Below, piece after piece: positions 1-64,000 of a stretch of DNA of 64,000 bases. The stretch comes from an uncultured Mollicutes bacterium. GTDB taxonomy: Bacteria > Bacillota_I > Bacilli_A > RFN20 > CAG-826. Each line of letters opens with the position of its first letter. Positions within the stretch are counted from its first letter, which is position 1. A program made the position numbers and the translations under genes. Under the pieces are notes generated by a model. That model ran no database searches and had not been told where the DNA came from. It worked only from the letters and a program-made list of their open reading frames with translations. The stretch lies in the NCBI GenBank assembly GCA_945936135.1, contig CAMESG010000003.1:62001-126000 (forward strand), in the 5' to 3' direction.

Positions 1-236
1 TCGCGGCTTGCACGCCTGCAACGGCGTCTTTCACGACGATCGACTCCATCGGAGAAACGTTAAGCAAAGAGGCCGCTTTCAAGAAAACTTCCGGGTCGGG
101 CTTTGAATGGGAAATCATCGTTCCGTCGACAATCGCACCAAAGACAGACGTCATCCCAACTTGTTCAAGGATGTATTTCGTGTTCTTGAAGGGAGAACCA
201 ATTGCGAGAAGTATGCCTTTTTCGTTCAAGGTAGCG
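1..236 (-). pseudogene. pgmB: beta-phosphoglucomutase fragment (5' end lost, runs off the window)
   Basis: Read on the minus strand, this frame gives the core of a HAD-superfamily beta-phosphoglucomutase. It contains KGILLAIGS, a KNTKYILEQVG segment, AIVDGTMISHSKPDPEVFL and a DAVAGV motif, typical of enzymes that convert beta-glucose-1-phosphate to glucose-6-phosphate after disaccharide phosphorolysis. The motif before DAVAGV reads VVK where VVE is usual. The first roughly 90 residues, including the nucleophile DxD motif, are missing, and the frame is joined out of frame to a lacI-type gene near 237-260. The 3' end lies outside the window. Most likely a deletion fused two neighbours of one sugar-utilisation locus. 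It is not expected to be functional unless expressed from an internal start. Confidence 0.75.
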
Positions 237-736
237 ATCGTTCGTGCGAACAATCGAGAAATTGCCGCTGGGTTCATCGTAAACGTCGACCAAGACGGTC
301 GGGATCTTGAGTTTGCGAAGCATCGAATAGACCGAACTGCTATAAAAGCCGAATAAGACGAGCCCATCCAATTTCCGGGCGCGGACCCAACTTTCAAGAT
401 CCGCTTGTTTCCGGATGGAACCGATGACGACGTCATAGCCTTCCTTTTTCGCTTCTTCTAAGAAGTTGCTATAGAACTCCGCATAGAAAGGGTTCGCGAC
501 AAAAGCGTCGGATACGTCGTTCAGAGGGAGACACATTCCAAGAAGTTGGCTCTTGCCCGTGGTTAGGGAAATCGCTGCATGATCTGGGACATAGCCAAGG
601 GTTTTCATCACGCGAATAATCTCTTGAGCCTTCTCTTTGGAGACCTTGCCCTTCTTCCCGTTGATGATGTAACTACCGTCGCCGCGGAAACGCCCGCGGC
701 TTTCGCGACATCATAGATATTCACCTTCTTGGACAT
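237..736 (-). pseudogene. LacI-family transcriptional regulator, frameshifted and truncated
   Basis: The start ATG at 736-734 opens with MSKKVNIYDVAKAAGVSAATV, a classic LacI helix-turn-helix. Within the recognition helix, near 685-693, one base is missing: restoring it gives VSYIINGKKGKVSKEKA and then VMKTLGYVPDHAA in the frame that follows. The periplasmic-binding-like sensor half reads well up to about position 240 (DLESWVRARKLDGLVLFG, PTVLVDVYDEPSG), where it ends abruptly inside a pgmB sequence. Both the 1-base lesion and the fusion inactivate it. There is no clear Shine-Dalgarno before the start. Its former targets were presumably sugar genes, as the adjoining pgmB fragment suggests (inference). 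Confidence 0.8.
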
Positions 737-853
737 ATTACATTAAGGATAAGCAGGGAAACGAAGAAACACAAACGGGAATATTCGGTGGGAAAAATGG
801 CTGCGAAACCCTTCAATTAATAACCGAAACCGCGCAAAAGCGGGTTCTCCAAC

Positions 854-890
854 AAAAAAAGCCGCCGGTCTCCTTTTCGAAACCGACGGC
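854..890 (-). terminator. intrinsic terminator of glnA
   Basis: On the minus strand a 12-bp hairpin (stem 861-890, G+C rich, with a GAAAAG-type loop) is followed by seven T residues at 854-860. It lies just after the glnA stop codon. Confidence 0.9.
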
Positions 891-902
891 ACTTTCACTT
901 AC

Positions 903-2243
903 TTATAGGTAATGTTTCAGTTCAAAATCCGTGACGCAAGTCGAATATTGTTCCCATTCAAGCATCTTGCCCTTCAAGAGCTTTTCGCTTGCATGCTCCC
1001 CGATCGCGTCCTGCAGAATGGCGTCTTTCTTGAACTCCATCAAAGCGTCTTTCAAGTTCTCGGGGAGTTGGGTGATATGCAAGGCTTCGATCTGTTCGTG
1101 GCTCAAGGCGAAGAGGTTGTCCGTCACCGGGGGAACGAGCTCTTCTTCACTCGTATGAAGGATCCCGTCTAGCCCGGCGGCAAGGATGCAGCTTAAAGCC
1201 AAATAGGGATTTGCGGTTGGGTCAACCGAGCGGATCTCGGTTCTCGTTCCTTCGCCGCGTATCGCGGGGATGCGGATCAAGGAAGAACGGTTGGAATCGC
1301 TCCAGCAGGCATAGATCGGGGCTTCGAATCCGCTGACCAAACGCTTATAGGAATTGACGCTCGGATTCAAGACGAAGGCAAGGGGGCGAATGTGCTTGAT
1401 GATGCCACTCATCCATTTGCGGCAGGTCAAGGAAAGACCCATCGGATCTTTTTCGTCATAGAAGACGTTCTTTCCCTCTTCATCCGCCAAAGAGCAATTC
1501 GCATGCATGCCGCTTCCCGGTAATCCCGCGATGGGTTTCGGCATGAAGGTCGCATAGAAGCCATGCTTTCTCGCGATAACCTTGACGACTTGTTTGAAGG
1601 TTTGAACGCGATCGCAGGCGGCCAAGACATCGTCGTATTTGAAATTGATCTCGTTTTGGCCTGGGCCGACTTCGTGATGGGTCGTCTGAACCGTGAAGCC
1701 CATCTTCTCTAATTCAAGAGAGATATCGCGACGGACGTATTCAGCCCCATCCAACGGAGCGAGGTCGAAATACGAAGCGCGGTCGATGGCTTGATCCAGT
1801 TCTGGACGTCCATCGGGTCCGATTTTGAACAGGTAGAACTCCGGTTCAAAGCCAACGTTCAAGGTCGCGAATCCTAATTCGTGCATCCGACGGATGTTCT
1901 TCTTGAGGATATAGCGGGGATCTCCGGTGAAAGGCTTTCCCTTGGTCGTGTAAATATCGCAAATCAAACGGGCGACTTTGCCGTAGGCCATATCTTCGAA
2001 AGGCAAGATCAACCAGGTATTTAAGTCGGGGCGAAGGTACATATCCGCCTCTTTGATACGTACGAAGCCTTCAATCGAAGAACCATCGAACATGATCTTG
2101 TCGTCGAGAGCGTCTTTTAGCTTGGACGCAGGGATCTCGACGGCCTTGATGGTTCCAATGATGTCGGTGAACTGCAAACGGACGTATTGAACGTTCTCCT
2201 CTTTGCTAAATCGGAGAATGTCGGATTTCGTGTATTTTGCCAT
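903..2243 (-). CDS. glnA: type I glutamine synthetase (GSI-alpha)
   Basis: This is a 446-residue enzyme that makes glutamine from glutamate, ammonia and ATP in the cytosol and forms dodecamers. Visible signatures are FDGSSIEGF near residue 52, the catalytic flap motif NPSVNSYKRLVSGFEAP, and the glutamate/ATP-binding stretch GLPGSGMHANCSL. Arg in GFVRI corresponds to the feedback-inhibition arginine of Bacillus GSI-alpha, and the adenylylation loop of GSI-beta is absent, so control by feedback inhibition rather than adenylylation is expected. The ribosome site GAAGGAAG lies about 8 bases before ATG. No glnR lies next to it. It is monocistronic with its own terminator and divergent from glmS, so the two main consumers of glutamine nitrogen sit back to back. 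Confidence 0.97.
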   Translation of the reverse strand: MAKYTKSDILRFSKEENVQYVRLQFTDIIGTIKAVEIPASKLKDALDDKIMFDGSSIEGFVRIKEADMYLRPDLNTWLILPFEDMAYGKVARLICDIYTTKGKPFTGDPRYILKKNIRRMHELGFATLNVGFEPEFYLFKIGPDGRPELDQAIDRASYFDLAPLDGAEYVRRDISLELEKMGFTVQTTHHEVGPGQNEINFKYDDVLAACDRVQTFKQVVKVIARKHGFYATFMPKPIAGLPGSGMHANCSLADEEGKNVFYDEKDPMGLSLTCRKWMSGIIKHIRPLAFVLNPSVNSYKRLVSGFEAPIYACWSDSNRSSLIRIPAIRGEGTRTEIRSVDPTANPYLALSCILAAGLDGILHTSEEELVPPVTDNLFALSHEQIEALHITQLPENLKDALMEFKKDAILQDAIGEHASEKLLKGKMLEWEQYSTCVTDFELKHYL

Positions 2244-2487
2244 GGGTTATCTTCCTTCAAAAACGGGTTCAATTTTAGAAGCGAAATTCAGAATTTTCAA
2301 TCAAAAACGAAGTACTTTTAAAAATCGCCAGATTTCAACGATAGTTTTCAAATGCGTTTTTAATTATGAATTGGAAAATTCACCTTCAAAATCTCTGGGA
2401 TTATCTTCTTTGGAAGAGATGTTTTATGTCCTTCCCTTCGGCTGCCACCCCGGTACCATCCGCTTGTTTCCCTTCCCGCCTTTTTTG

Positions 2488-2496
2488 TGGTAAACT
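2488..2496 (+). promoter_or_regulatory. extended -10 promoter element of glmS
   Basis: TGG-TAAACT is an extended -10 (TGn plus hexamer 2491-2496) about 39 bases before the glmS start. The leader is short and holds only a strong Shine-Dalgarno (GAGGAGGAA). I see no glmS ribozyme. Confidence 0.5.
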
Positions 2497-2534
2497 AACT
2501 CGTCTTTTGGTCCATCGGAAGAGGAGGAACGCGT

Positions 2535-4310
2535 ATGTGCGGAATTGTAGGCTGCGTTGGAAAAATCGACGTCAAGAACTTTCTTATTCAAGGCTTGAAG
2601 GATTTGGATTACCGCGGGTATGACTCCGCGGGCGTTGCCTATCTTCTCAACCGCGAGATCGTCGTCCATAAATTTGTTGGATCCGTCGAGAATCTTTCCA
2701 AGAAAACCCCGCCGAAATTCAATAGCGATGTCGGCATCGGGCACACCCGCTGGGCGACCCATGGCGTTCCTAGCGACATCAATTCCCATCCCCACGTGAG
2801 CAACGACGGCACCTTCGCCCTCGTCCATAACGGGGTTATTAAAAACTACAAAGACATCAAGGGCCATCTTTCAAGAAAAGGCTTCTCCTTTCTCTCGGAG
2901 ACCGACACGGAAGTCATTGTCAATCTCTTGCAGCGCAGTTATGGAAAGACGAATGACGTCCTTGAAGCCATTCGCTTGACCGTTTCGAAGCTTGAAGGGG
3001 GTTATGCCTGCGCCTTCATCACCTCTCATGAACCCCATCGCCTCTACTTCTTTAAAAACAGCGCCCCGCTCCTGATCGGGGTAGGCGAGGGCTTCAACCT
3101 TCTTGCAAGCGATGCTTCTCCGATGATCACCGAGACCCATAAGTTCATCGAGCTTGATGATCTCTGCTACGGCTACATCGAAGAGAAAGACCTCCATATC
3201 TATAAAGATGGAAACGAACTTGAGCCCGTCTACACCGAGAAGCAACCCGATCTATTGAAGAGAGACCTCTGTGGTTATCCCCACTTCATGTTGAAGGAAA
3301 TCGAAGAGATCCCGACCGTCATCGGGCGTCTTGTCGATAACTACTATAACGACGGAGAATTCAATTTCGACCCGAAATTGATCGAAGCGATTCACGAAGC
3401 CGACCACATCGTCTTCATCGCCTGCGGCACCTCTTATCACGCCTCGTTGATCGGCGCCCACTACTTCGAACGCCTCGGGAAAGACACAAGCGTCTTCATC
3501 GCTTCCGAATGGGCCTATTACCCCAAATACCTTGGGAAGAAACCTCTTTACGTCTTCCTTTCCCAATCTGGCGAAACCGCGGACCTCATCCGTTGCGGCG
3601 AGGCCATCAAGGCGATGAAAATGCCCTTGCTCGTGATTACGAATACAAAAGGATCGACGCTTGAAAGAATGTCAACCTACTCCTGCTTGCTCTACGCTGG
3701 ATTGGAGGTCGCGGTCGCCTCAACGAAGGCGTATTCTGCGATGGTCACACTTCTCTCTTTGCTTTCTAGAGCCTGCGCCCACAGCACTCATATCGCTGAG
3801 AAACTGAATCAAATCATCGAGGATTGCAACAAAATCATCGAACGGAAAGAAGAGATCCGCGAGATCGCGAAGAAAATCAAGGATGCGAAGAACGTCTTCT
3901 TCCTCGGGCGAGGATACGATTACGAAATGTCCCTTGAAGCCTCGTTGAAGCTCAAGGAAATCACCTATATCCATTCGGAAGGCGTCCCGGGAGGCGAGCT
4001 CAAACACGGCCCCATCGCCCTCATCGAAGAAGGCGTCCCCGTGATCACCTTCATCTCGGACCCCGTAACCGAATCCGCGATGCGCGGCAACGTCGAAGAG
4101 GTCAATAGCCGTGGCGCGATCTCCTACATCGTTTCTTCCAACCGCGTGAAAAGAGACGGCGATGCCTTCGTCGTTCCTGACTCCGTTCTCTACTTATCGC
4201 CACTCCTCAAATCAATGTTTGCCTTCTACCTTGCCTATTATGTTTCGCTAGAAAAAGGCCTTAACGTCGATAAGCCAAGAAACCTCGCGAAAAGCGTGAC
4301 GGTGGAATAA
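2535..4310 (+). CDS. glmS: glutamine--fructose-6-phosphate aminotransferase (isomerizing)
   Basis: This 591-residue enzyme catalyses the first committed step of amino-sugar and peptidoglycan precursor synthesis, making glucosamine-6-phosphate from fructose-6-phosphate and glutamine. It starts MCGIVGCVG, so Cys1 after Met removal is the Ntn-hydrolase nucleophile. The glutaminase half also shows YRGYDSAG, GHTRWATHG and HPH. Two SIS sugar-isomerase domains follow (ACGTSYHAS, SQSGETADLI, SEGVPGGELKHGPIALI), and it ends in the usual KSVTVE. Length matches the family. GGAGG lies 9 bases before the start. The 5' leader is too short for the glmS ribozyme known from Bacillus, so control must differ. 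Confidence 0.97.
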   Translation: MCGIVGCVGKIDVKNFLIQGLKDLDYRGYDSAGVAYLLNREIVVHKFVGSVENLSKKTPPKFNSDVGIGHTRWATHGVPSDINSHPHVSNDGTFALVHNGVIKNYKDIKGHLSRKGFSFLSETDTEVIVNLLQRSYGKTNDVLEAIRLTVSKLEGGYACAFITSHEPHRLYFFKNSAPLLIGVGEGFNLLASDASPMITETHKFIELDDLCYGYIEEKDLHIYKDGNELEPVYTEKQPDLLKRDLCGYPHFMLKEIEEIPTVIGRLVDNYYNDGEFNFDPKLIEAIHEADHIVFIACGTSYHASLIGAHYFERLGKDTSVFIASEWAYYPKYLGKKPLYVFLSQSGETADLIRCGEAIKAMKMPLLVITNTKGSTLERMSTYSCLLYAGLEVAVASTKAYSAMVTLLSLLSRACAHSTHIAEKLNQIIEDCNKIIERKEEIREIAKKIKDAKNVFFLGRGYDYEMSLEASLKLKEITYIHSEGVPGGELKHGPIALIEEGVPVITFISDPVTESAMRGNVEEVNSRGAISYIVSSNRVKRDGDAFVVPDSVLYLSPLLKSMFAFYLAYYVSLEKGLNVDKPRNLAKSVTVE

Positions 4311-4318
4311 ACAAACCT

Positions 4319-4347
4319 GCGATCCCGCGTTGGGGTCGCTTTTTTTG
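4319..4347 (+). terminator. intrinsic terminator of glmS
   Basis: GCGATCCC and GGGGTCGC form an 8-bp stem around a 5-base loop, followed by eight T residues, directly after the glmS stop. Confidence 0.9.
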
Positions 4348-4361
4348 CCGAAAATCGGTTG

Positions 4362-4815
4362 TCTTATTTTCTTTCCGCGTTCTTCACGCTAATGAAAATG
4401 TGAAAGATCGCAAAGATAACCGAGAAGGCCAAAAGAGGGATGCTCTCCAGCAAAGCCCCGCTGAACAAAAATATCACCGAAGGCAAAATCGAGAGGGCAG
4501 AGCCCTCAAAAGGTTGTTTTTCTTCCAACAAATTACCCAGAAGAGAACATAAGCCAAGCAGAGGACACCATCAACGATAAGATAGACCATCAAGCCGTTC
4601 TCAAATCAGAAATTCGAATAGGTATACGGAATCTTGAAAACCATGAACGCCATGCAACCGTATCTTCCGATCTGTTCAAATGTTTCAACTACTTTGCTGC
4701 TAAGGGTATTTGACACATCGTTTTTATTCTTAACGGCGAAAACAATATTTGGGGCCATGATCACGGCCATGATAATTGAACCAATCCACTGCGTTTCCTT
4801 CTCTCTTCATTAATT
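4362..4815 (-). pseudogene. decayed integral membrane protein
   Basis: On the minus strand the conceptual product runs from IGSIIMAVIMAPNIVFAVKN, through FEQIGRYGCMAFMVFKIPY, an in-frame TGA near 4612, and then VYLIVDGVLCLAYVLFWVIC. A +1 frame change near 4500-4530 then leads to PSVIFLFSGALLESIPLLAF and a Lys/Arg-rich end at 4362. At least four hydrophobic segments alternate with short polar loops, as in a small multispanning membrane protein. No intact start remains. I do not recognise the family. It follows the glmS terminator in the opposite direction. Confidence 0.6.
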
Positions 4816-4819
4816 TTGT

Positions 4820-5195
4820 CTTCTAGGTCTTGCCTTGGGAAGACATATCTCAGCATTTTTCCATTGTTACAATTATATCTATTGCAAAGCAGAGGGTTCC
4901 GAAAAAGGCTTTTCAAGCAGAAACAAGTTTTTCAAGTTTAAAAACATCGATCAATTCTAACGTTTGCCAAAAATCACAAGTTTGATTTTCCTGAATATGT
5001 CAAAAATCGCTAATTTCATCTTTCTTAAATTGCACTGGCAACCGAAAAGGAGAAACGTTCAAATCCGCGAACCAATAAATGAATCTCAAGTTCAAAAAGC
5101 CCTCCGAGTTTCGGAAAAGAAACGAAGGGAATTCTCTCCTATTTCAATACATTCTATACAACCACTACCATTCCAATGGTATAGGAGGAACGCTC
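4820..5195. other. AT-richer spacer with no supported gene
   Basis: About 375 bases between the decayed membrane gene and a small open frame. Short open frames on the plus strand lack ribosome sites and have no recognisable composition. A -10-like element (GGTATAGG) overlaps the ribosome site of the next small frame. I see nothing else. Confidence 0.5.
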
Positions 5196-5261
5196 ATGGA
5201 TAACAGGTTAATTATTTCCACGGGCACACCAGATTATCCCAAAACCAATCCTTCTTACTAA
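5196..5261 (+). CDS. 21-residue open frame, probably a relic
   Basis: The frame ATG(5196)...TAA encodes MDNRLIISTGTPDYPKTNPSY and has an excellent Shine-Dalgarno (GGAGGAACGCTC before ATG). The strong initiation signal suggests it was the 5' end of a longer gene whose body has been lost. It abuts an XRE-domain fragment in another frame. It is either a truncated gene or a small leader frame. Confidence 0.35.
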   Translation: MDNRLIISTGTPDYPKTNPSY

Positions 5262-5389
5262 GCGGCGTAAAACTCCGCTCTATCCAATGCTCCGAGCAAG
5301 GAGACATCGGCATTCAAGGCGCGCAAGCGAAGATGGTTTATGCGCTGGCCGATATCTCGGATTGCTCGGTTGAAGATTTGCTGGCATAA
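5255..5389 (+). pseudogene. XRE-type helix-turn-helix fragment
   Basis: This frame encodes LSGVKLRSIQCSEQG followed by a helix and the end motif MVYALADISDCSVEDLLA, then TAA. It matches the second half of the Cro/C1 (XRE) fold, in which a VRTIQxWEQG-like recognition turn is followed by a LAKALNCSVEDLL helix. The N-terminal helices are missing and no start codon is available, so it is a remnant. It probably belonged to the accessory cluster on its right. Confidence 0.55.
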
Positions 5390-5452
5390 GCCTTAAAAAC
5401 ATTCTTATGAGTGATAGCACAAATTGACCAACACCATCGTTCCGACTTCAAC

Positions 5453-5488
5453 AAAAAAGACCGCGAATGTACTTCGAAGTCCGCGGTC
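5453..5488 (-). terminator. terminator of the CPCC/toxin-like operon
   Basis: GACCGCG and CGCGGTC pair around a long, partly paired loop (TTCGAAGT) and are followed on the minus strand by six T residues. It lies 30 bases after the stop of the CPCC protein gene. Confidence 0.8.
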
Positions 5489-5517
5489 ATTGCCAGGCAA
5501 ATTGGTTTAGTCTGCCT

Positions 5518-6015
5518 TCATCGTCTGCCTTGCTTCTTGACGGGATCCCACCATTTGTAGTTCGGGTCTTTCGCACGATGCGCCTTAAAATTGGCGATCG
5601 CTTCTTCTAGAGACATGTCATTCGCGCCGCCGCCTTCAAAATAGCCGTCATCGTTCCAACCGCAAGACGGACAAATGTCGTAACTGCTTTCATCCGGGAA
5701 TTCGTACTCCCCACAGACCGGGCACATGTGAGGTGCTGGGGGCGGACAATGTTCCTCGCTATAATCGTATTTTGGATTCTCTTTTAATTTGTCTTGATAC
5801 CAAGCCTTGTATTGATTGAAAGACATTGTGTTGGACTGGTTTTCCAAATCGGGATCAGCAAGCTGTTCCAAATCATAGTACCAGCCGCAGTGGAAACACT
5901 GGACATCATTCGGCGTTTCTCCAAATTCTATTTCATAATCAAATAATTTTGGAAAATAGAATTCTCCGCAAACCGGGCATAGCATCGGTTTAATTTGCTT
6001 TTCGTTTTTATTCAT
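5518..6015 (-). CDS. protein with two tandem cysteine-rich CPCC-like zinc domains
   Basis: The 165-residue product holds two zinc-ribbon-like units. The first has CPVCGEFYFP near residue 13 and CFHCGWYYD near 40. The second has CPVCGEYEFPDE and DICPSCGWNDD, then GGGANDMSLEEAIANF. The second unit closely follows the Cys_rich_CPCC family consensus, in which CPCC-DICPVCxWEDD precedes GGAN-SLxEAxxNF. The duplication is unusual. The start overlaps the stop of the upstream toxin-like gene (ATGA) with an AAAGGAAAA ribosome site. Members of this family are often found near polymorphic toxins and may be immunity or accessory proteins. That role here is inference from the coupling. Confidence 0.7.
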   Translation of the reverse strand: MNKNEKQIKPMLCPVCGEFYFPKLFDYEIEFGETPNDVQCFHCGWYYDLEQLADPDLENQSNTMSFNQYKAWYQDKLKENPKYDYSEEHCPPPAPHMCPVCGEYEFPDESSYDICPSCGWNDDGYFEGGGANDMSLEEAIANFKAHRAKDPNYKWWDPVKKQGRR

Positions 6016-6395
6016 CTTCGTTTTCCTTTGCTTTTAAATTCCTTTAGATAATAATCATAGCCTTCCTTTGGTTTGAAGAAAGTAATGACATATCCCTTTT
6101 TATCAATTATAGCCAAGGTATTTGTTTTGACGTTGTATTTGTAAGTTGTAAGTTTTTTATCAACAAAACTCTTGACGTTGTCTCTATCCACCAAGTTTGC
6201 ATAACGGATTGCTTTGCGGATATATTCATTCTTATTCCCTATCCCAAATTGTTTCGCGTGATCGCCGAAGTGTTGATCAAGAGAACGTTTGTTGAAATCT
6301 TTGGCCCATTGAAATGCAATGCGTTTGGTGCCATGCGGCCCAATCTTCGCTCCTTTGGTCGCCCCATATTTATTGCTCGGCCCTTTCGTTGACAT
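6012..6395 (-). CDS. toxin-like RNase-domain protein (Barnase/EndoU/ColicinE5-D/RelE-like)
   Basis: This 127-residue basic protein has the layout of solitary CdiA-type toxin C-termini. A glycine/lysine-rich entry (GATKGAKIGPHGTKR) leads to SLDQHFGDHAKQFGIGNKNEYIRKA, a KYNVKTNTLAIIDKKGYVITFF strand pair, and a KPKEGYDYYLKEF end. The pattern His-x-x-x-His...Phe-Gly, then a strand with N(P)KTN and TFFKP, is what I know from phage and CDI ribonuclease domains of the Barnase-EndoU-ColicinE5/D-RelE superfamily. The start has a perfect AAGGAGGTGA. It overlaps the DUF4417 gene upstream and the CPCC gene downstream by 26 and 4 bases, so the three are translated together. No secretion leader is present. 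Confidence 0.55.
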   Translation of the reverse strand: MSTKGPSNKYGATKGAKIGPHGTKRIAFQWAKDFNKRSLDQHFGDHAKQFGIGNKNEYIRKAIRYANLVDRDNVKSFVDKKLTTYKYNVKTNTLAIIDKKGYVITFFKPKEGYDYYLKEFKSKGKRR

Positions 6396-7067
6396 CTCGG
6401 CTCACCTCCTTCCATCTTTCTTCGATGAAGGAATCGTAGAAAAGAAACTCGGCTTTATCTTTGAAGTCATCGAAGATTGGACTCGAAAGATGTCCAATCA
6501 CGATGAAACCTTTCGGACGAAGCGTTTCGATAAGGTTGTCAATCCAGCAATACCATTCCGCCTTTTGCCAAGGGTGTTTGATAAACCCGTGAACACCCAA
6601 GGCAATGTACGTATTCTTGGGAAACGCCTTTAGGTATTCTTCTTCTGTGCATTCGGCACCTGCTCTAGGCGCAGGGATTAACGGAATCCCATTATTTGCA
6701 AAGTAGAAGCATAACGATAGGTTGTCGTTCATCTGCGCTTTTTGTTTGATAAGCGGCATATCGCTATGCACAGAGAAATCAAAACCGATAATCCCTGCGG
6801 TTCTTTTGAAGAAGTTGAGATATTTCTTTGGATTCCTTCGAACCCTTTCGAATGTCTCGTCCAGCGAGAAAAAGCAAATATAGGTTTTGCTCAAATCACC
6901 TTTATATGTGATAGCCCTCGAAAAGGGCATGATTTTTTTGGCGGTGTGTTAGGTATCATATCTTCACGCAAGATAGGGTATTCTTCTTGTTCCGTGAATT
7001 CCGCTCCATCCACCAGAAACGCTTGGAACGAATCACGAATGTCTTTAATGTTCTGCATATGCAGCAT
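6370..7067 (-). pseudogene. DUF4417 family protein, frameshifted in a homopolymer
   Basis: The start at 7067 (AAAGGATAA site) gives MLHMQNIKDIRDSF...PILREDMIP. The frame then shifts inside a run of seven A (plus-strand T at 6933-6939). With eight A the protein would continue as PPKKIMPFSRAIT, then FSLDETFERVRRNPKKYLNF, IIGFDFSVHSDMPL and ALGVHGFIK. This matches the DUF4417 consensus PDFSLYRDMPL. DUF4417 is found mainly on plasmids, phages and accessory islands, and its function is unknown. The restored length would be about 232 residues. The break may be a sequencing error or a slippery phase-variable site. It is the first gene of the toxin-like/CPCC triplet. Confidence 0.7.
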
Positions 7068-7151
7068 TTATCCTTTCTGGCCCGAGAAAGTGGCCTATTG
7101 TTTTGAAGACGTGCTACTATATGCATGCGGATGTGCTTCAGCATGTCTTCG

Positions 7152-7177
7152 ATCACAGCCACTGCAATGGCTGTGAT
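7152..7177. repeat. perfect 10-bp inverted repeat between immA and the DUF4417 gene
   Basis: ATCACAGCCA and TGGCTGTGAT pair exactly around CTGCAA. A T run follows on the plus strand only, so it is not a terminator for the minus-strand genes. It could be an operator for the neighbouring XRE regulator, or a terminator for an unseen plus-strand transcript. Confidence 0.6.
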
Positions 7178-7211
7178 TTTTAGCTTTTATTAGATAAAAT
7201 TCTTGTTCTGA

Positions 7212-7961
7212 TTATTTATTGCCTCCTTTAAACTTGTTCACTTCCAATGATTGGAACACTTTGTCCGAGATCAATTTCAAACTTCTGAGACGATAAGCCA
7301 AAGCCGTTGCTGAAACGTTCAAATTTCTAGCGATCTCGCAAATGAGGGCCCAGGTTCTACTGCGTTTACTGGCAACGATTTTTCTGTTGCTTCCAAAGAT
7401 TTCTTCGCAATGTTCGTGAAAGAGCTTTTTTACCTTGGTTTTAGACATCAAAGCATTTTCGGCATATACATCGGCGTGATGTTCGTCCCATTCCAAAGAC
7501 GTTCTTCTCGTTGTGCGTTGGAATGTTCCAACATTGGCGCTCGTGCTATGTCGAAAACTGCTTTTTACCCCTAGACTGAATTGTGCATGCCATGCTTCAT
7601 GAAGCAAAGTAAAACGAGATCTTCCTTCGGTCTTGCAGGCCTTTTGGTCAATTACGATATCGCCTTTATGAACTACTTTCTCTCGAATTGTGCCGTCTTC
7701 ATCTATGACCCGTATTTTTCCATCAGTAATGGCGGTAGTGCCCAAAAGTTGTTGCCCGTTTTCCAGTGGTGCCAAACGCCAATATCTAACATTCTTGCCA
7801 AGCTGAAGTTCAACGAAGGTTTCTGCGTCTAAAGCCTTCGAGTTATCAAAAAATGACTTGTCAAATTCGCGAAGTTGCGCGTTGACTAATTTTTCAATCT
7901 CGATGTCTTTAACGACAATCGCTCCACTTGGTGAAACCTTCGCATTTTCAAGTTTGGCCAT
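7212..7961 (-). CDS. ImmA/IrrE-type zinc metallopeptidase
   Basis: The 249-residue protein carries a zinc protease signature FTLLHEAWHAQF (HExxH) near residue 140. A downstream acidic DEHHADVYAENALM segment fits the third zinc ligand region of the ImmA/IrrE (COG2856) family. The C-terminal third, with SVSATALAYRLRSLKLIS-like content, forms the helical module usual in these proteins. ImmA-type proteases cleave a partner repressor to derepress mobile or stress genes. The partner gene, an XRE repressor, lies immediately upstream, 6 bases away, in the same operon. The AAAGGATAA ribosome site overlaps the end of the regulator gene. Confidence 0.85.
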   Translation of the reverse strand: MAKLENAKVSPSGAIVVKDIEIEKLVNAQLREFDKSFFDNSKALDAETFVELQLGKNVRYWRLAPLENGQQLLGTTAITDGKIRVIDEDGTIREKVVHKGDIVIDQKACKTEGRSRFTLLHEAWHAQFSLGVKSSFRHSTSANVGTFQRTTRRTSLEWDEHHADVYAENALMSKTKVKKLFHEHCEEIFGSNRKIVASKRSRTWALICEIARNLNVSATALAYRLRSLKLISDKVFQSLEVNKFKGGNK

Positions 7962-7967
7962 ATCTGT

Positions 7968-8345
7968 TTATTTATCCTTTAACGTTCGAACAAGCTGTTC
8001 CCACTCCTCGCCTGTGATCGATTTCTCGCTCGCAACTCGGAGAGCCTGTTGGGCCTCGGGAACATTTCGAAGATACTCGCTGATTTCATCAGGCAGCCTG
8101 TTCCCCATAAGCATGGATTCTTCGGCGTACTCTTTGAATCGCTTTGTATCCTCTTCATTTAGCCCCAAAGCCTCGATCATTTTGTCCATCAAATCTGGAT
8201 TTTTCTTGCTTTTCGCAGGGAACGCCCTGTTTCCGCTTTCTAAATCGCAAAGGAAAGAAGGCGAAATACCAACCTTTTGAGCGAATCCTCTGACCGTGAT
8301 TTTCGCAGCTGCCCTTTTTTGATTTAAGAATTTTCCAAAGTCCAT
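7968..8345 (-). CDS. XRE-family repressor, partner of the ImmA protease
   Basis: The start at 8345 (AAAGGAG site) is preferred to a longer frame because translation then opens with MDFGKFLNQKRAAAKITVRG, the first XRE helix, followed by FAQKVGISPSFLCDLESGNR (helices 2-3). The product is 125 residues. A C-terminal half rich in Glu and Lys (EEDTKRFKEYAEES, LRNVPEAQQALRVASEK) is common in XRE proteins that pair with ImmA-like proteases. It likely represses its own operon and perhaps the toxin-like triplet downstream, with release by proteolysis (inference from family knowledge). Confidence 0.88.
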   Translation of the reverse strand: MDFGKFLNQKRAAAKITVRGFAQKVGISPSFLCDLESGNRAFPAKSKKNPDLMDKMIEALGLNEEDTKRFKEYAEESMLMGNRLPDEISEYLRNVPEAQQALRVASEKSITGEEWEQLVRTLKDK

Positions 8346-8451
8346 GTGATGGGTTCTCCTTTTTGATGTTTGGCATTTTGCAGGACACATTGTGACTACT
8401 GCGCCTGGAATTTATGTGCGTCAAGAGAATTGTTCACTTTTTTGCCGAACA

Positions 8452-8483
8452 CAAAAATCGGCCTAATGGCCGAAAATTTTTTA
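8452..8483. terminator. bidirectional hairpin terminator
   Basis: TCGGCC and GGCCGA (stem 8458-8473, TAAT loop) are flanked by T runs on both strands. It separates tRNA-Pro from the XRE-ImmA operon. Confidence 0.75.
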
Positions 8484-8522
8484 GAGAAAGATTTATCTTT
8501 TTTCTTTGGGGTCTCCGAAAAC

Positions 8523-8549
8523 AAAAAGCCCGGCGCTTTTACACCGAGC
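8523..8549 (-). terminator. terminator of tRNA-Pro
   Basis: An 8-bp stem (8528-8535 with 8542-8549, two G-T pairs) is followed on the minus strand by five T residues, a few bases after the tRNA 3' end. Confidence 0.65.
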
Positions 8550-8563
8550 AGATTTCCCATGAG

Positions 8564-8641
8564 TGGTCGGGATGATCGGATTCGAACCGATGGTCTTCTG
8601 CTCCCAAAGCAGACGCGATAACCAAGCTTCGCTACATCCCG
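8564..8641 (-). tRNA. tRNA-Pro (anticodon TGG)
   Basis: Acceptor arms CGGGATG and CATCCCG pair, the loop TTTGGGA carries anticodon TGG, the T arm holds GGTTCGAATCC, and CCA is encoded. Its 3' end faces the 5.2-8.4 kb accessory cluster. Confidence 0.95.
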
Positions 8642-8711
8642 AGCCACACTATTTTGAAGGTTCTACCCTCTTGGTGCAAGTAGAAAAAGATATTCGGGGA
8701 GGCTTCTCTTC

Positions 8712-11378
8712 CTAGTTTTCCTTCCGGCAGAGGAAATAGCCTCCTAATATAGCAAAGGCGAGCATGGCGACACTAAGGGTTATTAGCCAAGAAGCGCCGT
8801 TTCCTTGAGACCGCCGAGACGCGGAAAAGCGATTCGCCGAAAGAAGGTTACCCGTCGTCAAAACATCTCCGTTTGCATTGGCCCACGCCATTAAGCGTGC
8901 ATACTCGGAAGCGTACGCGGAATGTTCAGCAAACAAGGAGCGTTGATGATCATTCAAACCATTGAAGGCTTCTTTTGCTTTAACGTAATATCCATGCTCG
9001 CTGTCTGCGCAATAGCCAAGATTATCTTGATAATCCATGTGCATGAAATTGCGGATAAAAGACTCCAACCCAAGGCAATCTTCACTATGCCCAATATCGG
9101 TTTCTTGAACCGAAATCAAGGTAATGCGCTCAATATTTGCGCGCTTTCCCTTTTCTGTCTCGATCCGAATTTCCGTCATAGGAGAAGCGAATTTTACTTC
9201 ATAATCTCCGTATTCGGTTGTAAGGGCGACGTCCGATCCTCCACTTGCCGTTAACGAGACACTCGTGTCGCTGCCATAACTCTTCGCGCGGATTTTCATC
9301 GAGGTTACCTTATTCGGCGAAGTGATAATCAGAGAGCCATTCGTATTGCTAGAAGCAAGCCTTAAGCTATTATTCTCAATCGCGGTATATCCTTCTTTCG
9401 TAACCGTCAAACTACCAATCGGAGTTATGATTTCCCTGCCACTAGAATAATCCACCTTCAGAGCCTTCTCTTCTTCGAGGAGGACGGGACGATATGAGGC
9501 CGCCGTCACGTTAATCGTATACGTCGCGGAAACCGTCTTTCCATCCTCGACATACGTAACCACCACTTCTTTTTCGCCCATAGAATTCATATCGGGCGTC
9601 GAAATGGAAGTCGGGGTGACAGTTTTCTCGCTTCCATCACTATAGGATGCTTTGGCGATCAAGCCCGAAACATCGAACAGATCTCCTTGAACAAAGGATT
9701 TCTTCACGTTCGTGGTGTCTAAAACCAAAGAACTCAACGTTGGGGCGGCCGAAGACGTGTCAAAACGATAAAGATACGTCATCTCGCCGTTTGATATAGA
9801 TGAAACGTAAGGGCGGATTCCGTTGCCAGGATTGTAATAATACGTTCCGATGGTCCCTCCGTTTACGCTACCGTCTTGATTTAGTGCAAAAGAAGTTGAG
9901 TCGGTCGAAGAAAGAGCAATGTTCTTTGCCGCGGAGCTATAAACATAAGATCCGTTGTTCGCGAGGCGGAATCCAGATCCATCCCCTTCTACCGTAAAGA
10001 CGAGGCAGTCCTCTTTGGTGCCACCAATCCTGGCCCAATTGCTTTCAATCGACTTCACAAGATTGTCTGAAGATGTTCCCCAAACGACTTGCATCCCGTC
10101 TTTCAATGTGGACAAGGTCAAAGGGTCGTTTGATACCTCTCCTTCCGTGCTTTTCGCCTTTACAGACACCGCACAGGTCGCCGTATAAGTTTTCCCATCA
10201 ATCGTCGAAGAAGCCTTGATAGTCGCTTCACCTTCGCTTAACGGCGTAACCGTTACCGCAGATCCAGAATTCGTCACCGCGGAAGACAAGGAAACAACGC
10301 CGCTAGGCGTCACGTCCCAAGCGATAGAAGATCCATCGCTAGAAGTCGCGACAAGATTTTGAGCGCTGTCTCCAATGGTGAAACTCAACGAAGACTTATC
10401 AAGGGAGATCGATCCTTCCGCCGAAGAAGACCCGTAACTCGTATGGAAGATCTTATCCGCCCATTCCGGGTGATCGACAAAGGGATTCCGATTTCCTTGA
10501 AGCGTTTCAACCGCGTCCATGCGCTCTAGTTCTCTTGAAGACACCGGATCTTGGACGTGCCACTTCTGGAAAAGTGCCAAACTATAATCCGTCACATAGG
10601 GATTGCTCGTGGTGCAGGAACTCGTGAAATGAACGGCGCCATCCCCTGACGTCGCTTGGCACGTACCGCCGCCATAGCGGACGGCAAAGTACATGTAAAT
10701 CCTTGCGAAATCCCCTTTATATTGATCGGATGGTTCGAAAACTTTACTGACGTTAGGCTGTACTCCATTGATCGATTTCGGCGTTCCGAATTTGGAATAC
10801 CCATGCTCTTGCCAGGTGACGCCGTTCGTTGTTCGTTCAACCAACTCGTAAGTTTCCGAGGCGTTTGCCACTTCTCCAAACGCATAGTTGCTACGCGTCC
10901 CATTCACCTTGCCATCCGTTGGCATCAAATGAATGAGGTCGGAATAAGCAGGCTTGCGTTCGGAAAACCATGACTTCGGAACAGAATGTTCGCGGTTGAA
11001 CATGTCTCCAACTTGAGAGGAATTGCCACTATGATCACCAGACGAATAATCACACCCACCATAATAATCGATGATCTTGTTTCCATTCGTTCCTGGAACC
11101 GAGTCTGTTTTTTGGAAAGCGGCCCACAAGCCATTATAGCTAACCGTGTTGGCAGAACCGTCCGGAGCCTGGGTGATCTTCTCCTTCAAGGCCGAGACAA
11201 GCGTTGGACCGCCCGCCTCCAATTCGGAAGAATGAGAGGAGATCCAAGAATCCCAGTAGGTAAATGAGCTCGCGTTTGCTTCGATCGTTTCTTTTTGAAT
11301 CGAAAGCGTCGAGGCCGTCACGAGCCCAAACGAAAGGGCAATCAATGGTAGGACAATGCGCAAAGTATGGTGTTTCAT
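8712..11378 (-). CDS. large surface-anchored endonuclease I family nuclease with Ig-like domains
   Basis: The 888-residue secreted protein has a signal peptide ending near TASTLS and an endonuclease I (EndA/NucM-like) core with REHSVPKSWF and the HLMPTDGKVNGTRSNY stretch, where the catalytic and metal-binding His and Asn residues lie. An Ig-like BIG2 domain follows (SLDKSSLSFTIGDSAQNL), then a DUF-like beta domain, a BIG3 repeat (GEKEVVVTYVEDGKTVSAT) and a helical segment near the end. A transmembrane anchor and a short basic tail (GGYFLCRKEN) complete it. It probably degrades extracellular DNA at the cell surface for nutrition or defence. TATAAT sits 10 bases before the chosen ATG and 4 before an alternative ATG at 11384. 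No Shine-Dalgarno is present, so the mRNA is probably leaderless. Confidence 0.88.
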   Translation of the reverse strand: MKHHTLRIVLPLIALSFGLVTASTLSIQKETIEANASSFTYWDSWISSHSSELEAGGPTLVSALKEKITQAPDGSANTVSYNGLWAAFQKTDSVPGTNGNKIIDYYGGCDYSSGDHSGNSSQVGDMFNREHSVPKSWFSERKPAYSDLIHLMPTDGKVNGTRSNYAFGEVANASETYELVERTTNGVTWQEHGYSKFGTPKSINGVQPNVSKVFEPSDQYKGDFARIYMYFAVRYGGGTCQATSGDGAVHFTSSCTTSNPYVTDYSLALFQKWHVQDPVSSRELERMDAVETLQGNRNPFVDHPEWADKIFHTSYGSSSAEGSISLDKSSLSFTIGDSAQNLVATSSDGSSIAWDVTPSGVVSLSSAVTNSGSAVTVTPLSEGEATIKASSTIDGKTYTATCAVSVKAKSTEGEVSNDPLTLSTLKDGMQVVWGTSSDNLVKSIESNWARIGGTKEDCLVFTVEGDGSGFRLANNGSYVYSSAAKNIALSSTDSTSFALNQDGSVNGGTIGTYYYNPGNGIRPYVSSISNGEMTYLYRFDTSSAAPTLSSLVLDTTNVKKSFVQGDLFDVSGLIAKASYSDGSEKTVTPTSISTPDMNSMGEKEVVVTYVEDGKTVSATYTINVTAASYRPVLLEEEKALKVDYSSGREIITPIGSLTVTKEGYTAIENNSLRLASSNTNGSLIITSPNKVTSMKIRAKSYGSDTSVSLTASGGSDVALTTEYGDYEVKFASPMTEIRIETEKGKRANIERITLISVQETDIGHSEDCLGLESFIRNFMHMDYQDNLGYCADSEHGYYVKAKEAFNGLNDHQRSLFAEHSAYASEYARLMAWANANGDVLTTGNLLSANRFSASRRSQGNGASWLITLSVAMLAFAILGGYFLCRKEN

Positions 11379-11410
11379 AAGCATCTACATTATAAAGAAA
11401 GTTTCTTTCT

Positions 11411-11797
11411 TTGAGCAAAAGAAACTTGCCAAAGCAAGAAAAAGCATCCCGATTCGGAATGCTTCTTTTGTTCTACTGGCGTGCCCAGAAGGTTCTAGCC
11501 CAAGTCGACGTTTGGAACGTCTACAGCGCCGCGGTTATCGCCGACAACGGCAAGATGTGCTATCGCTTCGACCACGACATCGACCTACCCTACGAGTGCG
11601 AATTATCGGAACTCGTATACGCGATACGCAAATTGTGGGACGAATGCCCACCGACACGTGAAGGCCTCTTTGATGAGTCCGGGGAAGCGCTCACAAACGT
11701 AAATCAAGGAGAGACCATTATCGCGACATTCGGCATCTTAACCGACTACAACGACTTCATCGTAGGCACGGTTGAGAAATTAGAGCGCGTGATATAA
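11411..11797 (+). CDS. hypothetical protein of a decayed mobile element, 5' part uncertain
   Basis: The open frame covers 128 codons, but only the part from about 11510 (VDVWNVYSAAVIADNGKMCY) onwards looks like a natural protein. It is acidic, with a Trp/Tyr-rich core, and ends GTVEKLERVI. The first 30 codons run across an att-like repeat at 11477, so the original start may have been cut away on integration or deletion. I do not recognise the family. The gene is followed by small genes typical of phage or plasmid modules. Confidence 0.4.
   Translation: MSKRNLPKQEKASRFGMLLLFYWRAQKVLAQVDVWNVYSAAVIADNGKMCYRFDHDIDLPYECELSELVYAIRKLWDECPPTREGLFDESGEALTNVNQGETIIATFGILTDYNDFIVGTVEKLERVI
11477..11492 (-). 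repeat. att-like copy of the tRNA-Arg 3' end
   Basis: TGGCGTGCCCAGAAGG matches the first 16 plus-strand bases of the tRNA-Arg 3' end at 13414 (TGGCGCGCCCGGAGGG) at 13 positions, in the same orientation and including the CCA triplet. It would be the far end of an element integrated in the tRNA gene. Confidence 0.4.
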
Positions 11798-11823
11798 CAG
11801 AAGCCTCCAAGGAGGATTAAGCG

Positions 11824-12036
11824 ATGGCGTCATACCAAAGGCGCAAGGCCGCACTCGCGGAGGCGAAGGCTTTCAACGAGAAACTGCCCGACCGCGTGAA
11901 GCAATTCATACGATTGCTGGAAATCGGAGGGGACGAGGAGCAAATCGAAGGCCCCAAGAAGAACATCGTCAAAATGCTTCGCTTCGAGCAGGAACTCGAA
12001 TACTCGAAGCGCATACGAGGCGAACGGCAATGCTGA
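11824..12036 (+). CDS. 70-residue helical protein of the mobile element
   Basis: It has a strong ribosome site (AAGGAGGATTAAGCG). The product is highly charged and predicted all-helical (RRKAALAEAKAFNEKLPDRV, then KKNIVKMLRFEQELEYSKRI). It overlaps the next small gene by 7 bases, as in compact phage modules. Function unknown. Confidence 0.55.
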   Translation: MASYQRRKAALAEAKAFNEKLPDRVKQFIRLLEIGGDEEQIEGPKKNIVKMLRFEQELEYSKRIRGERQC

Positions 12037-12161
12037 ATGAACAACTTCTCGACTACGTCCGCGATGGTTTGGAGAAAGGCCTCGACCCGAAGGATTTCGC
12101 GAACTTCAACACCTATTGCGATCGGATCAAAGCCAAGCAAGAAGGAACGCCCCGCGCCTAA
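12030..12161 (+). CDS. 43-residue small protein of the mobile element
   Basis: ATG at 12030 overlaps the end of the preceding gene. The product reads MLNEQLLDYVRDGLEKG...DPKDFANFNTYCDRI and ends TPRA at a TAA that is part of the following hairpin. It is acidic and helical, with no recognised family. Translational coupling to its neighbour supports it as real. Confidence 0.5.
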   Translation: MLNEQLLDYVRDGLEKGLDPKDFANFNTYCDRIKAKQEGTPRA

Positions 12162-12176
12162 AAGGCGGGCGTTTTC
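12148..12176 (+). terminator. terminator after the small mobile-element genes
   Basis: CGCC...CGCCT and AGGCG...GGCG form an imperfect stem around AAA and are followed by TTTT. Confidence 0.5.
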
Positions 12177-12243
12177 CGCGTTATGGAAAGACGGCACGGA
12201 AGAAAAATTGACAAGGTAAAGAAAATAGAGGAACATTCAAAAA

Positions 12244-12504
12244 ATGAAATACAAGATGTACACCTTCCATTATGTGGATAGGAAAGAGGGGGAGAAGTTC
12301 GGTATATTCGCAAGGGAGAGAAAGACAGCGGACGAGATCGCGCAAACGGCAAACAAATTCCAAGGCTACAACATGAAACCCAGAATATTCCGCTTCAAAA
12401 CGCCGTTCGAGACCAATTGCCCGCCATACGAACTAGAACAAGCACAACTGGAATGCGCTCAAGAAACAAAAACGGCAAGAAACAAAGGCAAAGGGGAAAA
12501 CTGA
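12244..12504 (+). CDS. 86-residue hypothetical protein of the mobile element
   Basis: The product starts MKYKMYTFHYVDRKEGEKF, has a basic middle (FARERKTADEIAQTANKF) and a lysine-rich tail. Its stop overlaps the start of the next frame (TGATG). There is only a weak AGGAAC-type site upstream. No family is recognised. Its strand and spacing fit the same module as the genes before it. Confidence 0.45.
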   Translation: MKYKMYTFHYVDRKEGEKFGIFARERKTADEIAQTANKFQGYNMKPRIFRFKTPFETNCPPYELEQAQLECAQETKTARNKGKGEN

Positions 12505-12596
12505 TGCCGAGGAAGAAAGCGATCGGAAGGCCAAGGAAATACAAAACGGAAGCCGAAGCAGCGGCCGCGAAAAATGTTAATTGTCAGTTGATGTGA
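12504..12596 (+). pseudogene. truncated AT-hook-like small protein
   Basis: ATG overlaps the preceding stop. The first 20 residues (MPRKKAIGRPRKYKTEAEA) look like the start of small phage or plasmid DNA-binding proteins with a GRPRK AT-hook. The frame then enters unrelated sequence and stops after 30 codons, so the gene was cut by the rearrangement that also removed the start of the integrase. Confidence 0.45.
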
Positions 12597-12726
12597 AACG
12601 TTTGAGAAGCCTCGGGCATCTGACCTCGCCAGTATCATCCATCAGTTTCTGGAGATCGGCAATCTCGGCTTCGTTTGGCGACATCAAGCCGAGGGCCATC
12701 CGCTTGGTTTTGTTGCATTTAAGCAT
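12577..12726 (-). CDS. 49-residue small protein on the opposite strand
   Basis: ATG at 12726 is preceded by GGGAGG at good spacing. The product MLKCNKTKRMALGLMSPNEA continues with a predicted helix (EIADLQKLMDDTGEV) and ends KRFTSTDN. It lies antisense to the junction between the truncated AT-hook frame and the integrase remnant. It could itself be a fragment. Function unknown. Confidence 0.35.
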   Translation of the reverse strand: MLKCNKTKRMALGLMSPNEAEIADLQKLMDDTGEVRCPRLLKRFTSTDN

Positions 12727-12738
12727 CCATCGCCTCCC

Positions 12739-13332
12739 TTGGGCGGCGAGGTCAACAAGTTGCTGAACTCGATACCGAAGGACCACATCGACTACCCCGT
12801 GTTCTCCCTCTTCTGCTACCTCGGTTGCCGTTTAGGCGAGTTCTTGGGGCTTCAATGGAAGTGCCTTGACGAGAATGCAAAGAGCATCGCGATATGCCAG
12901 CAGATCATCTACCTAAACGGAATCCCCGTGCTATCCGATGAGCTCAAAACGAACGAGTCGTACAGGGTCGACGCGCTCGACCAAGATACCTTCGATTTGC
13001 TAATGAGGCACAAAGCAACGCTCAACAACCCGAAGCCCGATGATTTCATCTTCCCTTCGCCTCTCGGCTAGACAAAACCATATTCGCGAACCGATTTCCG
13101 AAGTAAGTTCTACATGAGGGCGAAGCAGACTGGCTTGCCGAAAATCGTCCCTCACGGAGTAAGGCACGCCAAGGCCACGGAATTGGCTTCCGTTTGCGAG
13201 GACACTCGGGAGATGGCGGTCGTCGCCAAATTCTTGTGGCATTCCCCTTCGATGTTCATCAACGCATACGTGAACAAGGAAAGCGTGTCGCAGGCGGACC
13301 TGATCAACAGGCTAAAAACGAAGACCGCTTGA
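12739..13332 (+). pseudogene. tyrosine recombinase (phage-type integrase), 5'-truncated with an in-frame stop
   Basis: The catalytic half is readable. CRLGEFLGLQW carries Arg I, HGVRHAKATEL is the HxxR box, WHSPSMFINAYVN includes the His/Trp position and the nucleophilic Tyr, and the frame ends at TGA 13332. A TAG at 13069-13071 interrupts the frame without a frame change, and the N-terminal arm- and core-binding regions are absent. The gene ends 80 bases from the 3' end of tRNA-Arg, the classic position of an integrase next to its att site. The recombinase is dead, so the element is fixed. Confidence 0.85.
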
Positions 13333-13377
13333 CAAGCGGTTTTCCGAAAACTTCACAAACAGCTACACACTTACTAT

Positions 13378-13408
13378 TTAAAAACCCCGATAAAATCGGG
13401 GATTTTTA
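13378..13408. terminator. bidirectional terminator between integrase remnant and tRNA-Arg
   Basis: CCCCGAT and ATCGGGG pair around AAA, with A/T runs on both sides. It can terminate the tRNA transcript on the minus strand and the integrase on the plus strand. Confidence 0.85.
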
Positions 13409-13413
13409 TTATG

Positions 13414-13490
13414 TGGCGCGCCCGGAGGGACTCGAACCCGCAACCCCCAGATTCGTAGTCTGGTACTCTATCCAGTTGAGCTACGGGCGC
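13414..13490 (-). tRNA. tRNA-Arg (anticodon ACG)
   Basis: Acceptor GCGCCCG pairs with CGGGCGC, loop CTACGAA carries anticodon ACG (A34 read as inosine), the T arm has GGTTCGAGTCC, and CCA is encoded. It is the probable integration site of the element on its left. Confidence 0.95.
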
Positions 13491-13711
13491 ATCCAACTGC
13501 CTTTCGACAGCGCGAATAATATAGTATAGAAGAAGAAGACGCGCAACTACTTTTTTCGCGGTTCCACATCTCCAGGAAATAAGGGTCATCTTTTCTCCAT
13601 CGAAGGGAATTTTATCCGCGGAAAACAGACGATAAAGCAGCAAAAACAGGAAGATCTCTAAAACCGACAAAGAAAGGATCAGTTTGCAAAGCGATCCCCC
13701 AAGCGAATAAG

Positions 13712-13739
13712 AAAAAGGTTCGACGACAAGCATCGAACC
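13712..13739 (-). terminator. terminator of tRNA-Cys
   Basis: GGTTCGA and TCGAACC pair around TGCTTGTCG and are followed on the minus strand by TTTTT, just after the tRNA-Cys 3' end. Confidence 0.75.
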
Positions 13740-13750
13740 GATTCTTTCGT

Positions 13751-13824
13751 TGGAGCATCCGGCCGGATTTGAACCGACGGTAAGGGAGTTGCAGTCCCTG
13801 GCCTTACCACTTGGCTACGGATGC
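13751..13824 (-). tRNA. tRNA-Cys (anticodon GCA)
   Basis: Acceptor GCATCCG/CGGATGC, loop CTGCAAC with anticodon GCA, T loop GGTTCAAATCC and encoded CCA. Confidence 0.95.
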
Positions 13825-13941
13825 GCAAGAAGCATTATAGGAGGATGCGCCTTGCCCTTCAAGACAAAAGATAGCGGTCCTGGAAAGAAACGGTTTCAAA
13901 ATCATTCGAAGTGGCGCACAATTCTTCCGAACAAAATCGTT

Positions 13942-14643
13942 ATGTATCAAAAAGAAGAACACCTCACCACCAAATACTGCAACGCGTATCGCGAATTAAA
14001 CCTCACATCATTGGCGCTTCTTTGCCAAGAAGCCGCGATCGAAGACGTTGAACGCATGGGCTACGATCGAAGCTTCACCTTGGATCGCGGCCTCCTTTGG
14101 GTCATCGCCAAGCAGCACTTCGACATCATCCGCATGCCAAAATACGAAGAAAAAATCTTCGTTCAAACCTATCCTGGCAAGCGCCTTGGGCCCTTCTTCC
14201 TCCGCCACTATCGCATCATGGACGTCGGCCATAACCTCTTGATCAAAGGCGTATCCGTTTGGTGCTTGATCCAAGCCGACACCCGTTCGATCACCACGCT
14301 GGAAAAAGCAAACATCCAGATTCCCATCGAAGCCATGGGCGGAGAACTGGACTTCCCGAAAGGCCTTCCTCCGTTTGAAGGAGGCATTCAAACGTCCATT
14401 GAGGCTAAGTACTCCATGTGCGATGTCAACGGCCATCTCAACAACACCAAATATTTTGACTTCACCTGCGACCTCATCCCTTTGGACTATCAGAAAAACA
14501 ACGTTCCCGTTTCTGCCGACATCCATTACAAAAAGGAAATTCCTCTTGGAACAAAGGTGGAATTCTCTTATGGGAAAGACGGAGATGGGTATCGCTTCTC
14601 CGGCACGAATTTCGATTTAAAAATCAATTACCGTTCTCGGTAA
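13942..14643 (+). CDS. acyl-ACP thioesterase family protein
   Basis: This is a 233-residue double hot-dog thioesterase. The first hot-dog starts KYCNAYRELNLTSLALLCQE and contains GLLWVIAKQHFDI. The second has SMCDVNGHLNNTKYFDF, where the Asn-x-His-x-x-Asn pattern marks the catalytic site of bacterial FatA/FatB-like enzymes. It releases fatty acids from acyl carrier protein in the cytosol. The start at 13942 is chosen because homology begins there. No Shine-Dalgarno is visible, and the frame stays open upstream through non-homologous sequence. It is the only gene between tRNA-Cys and a broken membrane gene, and no terminator is seen. Confidence 0.85.
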   Translation: MYQKEEHLTTKYCNAYRELNLTSLALLCQEAAIEDVERMGYDRSFTLDRGLLWVIAKQHFDIIRMPKYEEKIFVQTYPGKRLGPFFLRHYRIMDVGHNLLIKGVSVWCLIQADTRSITTLEKANIQIPIEAMGGELDFPKGLPPFEGGIQTSIEAKYSMCDVNGHLNNTKYFDFTCDLIPLDYQKNNVPVSADIHYKKEIPLGTKVEFSYGKDGDGYRFSGTNFDLKINYRSR

Positions 14644-14652
14644 TCCAATGCA

Positions 14653-15342
14653 TTAATCTTGCAAATCCCGAATATCAGGATTGATTTCGTTCGGCTTTTC
14701 TTTGCTCTTCTTTATTGCTTTGATGAGCAAAAGGATGCCAAGAAAAAGGATAAAAAACAAAGACGACCGCGCCAGTTGCCGCGTTCAAGGCGCTGGCTTT
14801 TTGAACGTCCATCTCGTCAAAGGAAACAAGCATCGAACGTTGAAGGGTCAACACGGCCGCTGCGACTTCCGCATAACCGATCGTCCGTATGGAAGAGAAA
14901 CGCAAAGAAGGTTGTCGCTTTGCTTTGACCACCCTATGAATGGCAAACCCAAACTTCAAGAAAATGTAGGCGGCAACCGTAATCATGAGAATCGTCCCAT
15001 GCTTCGACACCATGTTTTGGGACAAACTCAAAAAATGGGTCAAACTCAAGACAAGAGCGAGAACAAGGAGCATGCATCCTGTTAAAACGCAATGTCTTTT
15101 TCTCGTTCTTCCTTGCGAAGGAGAACGCAGACAAACCTCATTCCGGCGAGCAAGACATAGAAAACGGACATCGCATAGAAATAGGCAGATTGATTCGCGA
15201 TCCCTAACATAAGGTGCAATAAGGCGAAAAGGAGGTTCAAAACCAACGAACAGACGGCAAGAAAAAGGACCCGATTGGATAAACAACATCGTCCGAGTTT
15301 ATGCTTGGTAAGCCAAGTTTCAAATCGGTCTTTGAAATTCAT
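14653..15342 (-). pseudogene. multispanning membrane protein with two homopolymer frameshifts
   Basis: The start at 15342 gives MNFKDRFETWLTKHKLG and two hydrophobic segments (FLAVCSLVLNLLFALLHLML, SVFYVLLAGMRFVCVLL). One missing base in a 5-base run (15097-15101) shifts the frame. Restored, the protein continues with CMLLVLALVLSLTHFLSL, GTILMITVAAYIFLKFGF and ASALNAATGAVVFVF. A second run of six (14752-14757) causes another shift; after correction the end reads LFLGILLLIKAIKK...DIRDLQD with TAA at 14653. About 229 residues and six membrane spans are expected. The family is a conserved but uncharacterised Bacillota membrane protein type (recalled, not searched). Both lesions in homopolymers make sequencing error a live alternative. 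Confidence 0.65.
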
Positions 15343-15366
15343 CGAAAGGGTCCTATCAGGTAGCTT

Positions 15367-17115
15367 TTACTTCTTTTGAGAACGTTTGAGCGCGGTCTTG
15401 CTTCGGGCGACGCGAATCGCGCGGAAGCGGCGCTTCGCGACCATCGAGGCGATGATGAAGGCGCTAAGGGTCACAAGGATGATGCCAAAGACGATAACGC
15501 CAGCCAAAGGAAGGTTGTTCGCCTTGACGTCTTGCCACATCGCCAAGACATACTTGTTGTTCTCTCCATAATCCTTCATGATCGCAAGCTTCGGGATGAT
15601 CTCTTCCGAAGGGTATTGCGCCATGAATCCACGACCTGCGATGCAGTGTTCTTCGCCAACGGAAATCTCTTCTAACTCATCAGTGTAGAACAGATAGGGA
15701 TTCGAGGAAGGCGTATCCCCAAGGAACTCTTCCTCGACGTCCAACGTTCCTTTGAACATGTAGGTCAAATCGACGACCGACCATTCGTATTCCTCGGCGA
15801 TTTCTTCCCAAGTGTAGGTTGTCCCATCGATCGTCGCTCCAAGGTAGTCGGACTCCGTCCAAGGGGTTCCTTCTTCGCCGTAATACTCTTCCGAACGAGG
15901 ATCGTACCAAGTATAGACCAATTCGTGGATCGCGGGACCGGCGATGAACGGGGTGTAGCCGATGAAGTCCATGTTGGCGCTTGCGATCTGAGGATCACTA
16001 AGGTAGTTCAAGAAATCGTAGGCAAGATCCTTGCGTTCCCCTTGGCAATCCTTTGTCATCATCCAGCCATCGAACCAGATGTTTCCACCGGTCTTGGGGA
16101 TCGAATAGTAGAGATATTGGGGATTAAATTCGGGTTCTTCCGCCGTCTCAATCGAATAGACCGCGTCGCCACTCCAGGCGAGATTCATCCCGATCATGCC
16201 TTTGACGATATCTTCTTTGCCGCTGTCGACCTCAAAGCCAAAGATGTTTTTCTTCAACGCAAGAAGACAGTTCTTCACCTTTTCGACGTTTTCTTCGTCG
16301 CAACGGTTGAAGATCTCGGCGAGTTTGGGGCTGTAGGTTTTGACCGCTTCATCCCATTTTCCTTCGATAAGGTCAAGGTTCTCATCGAAGCAGCCCGATT
16401 CTTCCATCGCCGAAAGGATGTCTTGTTCAAATTCCTTCATAATGCCGACCGAATAGGTGTCGCGCATCGAATCCTTGACGGACATCTCGCCATAGAAGCG
16501 GTCTTCCCAAAGGGAACCCCATTCGTTCATCGCGAGTTTCACTTCGTCTTCGTCCATTCCCTTGTCCGAAGCGACTTTCGCCGGGTTATAGAGGATGCCA
16601 AGCGTCCCCCACATGTAGCCGACGGAATAATTGCCCAAAGAGCAAGGCACCCCGTCGATCTCGGCGCTGATGCCATCGAGTTGATGGATCAAATAAGGAG
16701 AGGCGTACTGGGTGTAATTCGGGACTTTAGCGAAATCAAGGGCTTGCAACATCCCAAGCGTCATCATCTTTTGGATGGTGTAGTCGCTCGCGACGATCAA
16801 GTCGTAGGAAGTCTTCCCCGTTTTCAACGAGGAGAGCATCGTCTCGTTCGTATCGTAGGTGTCGTAAACAATCTTGACCTTCTTGCCCAAACGAGCGGAT
16901 TCAAGCTCCTGGAATCCTTCGAGAACGCTCGCGAATTCGGTTTCGGTCTCGTCATCTTGATCTTGATAGATGAAAGGATCTTCGCCGATATAGTCTTCGC
17001 AGTTGAGCAAGCGAAGGGTCAAGCTATCGTCTGCGCTGGAGCAGCCAGACAAAGACGAAAGGCAAATCAAGGAAGCCAAGCCTAGAAAGGCGTGAGAGAA
17101 AACGTTCTTTTTCAT
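15367..17115 (-). CDS. potD: polyamine ABC transporter substrate-binding lipoprotein with C-terminal membrane anchor
   Basis: The 582-residue SBP has a lipobox signal peptide (LASLICLSSLSGCSS) and the PotD/F fold. LRLLNCEDYIG opens the domain, VKIVYDTYDTNETMLSSLKT and SYDLIVASDYTIQKM follow, and MIGMNLAWSGDAVYSIE and WFDGWMMTKDCQ line the polyamine pocket. Unusually, it is about 200 residues longer than Escherichia coli PotD and ends in a transmembrane helix (LAGVIVFGIILVTLSAFIIA) and a basic tail, so it is anchored at both ends or fixed near the permease. The gene overlaps potC by 4 bases and closes the potABCD operon. Confidence 0.92.
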   Translation of the reverse strand: MKKNVFSHAFLGLASLICLSSLSGCSSADDSLTLRLLNCEDYIGEDPFIYQDQDDETETEFASVLEGFQELESARLGKKVKIVYDTYDTNETMLSSLKTGKTSYDLIVASDYTIQKMMTLGMLQALDFAKVPNYTQYASPYLIHQLDGISAEIDGVPCSLGNYSVGYMWGTLGILYNPAKVASDKGMDEDEVKLAMNEWGSLWEDRFYGEMSVKDSMRDTYSVGIMKEFEQDILSAMEESGCFDENLDLIEGKWDEAVKTYSPKLAEIFNRCDEENVEKVKNCLLALKKNIFGFEVDSGKEDIVKGMIGMNLAWSGDAVYSIETAEEPEFNPQYLYYSIPKTGGNIWFDGWMMTKDCQGERKDLAYDFLNYLSDPQIASANMDFIGYTPFIAGPAIHELVYTWYDPRSEEYYGEEGTPWTESDYLGATIDGTTYTWEEIAEEYEWSVVDLTYMFKGTLDVEEEFLGDTPSSNPYLFYTDELEEISVGEEHCIAGRGFMAQYPSEEIIPKLAIMKDYGENNKYVLAMWQDVKANNLPLAGVIVFGIILVTLSAFIIASMVAKRRFRAIRVARSKTALKRSQKK

Positions 17116-18014
17116 TTGGCTCTCCTTCCTCTGCGATGCTTCGATTGCCCGTTCTTAACGTTGCGATAGATCGTGACACCGACAACAAGGATCAAAACGG
17201 CAAGGAAGATAAAGGTCGTAAGGGCTCTCATCTCCGGAGGAATCGGACCTTTTTTGATCTTAGCTTGCACCAAGGTCGAAAGGGTTTCGATCGTCTTTTC
17301 GCCCGAGAACAAACCCGAACCGCGGGTGAACGCGGTGACGATGAAATCATCCAAGGAAAGGGTGATCGAAAGCAAGAAACCAGAGGCAATGCCAGGAAGG
17401 ATCTCGGGGAGGGTCGCCTTGAATAAAGCCTGTTTTTGGGTGCAACCAAGGTCCAATGCCGCTTCATAAAGCGCGGGATCCATCTGTTGCAACTTCGGTT
17501 TGACGGAGAGGTAAACAAACGGCACCGCAAGGATCACATGACCGATGAGAAGGGTCCAGAAGCTAAAGAGATTGGCGCCCCCAAAGATTGCATTTCCTGC
17601 AAAAACAAAGAGGACGGTCAGGGACAATGCGATGACGATTTCCGCATTTACGACCGGGATTTGCGTCACATTCTCGCAAATGCTCTGCCACACCTTCTTG
17701 CTATAAAAGGTGCCAATCGCACCAAGAGTTCCAAGCAATGTTGCAATGCTCGCAGAGAGTAAAGCGAGCACAATCGTGTTCGCCAAGGCAATGCCGATTT
17801 CTTCGCTTTGGAAGAGGCGAGCGTAGAGTTCGAAGCTGAAGCCGTTCCATTGTCCGATGACGTCCGCATCGGTAAAGGAAGAAGCGATCAAGACAAGGAT
17901 AGGAACGTACATCAAAAGCAAGACGATCCAGATCGCACACTGGCCGAAGACCTTGCGAAGAAGCGACTGGCGTTTGATCTTGACTTCGTTGCTTTGCACT
18001 TTTGCTTTCACCAT
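17112..18014 (-). CDS. potC: polyamine ABC transporter permease PotC
   Basis: The 300-residue inner permease has six hydrophobic segments and the EAA loop EAALDLGCTQKQALFKATLPEILPG, which docks on the ATPase, read here as EAALDLGC...ATLPEILPG. It starts at 18014 with AAAGGAGG upstream and overlaps the end of potB by 7 bases. A longer upstream frame is only the overlap with potB. It works with PotA, PotB and PotD to import spermidine or putrescine. Confidence 0.93.
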   Translation of the reverse strand: MVKAKVQSNEVKIKRQSLLRKVFGQCAIWIVLLLMYVPILVLIASSFTDADVIGQWNGFSFELYARLFQSEEIGIALANTIVLALLSASIATLLGTLGAIGTFYSKKVWQSICENVTQIPVVNAEIVIALSLTVLFVFAGNAIFGGANLFSFWTLLIGHVILAVPFVYLSVKPKLQQMDPALYEAALDLGCTQKQALFKATLPEILPGIASGFLLSITLSLDDFIVTAFTRGSGLFSGEKTIETLSTLVQAKIKKGPIPPEMRALTTFIFLAVLILVVGVTIYRNVKNGQSKHRRGRRAK

Positions 18015-18862
18015 GCACCAACCCTCCTTTCGCCATCGCCGCGGAACTTCCGCGTCGCAAACATCGAGAAAGCGATTAGGATCAACATGATCAAAGCCAT
18101 GAAGGAGCCTTCGTTCCATTGCGACTGGCTGAAATTCAAATAGATGATGTTTCCAAACAAGGTGAGTTTGCCTTCCGAAAGGGTATCCGAGATAACGTAG
18201 CTAGACATCGTCGGCATGAAGACCATCTCCGCGGCGGAGACGATACCGGGCACGCTTTGGGGAAGGATCGCGTGAACAAAGGTTTGGAAAGGGTTCGCGC
18301 CTAAATCACGGGCGGCTTCAATCTGGCTGCGGTCCAGTTTAATCATCGTGGTATAGAGAGGTAGAATCGTAAACGGCAAATAGTTATAGACCAAGCCGAT
18401 CATCGTCGTGACGTAAGGCTGATCGCCGCCATTGATACCAAGCCAATGCAAGACGTCGCGGGTTGCGCCGGTACGCAAAACGAAGTTGATCCACATCGGC
18501 ATGACAAAGAGCATGACCAAAACCATGTTCGTATTCACCTTCTTGTCCGCAAGAAGATAGGCGATTGGATAGCCGATCAACAAGCAGATGATGGTATTCA
18601 AAATGCCAAGGAACAAGGAAACAACCAAGACGTTCAATTTGGTTGGAGACGTGAAGAAACTAATCAGCGCATTCCAAGAGAAGATCAAAGTTTCTGTTCC
18701 ATCGGGCGTGTATTCCGTCTCGGTGAAGGCGTAGAAGATGATCACGACGATCGGAAGCAAAACGAAAAGGAAAAGAAACAAGGCGTAAGGGAAGGATAGA
18801 TAGGATCGCTTAAACGCGAAGAAGCGAGCGCCGCGGCTCGGCTTTTTCAAGGCTTCTTCCAT
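18008..18862 (-). CDS. potB: polyamine ABC transporter permease PotB
   Basis: The 284-residue membrane protein has a basic N-terminus and six predicted spans. The EAA motif EAARDLGANPFQTFVHAILP precedes SVPGIVSAAEMVFMP, typical of PotB. It starts 3 bases after the potA stop with GAGGAATAAGCG as ribosome site, so it is translationally coupled. With PotC it forms the transmembrane channel of the polyamine importer. Confidence 0.93.
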   Translation of the reverse strand: MEEALKKPSRGARFFAFKRSYLSFPYALFLFLFVLLPIVVIIFYAFTETEYTPDGTETLIFSWNALISFFTSPTKLNVLVVSLFLGILNTIICLLIGYPIAYLLADKKVNTNMVLVMLFVMPMWINFVLRTGATRDVLHWLGINGGDQPYVTTMIGLVYNYLPFTILPLYTTMIKLDRSQIEAARDLGANPFQTFVHAILPQSVPGIVSAAEMVFMPTMSSYVISDTLSEGKLTLFGNIIYLNFSQSQWNEGSFMALIMLILIAFSMFATRKFRGDGERRVGAW

Positions 18863-18865
18863 CGC

Positions 18866-20413
18866 TTATTCCTCCACCAAGTAGGTATCAAGAGTACCTT
18901 TGAGTTTCAACTTGATATCCTTGGGATCGACATCGATCGAGACGAGATCGTTCTCGTTCCAGGAATAAGGGGAGTTGACGATGTAGTCTTCCTCTTCTTC
19001 CGTGCGGACGAGGTATTGGCAGTGATCCGCGAACCAGACGGCACTCAGAATTTCACCGGATGCGTGGCCCAGGGAAAGGTCATCGGACATCGTGATCTTG
19101 TCTAGACCGACGATCGCGACAACCTTCGCATCTTTGAAGTTGTACTTCTTGCCCGAGTCTTTGGCAACGACATAGCCATCTTCCGTAAGTTCGCTATTCT
19201 CAACGAGTTGCGTGACGTCACACGGGAAGGCATCTTTCCCAATGACCACTTCGTTATCATCATTGATATAGGCATCGTATTCGTTTTCGTTATAGGTCTT
19301 TTTCATGACCTGGATGTTCTCCGGTTCGACGGAAAGTGAAACTTTCGTTCCGACTTTGCGGTCTTTCGTGTCGCGGCAGGAGACTTCGCTCTTGCCGACC
19401 AAGACGACGTAGCCATAGTGGACGCCTTGGAAGATCTTGGATTGGATCACGCCATCGACATTGCCCTTGCCTTCTTCGCCAAGCATGAAGTCTTCGGGGC
19501 GGATGACGACATCGACTTTCTCGTTTCTTGGGAAGTCGTCGACACAATCCCAGGTGCAGTTGATGAAGCGGACCTTGCCTTTGCCGACCATCGTTCCGTT
19601 ATAGATATTGGATTCGCCGATGAAGTCCGCGACGAAGGCGTTGATCGGTTCGTTATAGATCTGTTCGGGGGTGCCGATTTGTTGAATGACACCGTCTTTC
19701 ATAATAATGATGCGATCCGACATCGTGAGCGCTTCTTCTTGGTCATGGGTGACATAGAAGAAGGTGATGCCGAGCTTGCGGTGCATCTCTTTCAATTCGA
19801 GTTGCATGTCCTTGCGCATCTTGTGGTCGAGGGCGCTTAAAGGCTCATCAAGCAATAAGACTTTAGGTTCATTGACGATCGCGCGAGCAATCGCGACGCG
19901 CTGCTGCTGACCGCCCGAAAGGGTGCCAACATCGCGGTCTTGCATTTCCTCAAGGTCAACCAAGCGAAGGGCATGGAGGACTTTTTCGTCCACGACGCTT
20001 GGTTTATAGTGCTTCATCTTGATCTTTTGTTGCCCGTTCTTGTCCAAGACGGGTTTGCCTTGCTTGTCGACGACTGGAACGGGAATCTTCTTGAGTTTCA
20101 AGCCGAACGCCACGTTGTCATAGACGTCAAGATGCGGGAAAAGCGCATAGTGTTGAAACACCGTATTAACGGGTCTTTTGTAAGGAGGCAACAACGAAAT
20201 GTCCTGCCCATTGAGCAAAATCTGCCCAGAACTCGGGAGTTCAAAGCCCGCGATCATGCGAAGCGTTGTAGTCTTCCCACATCCCGATGGCCCAAGAATC
20301 GTGATGAATTCGCCCCTCTTCACATCGAGGTTGAAGTCATCGACCACGCTCGTCCCATCGAATTGCTTGCACACGTGGCGCAAGCCGATGATCGTATCCG
20401 ACGCACCATCCAT
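18866..20413 (-). CDS. potA: polyamine ABC transporter ATPase PotA, long form
   Basis: The start at 20413 is chosen over a longer frame because GGAGGGACATTT precedes it and homology begins there. The 515 residues contain Walker A (GPSGCGKTT), Q loop ([21 protein letters not shown]), signature [14 protein letters not shown], Walker B ([12 protein letters not shown]) and the His switch (VTHDQEEA). An insertion rich in Lys and Gln lies between the Q loop and the signature ([17 protein letters not shown]). The C-terminal TOBE/OB region is about 120 residues longer than in the usual 370-residue PotA. Both additions recall Mycoplasma-type PotA proteins. It is the first gene of potABCD. Confidence 0.93.
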
Positions 20414-20666
20414 AAATGTCCCTCCAAAATTTTTAAAAGAAAGATAGTTACAGAGTGAGAACTTTTTAACAGGAATTGCCAAAGTTCAACGGCGAAATAT
20501 TGAAGGCATTGCCCCCAATTTGCAAGCATTATTTTTTGCTAAAATTTCGCCTGCAAATTTCGAAAATCAAAAAGCGGGCTTTCTTTCGGCCTTATCGAGA
20601 AAATCCGGCCATAAAATTTTCGAGAAATTCATGCGTCCTCCTCTATCCAAAAAGGAAGAAAAACAC

Positions 20667-20672
20667 TAGAAT
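20667..20672 (+). promoter_or_regulatory. -10 element for a leaderless mRNA
   Basis: TAGAAT ends exactly six bases (GGCGGC) before ATG 20679. No Shine-Dalgarno is present. Confidence 0.55.
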
Positions 20673-20678
20673 GGCGGC

Positions 20679-21821
20679 ATGCTCAAAAAACCTTTGATTT
20701 TGCTCTCCGCCTTCACACTTCTTACCGCGGGGTTGTGCTCTTGCCAATCCGGGGGTGACAACACGCCGGTCAAACTCCTTTTTGGAACGAAAGAATTCAT
20801 CGCTCAAGAAGAGGTTGACGCGACCTCTCATATGAAAAAACTCGCAGATAAAAGCGCCTTGGATTCTTTGATCGAGCACCAGGATAATTTCATCCTCATC
20901 GTCCTTGGCGATGCCCATGAAACCTGTGGCTGCTGGAACGATTTTCACGAGTCCAATATCGTGCGTTATCAAAAGGAAACTAATGTCCTTTTCTACTACC
21001 TCTATCAACGTGAATTGAAGGGCGAAGATTATGGTCTTGACCTAGGCTCGGAAAAGGCAACCATCGGTATCTTCCGTAACGGCCAACTCGCCTATCAAAA
21101 TGACGACGGCAAAGAGACGAGCGATTTCAACAAAAAATATTCCGTTTTCCATTCCTGGATGGAGGCACGCGTTGCCCTGCCTAGAGTCTACTTCTTGACC
21201 CGGGATCAATTGAACTCCCTCTATGAAGACACGCTGCCCTTCACCATCTATTTTTCGCGTCAAACATGTGGGGATTGCGCTTATATGCAAAGCCACGCCT
21301 ACCGTTCTTACTTTGAATCTCATCCCACGGGAATTGAAGATTCCTATGTGATTGACCTCGATGCTGTCGGTATCGGATCCATTGAAAAAGATGGAATCAT
21401 CTACTTCCGTTCCACCTCGGCAAACGCCACCCCAGAGCAAAAAGAAGCCCAAGCCCAATACGAGGCTTTCAAAGCCGAATTCGGCTTGGTTGAAACGAAG
21501 GATAATCCTGCTGGTTATAACGAAGGCTATGTCCCGACGATTTTCCACATCAACCCCGAAGGAAACGGAAAGAAAACCGGTGATGTTATCGACCTTTCTG
21601 GCGTCTTCTATAACGACGAAGTTCAAGAAGGAATAATAGTTGACACCTACTTCACCGAAGATCGCCTTCAACTGGAATGCCTCTCTTATTTGAGAGAATC
21701 TTCCATTGAAAACAAGGTTCTTCTCAATTTGCCTGCGAGAGGGGATCGCAGAGAAACCAACGCAGCTTATCATGACCCGATCTTAGAAGCCTTCTTAAAT
21801 GCCTCGATCGGCACCCTATAA
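20679..21821 (+). CDS. lipoprotein with two thioredoxin-like halves
   Basis: The 380-residue protein has a lipobox signal (LLTAGLCSCQS). It then shows two segments resembling thioredoxin folds. The first runs NFILIVLGDAHETCGCWNDF with a CGC motif at the expected redox position and is followed by a helix and strand (NVLFYYLYQREL). The second, LPFTIYFSRQTCGDCAYMQS, has a CGDC motif at the tip of a helix and ends in GYVPTIFHINPEG, a cis-Pro-like VPT loop. A membrane-tethered thiol-disulphide exchange role outside the cell is likely (inference). pepT follows 17 bases later in the same operon. The mRNA is probably leaderless. Confidence 0.7.
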   Translation: MLKKPLILLSAFTLLTAGLCSCQSGGDNTPVKLLFGTKEFIAQEEVDATSHMKKLADKSALDSLIEHQDNFILIVLGDAHETCGCWNDFHESNIVRYQKETNVLFYYLYQRELKGEDYGLDLGSEKATIGIFRNGQLAYQNDDGKETSDFNKKYSVFHSWMEARVALPRVYFLTRDQLNSLYEDTLPFTIYFSRQTCGDCAYMQSHAYRSYFESHPTGIEDSYVIDLDAVGIGSIEKDGIIYFRSTSANATPEQKEAQAQYEAFKAEFGLVETKDNPAGYNEGYVPTIFHINPEGNGKKTGDVIDLSGVFYNDEVQEGIIVDTYFTEDRLQLECLSYLRESSIENKVLLNLPARGDRRETNAAYHDPILEAFLNASIGTL

Positions 21822-21838
21822 CGAAAGGAAACTGACAA

Positions 21839-23044
21839 ATGAAGCCAAACGAAAATCTTGAACGCTTTTTACGCTATGTGAAGTTCGATACGCAAAGCAA
21901 TGAGAATAGCCTTAGCGTTCCTAGCGCAGCGAAGGAACTTGACCTCACGAAGTTCCTTCAAAAAGAACTCAAGGAATTGGGAATCGAATCCTCAATCAAT
22001 GAATTCGGCATCCTCTATGGATCGTTAGAAGGCGAAAAAAACCTTGATCCCATTGGATTGAACGCCCACGTTGATACCGCAAGTGAATGCTCCGGAAAAG
22101 ACGTCAAACCCCAAATCGTTGAAAACTACGATGGAGGCACCATCCGTCTTAACGATGAATACTCGATGTCGGCCAGGGAATTCCCTAGCCTTGCGAATAA
22201 AATTGGAAAGACCTTAGTGACCACCAGTGGCGACACCCTTCTTGGCGCTGATGATAAGGCGGGCGTTGCCATCATTATGGCGGTTCTTGCTTATTACGCC
22301 AAACATCCAGAAATCAAGCACCACCCGATCCGCTTCTGCTTCACTCCCGACGAAGAAATCGGAAGGGGGCCAGATCACTTCGACGCCAAAACCTTTGGCG
22401 CCAAGTACGCCTACACCATCGATGGAGGCGATCCTTACGAAATCGCGATTGAAACCTTCAACGCCGCCCATGCGAGCGTGAAGATCCACGGCATCTCCAT
22501 CCACCCGGGCGAAGCCAAAGGCAAGATGCAAAACGCTTCGAATCTCGCAATGGAATTTGACGCACTTCTCCCGCAAGAAGCTAGACCTCAAATCACGGAA
22601 GGCCATGAAGGCTTTGTCCACCTCGTTGGAATGGATGGGAACGTCGATCTAGCAAGCCTCCACTACATCATCCGCGATCATGATGCCAAGAAGCTCGAAG
22701 AAAAGAAGACCCGGTTCGAAGAAGCCAAGAAGGTTTTGGAGGCCAAACATCCCGGAATTGAAATCGAACTCGACATCGGCAACGACTACCGCAACATGAA
22801 GGAAGTCCTCGATGAACACCCGGAGGCGGTTGAGAAAGCCAAAGAAGCCTTCGCTAAGCTCGGCGTAACTCCAACCTTCCCGCCGATCCGTGGGGGCACT
22901 GACGGCGCGACCTTCTCCTTCAAAGGCTGCCCAACGCCGAACCTTGGGACGGGAAGCTATCACCATCACGGACGGTTCGAATACCTCTGCGTCGAAGAAT
23001 TTGATTGGTTGATCGAACTCGTAAAAACCATCCTCAAAGCATAA
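21839..23044 (+). CDS. pepT: tripeptide aminopeptidase (peptidase T)
   Basis: This 401-residue M20 metallopeptidase removes the N-terminal residue from tripeptides in the cytosol. Metal-binding motifs are LNAHVDTA, DTLLGADDKAGVA and FTPDEEIGRGPDHFD. YTIDGGDPYEIAIETFNAA and the dimerisation-domain SIHPGEAKGKMQNA are PepT hallmarks. The metal-binding His lies near the end in the GTGSYHHHGRFEYL segment. Length equals the family norm. The GAAAGGAAA site is 9 bases before ATG. It shares a transcript with the redox lipoprotein upstream. Confidence 0.96.
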   Translation: MKPNENLERFLRYVKFDTQSNENSLSVPSAAKELDLTKFLQKELKELGIESSINEFGILYGSLEGEKNLDPIGLNAHVDTASECSGKDVKPQIVENYDGGTIRLNDEYSMSAREFPSLANKIGKTLVTTSGDTLLGADDKAGVAIIMAVLAYYAKHPEIKHHPIRFCFTPDEEIGRGPDHFDAKTFGAKYAYTIDGGDPYEIAIETFNAAHASVKIHGISIHPGEAKGKMQNASNLAMEFDALLPQEARPQITEGHEGFVHLVGMDGNVDLASLHYIIRDHDAKKLEEKKTRFEEAKKVLEAKHPGIEIELDIGNDYRNMKEVLDEHPEAVEKAKEAFAKLGVTPTFPPIRGGTDGATFSFKGCPTPNLGTGSYHHHGRFEYLCVEEFDWLIELVKTILKA

Positions 23045-23048
23045 AAAG

Positions 23049-23070
23049 AGGCGCCACAAGACGCCTTTTA
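23049..23070 (+). terminator. weak terminator after pepT
   Basis: AGGCG and CGCCT pair around CCACAAGA and are followed by TTT. It lies 5 bases after the pepT stop. Confidence 0.55.
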
Positions 23071-23081
23071 TTGAATAAGTT

Positions 23082-23156
23082 TGGCTGGGGTGGCTGGGAT
23101 CGGACCAGCGCATGTGGGTTTCAGAGACCCATGCCTTACCACTTGGCTACACCCCA
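23082..23156 (-). tRNA. tRNA-Gln (anticodon CTG)
   Basis: Acceptor TGGGGTG pairs with CACCCCA, loop CTCTGAA carries anticodon CTG, T arm holds GGTCCGATCCC and CCA is encoded. The CAG-specific isoacceptor is less common than TTG in low-GC relatives. Confidence 0.92.
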
Positions 23157-23345
23157 AAGCAACGTATATTCTACTTATCTAAAAACCTACTTCAAGAAAA
23201 AAGTTGATCCATTCTTCAAAAAGCGCGACCACGCGCCTTCTTTTTCCTTTCTTTTCCATTCGCGAACCCCTGCACTTTAACAAGTTTTCATATCTTCCCT
23301 CTCCTTTCGTGGTAAAATCTAGGCAACCAAAGAACAGGAGACGAC

Positions 23346-23903
23346 ATGAAAATCCTCGTTTGTGCGTTCCCCGCCTATGCTGACCACGGCAGCAATCCGG
23401 CGGAACAAATCCTTCAGCGCCTTTCGCGCAACGATATCGAAAAGGTCCTTTTGCCCTTTTCGTGGAGGCGTTCTAAAGAAACGCTAGAAGCAAAAATCGA
23501 TGAGACGAAAGCGGACATGGTTCTCGTTTTGAACCTCTGTCCCTACCGCCATTCGCCAACGCTAGAACAATACGCATACAACCAAATGAACGAGACCTCT
23601 CTCCCCGATGACGATGGAGAAGTCCGACGCGGCGAAAAGGTATGCGAAGACGGTCCTGCTTCTCTTCGCTTCGCTAATGACGTAAGCGCCCTCGCGGATA
23701 CCTTAAGGATGGAAGGATCTTACTGTTCGAACTCGATCGACCCTGGAAGATTCCTTGATAACGAGGTCTATTACGCGGCACTCGCCAAAGGGAAAAACGC
23801 CTTGCTTGTTCACATTCCGTTGCAATCGGATTTCCCTCTAGAAGAAAGCTACGAGATGGTCGATCGCCTTATCGATCTCCTCCCGAATTTCGCTCAAGCA
23901 TAA
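23346..23903 (+). CDS. pyroglutamyl-peptidase I-like protein lacking the catalytic cysteine
   Basis: The 185-residue product follows the C15 peptidase fold from end to end. The opening MKILVCAF is followed by SNPAEQILQRL, the catalytic Glu in SPTLEQYAYN, SLPDDDGE, DGPAS, and the catalytic His in LLVHIPLQSDF. At the nucleophile block the normal GxxxCNxVMY reads GRFLDNEVYY, so the cysteine is aspartate. Glu and His remain. The protein is therefore probably not a cysteine peptidase; it may bind N-terminal pyroglutamate-like groups or have another activity. An AGGAG site is present and a TGGTAAAAT promoter lies about 35 bases upstream. It has its own terminator. Confidence 0.75.
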   Translation: MKILVCAFPAYADHGSNPAEQILQRLSRNDIEKVLLPFSWRRSKETLEAKIDETKADMVLVLNLCPYRHSPTLEQYAYNQMNETSLPDDDGEVRRGEKVCEDGPASLRFANDVSALADTLRMEGSYCSNSIDPGRFLDNEVYYAALAKGKNALLVHIPLQSDFPLEESYEMVDRLIDLLPNFAQA

Positions 23904-23909
23904 AAATGA

Positions 23910-23936
23910 GGAAGGGCCAAACCCCCTTCCTTTTTT
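23910..23936 (+). terminator. terminator of the C15-like gene
   Basis: GGAAGGG and CCCTTCC pair around CCAAACC and are followed by six T residues. Confidence 0.88.
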
Positions 23937-23940
23937 CGTC

Positions 23941-24099
23941 TTAGGCTCCATCGATATCGTCTTTATAAGTGACGCTATCGGAACGAAGTCTTTGGTTGGA
24001 TTCGCGCAAAAGGTCAATGTCTTCCCCCGTTTTCCATTTCTTCAGCGAAGATGGAACGTTCCTTGGCTTTTGATATTTTCCCTTGCCCTTTTGATACAT
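23941..24099 (-). CDS. 52-residue basic small protein
   Basis: ATG at 24099 opens MYQKGKGKYQKPRNVPSSLK, followed by KWKTGEDIDLLRESNQRLRS and a TYKDDIDGA end, with TAA at 23941. It is strongly basic at the start and acidic at the end, with no membrane segment. The evidence for expression is a -10 hexamer TAAGAT exactly six bases before ATG, the same spacing as seen at several larger genes in this window. Function unknown. It is convergent with the C15-like gene and shares its intergenic hairpin. Confidence 0.55.
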   Translation of the reverse strand: MYQKGKGKYQKPRNVPSSLKKWKTGEDIDLLRESNQRLRSDSVTYKDDIDGA

Positions 24100-24105
24100 G
24101 GCTAC

Positions 24106-24111
24106 ATCTTA
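24106..24111 (-). promoter_or_regulatory. -10 element for a leaderless mRNA
   Basis: On the minus strand TAAGAT is followed by GTAGCC and then ATG at 24099. Confidence 0.55.
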
Positions 24112-24160
24112 AGCAAACGAAAAGAGAAAGCAAGAATTACCCATTATCTCTCCTCTCCTT

Positions 24161-24166
24161 TATAAT
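24161..24166 (+). promoter_or_regulatory. -10 element for a leaderless mRNA
   Basis: A perfect TATAAT is followed by AAAGGC and then ATG at 24173, so initiation of transcription at the usual distance would fall on the start codon. Confidence 0.65.
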
Positions 24167-24172
24167 AAAGGC

Positions 24173-24733
24173 ATGGACAACGAAATCATTTATGGCTTGA
24201 TGCTCTTAGCCGATGGCTTTGAGCAGACCGAAGCCCTTGCGACCTTGGACACCTTGCGTCGTAACCCCAACCTCAAGGTGGATCTTATCTCCATCCACCC
24301 GACCTTAAACGTCACTTCTTCTAGCGGACTGACCGTCATCGCCGATGGAGATTTATCTTCCGTCGATCCTTCAAAATACGCCTTCCTCATTCTTCCTGGA
24401 GGAAAGGTAGGTGTTGAAAACCTCGATGCTTCCAAAGGGGTGCACGCCTTGATTCAATACTTCCATCAAGAAGGAAAACTGCTCTGCGCGATCTGCGCGG
24501 CGCCTAGGATTTATGGAGGTCTAGGCCTCTTAGATGGCGTCCACTACACCTGCTTCCCGGGTTTTGAAAAGGGCGAAGGCCTTTGGATGGATGAAGGCGT
24601 TGTCCGCGAAGGAAACTTCGTGACGGCCCGTTCGATGGCTTATAGCATCCCCTTCGCGGAAGAAATCGTCCGCGCCTTATTGGGCGAGGAAGGCATCGAC
24701 GCCATCAAAGGCGGCATGTACGGTCTTCGTTAA
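24173..24733 (+). CDS. DJ-1/PfpI superfamily protein
   Basis: The 186-residue product has the DJ-1 architecture. A first strand (IIYGLMLLADGFEQTEAL) carries the acidic residue that supports the reactive cysteine, YAFLILPGGKVGVENL forms the glycine loop, and LLCAICAAPRIYGG is the nucleophile elbow with Cys in CAAP. DJ-1 proteins act as glyoxalase/deglycase-like enzymes or redox chaperones; which applies here is open. TATAAT lies six bases before ATG and no Shine-Dalgarno is seen. Its stop shares bases with that of the convergent permease gene. Confidence 0.9.
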   Translation: MDNEIIYGLMLLADGFEQTEALATLDTLRRNPNLKVDLISIHPTLNVTSSSGLTVIADGDLSSVDPSKYAFLILPGGKVGVENLDASKGVHALIQYFHQEGKLLCAICAAPRIYGGLGLLDGVHYTCFPGFEKGEGLWMDEGVVREGNFVTARSMAYSIPFAEEIVRALLGEEGIDAIKGGMYGLR

Positions 24734-25599
24734 AACACCCAAAGAACGGCATACCCCGCCGCAAGCGAAACCAAGAAAAGGACAAGGAGGATCCAAAGAG
24801 CCTCCTTTCTTTTTTCTTTTGTCCGGAGCAAGACGAATAAGCCTAAACCGGCATTAATCAATAAGCCTGCGAGCAAGGCGCCAAAAGGCAACAAACCTTG
24901 GATGTAGGTCTCCGCGAGCAAGACCGAGGAAGCACAGTTCGGGATCATGCCGATCAAGGTCGCCAATAGCGGGGTTAAAGCTTTGTTTGCGGTCAAGAAT
25001 TCCGTGATCGCTTCTTCGCCAACAAAATAGAAGAGCATTCCAAAGGCGAAGTTGATCACAAAGACATATGCGAAGATCTTCAACGAGTGGATCAAAGGAT
25101 GAAGGAGGTGCTCTTTCCAAGGAGATGGGTCGCCTTCGATATCGTGATGGCAGCAGCCGACATGAGGTGTTGATTCTCCCTCGCAATGATGGAGGTGCTC
25201 ATCGACCTTCGCCTGGCGTTTTCCTAAGATTAAATCCGCCGCATAGCCAACGGCAACCGCGATCACGAGCTTCAATCCAATCAAGACGAAACCCATGTAC
25301 CACTTGCCGTGGAAATCACTAAAAAGGATAGGAAGGGCTTCATCCGAACAGGCAAGGAAAATCGCAAGAATCGTCCCCATCGTCAAGTGATCCTTAAGGT
25401 AAAGGTCAGCGCCGACGACGCTCGTTCCGCATTGGGGAACAAGGCCAAACACGGCGCCTAAGGCTGGCGCAAACCTTTTATTTTTCTCCAAAAGCGACGC
25501 AATCTTGCCCTCGATGAACGAAAGAAGGACGTGAAAAAGGAAGACCGTCAACAAGATGACCGCCGAATCTTTTAACGCATCGAGGAACACTTCAAACAT
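24730..25599 (-). CDS. putative ten-helix heavy-metal exporter (ArsP_2 type)
   Basis: The start at 25599 (MFEVFLDALKDSAVILLTVF) is chosen because TATATT lies nine bases upstream and homology begins there. The 289-residue membrane protein has two similar halves, each with a PxCxxS motif: GLVPQCGTSVVGADLYL and GMIPNCASSVLLAETYI. The cytosolic linker between them is rich in metal ligands (DEHLHHCEGESTPHVGCCHHD). This matches the putative 10TM heavy-metal exporter family. The Cys/His loop suggests metal sensing or delivery for efflux. It is convergent with the DJ-1 gene. Confidence 0.75.
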   Translation of the reverse strand: MFEVFLDALKDSAVILLTVFLFHVLLSFIEGKIASLLEKNKRFAPALGAVFGLVPQCGTSVVGADLYLKDHLTMGTILAIFLACSDEALPILFSDFHGKWYMGFVLIGLKLVIAVAVGYAADLILGKRQAKVDEHLHHCEGESTPHVGCCHHDIEGDPSPWKEHLLHPLIHSLKIFAYVFVINFAFGMLFYFVGEEAITEFLTANKALTPLLATLIGMIPNCASSVLLAETYIQGLLPFGALLAGLLINAGLGLFVLLRTKEKRKEALWILLVLFLVSLAAGYAVLWVF

Positions 25600-25608
25600 A
25601 CGCGAAGT

Positions 25609-25614
25609 AATATA
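25609..25614 (-). promoter_or_regulatory. -10 element of the metal permease gene
   Basis: TATATT on the minus strand is nine bases from ATG at 25599, leaving a leader of about two bases and no Shine-Dalgarno. Confidence 0.5.
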
Positions 25615-25697
25615 CTCCACTCTCCGTTTCTGTCCATACGCACGCACGAAAGACAAAAGCCAGGGTCCTTCCTAAAATGAACTGGCAGGGATCATTT

Positions 25698-26520
25698 ATG
25701 GAATCAATTGACTTAACGCTTCATTATCCTTCTTTGAAGGGAGGGCGTCTCACGCCTTTCATACTCACTTCTCTTTACGATGGGGATGATCCCTTTTGGA
25801 TCCGCCCCGCGGTTGTCGTTCTTCCCGGCGGAGCCCATGCCTTTTGCTCCAATCGTGAGCGGGAACCCGTTGCCGCGAAGTTCCTCGCCAAGGGCTATCA
25901 GGTCTTTATCCTTGATTACATGACGTCCACCCAAGGTGCCCATTATCCAGAACAATTTCTTGAAGCGGGATGTGCCGTCGATTTCATTAAGGAACACGCT
26001 TCCGACGATCACGTGAATCGTGAAGAAATTTTCGTGATCGGTTTCTCCGCGGGAGGGCACCTTGCCGCGAACCTCGCTTGCTGTTATGGGGATCTTTCTT
26101 CCTTCGGTTTGGAAATCGACGCTTCCTTCACCGCATTAGGTTTAGGGTATCCCGTCATCAACCATCATCTAGGATACGATGAAACCCATCGGAACCTTCT
26201 TGGGGAAGACTTTGAAGAAAAGGCAGACGATCTCGACCTTGATTCTTTGGTCAAAGAAGGGCACGTTCCTACCTACATCATGGCAACCTCCAACGACAAT
26301 TACGTTCCTTCCCAAAACGCGTTGGCCTACGCAAAGGCCCTAAGCGATCACCATGTCTTCTATTTTTTTGCATATGTATCCCAACGGGGAACATGGCTTC
26401 GGCACCGCCGACTTCGAAGATGCCCCTTACCCAAGCTATACCAAGAATCGTTACAACGCTTCTTCTTGGATCGATGAATGCGCGGACTTCTTCCGTTCCT
26501 TTTGCAACGAGCCTTTCTAA
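25698..26520 (+). pseudogene. alpha/beta hydrolase (esterase), frameshifted near the 3' end
   Basis: The start at 25698 follows CAGGG. The core shows PAVVVLPGGAHAFCSNRE (oxyanion loop), the nucleophile elbow FVIGFSAGGHLAAN and an Asp in ATSNDNYVP. A seven-T run at 26363-26369 then shifts the frame into 30 nonsense codons that end at 26477. Removing one T restores HMYPNGEHGFGTADFEDAPY, with the catalytic His, and a natural end at 26520. The gene is complete apart from that one base, so it may be intact in the organism. The fold matches BD-FAE/acetyl-esterase-like carbohydrate deacylases. Confidence 0.8.
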
Positions 26521-26575
26521 TGCCTTCCAACGCCAATGGGCGTTATAATACGTCCGTTATCCGAGGTTCCTATCT

Positions 26576-27406
26576 ATGTCAGAAGAAATCAATTCCAGCA
26601 ACTGCAACCACGATTGCTCCTCTTGCTCGGCCAACTGCGCCGAGAGGGGCATTCAAAAAGCGCCGATGAACGCGCTATCAAACGTCAAGAAAGTGATCGC
26701 CGTTATGTCCGGAAAAGGAGGCGTTGGCAAATCGCTGACCACTTCCCTTCTCGCCATCAATGCCGCAAGAGCGGGCAAGAAGGTCGCGATCCTCGACGCC
26801 GATATCACCGGTCCTTCCATCCCAACCATCTTCGGCTTGAAGGGCATGGCCCTGGGCGATGGGGAGAACATCTTCCCCGTCGAAAGCAAAACCGGGATCA
26901 AGGTGATTTCCTTGAACTTGCTTCTTGATGATCCTAGCGACCCCGTCATCTGGCGCGGCCCGATCGTTGCAGGACTCATTCCCCAATTCTGGAGCAACGT
27001 CGCCTACGGAGAGATTGATGAACTCTATGTCGATATGCCTCCTGGAACAAGCGATGTCCCGCTCACCGTCTTCCAACAGCTCCCAATCAATGAAGTTGTT
27101 GTCGTCACTTCTCCCCAAGACCTTGTTTCTTTAATCGTCGAGAAGGCCGTGAAGATGGCAAGCAAGATGGACATCCCCGTCTTGGGCGTTGTTGAGAACA
27201 TGTCCTACATCCTCTGCCCCCATTGCCAAGAAAAAATCTATCCCTTTGGTCAACCCTCCGCGGAAGTCGCTTCGAAGTTTGGGATCCCCGTCTATGAATC
27301 CCTTCCGATCGATCCGAAGCTTGCCGCCCTATGTGACGAAGGCCGACTTGAAGATCACGAAGGCCACTACTTAGAGAGCCTAAGCGAAGCCATTCACGAG
27401 AATTAA
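26576..27406 (+). CDS. Mrp/NBP35-family iron-sulfur carrier ATPase
   Basis: The 276-residue P-loop ATPase has a Cys-rich N-terminus (CNHDCSSCSANC) as in NBP35-type proteins, the deviant Walker A VMSGKGGVGKS, Walker B-like VAILDADITGPS, DMPPGTSDV, and the CPHC pair near residue 220 that holds a bridging [4Fe-4S] cluster. Mrp/ApbC proteins load Fe-S clusters on target apoproteins in the cytosol. A TATAAT lies about 25 bases upstream and a terminator follows. Confidence 0.95.
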   Translation: MSEEINSSNCNHDCSSCSANCAERGIQKAPMNALSNVKKVIAVMSGKGGVGKSLTTSLLAINAARAGKKVAILDADITGPSIPTIFGLKGMALGDGENIFPVESKTGIKVISLNLLLDDPSDPVIWRGPIVAGLIPQFWSNVAYGEIDELYVDMPPGTSDVPLTVFQQLPINEVVVVTSPQDLVSLIVEKAVKMASKMDIPVLGVVENMSYILCPHCQEKIYPFGQPSAEVASKFGIPVYESLPIDPKLAALCDEGRLEDHEGHYLESLSEAIHEN

Positions 27407-27417
27407 CCCCCCATTCA

Positions 27418-27444
27418 AACGCCGTCCATGCGATGGCGTTTTTC
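27418..27444 (+). terminator. terminator of the Mrp gene
   Basis: AAACGCC and GGCGTTT pair around GTCCATGCGAT and run into TTT. Confidence 0.75.
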
Positions 27445-27521
27445 TTTGCAACATACAAGAAAACACCCAAGTTAACATACAAGTTATTGCGCGAAGCACC
27501 TGTTTTCTTTGTTCTTGGCTT

Positions 27522-28502
27522 ATGGACCCATATCAGCCCGAATTCACCATAACCAGCGAAATGTTTCTCTTGGCCGAGAAGATATCTGAGAACCTTGGAA
27601 AATTATCGACCTTAAGCGTTTCTATAAAAAGGAAAGAGGAGGCAAGAATTCGCAACATCCAAGCCTCCTTGGCCATCGAAGGACATTGTTTGTCGCTCCG
27701 CCAAGTCAAAGACCTTGCAAATGGAAAGGACGTGCCGGGAAGACAAGCAGATATCCTTGCCGTCAAAAACGCAATCAAGTGTTATGAGAAATGCAAAGGT
27801 CTTGATCCTTTTGACGTCGAAAGTCTTCTGAAAGAGCACGGAATAATGATGGAGGGATTGGTAAAAGCCCCCGGGGAATTTCGCCAGTCAAACGTTGGGG
27901 TCGTGGATGCAAAAGGCATCGTGCTTCATCTCGCCCCACCTCCAAAATTCGTCCCTGAATTGATTCAGAAACTCTTCGATTGGCTTCAATCAACAGACAC
28001 TCCGATGCTTATCCGTGCTTCCGTCTTCCATTACGAATTTGAATTCATTCATCCCTTTATAGACGGCAATGGGAGAATGGATAGATTATGGCAAACCGTC
28101 TTACTTCAAAATTGGAAACCGGTATATGCATGTCTTCCTATTGAAACCACGATAAAAGAACGTCAGCAGGAGTATTACAAAGCGATCCATCCATCGACGA
28201 AGGAAGGCAGCGCTAACCCTTTTATTCTCTTTATTCTTCATTGCATCAAGGGTGCCACGGAGAAGCAAATCGAAGAAACGAAAACAGGAAGGGATCAAGA
28301 GGAAATCTATCGCGCAAAACTCCTGCAAGTTATGGATTATTACCTGCAAACCTCAAACGAAATCATGAAACGGCTTCATCTAAAATCAAGGCAGTCTTTT
28401 GTTAAAAACGATCTGAAACCTGCCATGGAAGACGGGGCAATCGCCATGACCGAACCTGATAAACCAAACAGCAGATTCCAAATGTACGTCCGAAAAGATT
28501 AA
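27522..28502 (+). CDS. Fic-domain protein (class II AMPylator/deAMPylator)
   Basis: The 326-residue protein has the inhibitory motif S-L-A-I-E-G near residue 47, matching (S/T)xxxE(G/N) upstream of the Fic core as in class II Fic enzymes. The catalytic motif HPFIDGNGRMDRLW lies near residue 175, and a C-terminal winged-helix-like segment (MKRLHLKSRQSFVKNDLKPA) follows. Such proteins transfer AMP or another nucleotide to a hydroxyl of a target protein, or remove it, under control of the inhibitory glutamate. The final part suggests DNA binding or target recognition. It has no obvious partner gene and no clear Shine-Dalgarno. Confidence 0.92.
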   Translation: MDPYQPEFTITSEMFLLAEKISENLGKLSTLSVSIKRKEEARIRNIQASLAIEGHCLSLRQVKDLANGKDVPGRQADILAVKNAIKCYEKCKGLDPFDVESLLKEHGIMMEGLVKAPGEFRQSNVGVVDAKGIVLHLAPPPKFVPELIQKLFDWLQSTDTPMLIRASVFHYEFEFIHPFIDGNGRMDRLWQTVLLQNWKPVYACLPIETTIKERQQEYYKAIHPSTKEGSANPFILFILHCIKGATEKQIEETKTGRDQEEIYRAKLLQVMDYYLQTSNEIMKRLHLKSRQSFVKNDLKPAMEDGAIAMTEPDKPNSRFQMYVRKD

Positions 28503-28561
28503 GGATTTATACCTCCTAATCCTTACAGATCATTGAAAACAAAAATTGGAAACTCGATTCC

Positions 28562-29500
28562 TTATCGCATTTCCTTTAAGGTGCGATAAAGCTTCTTGAA
28601 CGCACGACATTTCCGCTCGTAATAAGCATGCATTTTCGGATTGGGAACACAGGTTTCCGTATCCCAAATCAAGCGGTCCGCCGCTTCTTCAATCGAAGCA
28701 AATTTATGATCGGCGACCATCGCAAGAACAATCGCGCCGAGGGAGCCACCATCATTCGTGTTGATCAAGGAAATCTCGTGATTGAAGATGTCCGCCATGA
28801 TCTGGCACCAGGCCGGAGATTTGGATCCTCCTCCGATGATGCGGATCTTATGAACCTCTCCTACCGTTTTTAGAATCTCTTTATAACTATCGTACAAAGC
28901 TAGACCGACGCCTTCGATGACCGCTTTTTTCATATATTTCCGGTCATGGGCAATGTTGATCCCATAGAAGACGCCTTTCGCAAATGGTTCGTTGATGGGG
29001 CTTCTTTCGCCGTTAAGATAAGGCAAGAATAAAAGGTCTCCCGTATCCAAAGCGTCAATCCCTTCCAATTCTTTGGCAACGGAAGAAGATTCAAGGACAT
29101 CGTCCGTCCACCACGCCAAAGCGCCAGCGGCATTAAGGGTCACGCCCATCAAAAGATACTTGCCGCTAGCTTCCGCGAAATGGTGAATCGCCTGGTTCTT
29201 ATTCTCTTTATAGCTTTCTTGGCAAACATAAACAACGCCGCTTGTGCCAAGTTGGATGTGCATCGTCTTCTCTTTGATGGTGCCCGTTCTTAATGCGCCC
29301 ATCGCTTGATCGCCTCCGTCAACAACGACTTTCGCCTCAGGGTTAACCGAAAGAAGGGACAAGAATTCTTGTGACGGAGTTCCCGCGACATCGACGCTTC
29401 CTAGAATTCTAGGAAGTTTTTCTTCGCCTATTTCTGCAATTTCTAACGCTTTCTTTGCATAGCAATGATTCTTCACATCGTAAAAGAGGGTGCCGCTAGG
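28562..29500 (-). pseudogene. xylB: FGGY carbohydrate kinase (xylulokinase-like), 5' half lost
   Basis: The readable part begins at PSGTLFYDVKN and continues through GSVDVAGT, VVDGGDQAMGALRTG, HIQLGTSGVVYV, LPYLNGERSPI, GVGLALYDSYKEI and RIIGGGSKSPAWCQIMADIF, the ATP-binding and C-terminal domain of xylulose kinases. The first roughly 165 residues, including the N-terminal substrate domain, are absent. The apparent start codons at 29533 lie in foreign sequence that belongs to a surface-protein fragment. It cannot phosphorylate xylulose as it stands. Confidence 0.85.
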
Positions 29501-29830
29501 CTTTGTGACTATCCTGAATCCAAAATTCTCCATCCTTTTCTATCGTTACTTTGGTGTTCGGGAGAAAGCCAATATCCTGATTCACAATCACTTTCGCGTT
29601 GCTGGCAATAGCAATATCCATATTATGCGTAATGGGTATAATAAAATCATTGCTATCAATGGACACGGACTACTTAACCGAAAGGTTCGAGATGGAAACG
29701 ATGCCTTGATTGATCCGAACTTCAAATTTGCCGGTAGATGGATTAAATTCCTTTGTAATGATCGAACCATTTTTCATCTTAAAAGCGATAGATCGCTGGA
29801 ATTTTTCCCAGAAATAAGGGCTAAACATGC
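29501..29830 (-). pseudogene. fragment of a beta-rich surface protein joined to xylB
   Basis: On the minus strand one frame reads MKNGSIITKEFNPSTGKFEV, then QGIVSISNLSVK, an in-frame TAG near 29676, and AIASNAKVIVNQDIGFLPN-TKVTIEKDGEFW. The short repeated turns (N-A-K-V-I-V-N, T-K-V-T-I-E-K-D) resemble the beta-helix-like surface protein at 31.2-33.9 kb. It is joined to the truncated xylB by what looks like a deletion near 29500. It has no start and contains a stop. Confidence 0.45.
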
Positions 29831-30060
29831 AGAATTTTGTTTACTAGATGCATAAACGGAGGCGCAACACTTCTCCGTATCGCCCGCTTCCAATGGAGAC
29901 GATCACGACTTCCCAGACTTTCATCTTCAACCTCTTGCGAAGGAAGAAGAGCCAAAGGAAGGTCAAAACAAAGGCGATGCCAAGCGCAAGATCATCAAGG
30001 GGTACCAAGCGGCAAAGAAGTCCGCTGCACCCGTCAATAACTTCGTTCTCGTAATCCTAT
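29831..30060 (-). pseudogene. possible membrane-anchor fragment
   Basis: One minus-strand frame gives PLDDLALGIAFVLTFLWLFF followed by LRKRLKMKVWEVVIV and a double stop near 29850. A single hydrophobic helix plus basic tail is what one expects at the end of a surface protein. There is no supporting start or homology, so this is weak. The rest of 30060-30310 holds the nested inverted repeat and a promoter. Confidence 0.25.
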
Positions 30061-30127
30061 CGAATCGTCTCGTCTCGAATTACAAAAAGGATGGACTACC
30101 CCTTTCTTGGGGCGAATGATAGCCAAC

Positions 30128-30176
30128 CCATTTCAGGAATGCAGCCCGTATACATGAATGTATACCGCTGAAATGG
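30128..30176. repeat. nested inverted repeat
   Basis: Outer arms CCATTTCAG and CTGAAATGG enclose an inner palindrome GTATACAT-GAA-TGTATAC. It lies in the gap between the xylB-side debris and the next gene and has no T run. Confidence 0.7.
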
Positions 30177-30317
30177 CTTCGCCAAGATGACGAAAGGCGC
30201 GATCCTCTGCTCCCTTTTTCAATCTTGAACACAACTTTTTCTTTTGTTCAATAATGCTGTTTTGCCCTTGAAGGATGGAAAAATGAGCCTATATTGAAGA
30301 CAAAGGGGGAACGGAAT

Positions 30318-31145
30318 ATGAAGAAAGAACACTTCGCCGGGACATACTTCAAAGGAATCGCAAGCGATGGCTTTCCCTTTGCGATCATCCAAAGCCATTC
30401 TTCGGTATCGGGAGATGGGCTTCAATTAATCTTGAAAGACGCTTCTTACGACATCGAGGATCCATCTTCCGCGATCCGCGAAGGGGATCGCTTGACCCTG
30501 AACATCCATCAAGGGGATCTATCCATAGAAGGCACCCTTGAAATCAAGGAGAAACATCCCTTATCCCATCACGCGATGGGACCCTTCAAGATCTTCTCGA
30601 TGCAATGCTGTCACGAAGTCTTTTCGATGTACCATGAGGTACATGGAAGCCTAATCGTCAATGGGATAGAGCACTTCTTCAATCCCGGGATCGGATATTG
30701 TGAAGGGGACTCTGGGTTATCCTTCCCTTCCGAGTACTTCTGGTACAACGCGATAGGAACCGATTATGGGGTTACCCTCGCTTATGCGACGATTCCCTTC
30801 GGTCCGATCAAATTCCGTGGTCTATTAGGATTCATCAACGATGGGCATAAAGAATATCGTCTATGCACTTACACCTTTGCCAAGGTGACTTCATTGACGG
30901 ATAACAGCATCACCCTTAAGAAAGGGCGATATACCTTTAAAGCAACTTGGGAGCCCTTTGAAGGGCATCCCTTGCGCGCTCCCCAAGACGGGAAAATGGA
31001 TCGGACGATCCTGGAGTCATTAATCGTTCCTACGTCCTTTGAACTCAAGAAAGGAAAGAAAACCATCTTCACGAAAGAAGCTTGTTTAGCATCGATCGAG
31101 AAGATGGATAGAGAGGCGTTGAAAAACAAGAAAGCGAAGATTTGA
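30318..31145 (+). CDS. tocopherol cyclase-like family protein
   Basis: The start at 30318 follows AAGGGGGAAC. The 275-residue protein has the domain order of the tocopherol-cyclase-like family (PF14249 type). HFAGTYFKGI opens it, GPFKIFSMQCCHEVFSMYHE and VHGSLIVNG follow, then GYCEGDSGLSFPSEYFWYNA, TLAYATIPFGPIKFRGLLGF, KEYRLCTYTFAKV and a final strand. In plants the related enzyme forms the chromanol ring of vitamin E. Bacillota homologues have no known substrate and probably bind a lipid in a calycin-like barrel. It is the only intact gene between 28.5 and 35.9 kb, with TATATT about 25 bases upstream. Confidence 0.8.
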   Translation: MKKEHFAGTYFKGIASDGFPFAIIQSHSSVSGDGLQLILKDASYDIEDPSSAIREGDRLTLNIHQGDLSIEGTLEIKEKHPLSHHAMGPFKIFSMQCCHEVFSMYHEVHGSLIVNGIEHFFNPGIGYCEGDSGLSFPSEYFWYNAIGTDYGVTLAYATIPFGPIKFRGLLGFINDGHKEYRLCTYTFAKVTSLTDNSITLKKGRYTFKATWEPFEGHPLRAPQDGKMDRTILESLIVPTSFELKKGKKTIFTKEACLASIEKMDREALKNKKAKI

Positions 31146-31207
31146 GAGAGGATTTACGACGAAAATAGTTTTGAACAAAATATGGTTTCAAAAAATTCGA
31201 TGATACG

Positions 31208-33907
31208 TTAATCGTGGGAAGCCGTCAAATAAATCGCATAAGCGGGCATCGCGAACTGGGAGGAGTTTGTTTGGTCTTTCCCTGTAGCCGAACAAGAGGT
31301 TCTTATAGATCTATCTTCGTTTTTTGCAGTCATCGTAACTTTGTGATCCTCCTTAGTCCAAAGGAATCCGGCTGTATATCCTTTCACATATAAAGTCACG
31401 CTTGCCCCCTCAAGAACATAAGCATAAAGAGCGCCGTTCCCACCATTGCCGGAGCCTTGGTCGATTTCGCACCTTTGTTGTCCGCTATCTTTGCCAAAGC
31501 CACCGTCGCTAGTATCCGCAATCAAGCAGCTCGAAACCATGCAATAGACATCAGCATCACTATTGCCGAGATCCGGCCTGGATCCGTCTTCCCACGCCAC
31601 AAGATAATAGGGCTTAGAGGCAACAATTCCATCGACCGGCCGAATTTCGATAACACTACCATCTTCGCCGACAACAGTGGCATTGCTAATATTTCCAGTC
31701 ATCTTTTGGCCATCCGAGAAGGAGCCATCGGAAATAATTTCCCATCCCGTAACGCCCTTTGTCAAAACATTAACTACGCGATTAGTCCCGTCTGCTTCCA
31801 CATCAAGTTCCGGATCCAAGGCAGGATAAGAAGGGAAGGAGATATCCGCGACAGTGGAATCGAAACATTGCTCGCTGTAAAGTGTGCCGTTCCTTTGAAG
31901 AAGCCTTACCACAACGCCGGGTAAAACCTCATTCCACTTCACATAAATCGTCAAGTTGGTCCCGATAAAGTAATTTGCGATTTCATTGTAGGAAAACTCG
32001 GCAATTACAGTCGTGAAAGAAGAATCAAGATAAAACCCACCAAAGGTCAAATCCGAAGCGGAGGAATTCACTTTCCTGTATGTGGGGTCCGATAGAAGAA
32101 AATGACTTTGAGGACTAACGTAACACCGATTTGGATTATCAAAAACATAGTACGAAGCGTTTGGATTGGAGCCCGAAAACACGTTGGCATAATGAATGGT
32201 GTGCGAATAATATCCGAAGTCATTAAGATTGTTGAATTTAGAATGGTATTCCCCTTTCGCAATCGGGTTTACGTAAAAAGGGTTTCATTCGAGACATAGT
32301 CTTTTATCGAAAGCGCTTCAACAATAGAAATTCATCCTTGGAAGAGAATTCGTAATGAATACCCGACCTCGCACCCGTTCCATTGCATTCAATCGCCGTT
32401 ACGCTTTGCGTATCTGCGTTAACCGACAGCGTGCTTCCTTCGATTTGAGAACTAATCTTTGCCCCGGCCTTCGCACTAGAACCAAATTCACGGTTCCGTT
32501 ATTGATGAAAAGAGCAATGCCAGTAACAGCGGCAGATCCACCTGGCGCTCCCACCAAGTATTTGTTGCCCGGCTTTGGATCCGTCCAGGGCCGAGTATAA
32601 AAAATTACGCTTGATGTTGCGTTCACTTGCCCGCCTTGTTCAACAAGTAAAGAAGATCCATTCGTAAATTTGATTGGATTTGGCAAATTCAATACCCCGC
32701 CGTTTTTGACAACGATCGAGTATCGATAGCTGACAGGAAAAAGGATTTTCGAGGTATTAATGGCAATCTTTAGAATTTGCGCATCCAACGACATCTGCAA
32801 GGACTGATGAGTTACGGTCCCGAAAATCTCAATCTTCGTTTGAGCCTTGTTCCACGTGCAAGGCGTGTATAGACAATCGTCAACGTTCTCATATTTAAAA
32901 CGTGCATAACCGCTAGAAATGGAAAGAATTGAGCCACTGCTGCCAATCAACGTCGTAGTAGAAAGATTGTACGATGGCGCAATCGTGACCCCCGAGACCG
33001 TGAGCTCGCCCGTGGAGAGCGACAAATAACCCGTAACGGTTGCGCCAGAATAGATATCGGCAATAATTTGCAAATTTGGCGCATCGTATACGCGGAATGG
33101 GCAAACATAGCCGTCAGTCGTAACAGTTTTGTTTAAGTCAGTAACACCAAAAGAATGGCCGGCAGCAAAAATACCGCCCGTCGTATTACCGCCCTGTTAA
33201 TCACAGATTACAAACGGCAGTTTAATTTGAAACCCATTATTCGCCACGACTTTTGGAGCATGGGCATCCGGCCCCTTCACATCTTTCTTGATGTAGCCTC
33301 CAGCAAGATCTAATATGCCGCCGGAATAAAGAAACAAAGAGGCGGGTTCCACGCCAGCGTTTCCCGCTTTAAAAAGCATCTCAGCATAATGGCCGGTGGT
33401 TTGGCCGCTCAGTCCAATAGACGGATTGTTCAAAACACCCCCAATGGTCAACCTGCCATAAACAGAGATGCTCACACCAGGCATTACCGTGACCAACGAA
33501 GTCCGATTCGCTTTGACCAAAGCTTCCGTCATATCGGCAAAGGCATTCGAGGAAGCCGGACCTTCCCAGCTAACACAAGTTTCGCCTTCGAAAGGCAGAT
33601 AAAGAGTATCACCAGCAGCAATCTCGCATTTTCTGCTGATCACCCGACCCAAGCCAGGAATCACGTAAATTTGATTTTTCGCGGGGTCCGCTTTCGCGAC
33701 TTCCAAGGCCTTTTCAATGCTCGTGTAATAGGTCTTAGACGTTTCGGAATACTTGATGTAACAAACCGCCTCGGTTCCTTCTGAGATTGTTAATCCATCT
33801 TTCGAAGCATCGCCTTTAACGATAAAAGCACCATGGCCAACACCAAAAAGAGTCGCCGCGCCTAGGACGGCAGAGAGGAAGATGGATTTTCCCTTACGAC
33901 GTTTCAT
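31208..33907 (-). pseudogene. large secreted beta-rich surface protein, multiply interrupted
   Basis: The start at 33907 has GAGGTGG upstream and gives MKRRKGKSIFLSAVLGAATL with a signal peptide. The body reads as short repeated beta turns (SISVYGRLTIGGVLNNPSI, SIVVKNGGVLNLPN, NGSSLLVEQGG), like right-handed beta-helix or Ig-like adhesins. A TAA at 33197-33199 interrupts the frame without a shift. Frame changes near 32470 and 32310 follow, and the last part (YVNPIAKGEYHSK to AMPAYAIYLTASHD) ends at 31208. Rejoined, about 900 residues result. No anchor is visible at the end. At least three lesions show genuine decay. Confidence 0.7.
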
Positions 33908-33909
33908 CG

Positions 33910-34500
33910 TTATGCCACCTCTACCCTAAGGTTGAACGTCGGACGCTTTGAATAGCAATCCTTGATGGTCCCGTCATCCTTCACCGTGTAAGTGATCGTT
34001 GCTTTCGTCAAACCAGCCGACGAATCCGGCGTAAAAGTCAACGTCGTGACAACCGTTTTTTTCGGCATCAACGATCGCGTTGTTAGAAAGCGCTACGCCC
34101 TCAAGGCAGGTGCCGTCGCAACATATTTTTGCAAAAAGGCCAAGTCGGTTGATTCAAGCTTCGTTTTAAAACTCATCGCCCCGCTACTAAGATAGGTTCC
34201 AGCCAAAGCGTTGTCGATATAGAACTCTGCGACGATGCTTGCGGAATCGACAATGGTCTCGTCGGCGACAATTCCATCCGGTCCAAGGGCGAACATATCC
34301 ACCTTGGAAATATTGAAGACGTTGCTATTTTGAACATCGGCAACCTCGATATCAAAATCCAAAGAAGCTGAAAAGGACACAGAACCAACGAAAGATCAGA
34401 ACCCAACGCCAACCAAGGCAACATTGCAGAAGACAAGAATGCCCATCCGCCCAATATGGGTTTCCTTTGAATGTTGAAAAAGCTTCTTTGGGTTTTTCAT
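33910..34500 (-). pseudogene. small secreted protein upstream of the surface protein, interrupted
   Basis: ATG at 34500 opens MKNPKKLFQHSKETHIG and a hydrophobic segment (MGILVFCNVALVGVGF) that is interrupted by TGA near 34397. The continuation SFVGSVSFSASLDFDIEVAD carries a run of beta strands (FNISKVDMFALGPDG, VAEFYIDNALAGTYLS). Two frame changes near 34110-34050 are needed to reach CLEGVALSNNAIVDAEKN and LTFTPDSSAGLTKATITYTV, ending NLRVEVA at 33910, three bases before the next gene. The layout recalls SipW-processed camelysin/TasA-like fibre proteins, but this is only a resemblance. Confidence 0.5.
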
Positions 34501-34996
34501 ACCGCTGAATATTTTTTACCATCGCATTCTTCCTTTTCTAGTTTTTCTGTGCGCGCGCCATCCCATTGCGCGCATGTAAAGAGGGCTAATGCATTCCCTT
34601 TTTGCATTTAAATCACAAAAGTCTCAAAGAAAAAGTAAGAAAAAAGCAGACGCAAACATTCCTTTGATCGGCGTAATTCTTATCGTTGCTCTTGCATATC
34701 CCCGTGATTTCATCACGAAATCTTCGCGAGAAAGGAATGGTTCTTGTTTTAGCTTCCGATTGAAATTTGACTTCAGATTTGCGCTTCTTCCGGATCATTT
34801 TCGTTAAGCGCTTTACCTGCCCAATCCGTCCTTCAAGGCACGTGCCAAACATCGAAAAAGGCCATTCCCAGCCTAGTGACGGCATCAAGAAAAAGTAAAA
34901 TTTTTAAGTCAAGGAGGGTCTGCGAAAACGATTAGGAGGCTTTCTTGGTTTCCTTTTTCGCCCTTCTTCTTTCGATCAAAAAGAGTATCAATGAGG
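34501..34996. other. spacer with no supported gene
   Basis: About 495 bases. It holds a GCGCGC inverted pair near 34550-34575 (TGCGCGC and GCGCGCA) in front of the small secreted protein gene, AT-rich stretches, and a plus-strand GGAGG at 34912 with no frame behind it. Possible protein scraps on the minus strand near 34800 are too short to name. Confidence 0.4.
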
Positions 34997-35771
34997 TGTA
35001 TCAATTTATTTGTCCCAAAACCAAGGAGGCAAATAAATGCGCCCTCAAAATTACACATTCGAGCAAAGAAAGGAATGGCGCGAGGCCTATCTGAAGGGCG
35101 AACACGTCCCTACGCCCCTAGGGGCGCGACGCGCGACCTTTATTCGCGAGCTCAGGGATTGGGCGAGGAAATGCAAGCGTTTTGGCCCCGATTCTATCGA
35201 CCCTTCGGCAAAGAGAAAAGACTCTCCGATAGCCGTCATTCTTGCCGCCGCTTCCCTTGTGGCGTCCGACGAGATGTCGACGAAGGAGGCGGCGCGACAA
35301 TTCGGCGTCAAGGACATGTTCACGGGCGAAATCATCTCATACGACCTTTCCCTCCACCCCAACATGGCACAGATAACCAGAATGCTGAAGAGTGCGTTTG
35401 ACGCCCATCCGGATTTGAGGGGGCTCATATTCCCTTCCGACCAGGGGTGGCAGTATATGAACAAAAAATACGCTTCCAAACTTGCGGCGAAAGGAATCTC
35501 CCAATCCATGTCGCGGAAGGGGAATTGCTACGACAACAGCATAATGGAATCGTTCTTCGGCGTAATGAAGAACGAAATGTACTACGGATTAGAGGATACC
35601 TATAAATCCTTCTCGGAATTCAAAAAGGCAGTCGATGAATACATTGTTTGGCACAACAAGGAGAGAATACGTGAAGGGTGCGGGTACAAATCGCCCATCT
35701 TCTTCAGGGCGGAATGGACCAAGTCACGGCAAACTATTCAATAGGTTAAGCGGGACAAAAAAGTTGACACA
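34997..35771 (+). mobile_element. IS3-family (IS150-like) element with internal deletion
   Basis: Ends are imperfect inverted repeats: TGTATCAATTTATTTGTCCC at 34997-35016 and the reverse complement of TGTGTCAACTTTTTTGTCCC at 35752-35771, with the TGT...ACA termini of this family. The element is only about 775 bases, roughly half the normal size, because orfA and orfB have been joined by a deletion. No clear target duplication is seen. Confidence 0.8.
35037..35744 (+). pseudogene. fused and deleted IS150-type transposase
   Basis: The first 90 residues (YTFEQRKEWREAYLKGEH, MSTKEAARQFGVK) are the OrfA helix-turn-helix part. The sequence then jumps to KDMFTGEIISYDLSLHP, which is already past the first catalytic Asp of OrfB. 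The second Asp (FPSDQGWQYMNKKYA) and the Glu (NSIMESFFGVMKNEMYYG) remain. With one of three DDE residues missing it cannot catalyse transposition. The joined frame is still open for 235 codons with a GGAGG site, so a protein able to bind IS ends may still be made. Confidence 0.85.
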
Positions 35772-35899
35772 TACCATTGCATTTCAAAAAGTCGGTTTTT
35801 TTCATACGTTTCGCAATTTACAACATATTTTCACAAATAACAAAACTCTCACGAAAAGCGCGAAAAAAGGCCCGATTTCTCGGACCTATCTCATCAAAC

Positions 35900-35976
35900 T
35901 GGGGCGCGATACGGGAGTCGAACCCGTTCATGTTCGGTTCACAGCCGAATGTGTTCACCGTTTCACCAATCGCGCC
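35900..35976 (-). tRNA. tRNA-His (anticodon GTG)
   Basis: Acceptor GCGCGAT pairs with ATCGCGC and an encoded G-1 opposes C73, the tRNA-His identity pair. Loop CTGTGAA has anticodon GTG, T arm GGGTTCGACTCCC, and CCA is encoded. Confidence 0.95.
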
Positions 35977-36099
35977 AGCGGATATAAATATATGCGGGCG
36001 ACCGATAGAAAGCAAGCAACTTTTGACGCAAGCGCACGCGTAAGGACCCAATGCGCCGACATTTGCCTTGTTCTTCGATAGAAACAAGACTTATTCGCC

Positions 36100-36618
36100 T
36101 CAAAGCCCGAGATCTTTCATCATCTTCTTCGCTTCAAGAAGGATAGGCAATTCGCGATGTTTCACGAGGCCTACGACCCCGTGATCGCTCATGTTTTGAT
36201 AGGCTTCAATCGCTTCATCAATCGTTAAATGTTTCGTTTCTTGAATCACGAGATCGCCCTTCGATTCAAAGTGTTTTCCAACGTACTCTGTCGCTTGGCA
36301 AAGGAAATAATGTTGGATGTTTTTTCTTTGGATCAGGTTATAGGCGTCGATTACTTCCCCGATGGGCGAAAGGATCTTTACGCGATACCCGGTTTCTTCT
36401 TCCACCTCGCGAATCACGGCTTGTTCGAAGGTCTCGCCTTCATCCACTCCCCCGCCTGGCGTTTCAAGGTAAATCGTTTTGCCAAAAGCATCGTCACGGT
36501 TTAAGGAATGAATCGCGATCTTTCCATCGGGCAGCAAGATGATCCCGCGAGCAACGTTCCTCGTATGGGTAAAACCATCAAATGGCCATTCGGTATCCTT
36601 CAATTCAAGATGAAGCAT
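36100..36618 (-). CDS. Nudix hydrolase (ADP-ribose pyrophosphatase-like)
   Basis: The 172-residue protein contains a complete Nudix box, GGGVDEG then QAVIREVEEETGYRV near residues 56-80, and the flanking strands typical of ADP-sugar pyrophosphatases (ARGIILLPDGKIAIHS, NLIQRKNIQHYFLCQA). It hydrolyses nucleoside diphosphates linked to another moiety. TAGACT, preceded by TGG, sits exactly six bases before ATG with no Shine-Dalgarno, so the transcript is probably leaderless. It diverges from the Pr6Pr gene; the two starts are 60 bases apart. Confidence 0.9.
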   Translation of the reverse strand: MLHLELKDTEWPFDGFTHTRNVARGIILLPDGKIAIHSLNRDDAFGKTIYLETPGGGVDEGETFEQAVIREVEEETGYRVKILSPIGEVIDAYNLIQRKNIQHYFLCQATEYVGKHFESKGDLVIQETKHLTIDEAIEAYQNMSDHGVVGLVKHRELPILLEAKKMMKDLGL

Positions 36619-36624
36619 GGGTGA

Positions 36625-36630
36625 AGTCTA
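36625..36630 (-). promoter_or_regulatory. extended -10 element for a leaderless mRNA
   Basis: On the minus strand TGG-TAGACT is followed by TCACCC and ATG at 36618. Confidence 0.55.
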
Positions 36631-36662
36631 CCACTCCTTCATGCATTCTGAAAGAAAGCCAC

Positions 36663-36668
36663 TATAAT
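36663..36668 (+). promoter_or_regulatory. -10 element of the Pr6Pr gene
   Basis: A perfect TATAAT lies nine bases before ATG 36678. The leader would be two or three bases and no Shine-Dalgarno is present. Confidence 0.6.
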
Positions 36669-36677
36669 AAGACCGCT

Positions 36678-37349
36678 ATGCTCGTCATCCGCAATCGCTT
36701 GATCGCTCTTCTCTTCCGCCTCTGCGCCTTCGCCGTCTTGCTTTGGTCCTTGATCTCCTATTGGTCCACCTTGCCCTATGCCTATACCGCCTTCTGCCTT
36801 TTGGAGATTCAAACAGGCTTGGCTTATCTTGCCGCTTTGTTCTTGCTCATCATCTTCAACGCGATCGATCTTCGCCACGGGATCCATGGGGCCGCGGCAG
36901 GAGGCTATATGCCGGCGATGTTAGGCATCGTCGCCTATACCTCGATTGGAGGAGCCGTCGCCTTAGGCTATAGCCTTCCAATCCATAACCTTTTGAATCC
37001 CTCTTCGATCCTTTATTCCGCTTTATTGATTGCTTTGCCGATCGCGGAATGGCTGCTCTTTGAATACAAAGGCAACGTGAGGTATTACCACACCATCACC
37101 TGGACGATTTACCCCGTCTTCTTCATGGTTTTCTCGATCCTTCGTGTTTTGATTTGGACAGACGCCCCCTTGTTCCAAGATGGACGCGACTTTGAATTCC
37201 TTTTCTTAGACTTCTTCGCTGAACCCGTCCATTGGGTCTATTCCGTGATTACGGTTCTCGTTTGTTACGGTTGGGGCGTACTCCTAAGCTTCATCGATCT
37301 AGCGATGGGACGCAAATCCAGGGAGCAAAGCAACCTTCTTCAAGATTGA
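36678..37349 (+). CDS. Pr6Pr family membrane protein
   Basis: The start at 36678 is preferred because TATAAT lies immediately upstream; the open frame also extends into the divergent gene. The 223-residue protein has six hydrophobic segments (LIALLFRLCAFAVLLWSLIS through WVYSVITVLVCYGWGVLLSF) and motifs YHTITWTIYPVFFMVF and DAPLFQDGRDFEFLFLDF that resemble the Pr6Pr (FAR-17a/AIG1-like) family seen across Bacillota. Function is unknown. It overlaps the convergent gene at 37340. Confidence 0.7.
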   Translation: MLVIRNRLIALLFRLCAFAVLLWSLISYWSTLPYAYTAFCLLEIQTGLAYLAALFLLIIFNAIDLRHGIHGAAAGGYMPAMLGIVAYTSIGGAVALGYSLPIHNLLNPSSILYSALLIALPIAEWLLFEYKGNVRYYHTITWTIYPVFFMVFSILRVLIWTDAPLFQDGRDFEFLFLDFFAEPVHWVYSVITVLVCYGWGVLLSFIDLAMGRKSREQSNLLQD

Positions 37350-37756
37350 GGCTTTGGCCTCTTTTTTTCTTTGGGCGGAATTCTTCGAAATGGCGTAGCA
37401 AGACCTTCCTGCACTTCTTGGAAATTCTCCAGACTCATCAAGGAGCGAAGCACCCAACGTTTTGGGGTCCCTTCATGTTGGAAGCGGACCACCATTGCAT
37501 AGAAATGCGCCTCCCGAAAATAGACGCGCACATACTCTAAATAAGTCTCTCGTTGCTCCATGCGCACGAAATCCGCGTTTTGGATTAACCGTTTCACCTT
37601 TTCGAGTATCTTCAAATAATCGTCTGGGTGCCAGGCCGCCATCCGGTTCAAGGTCGCTTCTTCTACGTAAAGATGGATATCGCTTGTCAGCGATACCTTC
37701 AGCCCTTTTTCTACCTCCCGGCTGATCTTTCCAATGCGGATCGAATGTTCTTCCAT
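37340..37756 (-). CDS. small protein resembling Barnase/EndoU/RelE-like RNase domains
   Basis: The 138-residue protein has a good ribosome site (AAGGAGGAACCC). Its segment SDIHLYVEEATLNRMAAW, then HPDDYLKILEKVKRLIQNAD and FYAMVVRFQHEGTPKRWVLR, has the helix-then-beta layout and conserved His-Pro-Asp-Asp-Tyr that I associate with phage-type Barnase-EndoU-ColicinE5/D-RelE-like nucleases. No antitoxin lies beside it. The C-terminus is a Lys/Pro-rich tail. The assignment rests on pattern only; it could be a non-toxic relative. Confidence 0.4.
   Translation of the reverse strand: MEEHSIRIGKISREVEKGLKVSLTSDIHLYVEEATLNRMAAWHPDDYLKILEKVKRLIQNADFVRMEQRETYLEYVRVYFREAHFYAMVVRFQHEGTPKRWVLRSLMSLENFQEVQEGLATPFRRIPPKEKKRPKPQS
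37348..37369 (+). terminator. terminator of the Pr6Pr gene
   Basis: GAGGC and GCCTC pair around TTTG and are followed by seven T. It overlaps the 3' end of the convergent gene. Confidence 0.8.
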
Positions 37757-37902
37757 GGGTTCCTCCTTCTAGGTTATTCGCAAACAAGGTGGCGGAGTTG
37801 CAATCTTTTTTATCATGCACCATCAAAGATCGGCGTTAGATCGAACCTTTTTCCTTCTTCTTTTCTTTACATTCTTATCTTGGCAAAGCCAAGGCGCCTT
37901 TC

Positions 37903-37908
37903 GATAAT
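37903..37908 (+). promoter_or_regulatory. -10 element for a leaderless mRNA
   Basis: GATAAT is followed by ATGAAT and then ATG at 37915. No Shine-Dalgarno is present. Confidence 0.5.
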
Positions 37909-37914
37909 ATGAAT

Positions 37915-38634
37915 ATGTTCAAATACGAAAAAGACGGTTTAACGAGCTACGCCTTGGGAACGCAGGCGACGTTCTATCTATTGGAAGCGAAACCAGAGAT
38001 CGCGAAACGAATCTACATCTCCCCAAAGCAAGTTCGAGACGAGACCTATGAACGTTTGATCGCGCTTGCCAAGGCGAACAAAATCCCCGTCATTGAAAAC
38101 AACGAGAAGATCTTCAAAGACCTCTCAGGTAAAGAAAACACGATGGTCATCGGAGAGTTTTTGAAAGAGGAATCTCCTTTGGATCCCCTTGCCTCTCATG
38201 TTCTGCTCGTCAACCCTTCGAACGCTGGAAATCTAGGATCGATCTTTCGCTCCCTTGTAGGATTTGGCTTAAAAGACATCGCTTTAATCACCCCGTGCGT
38301 TGATCCTTTCGACCCCAAGGTCGTGCGCGCTTCAATGGGCGCTTTGTTCCATTTGAACTTACATCGTTATAAAGATTTTGAAAGTTATCATCTAGACGCA
38401 GGAGAACGTTCCTTCTTTCCCTTTTTGTTGAAGGCTAAGACCCTCCTTCAAGATCATCCTTCTTCCGAACGTTTTACCTTGATCTTTGGGAACGAAGCGA
38501 CGGGCTTGCCGGATTCTTTCTATGAAGTTGGAACCCCGTTGAAGATCCCTCAAACCGAGCTTATTGATTCCTTAAACCTCAATAACGCGGTCGCGATTTC
38601 CCTATACGAATTCCAAAAAGGAAAGGTCTCCTAA
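37915..38634 (+). CDS. SPOUT (TrmH/SpoU) family RNA 2'-O-methyltransferase
   Basis: The 239-residue enzyme has an N-terminal substrate-binding part (MFKYEKDGLTSYALG) and the SPOUT trefoil knot. Motif 1 is LLVNPSNAGNLGSIFRS, motif 2 is FTLIFGNEATGLPDSF and motif 3 is TELIDSLNLNNAVAISLYEF. It methylates a ribose in rRNA or tRNA with S-adenosylmethionine. An ATG at 37909 is also in frame, but the promoter spacing (six bases) favours 37915. It leads an operon with the DAG kinase and rlmA genes, each overlapping or abutting the next. Confidence 0.92.
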   Translation: MFKYEKDGLTSYALGTQATFYLLEAKPEIAKRIYISPKQVRDETYERLIALAKANKIPVIENNEKIFKDLSGKENTMVIGEFLKEESPLDPLASHVLLVNPSNAGNLGSIFRSLVGFGLKDIALITPCVDPFDPKVVRASMGALFHLNLHRYKDFESYHLDAGERSFFPFLLKAKTLLQDHPSSERFTLIFGNEATGLPDSFYEVGTPLKIPQTELIDSLNLNNAVAISLYEFQKGKVS

Positions 38635-39504
38635 ATGAAGAAAGCCTTGGTCTTTTATAGTTCCGCCTCGGGACATGGACAATACGCGAAACACCGCTCC
38701 GCCGTCCTCGCAAGACTTCATAATTCCTTTGATGTTGTCGATGAGTTCTATTCTCATAACCTTAAAGAAGGGAACGAGGAGATCCTGGGCCATGCGAGCG
38801 AATACGACGCCTTCATCGTCGCAGGAGGCGATGGAACCTTGAACATGGCACTCAATGCTTTGATGAAGCTAGAGAAACGTCCCGTCGTTGGGTTCTTTCC
38901 AAATGGCACTTTAGGTGATGCGAGGCGCAACCTCGGCTTGCCCCGTTCTTGGAGCAAGGCCCTAAAAACGTTTGAAGAAGGATATAATGAGCCCTTCGAT
39001 CTCGTGAAGCTAAACGATCGATACTTCTTCTATATGGCGGCGATCGGCGCCTATTCAGATATCTCCTATATCGTGAAACGAAAAGACAAGAAGCGTTGGC
39101 ATCGCCTTGCCTATTACTTCGCTTCCTTGAAAGAAGCCTTTGCTCCTATCGAAGTCTCTTATCGCCTTGAGACCGCGCGAGAAACCAAGGAAGGGAAGTC
39201 CCCTTTCTTGCTGCTCCTGAACGGTTCTTACGTCGGAGGATTCAAAATCCATCGAAGAAGCGATATGCACGACGGGAAGGTCGAGCTCTTCTTGACTCCA
39301 AAAGGGCCGTTCAACGGTTTGCTCTCCTATTTCTTTGCAAAGAAGAAGGTCCCGTGTTTGTCTTTGGACCACGCCTTGATCCATATCGAAAACCCATCCT
39401 CTTGGTGTCTTGATGGTGAAGAAAGGGAAATGGAAGACGTCGAACTATCCGTTGTTCCAAACGCGATCCGTTTTTACGTCCCACAGAAAGGAAATAAGCA
39501 ATGA
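38635..39504 (+). CDS. diacylglycerol kinase family lipid kinase
   Basis: The 289-residue protein starts directly after the preceding stop (TAA-ATG). It carries FYSSASGHGQYAKHR, the DGK catalytic motif FIVAGGDGTLNMALNAL and GFFPNGTLGDARRNLGL, then a second beta domain (GGFKIHRRSDMHDGKVELFL, WCLDGEER). YegS/DgkB-like enzymes phosphorylate diacylglycerol or related lipids at the membrane. The normal FPxGTxNDFAR motif reads FPNGTLGDARR, with an N-to-G change at a position usually important for nucleotide binding. Confidence 0.9.
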   Translation: MKKALVFYSSASGHGQYAKHRSAVLARLHNSFDVVDEFYSHNLKEGNEEILGHASEYDAFIVAGGDGTLNMALNALMKLEKRPVVGFFPNGTLGDARRNLGLPRSWSKALKTFEEGYNEPFDLVKLNDRYFFYMAAIGAYSDISYIVKRKDKKRWHRLAYYFASLKEAFAPIEVSYRLETARETKEGKSPFLLLLNGSYVGGFKIHRRSDMHDGKVELFLTPKGPFNGLLSYFFAKKKVPCLSLDHALIHIENPSSWCLDGEEREMEDVELSVVPNAIRFYVPQKGNKQ

Positions 39505-40328
39505 ATCATCCTTTTCGCTGTCCCAACTGCAAGGAAGAGCTTCTCGAAACCGAGAACGGATGGGAATGTTCCAATCGCCACCATTTCGATAAAAGCCATT
39601 ATGGCTACGTCAATTTGATGCTCGCAAACCAAGGCAGGCACAGGGAGGAAGGTGATTCCAAAGAAAGCATCCTCGCAAGGAAACGCTTCTTATCGAAAGG
39701 CTATTATGAATCCCTCCAAAAAGCCCTGTGCAAAGAGATCGAGAAATTGAACCTAACAAGCCTCGACACCTTCGTTGATGTCGCCTGCGGGGAAGGCTAT
39801 TACACCAACGAGGTTGCAAGGCACTTCCCCTGTCTTTCTTGCCAAGGCATCGATATCTCCAAACAAGCGATCATTGAAGCGTCAAAGGGCAAGAACATAG
39901 ACCATCTTCCAAACATCGTCTACGCGATCGGGAATATGGATTACTTGCCTTTGCTTGATGGGTCCATCTCCTTGCTTTTGAATTGCTTTGCGCCAATCAA
40001 CGAAGGAGAATTCGCCCGCGTTTTGCGCGAGAACGGCTACTATCTGCGCGTTTTACCAGGAGAAAAGCACCTCTTGGAGTTTAAAGAAATCCTCTATCCT
40101 GAAGTCCGGCTGAACATTGAAAAGGAAAAGGAAATCAAAGGCTTTTCCTATGTTGGGGAACGCCACGTGGAAGAAACGATCCGCGTTCAAAAGGAAGATC
40201 TATTGAATCTCTTCTTAATGACCCCATACGCCTACAAAACAAAAGAAGGCCAAGAGAAGGCGCTGCTAGAACGCCCCTGCTTGGACCTTCAGATTTCTTT
40301 CGTGATTCGAATCTACCGAAAGGATTAA
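39501..40328 (+). CDS. rlmA: 23S rRNA (guanine-N1)-methyltransferase, RlmA family
   Basis: The 275-residue enzyme has an N-terminal zinc site (FRCPNCKEELLETENGWEC, then CSNRHHFDKSHYGYVNLM) and a Rossmann methyltransferase domain with FVDVACGEGYYTNEVA and FAPINEGEFARVLRENG. This matches RlmA(I)/RlmA(II), which methylates G745 or G748 in 23S rRNA; Gram-positive members usually act on G748 and influence tylosin/macrolide response. Residues ARKRFLSKGYYESL are a typical family block. It overlaps the kinase gene by 4 bases and ends 4 bases into the convergent CBS gene. Confidence 0.92.
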   Translation: MNHPFRCPNCKEELLETENGWECSNRHHFDKSHYGYVNLMLANQGRHREEGDSKESILARKRFLSKGYYESLQKALCKEIEKLNLTSLDTFVDVACGEGYYTNEVARHFPCLSCQGIDISKQAIIEASKGKNIDHLPNIVYAIGNMDYLPLLDGSISLLLNCFAPINEGEFARVLRENGYYLRVLPGEKHLLEFKEILYPEVRLNIEKEKEIKGFSYVGERHVEETIRVQKEDLLNLFLMTPYAYKTKEGQEKALLERPCLDLQISFVIRIYRKD

Positions 40329-40747
40329 AGCACTTCTTCCAAGGAGTCTTTCAATTGACCGCGGAAGAACTCAAGAATCGTCCTGCGACGGATGATGCCC
40401 ATGAACACCTTTCGATCATCAACGACAGGGATGAAGTTTTGCTCCATCGCGAGATTCACAAGCTCATCGAGGGTGCTATCCATCGACAAGGATTTATACG
40501 ATCTTCTTCTATCCAGAGAAGAGATCAGCACATCTTCCCCCTTCCGTAATTGGAAATCAGAGGTCGCATGAATGTAATGGAGGAGATCGCCTTCCGAAAG
40601 CGTTCCTAAGTATCGCCCTTGATCGTCCAAGATGGGGATTGTCGAGAACCGATAATGGTCCATTTTCTCGATGCCTTGACGGACGGTATCGTCCGAAAGA
40701 AGGTATTTGGTCTCGGACTTCAAGGTCAAAAACGGAAAGACGTTCAT
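40325..40747 (-). CDS. stand-alone CBS-pair protein (DarB/CbpB-like)
   Basis: The 140-residue protein consists only of two CBS domains (MDHYRFSTIPILDDQGRYLG and AMEQNFIPVVDDRKVFMGII) plus a short helix. The size and the FIPVVDDRKVFMGIIRRR segment resemble DarB of Bacillus and CbpB of Listeria, which bind c-di-AMP and act on the stringent response and pyruvate carboxylase. The link to c-di-AMP is inference. The ribosome site is AGGAGATAAGCAG. The TrkH/TrkA potassium system in the same window is another typical c-di-AMP target. Confidence 0.8.
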   Translation of the reverse strand: MNVFPFLTLKSETKYLLSDDTVRQGIEKMDHYRFSTIPILDDQGRYLGTLSEGDLLHYIHATSDFQLRKGEDVLISSLDRRRSYKSLSMDSTLDELVNLAMEQNFIPVVDDRKVFMGIIRRRTILEFFRGQLKDSLEEVL

Positions 40748-40823
40748 CTGCTTATCTCCTACGAACAGAACTCAAAGGATGAGCCCTTTCGCATATTATA
40801 ACGTTTTCCAATTTGGAGATGAA

Positions 40824-42338
40824 CTAATCGCCACTGCCGTTGTAACCAATATAGAGAGGAACCCCACGTCCATCGCGGATCACATAGACATAAGGCTGGT
40901 TCAATTCGACTTTCCAAAGGTCGGTTTCCGCAGGAGCGGGAGCCCCAGCAGCCATGGAAAAGAAACTCAAGCTCGTCGCGGTGGTTCCGTCTTCGCGAAA
41001 GGAAATGTGGTTGATCTGCTTGGCCGTCTCGACCGAAATGGATGCCCCGCGGTCTCCAAAAGGCCGGTTGAAACGAACTTTTTTCCAATCAAAGAGATCA
41101 CCTAGGCCCATTCTCGTCAGGACTTCTTTCATATCCACCTTGGCAATACTTTCAAATTTGGGGACGGAGTAATCGATCTTGAGCACCGTTTCCATCCATC
41201 CATCGCCTTGCTCAGGGATGTATTCTTTCGTCCCGTCCTCGATCAAGAAGTTTCTTCCTTCATCGGAAAGCAAATCCAAAATGTTTTCATTCACCGATTT
41301 CGGGATCAGATATTGAATGGTCCCTCCTCCATAATATCGGTCATAGGCCGAAACATAACTTCCGTAATCGTAAAGTTTTACATCGAGCACTAGGTGGTTC
41401 ATATAGGTAACATCCTTCTCCTCTCCGTTTGAAAGATAGAAGGGAGCTACTTCGTTGTCTTCGGTCTTGAACACAGACCCCCAACGGACGTTGAAATTGA
41501 AGACATTCGCAAGGAAGAAGGCCGTGTCCGTATCGAATTTCGGAAGGTCGTCCCCGGAGAATAAATCCGGATCTAAACTGTTCCCTTGCATCCAAGAGAG
41601 CAACGCCGAAACATCATTTTCGTTCTCAAAATCCAAGGCATAAGCTTGAATGTAGTTCTTCGTCATGTCACTCAAGAAATTCGGAGAAACCTCCCCGAAG
41701 TCCCGATCAAGGAAGATCGCGTCGCGCATCTCGTTCCCGTTTTCCCCGGAAAGCCAATTCAATCCGCGATAAAAATGAGTTCGATTGAATTCGCGAAGCC
41801 ATGAGCCTCCCAATGCGCCCGAAAGCAAAGAAAGCGTTGAAGCATCGTCGCTGCAAAGAGAAAGATTATCCAAAAGACGATAGAGACTAACCGGGGAAAT
41901 AACCCCCGTATCTCCTGCTTTCCAATTCACACCCTTATAGATCTGATAAGCAAAATCGTTTTGAGCAACAATGTATTCCTCTGGGAGCGAGCATTTGTAT
42001 ACCGCCTCGTCGGAACTTTCCAGCATCGGCTTCTCTACTTCGTTTAACGCTTCCAAGGACTTTTGGTCGAAGGATCCATGAACGCGATGGGCGCTATAAA
42101 GGACGTCTCTCTTTTCGAATTTTGTAAAAGGGGAAATCACAAGCAGAACGATAAAGCCGATGACGCACGAGGCGGTAACGATCGATGCTTTCCGGACCCA
42201 CGTCTTGGATTTATGATGCTCTCTTGAACCTTCTTCATAGATCCTTGGATCGACCTTCAAATCTTCGAAACGAAGTTCTTCTCCGTCGATCTTGGAATCG
42301 ACATATTCTTCCAATTCATCTCTTTTTCTACGTTTCAT
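40824..42338 (-). CDS. membrane-anchored serpin, co-translated with an ECF sigma factor
   Basis: The 504-residue protein has a basic/acidic cytosolic part (residues 1-49), one transmembrane helix (VTASCVIGFIVLLVI, about 53-72) and an external serpin domain. Serpin features include ISPVSLYRLLDNLS, FFLANVFNFNVRWGSVF, VDMKEVLTRMGLGDLFD and the C-terminal strands LNQPYVYVIRDGRGVPLYIG. The reactive loop begins REDGTTATSLSFFSM, so hinge residues P17 Glu, P15 Gly, P14 Thr and P12 Ala are kept, which argues for a working inhibitor. The start overlaps the sigma gene stop (ATGA). The gene thus sits where an anti-sigma gene is expected, with the right topology for one. Whether the N-terminus binds sigma is inference. 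Confidence 0.88.
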   Translation of the reverse strand: MKRRKRDELEEYVDSKIDGEELRFEDLKVDPRIYEEGSREHHKSKTWVRKASIVTASCVIGFIVLLVISPFTKFEKRDVLYSAHRVHGSFDQKSLEALNEVEKPMLESSDEAVYKCSLPEEYIVAQNDFAYQIYKGVNWKAGDTGVISPVSLYRLLDNLSLCSDDASTLSLLSGALGGSWLREFNRTHFYRGLNWLSGENGNEMRDAIFLDRDFGEVSPNFLSDMTKNYIQAYALDFENENDVSALLSWMQGNSLDPDLFSGDDLPKFDTDTAFFLANVFNFNVRWGSVFKTEDNEVAPFYLSNGEEKDVTYMNHLVLDVKLYDYGSYVSAYDRYYGGGTIQYLIPKSVNENILDLLSDEGRNFLIEDGTKEYIPEQGDGWMETVLKIDYSVPKFESIAKVDMKEVLTRMGLGDLFDWKKVRFNRPFGDRGASISVETAKQINHISFREDGTTATSLSFFSMAAGAPAPAETDLWKVELNQPYVYVIRDGRGVPLYIGYNGSGD

Positions 42339-42898
42339 CGAAAGACCTCCTTATGAATTCTAAGTTTCTTCAAGGCGCGGCTATAGATCACCGAAACATT
42401 GCTGCGGCTCTTCTGCATCATCTTCCCGATTTCCTTCGAGGCATACCCCTGCAAGGAAAGGAGGACAATCGAAGTCTCTTCGACGCTTAAGAAGGAGAGA
42501 AGATCCGTTTCGATCCTTAGGTAGCTTGGACTCGGTTTAGCGGGAGCCTGTTCCAAAAGACCATCGGGATCATCTGCTTTTTGCTCTTCTCTTAAGCGAT
42601 CGTACGCTTTATTGGTCGCAATTTTCAGCAAATACGCCTTGGAATTGCGGAGGATTTCACGCGGTTTGTCGCGTTGAAGTAAAGCATGGAAGAAAGAGGC
42701 AAAGGCTTCATTAACCACTTCCTTGACGTCTTCTTCGTTACTTAGATGTCGTCCAACGGTGAAGAAGCAAAGGCGCTTATGACGTTCATAAAAGCATTCG
42801 AAAGCACGCTCTAAAAGGGCGGGGCTCCCGCTTTGCAGGCCCTTTAGAAGCAAGGCTTCATCCGTTCGCTTTTCTTGGCCGTGGCTCTCTTTTTCCAT
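42335..42898 (-). CDS. ECF-type RNA polymerase sigma factor
   Basis: The 187-residue protein has a sigma-2 region (FECFYERHKRLCFFTVGR, VVNEAFASFFHALL, LLKIATNKAYDRLREE) and a sigma-4 region (SVEETSIVLLSLQGYASKEI, KSRSNVSVIYSRALKKLR), separated by a Pro/Ala linker. It would direct RNA polymerase to its own regulon, probably including its own operon. The start at 42898 is chosen because TATATA lies 10 bases upstream and only 4 before an alternative ATG at 42904. There is no Shine-Dalgarno. The serpin gene follows with a 4-base overlap. Confidence 0.92.
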   Translation of the reverse strand: MEKESHGQEKRTDEALLLKGLQSGSPALLERAFECFYERHKRLCFFTVGRHLSNEEDVKEVVNEAFASFFHALLQRDKPREILRNSKAYLLKIATNKAYDRLREEQKADDPDGLLEQAPAKPSPSYLRIETDLLSFLSVEETSIVLLSLQGYASKEIGKMMQKSRSNVSVIYSRALKKLRIHKEVFR

Positions 42899-42904
42899 GT
42901 CCAT

Positions 42905-43479
42905 CCACTATATAGAACGAGCGAAAAGGGAAAAATGCTACAAAAAGTTTCTAAACCTTTCCACCATTTTATATTCAAGCAGACAAATATTAAGCGATAT
43001 CAAACCCTGTAGTCACAATCGCAAAGCATCGCGAGAATATGGCCTTTCTTCTCCTAACCCCGTTTTCGCTTGAAGGATTTCTCCCTTGGGATCTTTCGTT
43101 TCTTTGCAGTTCACTGAAAATTCAAATTTGTATTCTTTTTTTCAAATATTCGTTTAGATGGTCTCGAAGTCAAAAAAACGAAACAGCGCTTTTATAAGTC
43201 TACTCATATCGACATTTTCTCCGTTTCCTATTTTCAAGGTAATTTGTTTCGGGTTTTCGAGGAAGTTTGTTTCGGGTTTTCAAGGAATCAGCTAGGTATT
43301 TTAAAATAATTTCAAAGGATCAAATCCATAATGAAATGGGCGCAAATCGAAACATTCGGACATTTATTCAGCTGTCCACAAAATGAGGACAACTGAAATC
43401 CATTCACAAAGCACGAAAAAAGAGGATATTTTCAATCCTCTCAATCGTTATGTTGTCTCATGTAAGAGGTTTTAATACA
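42905..43479. other. 575-base spacer between the sigma operon promoter and the DpnII cassette
   Basis: No open frame is supported on either strand. It contains a two-copy 23-base tandem repeat at 43243-43288 and grows more AT-rich toward the right, where the repeats that flank the restriction cassette begin. It may hold the far end of whatever brought the cassette in. Confidence 0.4.
43243..43288. repeat. two-copy 23-base tandem repeat
   Basis: Units 43243-43265 and 43266-43288 begin with TTTGTTTCGGGTTTTC and differ at two positions. No function is evident. Confidence 0.6.
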
Positions 43480-43565
43480 ATTTTAGCACCCCTACCTTAA
43501 ATCGTGTAAAGTTTATCACCCTTTAAAGCAAATCGTGTAAAAATTAGCACCTTTTAGCACCCTTA
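43480..43565. repeat. left flanking repeat array of the DpnII cassette
   Basis: About three imperfect copies of a roughly 30-base unit, built from ATCGTGTAAA and TTAGCACCC separated by spacers, one with TTTAAAGCAA. The same units in the same orientation lie at 46371-46454, on the other side of the cassette. Confidence 0.7.
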
Positions 43566-44459
43566 TACTTTCTGCATTCCTTTTATTCTCTCTTCGATAT
43601 TTAAAAGTTTTTCAATTGCACCATTTTCTAAATCTTGAATGTTATAAACTGTATCTAAAACATCACAAGTTTCTTCCAAGTTGTGTCTTGCACTATTCCA
43701 TCCAATACCATCAGTGAACCAAACAAATGTAAAGCCGCTTATATTTTTAGATTCTAAAGCCAATGTTTTGTAGCTTCTAGCAGTTTCATTTAACTTAGAA
43801 CCTCCACCGCTATAAAAATTACATTCACATGCATATATTTCTCCGAAAGACCCTTTAAAAACAAAATCGAATCTCTTTTCAGTTTTATCTTGATTACTAA
43901 TTGCAGATAAATCTAATCCAAACTTTTTTTCAACTTCAGATTTATTTAATTCTTTAAAATATGTTTTATCTTTTTCTAAGCCAGCTCTTATAAGATAAGA
44001 TTCAACCAAATCTTCCATGGCATCACCGGTTCGATTCTTTCTACCATTTGTATCCATTCCAACTTCAACACCCAAGACATAATCAACCAGATTATTAATA
44101 ATATGGTTTTGAAGCAAATCAAATAGTCCACAATTCTTCATAAATAAAGCATATTGATCAACTGAATAATTCATTTTTATAAAATTGAAAACATATGTTT
44201 CCTTAGAATCAATAATCTTTATTTCTTTTTCTCTTTTTGCTAAAAGAATAGGTATTGCTTTAATCACCTCTGGATATTTAATTATCAGAGATTTAAATTC
44301 GTTTTCAATATTTCTTGATCCAATAAGTGAGTTTAAAATATTCAACTCGACTTTCAATTTATTTACATTTTCATATACTTTTTCAAAATCAGTATAATAG
44401 CCCCAAGTAGCAATACTATCTTTCATAGTTAATAACCATGATTCAAAATTCTTTTTCAT
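43563..44459 (-). CDS. dpnB: DpnII-type restriction endonuclease (GATC)
   Basis: The 298-residue enzyme resembles R.DpnII/MboI-type nucleases. It has SWLLTMKDSIATWGYYTDF, NGRKNRTGDAMEDLVESYL, and a PD-(D/E)xK-like core with KRFDFVFKGSFGEIYACECN followed by FYSGGGSKLNETARSYKTL. It should cut unmethylated GATC in double-stranded DNA. It is the last gene of the dpnM-dpnA-dpnB order and abuts the dpnA-like gene without a gap. Its codon use is AT-rich compared with the core genes, consistent with horizontal acquisition. Confidence 0.88.
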   Translation of the reverse strand: MKKNFESWLLTMKDSIATWGYYTDFEKVYENVNKLKVELNILNSLIGSRNIENEFKSLIIKYPEVIKAIPILLAKREKEIKIIDSKETYVFNFIKMNYSVDQYALFMKNCGLFDLLQNHIINNLVDYVLGVEVGMDTNGRKNRTGDAMEDLVESYLIRAGLEKDKTYFKELNKSEVEKKFGLDLSAISNQDKTEKRFDFVFKGSFGEIYACECNFYSGGGSKLNETARSYKTLALESKNISGFTFVWFTDGIGWNSARHNLEETCDVLDTVYNIQDLENGAIEKLLNIEERIKGMQKV

Positions 44460-45239
44460 TTATTTAACTCCTTTCGCTTCTTGATATCTTTTTAATGTAA
44501 CGTCTAAATATGCTTTTTCAATATCAATTCCAATGTATTTTCTATTCAAAATTGAAGCAACAATACCAGTTGTCCCACTTCCATTAAACGGATCTAAGAT
44601 TAAATCCCCTTCTTTTGTGGAAGCTAATATTATTCGTTCAAGAACTGATATTGGTTTTTGCGTTGGATGCTTTCCATATTTTTTCTCATCTTTTTTAGGA
44701 AGATTTAATGTCCATACATCCTTCATTTGCTTTCCGTTATTTATTTCTTTCATTAATTCGTAATTGAAATAATGTTTTCCTTTTTTCCCTTTGTCACTGA
44801 TTTTTCTAGCCCATAAAATTGTTTCAGTCGAATTAGTGAAACATCTACAAGCTAGATTAGGAGTTGGATTTGGTTTTTGCCATGTAATGTTGTTAATAAT
44901 TGAAAAGCCTTCTAATTCAAGCGCCACCCCAACTGAATAGATATTATGAAAAGTCCCGCTAATCCATATAGTTCCATCATCTTTAAGAACTTTCCTGCAA
45001 GCTCTTATCCATTTTCGATTAAAATTAAGTTTCTCTTTTGACGAAATACATTTATCCCATTCGGCTTTATCAACTGATACTTGTCTACCAGAGTGGCAAG
45101 AAACGCCACCACTAGATAAAAAATAAGGTGGATCAGCGAATATCATATCAATAGATTTTTCACCAATCTTTTTTAATACTTTTAGGCAATCACCAAAATA
45201 TAAAGTAAAATCCTTATCTTTAAAATAGATGTTATTCAT
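44460..45239 (-). CDS. dpnA: DpnA-like adenine-N6 DNA methyltransferase
   Basis: The 259-residue beta-class methyltransferase has the catalytic motif DMIFADPPYFLSSGG near residue 32. The SAM-binding motif LILDPFNGSGTTGIVA lies in the C-terminal part, and KHPTQKPISVLERII lies before it. In the pneumococcal DpnII system DpnA methylates GATC also in single-stranded DNA, protecting incoming DNA during transformation. The gene overlaps dpnM by 8 bases and is followed directly by the endonuclease gene. The ribosome site is inside dpnM. Confidence 0.92.
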   Translation of the reverse strand: MNNIYFKDKDFTLYFGDCLKVLKKIGEKSIDMIFADPPYFLSSGGVSCHSGRQVSVDKAEWDKCISSKEKLNFNRKWIRACRKVLKDDGTIWISGTFHNIYSVGVALELEGFSIINNITWQKPNPTPNLACRCFTNSTETILWARKISDKGKKGKHYFNYELMKEINNGKQMKDVWTLNLPKKDEKKYGKHPTQKPISVLERIILASTKEGDLILDPFNGSGTTGIVASILNRKYIGIDIEKAYLDVTLKRYQEAKGVK

Positions 45240-46059
45240 AATTAGTAATAATCACCTCTTTAACATTGCCTCTTCCATCAGCTTTAGAATTTATCATTCT
45301 TTTTGCTTCTACAATATGAATGTTAAAATCTTTGTACAATTCTCTAATAAAATCTGTGTTGTGATTACTAAGCATCACATATACTCCTTTATTTGATAAT
45401 GCTTTATATACATTTGATAAGCGAACTTGTTCATCTTTTTCAAAAGGATTTTTAGCATAAGAAGTGAATGAATTTTTATTATCCCAAGTGTCATAAGGTG
45501 GATCAAAATACACAAAATCACCCTTTTTTGCATTTCTTACAGCTTCTTCAAAATCACCATTCAAAATTTCATAGCTCGATGAGTTGAAGAAATTATATAA
45601 ATCATTAAGATTAGACTCTTCAAAACATGTTACTTTTTTCTTTTTTCCAGAAGGAACGTTAAAATAACCCTTAGCGTTTACTCTATATAAGCCATTGAAA
45701 CACGCCTTATTTAAATAAATCATTCTTGCCGCTCTAGCATGGCGAGGTAATTCAACAAAGTCTTTTGATTTATCTAACTCTCTAACTTGATAATAATGTT
45801 CTTCTGAATGTTCATTTTCATGAACTTTTAACGATTCTTTTAGAAGTTCAAAATCGCTTTTATTCGTTAATGATTTATATGCCTCAATTAATTCAGAATT
45901 AAAATCGTTAATCGTAAATTCTTTTGGCTTAATCTCAAATAAAAGAGCACCACCACCAACAAAAGGTTCAAAATATCGATTGTATTCTTTTGGCATTAAT
46001 TCCTTTATTTTAGATAATAACTGGGTTTTCCCACCAGCCCATTTAACAAAAGGATGCAT
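45232..46059 (-). CDS. dpnM: DpnM/Dam-like adenine-N6 DNA methyltransferase
   Basis: The 275-residue alpha-class (D12) enzyme begins MHPFVKWAGGKTQLL, the SAM-binding motif of Dam, followed by YFEPFVGGGALLFEI, the catalytic DFVYFDPPYDTWD near residue 180 and VYVMLSNHNTDFI. It methylates adenine in GATC on double-stranded DNA and protects the host from the endonuclease encoded two genes later. It starts one base after the stop of the HTH gene. Two GATC methylases with distinct folds plus the nuclease exactly reproduce the DpnII arrangement. Confidence 0.93.
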   Translation of the reverse strand: MHPFVKWAGGKTQLLSKIKELMPKEYNRYFEPFVGGGALLFEIKPKEFTINDFNSELIEAYKSLTNKSDFELLKESLKVHENEHSEEHYYQVRELDKSKDFVELPRHARAARMIYLNKACFNGLYRVNAKGYFNVPSGKKKKVTCFEESNLNDLYNFFNSSSYEILNGDFEEAVRNAKKGDFVYFDPPYDTWDNKNSFTSYAKNPFEKDEQVRLSNVYKALSNKGVYVMLSNHNTDFIRELYKDFNIHIVEAKRMINSKADGRGNVKEVIITNYE

Positions 46060-46060
46060 A

Positions 46061-46264
46061 TTATAACGCCTCCATATCTATGTTATTTTCTTTGCATATC
46101 TTAGCAAGTTTACGCTTTGCTTTCATAGTCGGTTCAAAATGACCTTGTTCCCATCTATTAACTGATGCAAAAGATACCTCAATCATCTCAGCTAATTCTT
46201 CTTGAGTTAAAAACAATTTACTTCTTAATGTCTTAATTATTTTTGGCCAATTCATTATTATCAC
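46061..46264 (-). CDS. XRE-type controller protein of the restriction-modification cassette
   Basis: The 67-residue protein is a bare Cro/C1 helix-turn-helix: WPKIIKTLRSKLFLTQEELA, MIEVSFASVNRWEQGHFEPT, then a closing helix. It lies first in the operon, one base before dpnM, in the position of C proteins that delay nuclease expression until methylation is complete. It probably binds its own promoter region at 46265-46330. Confidence 0.85.
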   Translation of the reverse strand: MIIMNWPKIIKTLRSKLFLTQEELAEMIEVSFASVNRWEQGHFEPTMKAKRKLAKICKENNIDMEAL

Positions 46265-46370
46265 CTACTCGTAAATTATATAACACTTTTATAATTATTT
46301 AAAGACTAGCAAGTAATTTATCTTAAATATTTTCTAATATCAAAATCACCAATATAAGTCGAGCAAAATC

Positions 46371-46454
46371 AAATCGTGTTAAATCGTGTAATTTTTAGCA
46401 CCCTTGCTTGTAATCGTGTAAAAATCTTAGCACCCTTAAAGCAAATCGTGTAAA
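46371..46454. repeat. right flanking repeat array of the DpnII cassette
   Basis: At least three copies of ATCGTGT(A/T)A with TTAGCACCC between them, ending in CTTAAAGCAAATCGTGTAAA. The same units and orientation occur at 43480-43565. Between 46265 and 46371 lies the AT-rich promoter region of the cassette. Confidence 0.7.
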
Positions 46455-46587
46455 TCATAATAATTGATTATCATCAGACCCCTGCGGTTCAAACCTTTTT
46501 GATAGAAAAAATGCAATTTTATGTTGAAATCCTTTATTTTTCCATAAAAAAGTCCGATATTATCGTATCAGACCTATTTGCATCAAA

Positions 46588-46661
46588 TGGCAGGAGCAGA
46601 AGGAATCGAACCCTCGTTAACGGTTTTGGAGACCGCTGTTCTACCATTGAACCATGCTCCT
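46588..46661 (-). tRNA. tRNA-Trp (anticodon CCA)
   Basis: Acceptor AGGAGCA pairs with TGCTCCT, loop CTCCAAA has anticodon CCA, T arm GGGTTCGATTCC, and CCA is encoded. Only the CCA anticodon is seen, in line with TGA being a stop codon. Confidence 0.95.
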
Positions 46662-46684
46662 AGGTCGGCTTTCGCCGAGCGCTA

Positions 46685-47101
46685 TTATAAGCCTTTCGCG
46701 ATTTTGCTGACAAGACCCATGTCGACCAAGCCATCGTAATTCGCTTTGAAGTGTTTCATGACGAAGGGAATCGTCTTGTTATCCAAACTATCGATAATGG
46801 AACGAATCTCTTCTTCGCTAAGCATCTTCGGCAAGAAGGAAGAGATCGCGTCGTATTGACGTTGCGTGTTCGCCGCATCTTCTTCTCTTCCCGCGGCATG
46901 ATACCCGTTCTGCTCTTCTTCGAGTTCTTTCGCGAACTTTTGGATCATGCGCACAATATCCGCATCGGTGATCTCTTTGTTCGAACCGCTTGTGAGCGCT
47001 TCTTGGTAACGCGAGATGAGGATGCTATAGGCGCCGCGGACGACGCTGTCCCTAGCCTTTAAGGCCTCCATCGAGGCTTTCTTGATTTGATCGATCAACA
47101 T
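46685..47101 (-). CDS. yqeY: GatB/YqeY domain protein
   Basis: The 138-residue protein is a stand-alone homologue of the tRNA-binding tail of aspartyl/glutamyl-tRNA amidotransferase subunit B. Hallmarks are KARDSVVRGAYSILISRYQE, DADIVRMIQKFAKELEEE and QYDAISSFLPKMLSEEEIRS. The molecular role is not established; it probably binds tRNA. An AAAGGAGA site is present. It follows trkH by 15 bases and could share its transcript. Confidence 0.92.
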   Translation of the reverse strand: MLIDQIKKASMEALKARDSVVRGAYSILISRYQEALTSGSNKEITDADIVRMIQKFAKELEEEQNGYHAAGREEDAANTQRQYDAISSFLPKMLSEEEIRSIIDSLDNKTIPFVMKHFKANYDGLVDMGLVSKIAKGL

Positions 47102-47116
47102 AAAGATCTCCTTTTC

Positions 47117-48811
47117 TTAAGATGGTTGCAGATTTGAATGCTCCGCCTTGCGCTTTCCGCGAGCGTATTTGATCTCTTCCCCGACGTTAGAAGCCGCATA
47201 GAAGATCGGCATGATCTCCAAACGTCCAAGGAACATACAGATCGTTAAGATCCAAATCGTTAAGTTATAGGCCCAGCTTTGGGCACCGAAGATCGCGCGA
47301 TACGCGAGGAAGTCGCTGACGCCATAGCCGGTGTTCGAGGCCGCCGATACCACGTTATAAAGCACCGTCGGCAAATCCATTTGGGTATAAGGCTTATCCC
47401 CATCCGGGGCCAGCACGCCAAGCAAGGTCGCGCCAATCACGAGCAGAAGGAAGAGCAAGCCGTAATGGTAAGCTTCCGAAACCGTGTCTTCGTCGAGTTC
47501 GTTTCGTTTCCCATAGCGATAGGTCACTTTAGGACGAAGTTGATGGGCGCTTAAGAAGCGATAACGCAAGGAATAATACAAAGACTTGATCGTGACGACC
47601 ACGCGGTACTGTTTCAAGCCACCGCCCGTGGAACCGACGCCACCACCCATGAACATCATGAGGATCGAAGCGAAGAACAAAGGCTTCCCTAACGCCATGA
47701 AGGTTGGAAGATCCGTATTCGAGAAGCCTGACGTTGTCGCGCTTCCCACAAGATAAAAGGCCACGTGCATCGCCGCTTTATCCAAAGGAACCTCGGGGTT
47801 TTGATGCCATTCTAGAAGCAAGAAGCCCCCGAATGAGAAGGCGAATAGAATCAAGAAGGATAAGATCCCAAAGATCGTTTCATCATCGCGGAAGAATTTC
47901 TTGAACTTGCCCGAAAGGAAGAACGTATGAAGAACGAAGCTCACCGCGGAAAGAGTGACAAGCACCATCATGGTAATCTCAACCCCAACAAAATTCATGG
48001 GGAAGACGGCTCCGTTGCCGTATTCCATCACGCGAATCCCGTTCTCTAAATGATAGTTGAGGATCTCGCCTTCATAAGCTTCGTAGAAGGCGATGTTGCT
48101 TGAACGCAAGGAAAGACCGCCGCTAGATAAAGCGCACATCGAAATGTTGAAGGCGTCAAATAATGGCAAGCCAAAGAACCAAAGAACCAAGGCGCCAAGG
48201 ACCATGTAAACCGAGTAGATTCCTAGAATAACTTGGGTGGTTTTACGCAACGAAGCAAGGATGCGATCGTTATGTCCTTCCCCTTGATAGAGCGCCATGG
48301 AGGTATTGCCGCCAAGCAAAGAGGCGAGGATCAAGACAAAGCCGACGCCGCCAATGAATTGGAACCAGGAACGGGAGAAAGTATAAACGTGGGGACAAAA
48401 CGCCCCCGGCGTATCCAAGAAATCCTTGAAGACGTTCAAGCCGGTCGTCGAATAGGCAGAGGTAACTTCAAAAACGGCCTCGCTGAAGGTCATCTCCATC
48501 TGTCCGCGAATTCCGGCGATGAACATCGGGGCAGCACCACTTAGGATCGCGATCAACCAGACCAAAATCAAAAGCATCGAGTCTTGGTGACGGGCGAACT
48601 TCGCGCGGCGGCGTTTGAAAAGGAAGATGAAATAAAGGATGGTCCCGAGGACGATATCAATGCCTACGGGTAAAAGGAAATTGAACCAGCACTCCCATTC
48701 CCCAGGATAGAACATCATGAGCATCGGCACCGCGGAGATGATGCCGACGAGGATCATGAAAACCCCTAGGTAGCCTAGGACCATAGAAGTTCCGGACGTC
48801 TCTTTCCTCAC
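47117..48811 (-). CDS. trkH: TrkH/KtrB-type potassium channel subunit
   Basis: The 564-residue membrane protein has four repeated pore motifs. SAYSTTGLNVF, CALSSGGLSLR, SATTSGFSNTD and SAASNTGYGVSD each precede a hydrophobic helix and supply the selectivity-filter glycines. KARFARHQDSMLLI and GVGSTGGGLKQYRVVV are family blocks. It admits K+ (possibly Na+ coupled) under control of the TrkA subunits. It starts with GTG overlapping the trkA stop (GTGA), so it is translationally coupled. Confidence 0.95.
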   Translation of the reverse strand: MRKETSGTSMVLGYLGVFMILVGIISAVPMLMMFYPGEWECWFNFLLPVGIDIVLGTILYFIFLFKRRRAKFARHQDSMLLILVWLIAILSGAAPMFIAGIRGQMEMTFSEAVFEVTSAYSTTGLNVFKDFLDTPGAFCPHVYTFSRSWFQFIGGVGFVLILASLLGGNTSMALYQGEGHNDRILASLRKTTQVILGIYSVYMVLGALVLWFFGLPLFDAFNISMCALSSGGLSLRSSNIAFYEAYEGEILNYHLENGIRVMEYGNGAVFPMNFVGVEITMMVLVTLSAVSFVLHTFFLSGKFKKFFRDDETIFGILSFLILFAFSFGGFLLLEWHQNPEVPLDKAAMHVAFYLVGSATTSGFSNTDLPTFMALGKPLFFASILMMFMGGGVGSTGGGLKQYRVVVTIKSLYYSLRYRFLSAHQLRPKVTYRYGKRNELDEDTVSEAYHYGLLFLLLVIGATLLGVLAPDGDKPYTQMDLPTVLYNVVSAASNTGYGVSDFLAYRAIFGAQSWAYNLTIWILTICMFLGRLEIMPIFYAASNVGEEIKYARGKRKAEHSNLQPS

Positions 48812-49536
48812 TGCTCCGCCTTCTTTCGAGCGCCAGCTTTCTTCTCGACGGCTTTCTTCACTTTGGTAGGCATAGTTTCCATTGAGAGGAAACGAGAGAC
48901 TTTTGCACTATTTTCAGGTGCGCAAACGTAAAGCAAAACGTCCATCGGCTGCAAGACGATGTCGCCGTTAGGAATGATGACTTGATAGTCTCGCTTGATC
49001 GCGGCGATCGAGGCAATCTTGTTTGGGAAGCGAATATCGCGGATCTTTTGATTGGCGATGAAGTGACGAGAGAGGACCGTGAACTCCGTGACGTTGATCT
49101 TGTCATTATCGATGGACAAGGTCTTGACCAAGGATTCCATGCTCGATTCGTTGCGGATCGATTGAGCGAGAAGATAGGTCGAAGAAAGAACGGAATCGAT
49201 GCCCATCTTCTTGTAGATGTCGACGTTCTTCGGGTTGTTCACGACACAGATGCATTTCTTGACGTTGAACACCTTTTTAGCAAGCAAGCAGGAGGCAAAG
49301 TTATCCGTATCAACGGAGCAAAGGGAAATAAAGATGTCGGCATCATAGACGCCCGCTTCTTCAAGGATGTACTTCCGCCACGGGTCGCCGCAAGTAACCG
49401 GGACGCAGCAGCGCTTCAAAAGGAGATCCGTCACTTGCCGATTGCCATTAATGACGATCAATTCGTTTTCCTTTCCCTTGAACATGGAAAGGATGAATTC
49501 GGCTTGGGAATCTCCGCCAGCGATGACGATTTTCAT
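48808..49536 (-). CDS. trkA: TrkA protein with RCK_N and RCK_C domains
   Basis: The 242-residue cytosolic regulator has a nucleotide-binding Rossmann start MKIVIAGGDSQAEFILSMF, VTCGDPWRKYILEEAGV, DADIFISLCSVDTDNF and an RCK_C domain (RHFIANQKIRDIRFPNKIAS). It ends in a Lys/Ala-rich tail. It would gate TrkH in response to ATP/ADP or NAD(H), and RCK_C domains of this type can bind c-di-AMP. The start overlaps the preceding RCK gene by 4 bases. The tail KVKKAVEKKAGARKKAEQ is unusual. Confidence 0.9.
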   Translation of the reverse strand: MKIVIAGGDSQAEFILSMFKGKENELIVINGNRQVTDLLLKRCCVPVTCGDPWRKYILEEAGVYDADIFISLCSVDTDNFASCLLAKKVFNVKKCICVVNNPKNVDIYKKMGIDSVLSSTYLLAQSIRNESSMESLVKTLSIDNDKINVTEFTVLSRHFIANQKIRDIRFPNKIASIAAIKRDYQVIIPNGDIVLQPMDVLLYVCAPENSAKVSRFLSMETMPTKVKKAVEKKAGARKKAEQ

Positions 49537-49949
49537 TCTTCTTCACCTCCGGTTTTATAGGCGTTATAGCGCGACCGCGAAAGCTGGAACGGATAGATGG
49601 CCTTAACTGGCATCCCTTGGACGAGATAGCCTTTGTCCGGATCATCGAAACGAACGAAGATTCGCGGTACTTCGTAATGTTTGGCGCAAAGATAGGTGAC
49701 CAATAGGTTGATGTTGTCGTCGCCCGTGGTGATTACAACTTCCCTCGCGTTTTGGATCCCGGCATCTTCTAAGCATTCCAAAGAGGTGCAATCCCCCGTG
49801 GAGAAAATACCAGAAAAAGAGTCATCCAAGCGCGCTTGGGAGGCCTTGTTGCTATCAAGGACAATGACGTCCTCTCCTTTGCGAGAGTTCTCATTGGCGA
49901 TGGAAGAGCCAAGCCTTCCGCAACCAATGACGATCGTCTTGTTTCTCAT
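49533..49949 (-). CDS. short TrkA paralogue with RCK_N domain only
   Basis: The 138-residue protein has a complete Rossmann motif (KTIVIGCGRLGSSIANENS), GIFSTGDCTSLECLEDAGI and AREVVITTGDDNINLLV, but ends right after the RCK_N domain (FQLSRSRYNAYKTGGEEE). TrkH is therefore served by two unequal RCK proteins that may form heteromeric gating rings (inference). A -10 element lies six to eight bases before ATG and partly overlaps the stop of the upstream gene. No Shine-Dalgarno is seen. Confidence 0.88.
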   Translation of the reverse strand: MRNKTIVIGCGRLGSSIANENSRKGEDVIVLDSNKASQARLDDSFSGIFSTGDCTSLECLEDAGIQNAREVVITTGDDNINLLVTYLCAKHYEVPRIFVRFDDPDKGYLVQGMPVKAIYPFQLSRSRYNAYKTGGEEE

Positions 49950-49955
49950 AGGGCG

Positions 49956-49963
49956 ATATTATA
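49956..49963 (-). promoter_or_regulatory. -10 element for a leaderless mRNA
   Basis: TATAATAT on the minus strand contains TAATAT six bases and TATAAT eight bases before ATG at 49949. It overlaps the end of the upstream gene. Confidence 0.5.
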
Positions 49964-50567
49964 TATCGGTTTTTAAATTAGGCAATGTACCGAACAAAGG
50001 GAGGGATTCTCGGATCTCGATTTCCGGCGTAACCTTCGATATCTCCTCGTATTTTGCTTTCGTGATCTTCTTCTTCAATCCCTCGAAACCAAAATCCGCA
50101 TATTGTTGAAGGCACCATTCGATGAACGTTTTCGACCGCTCGGTCATGATGTAAGCGTCTTGGTATCTCCGAAAATAGGCAACAGGGCGAGAGGGTTCAA
50201 AGTCCTTTGGGGAATAGCAATACGAGGCGCTTAAAACGTCGGCGACATATTCCATCGCCCAGTTCCAAGGCATGGACTTATTGATAATTCGCCCTGCGAA
50301 AAAATCCGTCCAATATTCCCAGTGGTGTTTGTTTCTCCGAACGTGATGTTGGCAGACCGTGGAGAAATAGTCGTTGCGCAGACGCTCTTCGTAAACGGGG
50401 CTATGATCCCCGACGTAATACTTCGCCGAAGTAAGGAATTCCGTCTTGCCGAATTTCGAAAGGTCATGCCGTAACGCTTGGAAGAAAATGCCAAAATGGG
50501 CAGCGTTCACGATCACGTGATGACGGTGCCTGCAGACAAGGGAAAAATGCTTCCAAACGTGACCCAT
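49959..50567 (-). CDS. DUF5662 family protein
   Basis: The 202-residue His-rich protein begins MGHVWKHFSLVCRHRHHVIV and contains FQALRHDLSKFGKTEF, CQHHVRRNKHHWEYW and MEYVADVLSASYCY, spaced like an HD-type metal site (H...HD...H...D). This corresponds to the DUF5662 family; hydrolase activity is possible but unproven. It begins six bases after the stop of the glycerophosphodiesterase gene and has no own promoter in view. Confidence 0.75.
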   Translation of the reverse strand: MGHVWKHFSLVCRHRHHVIVNAAHFGIFFQALRHDLSKFGKTEFLTSAKYYVGDHSPVYEERLRNDYFSTVCQHHVRRNKHHWEYWTDFFAGRIINKSMPWNWAMEYVADVLSASYCYSPKDFEPSRPVAYFRRYQDAYIMTERSKTFIEWCLQQYADFGFEGLKKKITKAKYEEISKVTPEIEIRESLPLFGTLPNLKTDI

Positions 50568-50573
50568 AGATCG

Positions 50574-51302
50574 TTATTTTCTTGCAATATCTTCCTGAAT
50601 TTTGGAAACAGGGAGACGCTCAAAGGTGATCATATCCACAAAAGGAAGGACGTTTTGCAGCTTTTCTTCTGTGTTGATCGTCCAGGTGTTGATATAACGG
50701 CTTTTCGCTAGACGAATCGTATCCGAATGATTGACCAAGCAATCTTCCACATCCAGATAGTCGAAGCATTTGGCGAATTTTTTCAAACCGAAATGCTCTT
50801 TCCCAAGGAGCAATCCACGCGTGAAGCGCCTTCTTCCAAAACCTAAGAGAGAACGCGGGTCAAATGAGATGATGGTGTAGCGTTTCTTATCTTTCACGCC
50901 CTTCAATGCCTTGGCAACCGCAGAGCCAACCTTCCAAGTTTTTCCTTTAAACGGTTTAAGTTCGATGACCATCGGAACTCTTTCCTGGCACATGGCCATG
51001 ACCTCTTCCAAGGTCGGAAGATCGCTTCCGTCCCTTAACTTATAAGAGGTTCGGATATCGTGAAGGGTTAGATTTTCGATAATGCCATTCTTCCCCGTTA
51101 CACGTTCCATGTCCGAGTCATGACAAACGAGCAACTTGCCATCTAAGGTCAAATGCACGTCCAGTTCAAAGGCGACATTTGCCTGAACCGCTTTTTTGAA
51201 AGCGGCCATGCTATTTTCCGGCGCTTCTTCATCGTGCAGACCGCGATGGGCGATCCCTTGAAACAAGAGAGGATCGAAGTTTCTCAATTTGCGTTTGCTC
51301 AT
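50574..51302 (-). CDS. glpQ: glycerophosphodiester phosphodiesterase
   Basis: The 242-residue GDPD enzyme has the catalytic motifs GIAHRGLHDEEAPENSMAAF (first His) and AFELDVHLTLDGKLLVCHDS (Glu, Asp and second His), then VIELKPF and TWTINTEEKL at the end of the TIM barrel. It releases glycerol-3-phosphate from deacylated phospholipids. No signal peptide is present, so it is cytosolic. TATCAT lies exactly six bases before ATG and no Shine-Dalgarno is seen. Confidence 0.93.
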   Translation of the reverse strand: MSKRKLRNFDPLLFQGIAHRGLHDEEAPENSMAAFKKAVQANVAFELDVHLTLDGKLLVCHDSDMERVTGKNGIIENLTLHDIRTSYKLRDGSDLPTLEEVMAMCQERVPMVIELKPFKGKTWKVGSAVAKALKGVKDKKRYTIISFDPRSLLGFGRRRFTRGLLLGKEHFGLKKFAKCFDYLDVEDCLVNHSDTIRLAKSRYINTWTINTEEKLQNVLPFVDMITFERLPVSKIQEDIARK

Positions 51303-51308
51303 GGGAAA

Positions 51309-51314
51309 ATGATA
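51309..51314 (-). promoter_or_regulatory. -10 element for a leaderless mRNA
   Basis: On the minus strand TATCAT is followed by TTTCCC and ATG at 51302. Confidence 0.55.
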
Positions 51315-51339
51315 GGCTACACCCTTTGAAAAGGCAAAG

Positions 51340-51364
51340 AAAAAGGAGCCTGGTTAAGGCTCCG
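51340..51364 (-). terminator. terminator of the tRNA-Asn/tRNA-Glu transcript
   Basis: GGAGCC and GGCTCC pair around TTAACCA and are followed on the minus strand by TTTTT. Confidence 0.85.
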
Positions 51365-51400
51365 ATTCTTTCGAACTTTGCAGTTCGAATTGTGGTTTAT

Positions 51401-51476
51401 TGGTGACCCGTATGCGGTTCGAACGCATGAATGTATCCTTGAAAGGGATATGAGTTAACCACTTCTCCAACGGGCC
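51401..51476 (-). tRNA. tRNA-Glu (anticodon TTC)
   Basis: Acceptor GGCCCGT with ACGGGTC (one G-U), loop CTTTCAA with anticodon TTC, T arm GCGTTCGAACCGC, CCA encoded. It is 3 bases downstream of tRNA-Asn. Confidence 0.95.
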
Positions 51477-51479
51477 AGA

Positions 51480-51554
51480 TGGCGCTCAGCATAGGGCTCG
51501 AACCTACAACCGATCGGTTAACAGCCGATTGCTCTGCCATTGAGCTAGCTGAGC
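51480..51554 (-). tRNA. tRNA-Asn (anticodon GTT)
   Basis: Acceptor GCTCAGC with GCTGAGC, loop CTGTTAA with anticodon GTT, T arm AGGTTCGAGCCCT, CCA encoded. It is cotranscribed with tRNA-Glu. Confidence 0.95.
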
Positions 51555-51694
51555 GCATACGCGAACTTCGCGCTTGAAAATAATATACACCTATCCCTTT
51601 GGTTGCAACTACTTTTTGAAATTCGCACCGTCCAACTTGTCTTTTCCGAAAAAGAAAAGGCGTGACGCGCATTTATTGATGCTGAAACGCGAAA

Positions 51695-51716
51695 GAAAAG
51701 GGCCCGTTTGGGCCCT
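51695..51716 (-). terminator. terminator of acpP
   Basis: GGGCCC and GGGCCC, a palindromic pair, form a stem around AAAC and are followed on the minus strand by TTTT. Confidence 0.8.
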
Positions 51717-51734
51717 CGGCGTTCGAAGTTTGAA

Positions 51735-51962
51735 TCAAAGATGCGACTCGATGACGGCGTAAAGATCCGCAACCGTTTTGATGGTCGGAAGCTTTTCGGG
51801 CTCCAAGATGATGCCGAACTTATCTTCCAAATCGAAGGAGAGTTCGACAACGTCCAAGGAATCCAATCCGAGATCTCTCAAAGTCTTGGTTTCGTCAACC
51901 GACGTCATGCCAAGCTTCTCCGCAAAAAGTTTTTTGATTTCTTCAAGTTTTTCGTTTGCCAT
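51735..51962 (-). CDS. acpP: acyl carrier protein
   Basis: The 75-residue protein carries the phosphopantetheine site DLGLDSLDVVEL with Ser in DSL, and the acidic helices typical of AcpP. It is the central carrier of fatty acid synthesis and the substrate of the thioesterase at 13.9 kb. The start at 51962 is chosen because GTGAGGAAAAAGTA precedes it; an upstream in-frame ATG overlaps TATAATG, the -10 element at 51982-51987. It stands alone between the pilus operon terminator and its own terminator. Confidence 0.95.
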   Translation of the reverse strand: MANEKLEEIKKLFAEKLGMTSVDETKTLRDLGLDSLDVVELSFDLEDKFGIILEPEKLPTIKTVADLYAVIESHL

Positions 51963-52010
51963 TACTTTTTCCTCACAGGTCATTATAGTTTGCTCCTTCT
52001 TCTTGAGGCA

Positions 52011-52036
52011 AGAAAAAGAGGTGCAGAGCCTGCACC
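52011..52036 (-). terminator. terminator of the Tad-like pilus operon
   Basis: GGTGCA and TGCACC pair around GGCTC and are followed on the minus strand by TCTTTTT. It closes the operon 24 bases after the last pilin-like gene. Confidence 0.85.
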
Positions 52037-52059
52037 CCTTCGATCATGGCTTTATGAAA

Positions 52060-52212
52060 TTACATATTCTCGACCATACTGACGACTTCGCTGTCTTTGG
52101 CAGCGATACGGCCTTTATCTTGTTGGATGTTCTCGATGCAGGCAGTCGCGATAGCGCCGAAGACAGCCATCGAGAGGAAGAGCGTAAGAAGGGCTCCTTT
52201 GATTTCAGACAT
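52060..52212 (-). CDS. 50-residue pilin-like protein (second copy)
   Basis: ATG at 52212 (AAAGGATAAAAACA site) opens MSEIKGALLTLFLSMAVFGA, followed by a polar tail ending EVVSMVENM. It is homologous to the neighbouring 50-residue gene: both begin SEIKG and continue with LL-x-L-hydrophobic-FG. The KG pair followed by a hydrophobic helix looks like a type IV/Flp prepilin cleavage site (after Gly), which would leave a mature pilin of about 44 residues. The usual Glu at position +5 is missing. Position at the end of a Tad-like operon supports the pilin role. Confidence 0.6.
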   Translation of the reverse strand: MSEIKGALLTLFLSMAVFGAIATACIENIQQDKGRIAAKDSEVVSMVENM

Positions 52213-52268
52213 TGTTTTTATCCTTTCATATGGGTAGATGATATCCTTGCGGATTCCCCTAGATTTCG

Positions 52269-52421
52269 TTAGCCGCTCGACGTGACCGGGATGGCTTCGT
52301 CCACGCGCTGTACGACGGCATCGCGCGTTTTTTCAAAGACGGCAATCAAGCTTCCGCCTACGACGCCAAAGATGGTCAACACCAAAAGCAGTCCTAAGAG
52401 CTGACCCTTAATTTCGGACAC
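52269..52421 (-). CDS. 50-residue pilin-like protein (first copy, GTG start)
   Basis: A perfect AAAGGAGGTGAGAATT precedes GTG at 52421. The product is MSEIKGQLLGLLLVLTIFGV, then GGSLIAVFEKTRDAVVQRVD and TSSG. Its resemblance to the next gene (SEIKG, LL, FG) shows a tandem duplication. It has the size and layout of Flp-type major pilins, with a candidate prepilin cleavage after Gly6 but no Glu5. The strong ribosome site suits a highly made structural subunit. Confidence 0.6.
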   Translation of the reverse strand: MSEIKGQLLGLLLVLTIFGVVGGSLIAVFEKTRDAVVQRVDEAIPVTSSG

Positions 52422-52436
52422 AATTCTCACCTCCTT

Positions 52437-52784
52437 TCATGAAATTGGCCTATAGAAACCCACAATGCAACTCCGCACGACGCGGACGTTGAAAGGGGAT
52501 TTCTTCATAATGATCGGCGTATAGGTTTTCTGCACCGCGAAGGTGAAGGTTTCTCCTACCGCCGGGGTCGAGGAAGACTCAAGGGTTAAGGTTGCGCCTT
52601 GCTTGACCACGTATTCTTTCGTCGCGGGCGATAACCACCCGTCGTACGACACGCGATTCCCAACGTACATTGCGATCGCATCCAAGGTTTGATAGGTGGC
52701 GTTCAAGATGAGGAGGTCCGCCCCGAAAAGGAAGACGGACATCAAGAAGACGACCGAGAGAAGCAAGCCCATCTTATACGACAT
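52437..52784 (-). CDS. pilin-like/TadE-like small membrane protein
   Basis: The 115-residue protein starts MSYKMGLLLSVVFLMSVFLFG, one hydrophobic helix, then a likely extracellular beta domain (YQTLDAIAMYVGNRVSYDGW, FTFAVQKTYTPIIMKKSPF). The helix plus small globular domain is the layout of TadE/TadF-like pseudopilins. It overlaps the TadC-like gene by 11 bases and precedes the two 50-residue pilin-like genes by 16 bases. The exact family is not recognised. Confidence 0.55.
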   Translation of the reverse strand: MSYKMGLLLSVVFLMSVFLFGADLLILNATYQTLDAIAMYVGNRVSYDGWLSPATKEYVVKQGATLTLESSSTPAVGETFTFAVQKTYTPIIMKKSPFNVRVVRSCIVGFYRPIS

Positions 52785-53445
52785 ATAGCGATCCCTCCAT
52801 GATGCTTGTTAGCGATAGCGACAAGGCGATGATCGCAATCCCGCTTCCCATCAGGGGCAAGGACGAAAGCGTCTTCAAACGTTCGTGCCACTTCTCCACC
52901 TTCATGCGATGCTTCTGTTCGCTAAGTTGCCCAAACAGACGTTCGAACTGTCGAACGTAAACCCCACCTTGCCCATCATCAACCATTTGATAGATCGAAA
53001 GCATGACTTGCTTAATCGAGATGTCTTTGAAGGCGTTCGCAAACTCTATAAAGGGTTCCACGGACTTATCTTCTTCAATCCCGGAAGAGAGCTTCTCCAA
53101 TCGCCCCTTCATTTCTTCGCTTGCAAAGCCCGTGATTTCCTTCAAGGCGGAATACACATTGAATCCATCTTGAACATAGACGCCGAAGAAGGTGAAGAGA
53201 CGGACAAACTCTAAGGTCATCTCCCGATCTTTGCGGTCTAGCACCCTTCGAAAACGCCCAAGATAGAAATAGACCGCCATCATCCCGGCCATCACAGGCA
53301 AGATGAGATAAAACGACGGGCCAAGAAAGAGATAGAGCAAGACGGTGACCAAAACCGACATCGTGCCCAAGACAATCGCAAAGGCGATTTCCCTGCTAAC
53401 ATTTAACCCGGCTGCCTCAACCGATTTCTTCCATCGCTGAATCAT
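52774..53445 (-). CDS. TadC-like inner membrane platform protein (T2SF domain)
   Basis: The start at 53445 has GGAGGAAAATC upstream. The 223-residue protein has two N-terminal spans (FAIVLGTMSVLVTVLLYLFL, YLILPVMAGMMAVYFYLG), a cytosolic helical domain (TLEFVRLFTFFGVYVQDGFN, FANAFKDISIKQVMLSIYQM) and a C-terminal span (LPLMGSGIAIIALSLSLTS). This is the T2SF/GspF fold in the order found in TadC. With the TadB-like protein it would form the platform that the ATPase turns. Confidence 0.75.
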   Translation of the reverse strand: MIQRWKKSVEAAGLNVSREIAFAIVLGTMSVLVTVLLYLFLGPSFYLILPVMAGMMAVYFYLGRFRRVLDRKDREMTLEFVRLFTFFGVYVQDGFNVYSALKEITGFASEEMKGRLEKLSSGIEEDKSVEPFIEFANAFKDISIKQVMLSIYQMVDDGQGGVYVRQFERLFGQLSEQKHRMKVEKWHERLKTLSSLPLMGSGIAIIALSLSLTSIMEGSLYVV

Positions 53446-54244
53446 GATTTTCCTCCGTTTCAAATTCCCGATCCGCCTCTTCTAACAAGGCGACATCTTG
53501 ATCACTTTCCTTCTCCTTCTTTTTCTTTCGTTTTTTCTTCTTCTCTTTTTTCTTTGAAGAAGCTCTTTTTGGCTCAGCGACCGTATAGGCGAACGCCAAC
53601 AAGGAAAAGGCCATCAACAGGAAGAAGAGTCCTACCGAGCCTAGATAGATCGGCGTGTTTCGAACCGAGTCGAAGAAGGCACCAAGACCAAAACGAAGGA
53701 AGACGAGAATCGCGGTAGATAGCAACCAAAGAAGGATGTTTTGCACCATATTTCGCGCGGCGGTCTTCTCTTTTTCGCGTTGGATCGATTCAACGCGGTT
53801 CAATTCTTCGAGAAGGTTTCCGCTTAATTTCAAGATGTCCCCACCTTGATTGAGATAGAGGTCTAGAACGCTAAGAAACATGTCGTAAAGATCGCTTTGG
53901 AAATACCCGGCCATGAATTTCGCCTTCTCCAAAGGATCCATCGTCGAAGCGGATTCCATGGTGTTCAACAGCTTTCCTTCCGCCCCTTCTTGGGAGGCAA
54001 AGAAAGCTTTTTCCAAAGAGGCGTTCGCCGACAAGGAAATCACGTAAGCGTGCACGAAGCGGTAGCATTCGTGTTGGCGTTTCGATCGATCAAAGTAATT
54101 CTCCAGTACGGGGCGAAGCAAGAAGAACGATCCCCCGAAATAGAAAATGCCAATCGCCAAGCCAAGAAGCAATTGCTCCGAGCTAAAATAAGCAAGAAGT
54201 CCCGCGATGACGGAGATGATAAAAAAAGGAATCAAGAACTTCAT
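53417..54244 (-). CDS. TadB-like platform protein with a lysine-rich tail
   Basis: The 275-residue protein starts at 54244, overlapping the ATPase stop (ATGA). It has two N-terminal spans (IPFFIISVIAGLLAYFSS, LLLGLAIGIFYFGGSFFL), a helical T2SF domain (FVHAYVISLSANASLEKAFF, DMFLSVLDLYLNQGGDILKL, NLLEELNRVESIQREKE), and two C-terminal spans. The last 50 residues are unusual: a long run of Lys/Glu (SSKKKEKKKKRKKKKEKES) followed by an acidic end. It may contact the ATPase or the membrane surface. Confidence 0.75.
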   Translation of the reverse strand: MKFLIPFFIISVIAGLLAYFSSEQLLLGLAIGIFYFGGSFFLLRPVLENYFDRSKRQHECYRFVHAYVISLSANASLEKAFFASQEGAEGKLLNTMESASTMDPLEKAKFMAGYFQSDLYDMFLSVLDLYLNQGGDILKLSGNLLEELNRVESIQREKEKTAARNMVQNILLWLLSTAILVFLRFGLGAFFDSVRNTPIYLGSVGLFFLLMAFSLLAFAYTVAEPKRASSKKKEKKKKRKKKKEKESDQDVALLEEADREFETEENHDSAMEEIG

Positions 54245-55215
54245 TTGTCTTCCGCCTTTCGTTTGTAGATCAATTCCACACACTTCCTGCGCTCGTTGCT
54301 TTTGGCGATACTATCGATGTAACGATAGATCCTTCCTTCTTTGCATTCCTTCTTGAGGTAGATGAAGAACGGGAAATGGTGATAGACATCCTTTAACGTT
54401 TCCCCGTAGACGAGTTTTTCGCCCGACATCATCGCCATGCGGGCAATGCGAGAAGGGATCGATTGGATGTCTTTTGCGTGTAGAGTGGTCAGGATGGGAT
54501 GCCCGCTCATGACGCAATGCAAAGCTTCCAACATTTCTTTCCCGCGGCTTTCCGCCACGATCAGATAGTCTGGGTTGTTGCGCAAGCCATTTCGGATCAA
54601 AGAGGAGAAAGAGGCATCTTCCATTCGTTCGTCGACGAGCCAGCTCGTCATATCGAGATCGCTAGAGCCGCGGCTTAATTCCAATTCTTCAACGTTGTCG
54701 ATGACGATCACCCTCGTATAGGGAGGCAAGGCCGAAAGGAGGTACTTTTGAAGTTCCGTTTTTCCTGAACCCGTCTCTCCGGCGATCACGATGGATTTCT
54801 TTTCTTGAAGGGCCTTCATGACCAAGGGTTTGGCTTCGCCCCAAAAGGCGAGATCATCTTCTTTGATGGCGCTTCCTTCCTTGCCGATTCGCAAAGAGAA
54901 TGAATAGGATTTTTCATCCTTTACCCTCGTCAAGGAAAGGAAGGTCGCGTTCAGACGGTAGCGTGAAAAGGATATGTCAAGGATCGGGTTCATATAGGAG
55001 AATTGCTTCTCGGAATAGTTCGCGATCTGGCGAAGGAACCGTCCGACGTCCATGCTTGTCACTTCCATTTCAAAGGGGTGTCTACCCGTCGAAGAGTCCT
55101 CGAAAAAGATGCGCTCGCCGTTATAAGAAATGTCCGTTACCGTATCGATTTTTAGCAATGGGGAAAGGAAGGAATCTTCGAGGTAGTCCTTCAATCGCTC
55201 GTTCATCGTGCTCAT
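54241..55215 (-). CDS. TadA/CpaF-type secretion ATPase
   Basis: The 324-residue ATPase lacks the long N-terminal domain of full-size TadA. It contains SIVIAGETGSGKTELQ (Walker A, residues 146-153), the Asp box DNVEELELS, Walker B DYLIVAESRGKEMLEAL and the His box MSGHPILTTLHAKD. It should power pilus assembly from the cytosol. GGAGGTGATCGG precedes the start, which overlaps the TadE-like gene stop. It is a clear member of the CpaF branch rather than PilB/ComGA, but competence-type function is not excluded. Confidence 0.9.
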   Translation of the reverse strand: MSTMNERLKDYLEDSFLSPLLKIDTVTDISYNGERIFFEDSSTGRHPFEMEVTSMDVGRFLRQIANYSEKQFSYMNPILDISFSRYRLNATFLSLTRVKDEKSYSFSLRIGKEGSAIKEDDLAFWGEAKPLVMKALQEKKSIVIAGETGSGKTELQKYLLSALPPYTRVIVIDNVEELELSRGSSDLDMTSWLVDERMEDASFSSLIRNGLRNNPDYLIVAESRGKEMLEALHCVMSGHPILTTLHAKDIQSIPSRIARMAMMSGEKLVYGETLKDVYHHFPFFIYLKKECKEGRIYRYIDSIAKSNERRKCVELIYKRKAEDK

Positions 55216-55592
55216 CCGATCACCTCCTTGATCGTAAAGGTCGTGCTTCTTGAAATCTCATTCCAACCAAAGTTGGCTTTGCATTGAAACGAGAGGGTCT
55301 GGAAATGCCTTGAACCGCCCACAGGGTTCTTGAAAAGCAATTTGACGGACATCGAAACGCAATGAGGTTCGAGATTAATCTTTGCGTAATCGCGCAAATA
55401 CGCCGTCGATAGATCGTAATCAAAATAGGGACGCGTCAACGTTTGCTCATTATCGTAATTCACGACGCAAGCGGCCAAAGAGGATGGAGACAAAGCAACA
55501 TAAGCCCGATTCCAGGCGCTCCAATTCAAAGAAAAGGTGAAACTCGTCAAGAAGCCAATAAGCAGGACACCACCAAAAATCATCTCGACCAT
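55212..55592 (-). CDS. TadE-like pseudopilin
   Basis: The 126-residue protein has an N-terminal helix right at the start (VEMIFGGVLLIGFLTSFTFS) with Glu3, then an extracellular beta-rich part (FDYDLSTAYLRDYAKINLEP, SMSVKLLFKNPVGGSRHFQT). TadE-like minor pilins have exactly this arrangement. Its start overlaps the stop of the upstream gene (TGATG). The N-terminus lacks a long leader, so processing may differ from classical prepilins. Confidence 0.6.
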   Translation of the reverse strand: MVEMIFGGVLLIGFLTSFTFSLNWSAWNRAYVALSPSSLAACVVNYDNEQTLTRPYFDYDLSTAYLRDYAKINLEPHCVSMSVKLLFKNPVGGSRHFQTLSFQCKANFGWNEISRSTTFTIKEVIG

Positions 55593-56629
55593 CAGGATAT
55601 CTCCATATCGATGTAGTAACGATTCCCACCCGGGGCAAGGCCGTCTTTCTCGTTCTTCTGCGTGGTCAAAAACGCCCAGTATTCTTTATCCATCTTGAAG
55701 GTAACCTCGCAATCATAACGGGCATCCTCTCCTTGGACACTTAAGGGCATCAAAAGCTCTTTGGTTGCAATTTGGCGTTTCGCATCTTTCAAAGTTTTTG
55801 ACATCTCGCAAGTGCCCTTATCGATATAAAGCGATCTCTTCAGCAAGAAACGAACGGCATCATTCTCGTATTGGCTTACCAAATCGAAATAGACGTCGCC
55901 CGTATTCGCGTCCGCTCGATCGGCGATATTCTTGAATTCCCGATAATGGTTCTTAACCTTTAACGTCACGTTGGTCGCGTAGGTCATAATCGGCGATGAA
56001 TCATCTTCATAACGTTTCTCGAATCGGGCGAGGAAAGGAGCCAAAACCTGCCCACTATGATCATTGGATTGAGCGAAGCAGTAGTAATACTCCAAACAGG
56101 AATCTTTGCCGACCATTTGAGGACGAGCAAAATCATAGCTCGCTCGATGCGGGTGGTATTCGGTTCCGGGGACAAAATAATAAGGGTTGTCTTTGGTGTG
56201 GTATGGCTGCCCGCCTCCGCTCATCTTCTCGAAGTTGAATCCCCAAGAGCCACCCGCTTTGTTCCGAATGATCAAATCGACGTAATATGGGGTCCCAGGC
56301 TCCGCATCACAAAGGATTTCGCGATCCAAAACAAAGTGGTTCCCCGAAGTCACCGTGAACATCGTTTTTCCGATTTCTCCCACCCTTTCATCAAGATCCG
56401 TGACCATCACGTTTCCAACTTTGCGCCGAATAAGCAGCGTGTAATAGGTGATCTCAATGGTCGTCGAAGAGGTCAACCAAAGATCGAAAACCCAATGGAA
56501 GGGCTGGCGATAAACGATCTCCGTCGTGTAGCACGTAAAAGCGTAGGACCCTCCATTAAACGGAATGGCAGAAAGGCAACCTAATGTTCCAGGGACAAGA
56601 AGGAACCAAGCCTGCTGTTGCGTCTTCAT
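55592..56629 (-). CDS. hypothetical exported protein of the pilus operon
   Basis: The start at 56629 (GAAGAAAGAAGGG site) gives MKTQQQAWFLLVPGTLGCLS, a weak signal-like segment. The 345-residue product is rich in Tyr, Phe and short strands (FDLWLTSSTTIEITYYTLLI, YYFVPGTEYHPHRASYDFAR, VTLKVKNHYREFKNIADRAD). No transmembrane anchor is obvious beyond the start. I do not recognise the family. Tight coupling to the pilus genes (overlap on both sides) suggests a pilus tip, adhesin or assembly factor. Confidence 0.5.
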   Translation of the reverse strand: MKTQQQAWFLLVPGTLGCLSAIPFNGGSYAFTCYTTEIVYRQPFHWVFDLWLTSSTTIEITYYTLLIRRKVGNVMVTDLDERVGEIGKTMFTVTSGNHFVLDREILCDAEPGTPYYVDLIIRNKAGGSWGFNFEKMSGGGQPYHTKDNPYYFVPGTEYHPHRASYDFARPQMVGKDSCLEYYYCFAQSNDHSGQVLAPFLARFEKRYEDDSSPIMTYATNVTLKVKNHYREFKNIADRADANTGDVYFDLVSQYENDAVRFLLKRSLYIDKGTCEMSKTLKDAKRQIATKELLMPLSVQGEDARYDCEVTFKMDKEYWAFLTTQKNEKDGLAPGGNRYYIDMEIS

Positions 56630-56982
56630 AAGAGCCCTTCTTTCTTCGCGTCTAGGAAAACAGGTTCGCAAACCCTCTTCCGAAGCCTTCGATAATCGCG
56701 ATCCGAAAGGCTAGACACATACCAAAACAGATAATGGAGACCACGTTCCAAGGCTTCGCTTACCAGAACACGACGTTCAAACGGATCGAGCGTTGCGTAG
56801 TATTCGCTCATATCCAAAAGGAAGCGGCGTTCTGGGGAATCTTGAAGCGACAAGAGTTCCTCTTTCGTTAACGAAGATATCGGCGAATTCGTCGACATGC
56901 CAAACTTCAGAAGGCTTTTTCGATAGGCGCCGCGCAAGGCTTCGGCGTAGGGGCGAAAGGCGTATTCCGTGATGATTCCCAT
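56626..56982 (-). CDS. 118-residue hypothetical protein, first gene of the pilus operon
   Basis: GGAGGATCGCTTTC precedes ATG at 56982. The product is a charged helical protein (PYAEALRGAYRKSLLKFGMS, SLTKEELLSLQDSPERRFLL, DPFERRVLVSEALERGLHYL) without membrane segments, so probably cytosolic. It overlaps the next gene by 4 bases. As the first gene of a secretion operon it could be a regulator or ATPase partner; this is speculation. A -10-like TAATAA lies about 25 bases upstream of the ribosome site. Confidence 0.5.
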   Translation of the reverse strand: MGIITEYAFRPYAEALRGAYRKSLLKFGMSTNSPISSLTKEELLSLQDSPERRFLLDMSEYYATLDPFERRVLVSEALERGLHYLFWYVSSLSDRDYRRLRKRVCEPVFLDAKKEGLL

Positions 56983-57197
56983 GAAAGCGATCCTCCAATT
57001 TAGGGTTCGCTCTCGTTATTAACGAAAGAAAGGCGGCGAGGACGAAAAAAGAGGATCCGACAACGAAGAAGTCGCTTCTTATTCTTTCGGCCCCTTGCCG
57101 TCTTTTTCTCCTTCAAGATTTTTGTTTTCCCTGTAACAGAATTTGCATTTTCTTCCGTTTCTTTCTCTTTGGGCTAGGGGCAAAGCAGATTTTGGAC

Positions 57198-57203
57198 TAT
57201 TAT
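57198..57203 (+). promoter_or_regulatory. -10 element for a leaderless mRNA
   Basis: TATTAT is followed by CATTCC and then ATG at 57210. No Shine-Dalgarno is present. Confidence 0.55.
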
Positions 57204-57209
57204 CATTCC

Positions 57210-57761
57210 ATGATTCTCTTAATCGGACCTTCCGCTTCGGGAAAAACCGAAGTCGCCAAACTCTTAATGAAAAGCCACTCGATCCGCAAAGTCGTGACGC
57301 ATACGACCCGGCCGCCTAGGATTCATGAAGTCGATGGCGTCGATTACCATTTCGTCGACATCCCAACCTTTGAATCCTTAAAAGAAAAGGGAGAATTCGT
57401 CGAAACGACGTTTTTCTCAGGGAAGTACTATGGTTCCAGCAAGAAAGAAGTCGCCGACGACAAGGTCTTGATCGTCGATCCCGCGGGGTTAGATTCCTAT
57501 CTTGCCTTGAAGGATCCTCGTGTCATCTCCTTCTATCTCAATACGTCAGAAGAAATCCGCAAGCAAAGAATGATCGAACGTGGCGATAAGAAAGAAGATA
57601 TCCAAAACCGCCTTCTGAACGATCGAAAGGCATTCGCCAACGTCGCTCCAACGACCTTCACGTTAGAAAACGAAAGCGGATCGCTCGAAGAATTATCCGA
57701 AACAATCTACGATCTATACCAAAAGGAATTAAAGAAACTCAATCGCGTTTCTTCCTTCTAG
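57210..57761 (+). CDS. guanylate kinase-like P-loop kinase
   Basis: The 183-residue protein has the P-loop ILLIGPSASGKTEVA, the GMP-binding region VVTHTTRPPRIHEVDGVDYH and FVETTFFSGKYYGSSKKEV, and the lid ERGDKKEDIQNRLLNDRKAF. It would phosphorylate GMP to GDP, or be a paralogue with altered substrate. ATG 57210 is preferred to an upstream TTG because the -10 element lies six bases before it and the family starts there. Its last 23 bases overlap the convergent CNNM gene. Confidence 0.9.
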   Translation: MILLIGPSASGKTEVAKLLMKSHSIRKVVTHTTRPPRIHEVDGVDYHFVDIPTFESLKEKGEFVETTFFSGKYYGSSKKEVADDKVLIVDPAGLDSYLALKDPRVISFYLNTSEEIRKQRMIERGDKKEDIQNRLLNDRKAFANVAPTTFTLENESGSLEELSETIYDLYQKELKKLNRVSSF

Positions 57762-59031
57762 GATGATAGGTAATTTCCGTTAAGTCGACGGTGTAAGCCG
57801 TCACTTTTTTTACGCGAATCGTGACGCGTTGATAGTCAATGACGTCGCCTTTGCGCGCAAATCGGCCAAGATGATCGTTGATCCAGCCCGACAAGGTTTC
57901 GTAATCTTCATCAAGCGATTGACGATCCAATTGGAAACGCTCAAAGAAGTCCTCGATGCTCATCGACCCGCGGACGAGATAAACGTAACGCTTGTCCGTC
58001 TTCATTACTTCTTCTTGGACGGTGTCGCTTTCATCCCACATCTCGCCGACAAGCTCTTCAAGGATGTCTTCGAGGGTGATGATCCCTTCCGTTCCCCCGT
58101 ATTCGTCTTTGACGACCGCGATGTGGTGATGAGAACGTTTCATCATCTTCAAGATAAACGAAATTTCGCACGTTCTAGGCACTTCAAGGATCGGAAGCAT
58201 CAATTCCTCCACCGAGAGCCTTTTGCCGTTTAGAATGGCTTTCTGAAGGCTCTTGACGGGGATATAACCGACAATGTGGTCGTAGTTCTTTTTATAAACG
58301 GGCAAGCGCGAGTAAACGAAGGCATCCTTCTTGACGATGAAGCGCTCCAAATTCTCATCAAGAGAGACCCCTTCGATCTTGACGCGCGGGGTCATGACTT
58401 GATAGGCGCAGGTGTCTTTGAACTCGATGGAATTCGAGATCAATTCGCTTTGGGATTCATCGATGATCCCTTCGTCTTCGATGTCATCGACCATGGCCTG
58501 CAGTTCTTCATCGCTTGCCGCTTCCGAGGCGATTTGCTTGGCCTTGCGCGACAAAGGCTTCGTCAAAAGCATCGCGAATGCGTTCATCCCGCGGGCAAAG
58601 GGGAAGAAAGCGATCTCAAAGAAGCGCAAAACGTAGGCGGAAAGCAAACACACGCGATAGCTATAGACGCGGGCGATCGCCTTCGGGAGGATCTCCCCAA
58701 AGATCAAGACAACGAGAAGCAAAATCAAGGGGATCAAGGTTTCCCAAAGGGATGGATCCAAGGTGAACGGAGGTTCTAAGACAAGGATCGCCGCCAAAGA
58801 GGAGGCCGAAATATTCACGAGGTTATTGCCAAAGAGGACCGTGATGATCGTATGGTCATAATCCTTCGCGTATCGATAGGCGAGTTTCGCCACCTTCGAT
58901 CCTTTCTCGGAGGCGGTTTTCAATCGCCGTTCATTGACGGAGGAGAAGGCCATGTCCATCGCAGAAAAGAAGGAAGAGAAAAGCAAGAGGACGCCGATCG
59001 CGACAAGGTAGAGAATTGCTGGGAGGCTCAT
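57739..59031 (-). CDS. CNNM/CBS (CorC-HlyC type) membrane protein, downstream copy
   Basis: The 430-residue protein has an N-terminal CNNM transmembrane domain (LLLFSSFFSAMDMAFSSVNE, TVLFGNNLVNISASSLAAIL, LVVLIFGEILPKAIA). A pair of CBS domains follows (DAFVYSRLPVYKKNYDHIVG, SHHHIAVVKDEYGGTEGIIT), then a CorC/HlyC C-terminal domain (YVYLVRGSMSIEDFFERFQL). Such proteins act in Mg2+/Co2+ efflux or transport regulation. The start overlaps the upstream paralogue by 4 bases. The gene family label hemolysin is historical. Confidence 0.92.
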   Translation of the reverse strand: MSLPAILYLVAIGVLLLFSSFFSAMDMAFSSVNERRLKTASEKGSKVAKLAYRYAKDYDHTIITVLFGNNLVNISASSLAAILVLEPPFTLDPSLWETLIPLILLLVVLIFGEILPKAIARVYSYRVCLLSAYVLRFFEIAFFPFARGMNAFAMLLTKPLSRKAKQIASEAASDEELQAMVDDIEDEGIIDESQSELISNSIEFKDTCAYQVMTPRVKIEGVSLDENLERFIVKKDAFVYSRLPVYKKNYDHIVGYIPVKSLQKAILNGKRLSVEELMLPILEVPRTCEISFILKMMKRSHHHIAVVKDEYGGTEGIITLEDILEELVGEMWDESDTVQEEVMKTDKRYVYLVRGSMSIEDFFERFQLDRQSLDEDYETLSGWINDHLGRFARKGDVIDYQRVTIRVKKVTAYTVDLTEITYHPRRKKRD

Positions 59032-60041
59032 AAAGACGCCTCCACTTCGACGTTGCCGTCTTCATCGATACTGCCGACCAATTCTTCCAAAACATCCTCC
59101 GTCGTGACCATGCCGACGACCTTGCCTTCGCTTCTTACGATAGCGATTTGGGTGTGGTGTTCACGGAAGCCATCCAAAAGATCGTCGATCTTGATGCGCG
59201 GGGTCACAAAATACGGCTTTTGAAGATAGGAAAGGTAAGAAACCTTCGGGTCTTGGAAATAAGCCGAAAGGAAGTTCTTTACGACCAAAACCCCCACGAT
59301 CTTATTGGGACTCTTGTAGTACAAAGGCACACGGGAATAAGGACACTTCTTCAAGAATTCAAGCAAGGCCGAAGTATCGAGCCCATCGACATTCAGCATC
59401 GTCATCTTGTGAAGCGGCGTCAAAACCTCCCGGACGCTCGTCTCGGCGAAGTCTAGGGAGTTATAAAGGATATCCGATTCATTGGATTCCAAATCCCCCG
59501 CCTTTTCCATGCGCTCAATCTCTTCGGCGATATCTTCCGTTTGAACCTCAGGCTCGGGTTTGCTCGGGAAGATTTTCCTGACCAATAGGGTCAAGCCACG
59601 GAAGATCAAGTTGATGGGATAAAGGAGGATCGTGAGGATCATCAAGGGCCAAGAAGCGACCCTTGCGATCTCATTCGGGAAGCGTTTTGCCAAGATTTTA
59701 GGGAGCGTATCCCCGAACATGAACGTCAAAATCGTGATGACGATGGAAGCGATCAAGGAAACGATCGTGTTATCGATCTTAAAGACCTCAAACCATTGAA
59801 GGAAAAGGATGGTCGCAAGCGAGGACATCGCAATCGCGACCGCGTTATTCCCGATCAAGACGGTAATCAGGGTCGTATCGAATTTTTCGTAAAGATGAAC
59901 GATCAAAGAAGAGGTTTTCTTCCCGTTCTCGGCTTCGACTTGGAATTTGTATTTGTTGAGGCAGGCAAAGGCGGTTTCGGAGGCGCTGAAGAAGGCGCTA
60001 AGCAAGAGACAGCCGACGATAATAAGAATTTTTATAACCAT
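59028..60041 (-). CDS. CNNM/CBS (CorC-HlyC type) membrane protein, upstream copy
   Basis: The start at 60041 (MVIKILIIVGCLLLSAFFSA) matches the family; a longer frame to 60101 adds 20 residues without a ribosome site. The 337-residue protein has the CNNM domain (SETAFACLNKYKFQVEAENG, TVLIGNNAVAIAMSSLATIL, FGDTLPKILAKRFPNE) and two CBS domains (CPYSRVPLYYKSPNKIVGVL, HHTQIAVIRSEG-like end). It ends without the CorC_HlyC domain that its paralogue carries. The two genes form an operon and may make a heterodimer. Confidence 0.9.
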   Translation of the reverse strand: MVIKILIIVGCLLLSAFFSASETAFACLNKYKFQVEAENGKKTSSLIVHLYEKFDTTLITVLIGNNAVAIAMSSLATILFLQWFEVFKIDNTIVSLIASIVITILTFMFGDTLPKILAKRFPNEIARVASWPLMILTILLYPINLIFRGLTLLVRKIFPSKPEPEVQTEDIAEEIERMEKAGDLESNESDILYNSLDFAETSVREVLTPLHKMTMLNVDGLDTSALLEFLKKCPYSRVPLYYKSPNKIVGVLVVKNFLSAYFQDPKVSYLSYLQKPYFVTPRIKIDDLLDGFREHHTQIAIVRSEGKVVGMVTTEDVLEELVGSIDEDGNVEVEASL

Positions 60042-60149
60042 AGGTTCGGTCAAAATTCCGAAGTAGATCCCTGCCTTTCTGCCAAGATATTGGCATTTCA
60101 TATTTTAACATAAAGCAAGAAACCATTAAAGACCTTCCACAAGGCAAGA

Positions 60150-60173
60150 GAAAAGGGCCCCTTGCGGAGCCCT
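60150..60173 (-). terminator. terminator of the repeat-rich membrane protein gene
   Basis: AAGGGCTCC and GGGGCCCTT form an imperfect stem with loop GCAA and are followed on the minus strand by TTTT. Confidence 0.7.
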
Positions 60174-60189
60174 TGAGGTTCAGAAGTTC

Positions 60190-62385
60190 TTAGTCCTCGG
60201 AATCGTCGCCGTCTTTCGCGGGCGGGATCTCGGCGACCCAGTCACGCGGTTCGACTTTGCCTTGTTCGAGGCCGTTCTTCTCCATGACGTTCGCGATCAA
60301 TTCTTTGGCGCGACGGACAGAGAGCTCGCTCTTGACCTTGAAGACGAGCGGGATGTCTTTGTAGACGCCCTTGTGGCCAGCATCCTGGACCGGAATCGGC
60401 GAATTCTCGTAATCCTTCGGATCGAGGGCGAAGTAGAGCTTGAGGCTCTTGCCAGCGATCGTGATGCGGACAAAGGTCACTTTGTGGAGGCGGAAGGTAT
60501 CGCCCTTGTTGGAGATGCGGCTCTTAACGCCGTAGGACATGATTTCCGACTTGAGGTCGTTGTAGTTGTCCTTCATCTCTTTGTCGGCATCGGCCATTCT
60601 CGTTTGGAAGGGGATGCGGACGATCTTCTCGTGGGGAGGAAGATCCGGATTGACGGCGCCGACGACGCGAGCTTTCGGCTCTTCGGGGACGGGTTCCGGT
60701 GCCGGTTCTTCTTTCTTCACTTCCGCCGGAGCGTTGGTGTGGACGACGACAGTGATGGTCGGGTTGGTCGCCGGAGCGGGAGCGGGTTCTTCCTTCTTCA
60801 CTTCAACGACGGGTTCTTCCTTCTTCGGCTCTTCCACCGTCTTTTCTTCTGCCGGGGCTTTGACGACGACGGTTACCGGTTCAACCTTCTCTTCTTTCAA
60901 AGGTGGGACGACGATCATTTCTTGACGAATGATTTCGCGGATAAGATCCGGGGTCAATTCATTCTTCGGCTCGGTCGGTTCGCGACGAGCGAGTTCTTCG
61001 TTGATGATTTGGCGGATTTCAAGGGCGGTGAGAGCGGGTTCCTTTTCTTCCTTGACGGGTTCGGGTTCCGGCGCTTTTTCCGCGGCTTCCTTTTCCGCGT
61101 AGAAGGAACGGATTTCGGTTGCGACGACATTGCGAACATCTTCTTCACAAAGTGGCTTTTCCGGTTCGGGTTCCGGTTCGGGTTCCGGCTCTTCCACTTT
61201 CTTGGAGGCGGCGAGCTCTTCGGCGATGATCGCGCGAACTTCTTCGGCGGTCAAAGCGGGAACGGGGGTCTCTTCGACCAAGACGTCACCTTCATCAGGG
61301 GTCAAGGTTTTGGAGAGTTCTTCCGCGAGAATGCGGCGGACATCTTCCGCGGTCAAAGCCGGAGTTTCAGCTTTTGCGGGGGAAGGAACAGAGATGACGA
61401 TCGGTTGCTTCTCTTCTTCCTTCGGGGCCATCTCTTCGCGGACGATCTTGCGGATGTCTTCAGCGCTCAAAGGCTTCTCGCCAGTGATGGCGCCTTGGAT
61501 TTCAGAGAGAGGAACTTGGCCGTTCTTGCCGCGAGCATTGGTTTCTTGCTGCGCGGGGCTATAGGTATTGATGTATTGGACAAGGAGCGGGCCTTGGATG
61601 CCTTGGGCCGTGGCATAAGCCGGGCCGGCGGCAGCGGCAGCGGCATCGGTGCCAGTGGCGTTCTTGCCATTGGGCACAGCGGCGACGCCAAGAGCAGCGG
61701 CGATTTCTTCTTCGCTCGCGGGAGGAATGACCTCGTCGTCATGGACAACGACGACATCGTCTTTCTCCGACGGGAGCAAGTCGGCTTTGCCCGCTTGGGC
61801 AGCGGCCTTCTTTTTCGCTTTGGATTTGCCCGTGACCATATCTTCAAAGGCACCGATGATGCCCATGACGTAGCCAACGCCAACAAGGAGAACGATGAAG
61901 TAGGCGAAGAGGGAGATCAAGAGAACGGGAACATTGCCCGCGGCACTCTGAAAGAATTGGGTGCAAAGGTCGAACCAACCCCATTGGCTAGAAGCATGAT
62001 AGGAACCATTGACGACGGTGAACGGTTCAGCGACGTGGGGGTGCAAGAGAAGCGTGAAACCAACGATCGCGATGACCGTGTCAAGAAGCAAGAAAAGGCT
62101 CGGGAAAAGGCCCGAGGGGCGCTTCTTGGCGATGCAGACGATGAACGACGCCAAGAAGATCAAGACGCCGAGCCCGCCCAAGGCGAGGATCAAGATTTGC
62201 GGCAGCACAAGGCTTGAGAAGTCGAAAAGACCTTTCCACGTGCTGACCAAAACGCTCCACGTAATGCCTTCAAGCGTGTAGAACGTGGCATTCGGGAACA
62301 TCATCGGGAACGTATAGAAAAGCGCTCCACCAATCAGCATGAGAACAAGTCCGATCGAAGTGAGAATCGAAACAGATTTTTTCAT
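60190..62385 (-). CDS. membrane protein with six degenerate helical repeats and an uncharacterised C-terminal domain
   Basis: The 731-residue protein has four N-terminal spans (ILTSIGLVLMLIGGALFYTF onward). A long low-complexity middle rich in Pro, Glu, Val and Ala carries at least six copies of a helical motif of the form L(S/T)xE(D/E)(V/I)RxIxxEEL (LSAEDIRKIVREEM, LTAEDVRRILAEEL, LTAEEVRAIIAEEL, LCEEDVRNVVATEI, LTALEIRQIINEEL, LTPDLIREIIRQEM). The C-terminal 125 residues form a compact domain (VRIPFQTRMADADKEMKDNY, SRISNKGDTFRLHKVTFVRI, LKLYFALDPKDYEN) that I recall from other uncharacterised Bacillota proteins. TATAAT and GGAGGT precede the start. Possibly a membrane-tethered scaffold. Confidence 0.7.
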   Translation of the reverse strand: MKKSVSILTSIGLVLMLIGGALFYTFPMMFPNATFYTLEGITWSVLVSTWKGLFDFSSLVLPQILILALGGLGVLIFLASFIVCIAKKRPSGLFPSLFLLLDTVIAIVGFTLLLHPHVAEPFTVVNGSYHASSQWGWFDLCTQFFQSAAGNVPVLLISLFAYFIVLLVGVGYVMGIIGAFEDMVTGKSKAKKKAAAQAGKADLLPSEKDDVVVVHDDEVIPPASEEEIAAALGVAAVPNGKNATGTDAAAAAAGPAYATAQGIQGPLLVQYINTYSPAQQETNARGKNGQVPLSEIQGAITGEKPLSAEDIRKIVREEMAPKEEEKQPIVISVPSPAKAETPALTAEDVRRILAEELSKTLTPDEGDVLVEETPVPALTAEEVRAIIAEELAASKKVEEPEPEPEPEPEKPLCEEDVRNVVATEIRSFYAEKEAAEKAPEPEPVKEEKEPALTALEIRQIINEELARREPTEPKNELTPDLIREIIRQEMIVVPPLKEEKVEPVTVVVKAPAEEKTVEEPKKEEPVVEVKKEEPAPAPATNPTITVVVHTNAPAEVKKEEPAPEPVPEEPKARVVGAVNPDLPPHEKIVRIPFQTRMADADKEMKDNYNDLKSEIMSYGVKSRISNKGDTFRLHKVTFVRITIAGKSLKLYFALDPKDYENSPIPVQDAGHKGVYKDIPLVFKVKSELSVRRAKELIANVMEKNGLEQGKVEPRDWVAEIPPAKDGDDSED

Positions 62386-62442
62386 GGATTACCTCCGGAT
62401 AGCGTCATTATAAATGAGGGTTGCGCCCACGTAAAGAAAAAG

Positions 62443-62480
62443 AAAACACCGCAAACCCCTTTTATTCTGTCTGCGGTGTG
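62443..62480 (-). terminator. terminator of pyrG
   Basis: ACACCGCA and TGCGGTGT pair around an 18-base loop and are followed on the minus strand by TTTTC. The long loop is unusual. Confidence 0.65.
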
Positions 62481-62509
62481 AGATTTATGGATTCGATTTC
62501 GCGCAAATC

Positions 62510-64000
62510 TTAATGTCGATGTTGAAGCGAAGCGCGAATGAACCCTGCAAACAAGGGGTTTGGACGCATCGGGCGCGAGGTAAATTCCGGGTGGAATTGG
62601 CAGGCGATGAAGAAGGGATGATTCGGCAATTCCACGACCTCCACGAGGTTTTGTTGGGGGTTGATGCCCGAGAAAACGACGCCTGCATCTTCAAATTCTT
62701 TGCGGAATTTCGAATTGAATTCATAGCGATGGCGGTGGCGTTCCTTGATGTAGGCTTTTCCATAGCAAGCGTAAGCCAAACTGCCTTCTTTTAAAGCGCA
62801 ATCGTATTCGCCAAGGCGCAAAGTCCCGCCCATTTCGATGCCGGAATATTGATCGCGGAGCAAATCGATGATCGGCGCAGGAGTCCGCGGATCGAATTCC
62901 GTGGTGTTTGCTTCCTTGATCCCCATCACGTTTCGCGCATATTCCACAAGGGCAAGCTGCATGCCGAAGCAAATACCAAGGAAGGGGATCTTATGCTCTC
63001 TTGCATAACGGATCGCGGCCATCTTGCCATCGGCCCCGCGCTCGCCAAAGCCGCCAGGAACGAGGATGCCGTCCATCGAAGAGAGAAGAGAATCGACATT
63101 TGCGTCGTTGACGTCCATCGCTTTGATCCAATGGACCACCACTTCTTTTCCTTCCGCGTAGCCCGCGCTTCGCAAGGCCTCACGAACGGAAAGGTAAGCA
63201 TCGTGCAACTCCACGTACTTGCCAACCAAGCCGATATGGACTTCGCCGTCTAAATGCTTCACGCGATCGACGAAAGCGAGGTAATCGTCCATCTCGATCT
63301 TCCGATGTTCGAGTCCGAAATGATCAAGGACGTATTCATCCATGCCTTGCTCGTGCAAGCGCATCGGCAAGTCGAAGATGCAAGCGCAATCGTCGGCTTC
63401 GAAGACACCCTTCAAAGGAACGTTGCAAAACAAGGATACTTTTTCTTTTGTCTTCTCATCCAAGGGCACTTCGCTGCGCAAAACAATGGCGTCAGGCTGA
63501 ATGCCCAAACCCGTCAATTCCTTGACGCTATGCTGCGTCGGCTTGGTTTTGGTTTCGCCCGAAGTCCGTAAATAAGGGACGAGGGTGTTGTGCAAGAAGA
63601 AGGTATCCTTCGGGCCAAAGATCAAACGGGCCTGACGGATCGCTTCCAAGAAAGGAAGGGATTCGATGTCGCCGACGGTGCCGCCGATTTCGGTGATCAC
63701 GATGTCGGCGCCGCTGCGGGAGGCGGCCTTTTGAAGACGGGAACGGATCTCATCGGTAATGTGGGGGATGACTTGAACAGTCGCGCCCAAATAATCGCCG
63801 CGGCGCTCCTTCTGGAGGACGGTGTTATAGACCTTGCCCGAGGTGACGGAAGAATACTTCGAGAAGTTTTCATCCATCCAACGCTCATAGTGCCCGATGT
63901 CCAAATCGGTTTCGGCGCCATCCGCCGTGACGTAGACTTCGCCGTGTTGATAAGGCGACATGGTGCCAGGGTCGACGTTGAGATACGGATCGAATTTCTG
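62510..64000 (-). CDS. pyrG: CTP synthase, N-terminus beyond the window
   Basis: The readable 496 residues start inside the synthase domain (QKFDPYLNVDPGTMSPYQHG) and so lack about the first 38 residues with the P-loop. The synthetase part has TEIGGTVGDIESLPFLEAIR. The glutaminase domain has VPGGFGERGADGKMAAIRY, the nucleophile elbow FLGICFGMQLALVEYAR and the His/Glu end ACQFHPEFTSRP. The enzyme makes CTP from UTP, ATP and glutamine. The start codon is outside the window, so promoter and regulation cannot be judged. Confidence 0.96.
   Translation of the reverse strand, partial: QKFDPYLNVDPGTMSPYQHGEVYVTADGAETDLDIGHYERWMDENFSKYSSVTSGKVYNTVLQKERRGDYLGATVQVIPHITDEIRSRLQKAASRSGADIVITEIGGTVGDIESLPFLEAIRQARLIFGPKDTFFLHNTLVPYLRTSGETKTKPTQHSVKELTGLGIQPDAIVLRSEVPLDEKTKEKVSLFCNVPLKGVFEADDCACIFDLPMRLHEQGMDEYVLDHFGLEHRKIEMDDYLAFVDRVKHLDGEVHIGLVGKYVELHDAYLSVREALRSAGYAEGKEVVVHWIKAMDVNDANVDSLLSSMDGILVPGGFGERGADGKMAAIRYAREHKIPFLGICFGMQLALVEYARNVMGIKEANTTEFDPRTPAPIIDLLRDQYSGIEMGGTLRLGEYDCALKEGSLAYACYGKAYIKERHRHRYEFNSKFRKEFEDAGVVFSGINPQQNLVEVVELPNHPFFIACQFHPEFTSRPMRPNPLFAGFIRASLQHRH

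What the first reader, a model, noticed from the sequence alone, without database searches (positions are those of the whole stretch)
40824..42904. ECF sigma factor coupled to a transmembrane serpin in the anti-sigma position
The sigma gene (42335-42898) overlaps by ATGA a gene whose product has a short cytosolic N-terminus, one membrane span and an external serpin domain with a conserved hinge (EDGTTAT). Anti-sigma factors normally occupy this slot with this topology. Replacing the usual sensor domain by a serpin offers a simple mechanism: attack by an outside protease traps the serpin in its relaxed form and could signal through the membrane to free sigma. I know of no described sigma-serpin switch of this kind. 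Gut bacteria face host and microbial proteases, so the idea fits a gut Bacillota.
Basis: partly seen in the sequence, partly recalled or inferred. Interest (0 to 1): 0.82.

Follow-up and report, generated by a model that had tools for sequence, protein, structure and literature searches.

The report
Membrane serpin controlling a sigma factor
A gut bacterium carries a gene switch whose membrane-bound off-switch protein wears, on the outside of the cell, a serpin (a spring-loaded protease trap), and the same two-gene pair recurs in at least 20 genera, so these bacteria may sense attacking proteases by letting them spring the trap.

Summary
The ECF sigma gene (42335-42898 or 42904, minus) overlaps by ATGA a 504-aa protein with a ~52-aa cytosolic tail, one membrane span and an external serpin domain (Pfam E=3e-27; AlphaFold pLDDT >90; PDB fold match E=5e-24).

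Across the order, all 67 serpins with a long cytosolic tail plus internal span have an ECF sigma gene directly upstream. None of 44 secreted serpins does. The pairs cover 20 genera in 4 families of the order, plus a second order; trees force at least six changes of the label.

The tail is the sigma-facing part: its divergence tracks sigma, not the serpin; a serpin that lost sigma lost the tail; closely related sigmas carry a homologous tail and span with either a serpin or an unrelated short ectodomain. A conserved ECF-type promoter precedes the pair in all 25 genomes tested and almost nowhere else; in one genome it also precedes a secreted serpin. The reactive-loop hinge is under insertion-compatible constraint.

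Anti-sigma role: likely (~0.9). Loop cleavage as the trigger: plausible, untested (~0.55-0.6). No described sigma-serpin pair was found in the papers searched. Closest: RsiV, and the SerRK/SerU loop of Bifidobacterium.

The parts
42335..42904 (-). ECF sigma factor gene (189 aa from the first ATG; 187 aa from the ATG at 42898)
   Evidence: Pfam Sigma70_r2/r4 and NCBIfam sigma70-ECF; first gene of the conserved pair
40824..42338 (-). Membrane-anchored serpin in the anti-sigma position (504 aa), overlapping the sigma stop by ATGA
   Evidence: ORF, Pfam Serpin, AlphaFold model, PDB fold search
42183..42338 (-). Cytosolic tail, residues 1 to about 52: proposed sigma-binding module, with the motif ELRFEDLKVDP aligned to LSFDxxQLEPN of relatives
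   Evidence: alignment; covariation with sigma; joint loss; ectodomain swap
42126..42182 (-). Single transmembrane span, residues about 53-71
   Evidence: hydropathy maximum 2.53 at residue 62; helix 47-67 in the model
40845..41966 (-). External serpin domain, residues 125-498
   Evidence: Pfam; pLDDT mostly above 90 and the best PDB matches are mainly cleaved or latent serpins
40923..40994 (-). Reactive-centre loop with hinge EDGTTATSLS (P17-P8) and centre FFSMAAGAPAPAET, residues 449-472
   Evidence: aligned hinge in 47 relatives: P17 Glu and P15 Gly invariant, P14 Thr/Ser, small residues at P12, P10, P8; loop 461-471 disordered in the model
42910..42941 (-). Candidate autoregulated ECF promoter GTAGCATTT - 13 bases - CGTTCTATAT just upstream of the sigma start
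   Evidence: same 9-13-10 geometry as in the relatives, but of a divergent type: the profile itself scores this gene only 7.3 bits at another place, so this assignment is made by eye

Best explanation
The two genes are an ECF sigma factor and its membrane anti-sigma factor. The ~52-aa cytosolic tail of the second protein holds sigma; the single span carries the signal; the external serpin is the sensor. Likely mechanism: an outside serine (or cysteine) protease that accepts small residues cuts the reactive loop, the loop inserts into sheet A, and the protease is trapped and swung towards the membrane-proximal pole. The changed serpin (or the attached protease) exposes the stalk to a site-1 cut, the M50 site-2 protease then cuts the span, and the tail is destroyed, freeing sigma. 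Sigma then transcribes its own operon, making more serpin trap, and in some relatives also a secreted serpin. Shown by computation: the pair, its conservation, the serpin fold, the insertion-compatible hinge, covariation of tail and sigma, exchange of the ectodomain, and the shared promoter. Inferred: binding of sigma by the tail, inhibition of a protease, the order of cuts, and the identity of the protease.
For: (1) Linkage: 67 of 69 serpins scored as having a mid-protein span have an ECF sigma gene directly upstream against 0 of 44 others (Fisher p=2e-29; rows are related, so read it as description); the two exceptions are start-codon artefacts. Spacing is -4 in 28 of 67. (2) Sigma-linked serpins fall in several separate clades of the serpin tree, with at least 6 changes forced by well-supported branches. 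(3) Tail distances follow sigma distances with serpin distance held constant: partial r=0.65, p=0.0005; tail against serpin with sigma held constant: 0.03, p=0.29. (4) Ectodomain swap: L276 and L105/L221 have sigmas 59% identical and homologous tail plus span (E=2e-8 and 9e-11), but a short unrelated ectodomain in L276 and a serpin in the others. (5) L053, a main-clade serpin without sigma, has lost the tail and become a lipoprotein; L072, also without sigma, has a shortened tail. (6) Other ECFs of the genus have partners of the same layout with other or minimal (108-109 aa) outer parts. (7) Promoter: 15.8 bits per sequence against 11.1-11.8 in shuffles; with one mismatch it lies before the pair in 25 of 25 genomes, with 32 matches in all against a control of 5; the two extra exact matches precede a secreted lipoprotein serpin (L256) and a lipoprotein (L257). 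(8) Hinge: P17 Glu and P15 Gly 47/47, P14 Thr/Ser 45/47, P10 Ser/Thr 45/47; the nearest solved structures are mainly cleaved or latent serpins. (9) Fused model: tail blocks at pLDDT 83, 70, 83 against 65, 54, 46, 41, 48 in the window protein alone. (10) The genome encodes an M50 site-2 protease, E=2.8e-47.
Against: The tail matches no known anti-sigma domain (one weak Sigma_reg_N match in 54, E=0.011). The hinge is not the canonical ExGTEAAAA: P11 is usually Lys/Arg and P9 Val/Ile/Leu. In the window's own genome no second target of the promoter was found, and the window promoter itself is a divergent type. The site-1 protease was not searched for.
Confidence: 0.6

Rival explanations
1. The protein is the anti-sigma factor, but the serpin is not sprung by loop cleavage. 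It senses by binding (a ligand, a protein or a surface), or by spontaneous latency under stress, and that exposes the stalk, much as lysozyme binding does in RsiV.
For: RsiV is activated by binding, not by the enzyme's cut (PMC5014341). The hinge departs from the canonical sequence. Some serpins of other lineages are non-inhibitory (general knowledge).
Against: Invariant P17 Glu and P15 Gly, small P14/P12/P10/P8 and a variable loop centre are the marks of a loop kept for insertion.
Confidence: 0.2
2. The anti-sigma part is as proposed, but the serpin shields the anti-sigma: it inhibits proteases that would cut the stalk, so sigma is released only when proteases outnumber the serpin (a capacity gauge rather than a conformational switch).
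For: The operon drives its own promoter, and serpin production that rises when protease exceeds inhibitor is described for SerRK/SerU of Bifidobacterium breve (PMC7822027).
Against: A shield need not be in the same chain as the sigma-binding tail; secreted serpins without sigma exist in the same genomes.
Confidence: 0.12
3. The membrane serpin is only a target gene of sigma, a tethered protective inhibitor; sigma is controlled by something else and the tail is a mere anchor.
For: Sigma factors often share an operon with target genes; membrane serpins without sigma exist in another family (L148-L152).
Against: The tail covaries with sigma independently of the serpin; tail and sigma are lost together; the same kind of tail occurs with a non-serpin ectodomain next to a closely related sigma.
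Confidence: 0.07

Closest known systems
SigV/RsiV of Bacillus subtilis and relatives (lysozyme receptor anti-sigma; PMC5014341, PMC4183432)
   Same: Anti-sigma with a short cytosolic part, one span and an outer domain that both binds and inhibits an attacking enzyme; autoregulated operon; activation by site-1 then site-2 cuts.
   Different: The outer domain is a lysozyme-binding domain, not a serpin; the signal there is binding, here a one-shot covalent trap is proposed; no sequence relation was found.
Class I (ASDI) and class II (CnrY-like) anti-sigma factors (PMC7406223)
   Same: N-terminal cytosolic sigma-binding part that coevolves with its ECF; outer sensor domains differ between groups.
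   Different: The tail here is about 50 aa with one helix and a short motif; no Pfam anti-sigma domain passes; whether it binds like class II was not testable.
SerRK two-component control of the serpin SerU in Bifidobacterium breve (reviewed in PMC7822027)
   Same: Protease-induced serpin production with a serpin-dependent autoregulatory loop in a gut bacterium.
   Different: A two-component system does the control and the serpin is separate; here the serpin domain is itself part of the presumed anti-sigma factor.
Tengpin and conserpin-like bacterial-type inhibitory serpins
   Same: Closest solved folds include tengpin (2pef, 2pee) and conserpin (5cdz). In tengpin an N-terminal segment holds the metastable state (PMC12702362), a precedent for coupling the N-terminal stalk to the conformational switch.
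   Different: Neither is known to be tied to a sigma factor (own knowledge).

Membership tests
ECF sigma factor | Regions 2 and 4 only | tested here: met
   Sigma70_r2 and Sigma70_r4 above cut-off; sigma70-ECF 57.2 bits against 42.9
ECF sigma factor | Own ECF-type promoter upstream | tested here: met
   Met for the family; for the window gene itself a divergent candidate judged by eye
Anti-sigma factor (functional class) | Encoded next to and downstream of the ECF gene, often overlapping | tested here: met
   67 loci of the order, -4 overlap in 28
Anti-sigma factor (functional class) | Cytosolic N-terminal part that coevolves with sigma | tested here: met
   Partial Mantel 0.65, p=0.0005; joint loss; shared tail with another ectodomain
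Anti-sigma factor (functional class) | Binds and inhibits the sigma factor | not testable with these tools
   Fused AlphaFold model only suggestive; no contacts available
Class I anti-sigma (ASDI/zinc-binding ZAS) | Recognisable ASDI or zf-HC2 domain | tested here: not met
   No anti-sigma Pfam family in 54 members except one weak Sigma_reg_N match, E=0.011
Serpin superfamily | Serpin fold and family profile | tested here: met
   PF00079 E=3.1e-27; 54 of 54 relatives match at E up to 0.1; fold E=5e-24
Inhibitory serpin | Hinge P17 Glu, P15 Gly, P14 Thr/Ser and small residues P12-P9 | tested here: inconclusive
   P17, P15, P14, P12, P10 and P8 fit; P11 Lys/Arg and P9 Val/Ile/Leu do not match the Ala-rich canon
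Inhibitory serpin | SDS-stable complex with a target protease | not testable with these tools
   needs the bench
RsiV family | RsiV-type lysozyme-binding ectodomain | tested here: not met
   Only the serpin family is matched; works like RsiV at most
Regulated intramembrane proteolysis substrate | Site-2 protease present in the genome | tested here: met
   M50 protease at G000:C7:27231, E=2.8e-47
Regulated intramembrane proteolysis substrate | Cut at site 1 and site 2 on signal | not testable with these tools
   needs the bench; site-1 protease not searched

The most novel reading that the evidence does not exclude
A one-shot mechanical transcription switch: protease cleavage of a membrane serpin's reactive loop, with its irreversible stressed-to-relaxed change, is the direct signal that frees an ECF sigma factor. 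This would be a covalent protease counter read out as gene expression, assembled repeatedly by putting serpin domains onto existing anti-sigma tails in gut Bacilli.
Probability: 0.5. Interest if true: 0.9.

Novelty: new variant of a known kind. Interest (0 to 1): 0.8.

Why it matters
If the trigger is right, it gives bacterial serpins, whose roles are described as enigmatic (PMC8233489), a second job as receptors, and gives ECF signalling a sensor that reports enzyme activity rather than binding. It would explain how rumen and gut Bacilli notice proteases of host, diet or competitors, and it offers a ready protease biosensor. It is directly testable with two genes and a reporter.

Tried and rejected
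The 54-row serpin alignment was too diverse for the search for related loci; a 15-row subset was used. In many row sets MAFFT put serpin-only rows onto sigma; row sets were tried until the tails aligned. This selected on alignment only, not on the outcome of the fold. The idea that the pair's sigma also drives the secreted serpins of genera g25 and g31 was mostly rejected: those have a TAGC-type promoter, and the only TAGC-type promoter found before a sigma gene precedes a sigma with a non-serpin partner (L276). An own-genome regulon was not found. A profile of main-clade tails found one clear match among 13 non-serpin partners (L225, 0 of 200 shuffles beat it), which is weak after counting the tests. 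Clade E of the sigma-linked serpins is divergent: L221 has no Pfam serpin match and rests on the profile made here, while L105 has a genome-search match (E=1e-8). The phylum-wide search returned only members of the same class, so spread beyond the class is untested.

Full report
WHAT IS THERE. On the minus strand an ECF sigma gene (42335-42904, or from the ATG at 42898) overlaps by ATGA a 504-aa gene (40824-42338). The sigma protein has regions 2 and 4. The second protein has a cytosolic tail of about 52 residues, one span near residue 62, a stalk, and a serpin domain at residues 125-498. AlphaFold gives the serpin domain pLDDT mostly above 90, a disordered loop at 461-471 and the hinge 451-458 as a strand. 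The nearest solved folds are mainly cleaved and latent serpins plus tengpin and conserpin. A CBS-domain gene follows downstream; a DpnII restriction-modification set lies upstream.

THE GENOME. The window lies in a 1.23-Mb genome of 13 contigs with this one serpin. It has one other clear ECF sigma, which has its own overlapping 360-aa membrane partner. An M50 site-2 protease is present. Relatives with names are metagenome-assembled genomes labelled Erysipelotrichaceae, Bacillales or Bacilli, from rumen, omasum, horse faeces and similar sources.

CONSERVATION. In the order 120 of 279 genomes have a serpin. In 111 loci, all 67 serpins with a long tail and internal span have an ECF sigma gene immediately upstream on the same strand, with spacing of -4 in 28; serpins with an N-terminal signal peptide have none. 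From the genome table the 67 cover 20 genera in 4 families. A class-wide search adds four genomes of another order with the same -4 overlap. The window pair is divergent: at best about 31% identity for sigma and 29-30% for the serpin, so the link is old.

REPEATED COUPLING. On a tree of 131 serpin domains the sigma-linked ones form a main clade that includes the window, plus several separate clades, some nested among secreted serpins. Eleven changes are needed and at least six are forced by starred branches (a quick tree, gain and loss not told apart). In the sigma tree the smaller clades B, C, D and F reappear as groups, and ECFs with non-serpin partners are interleaved. Recruitment of serpins onto anti-sigma tails more than once is the simpler reading, but repeated loss cannot be excluded.

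THE TAIL BELONGS TO SIGMA. Four lines. (i) Tail distance follows sigma distance at fixed serpin distance (0.65, p=0.0005) and not the serpin at fixed sigma (0.03, p=0.29); within the main clade 0.50 against 0.23. (ii) L053, inside the main clade but without sigma, has lost tail and span and has a lipoprotein signal; L072, also without sigma, has a shortened tail. (iii) L276 and L105/L221 have sigmas 59% identical and homologous tail plus span, but the ectodomain is a short unrelated one in L276 and a serpin in the others. (iv) Other ECFs of the genus pair with partners of the same layout and different outer parts, two of them only 108-109 aa long. A fused reading of sigma and serpin of L081 (in frame, stop read as Gly) gave the first 31 tail residues pLDDT of about 70-83 against 41-65 for the tail of the window protein alone. 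These are different proteins and alignments and no coordinates were available, so this is only suggestive.

PROMOTER AND REGULON. A two-block promoter with a constant 13-base gap (CGACAAAA or CGAACGTTT, then TGTCTTATT or CGTCTTAATA) lies just upstream of most of the sigma genes: 15.8 bits per sequence against 11.1-11.8 in shuffles. The strict CGAC type was found in 20 of 25 genomes with 22 matches against 1 control match, and with one mismatch in 25 of 25, 32 matches against 5. Twenty of the 22 strict matches are the pair's own promoter. The other two precede a secreted lipoprotein serpin in G090 (L256) and a lipoprotein of unknown function in G181 (L257). So the regulon appears narrow: the trap itself and, at least once, a free serpin. 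A second, broader TAGC-type ECF regulon in genus g25 includes secreted serpins and other lipoproteins, and the sigma gene found under it has a non-serpin partner. The window promoter candidate (GTAGCATTT-13-CGTTCTATAT, 42910-42941) has the same geometry but is assigned by eye, and no further target was found in this genome.

THE LOOP. In 47 main-clade members P17 is Glu and P15 is Gly without exception, P14 is Thr or Ser in 45, and P12, P10 and P8 are small or beta-branched; P11 is usually Lys or Arg and P9 Val/Ile/Leu. The distance from P15 to the end of the loop is 30-32 residues in most, and the loop centre is variable and rich in Ala, Gly, Ser and Thr. Even-numbered residues face the core on insertion (general serpin knowledge), so this hinge looks kept for insertion although it is not the canonical ExGTEAAAA (canon quoted in PMC8233489). 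A loop of small residues suggests elastase- or subtilisin-like attackers; this is inference.

MECHANISM. Shown by computation: a sigma and anti-sigma-like pair with exchangeable ectodomain, own promoter and insertion-compatible serpin. Inferred: protease cut, loop insertion and translocation of the protease to the pole near the membrane-linked N-terminus, change in the stalk, site-1 cut, site-2 cut, release of sigma. Tengpin, where an N-terminal segment holds the metastable state (PMC12702362), makes coupling of the stalk to the switch plausible.

COMPARISON. It works like RsiV, an anti-sigma that is both receptor for and inhibitor of lysozyme (PMC5014341), but is not a member by sequence. SerRK/SerU in Bifidobacterium breve is a known serpin-dependent autoregulatory loop (PMC7822027), with a two-component system rather than a serpin-bearing anti-sigma in control. 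Searches for papers holding serpin with anti-sigma, with extracytoplasmic function and with sigma factor gave only listings whose titles and abstracts show no such system; subscription papers were not searched.

VERDICT. Observation confirmed, interpretation supported up to the trigger. Anti-sigma role about 0.9; serpin cleavage as trigger about 0.55-0.6.

Noticed in passing
window 43563-46264: DpnII-type restriction-modification set (DpnII endonuclease PF04556 E=3e-105, two adenine/N4 methylases, a small helix-turn-helix regulator) directly upstream of the sigma gene.
   Followed up: partly
L276, L259-L288: A second ECF regulon in genus g25 with promoter TAGC(A/G)nnTT-13-CGTCTnA: 1-12 sites per genome, mostly before lipoproteins and including secreted serpins; the sigma found under it has a short non-serpin partner.
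   Followed up: partly
L148-L152: In another family of the class (f17), membrane serpins of 530-640 aa whose serpin match is split in two pieces by an insertion, with no sigma gene beside them.
   Followed up: no
L087, L090: Tandem arrays of three secreted serpins in genomes G127 and G128.
   Followed up: no
L257:1551-2123: A 190-aa lipoprotein of no known family behind the same promoter as the sigma-serpin pair in G181; possible second output of the system.
   Followed up: partly
L231, L235: ECF sigma genes with minimal partners of 108-109 aa: only cytosolic tail, span and a short outer piece.
   Followed up: no
G153:C17:12618-13737: A serpin gene decayed by eleven in-frame stops.
   Followed up: no
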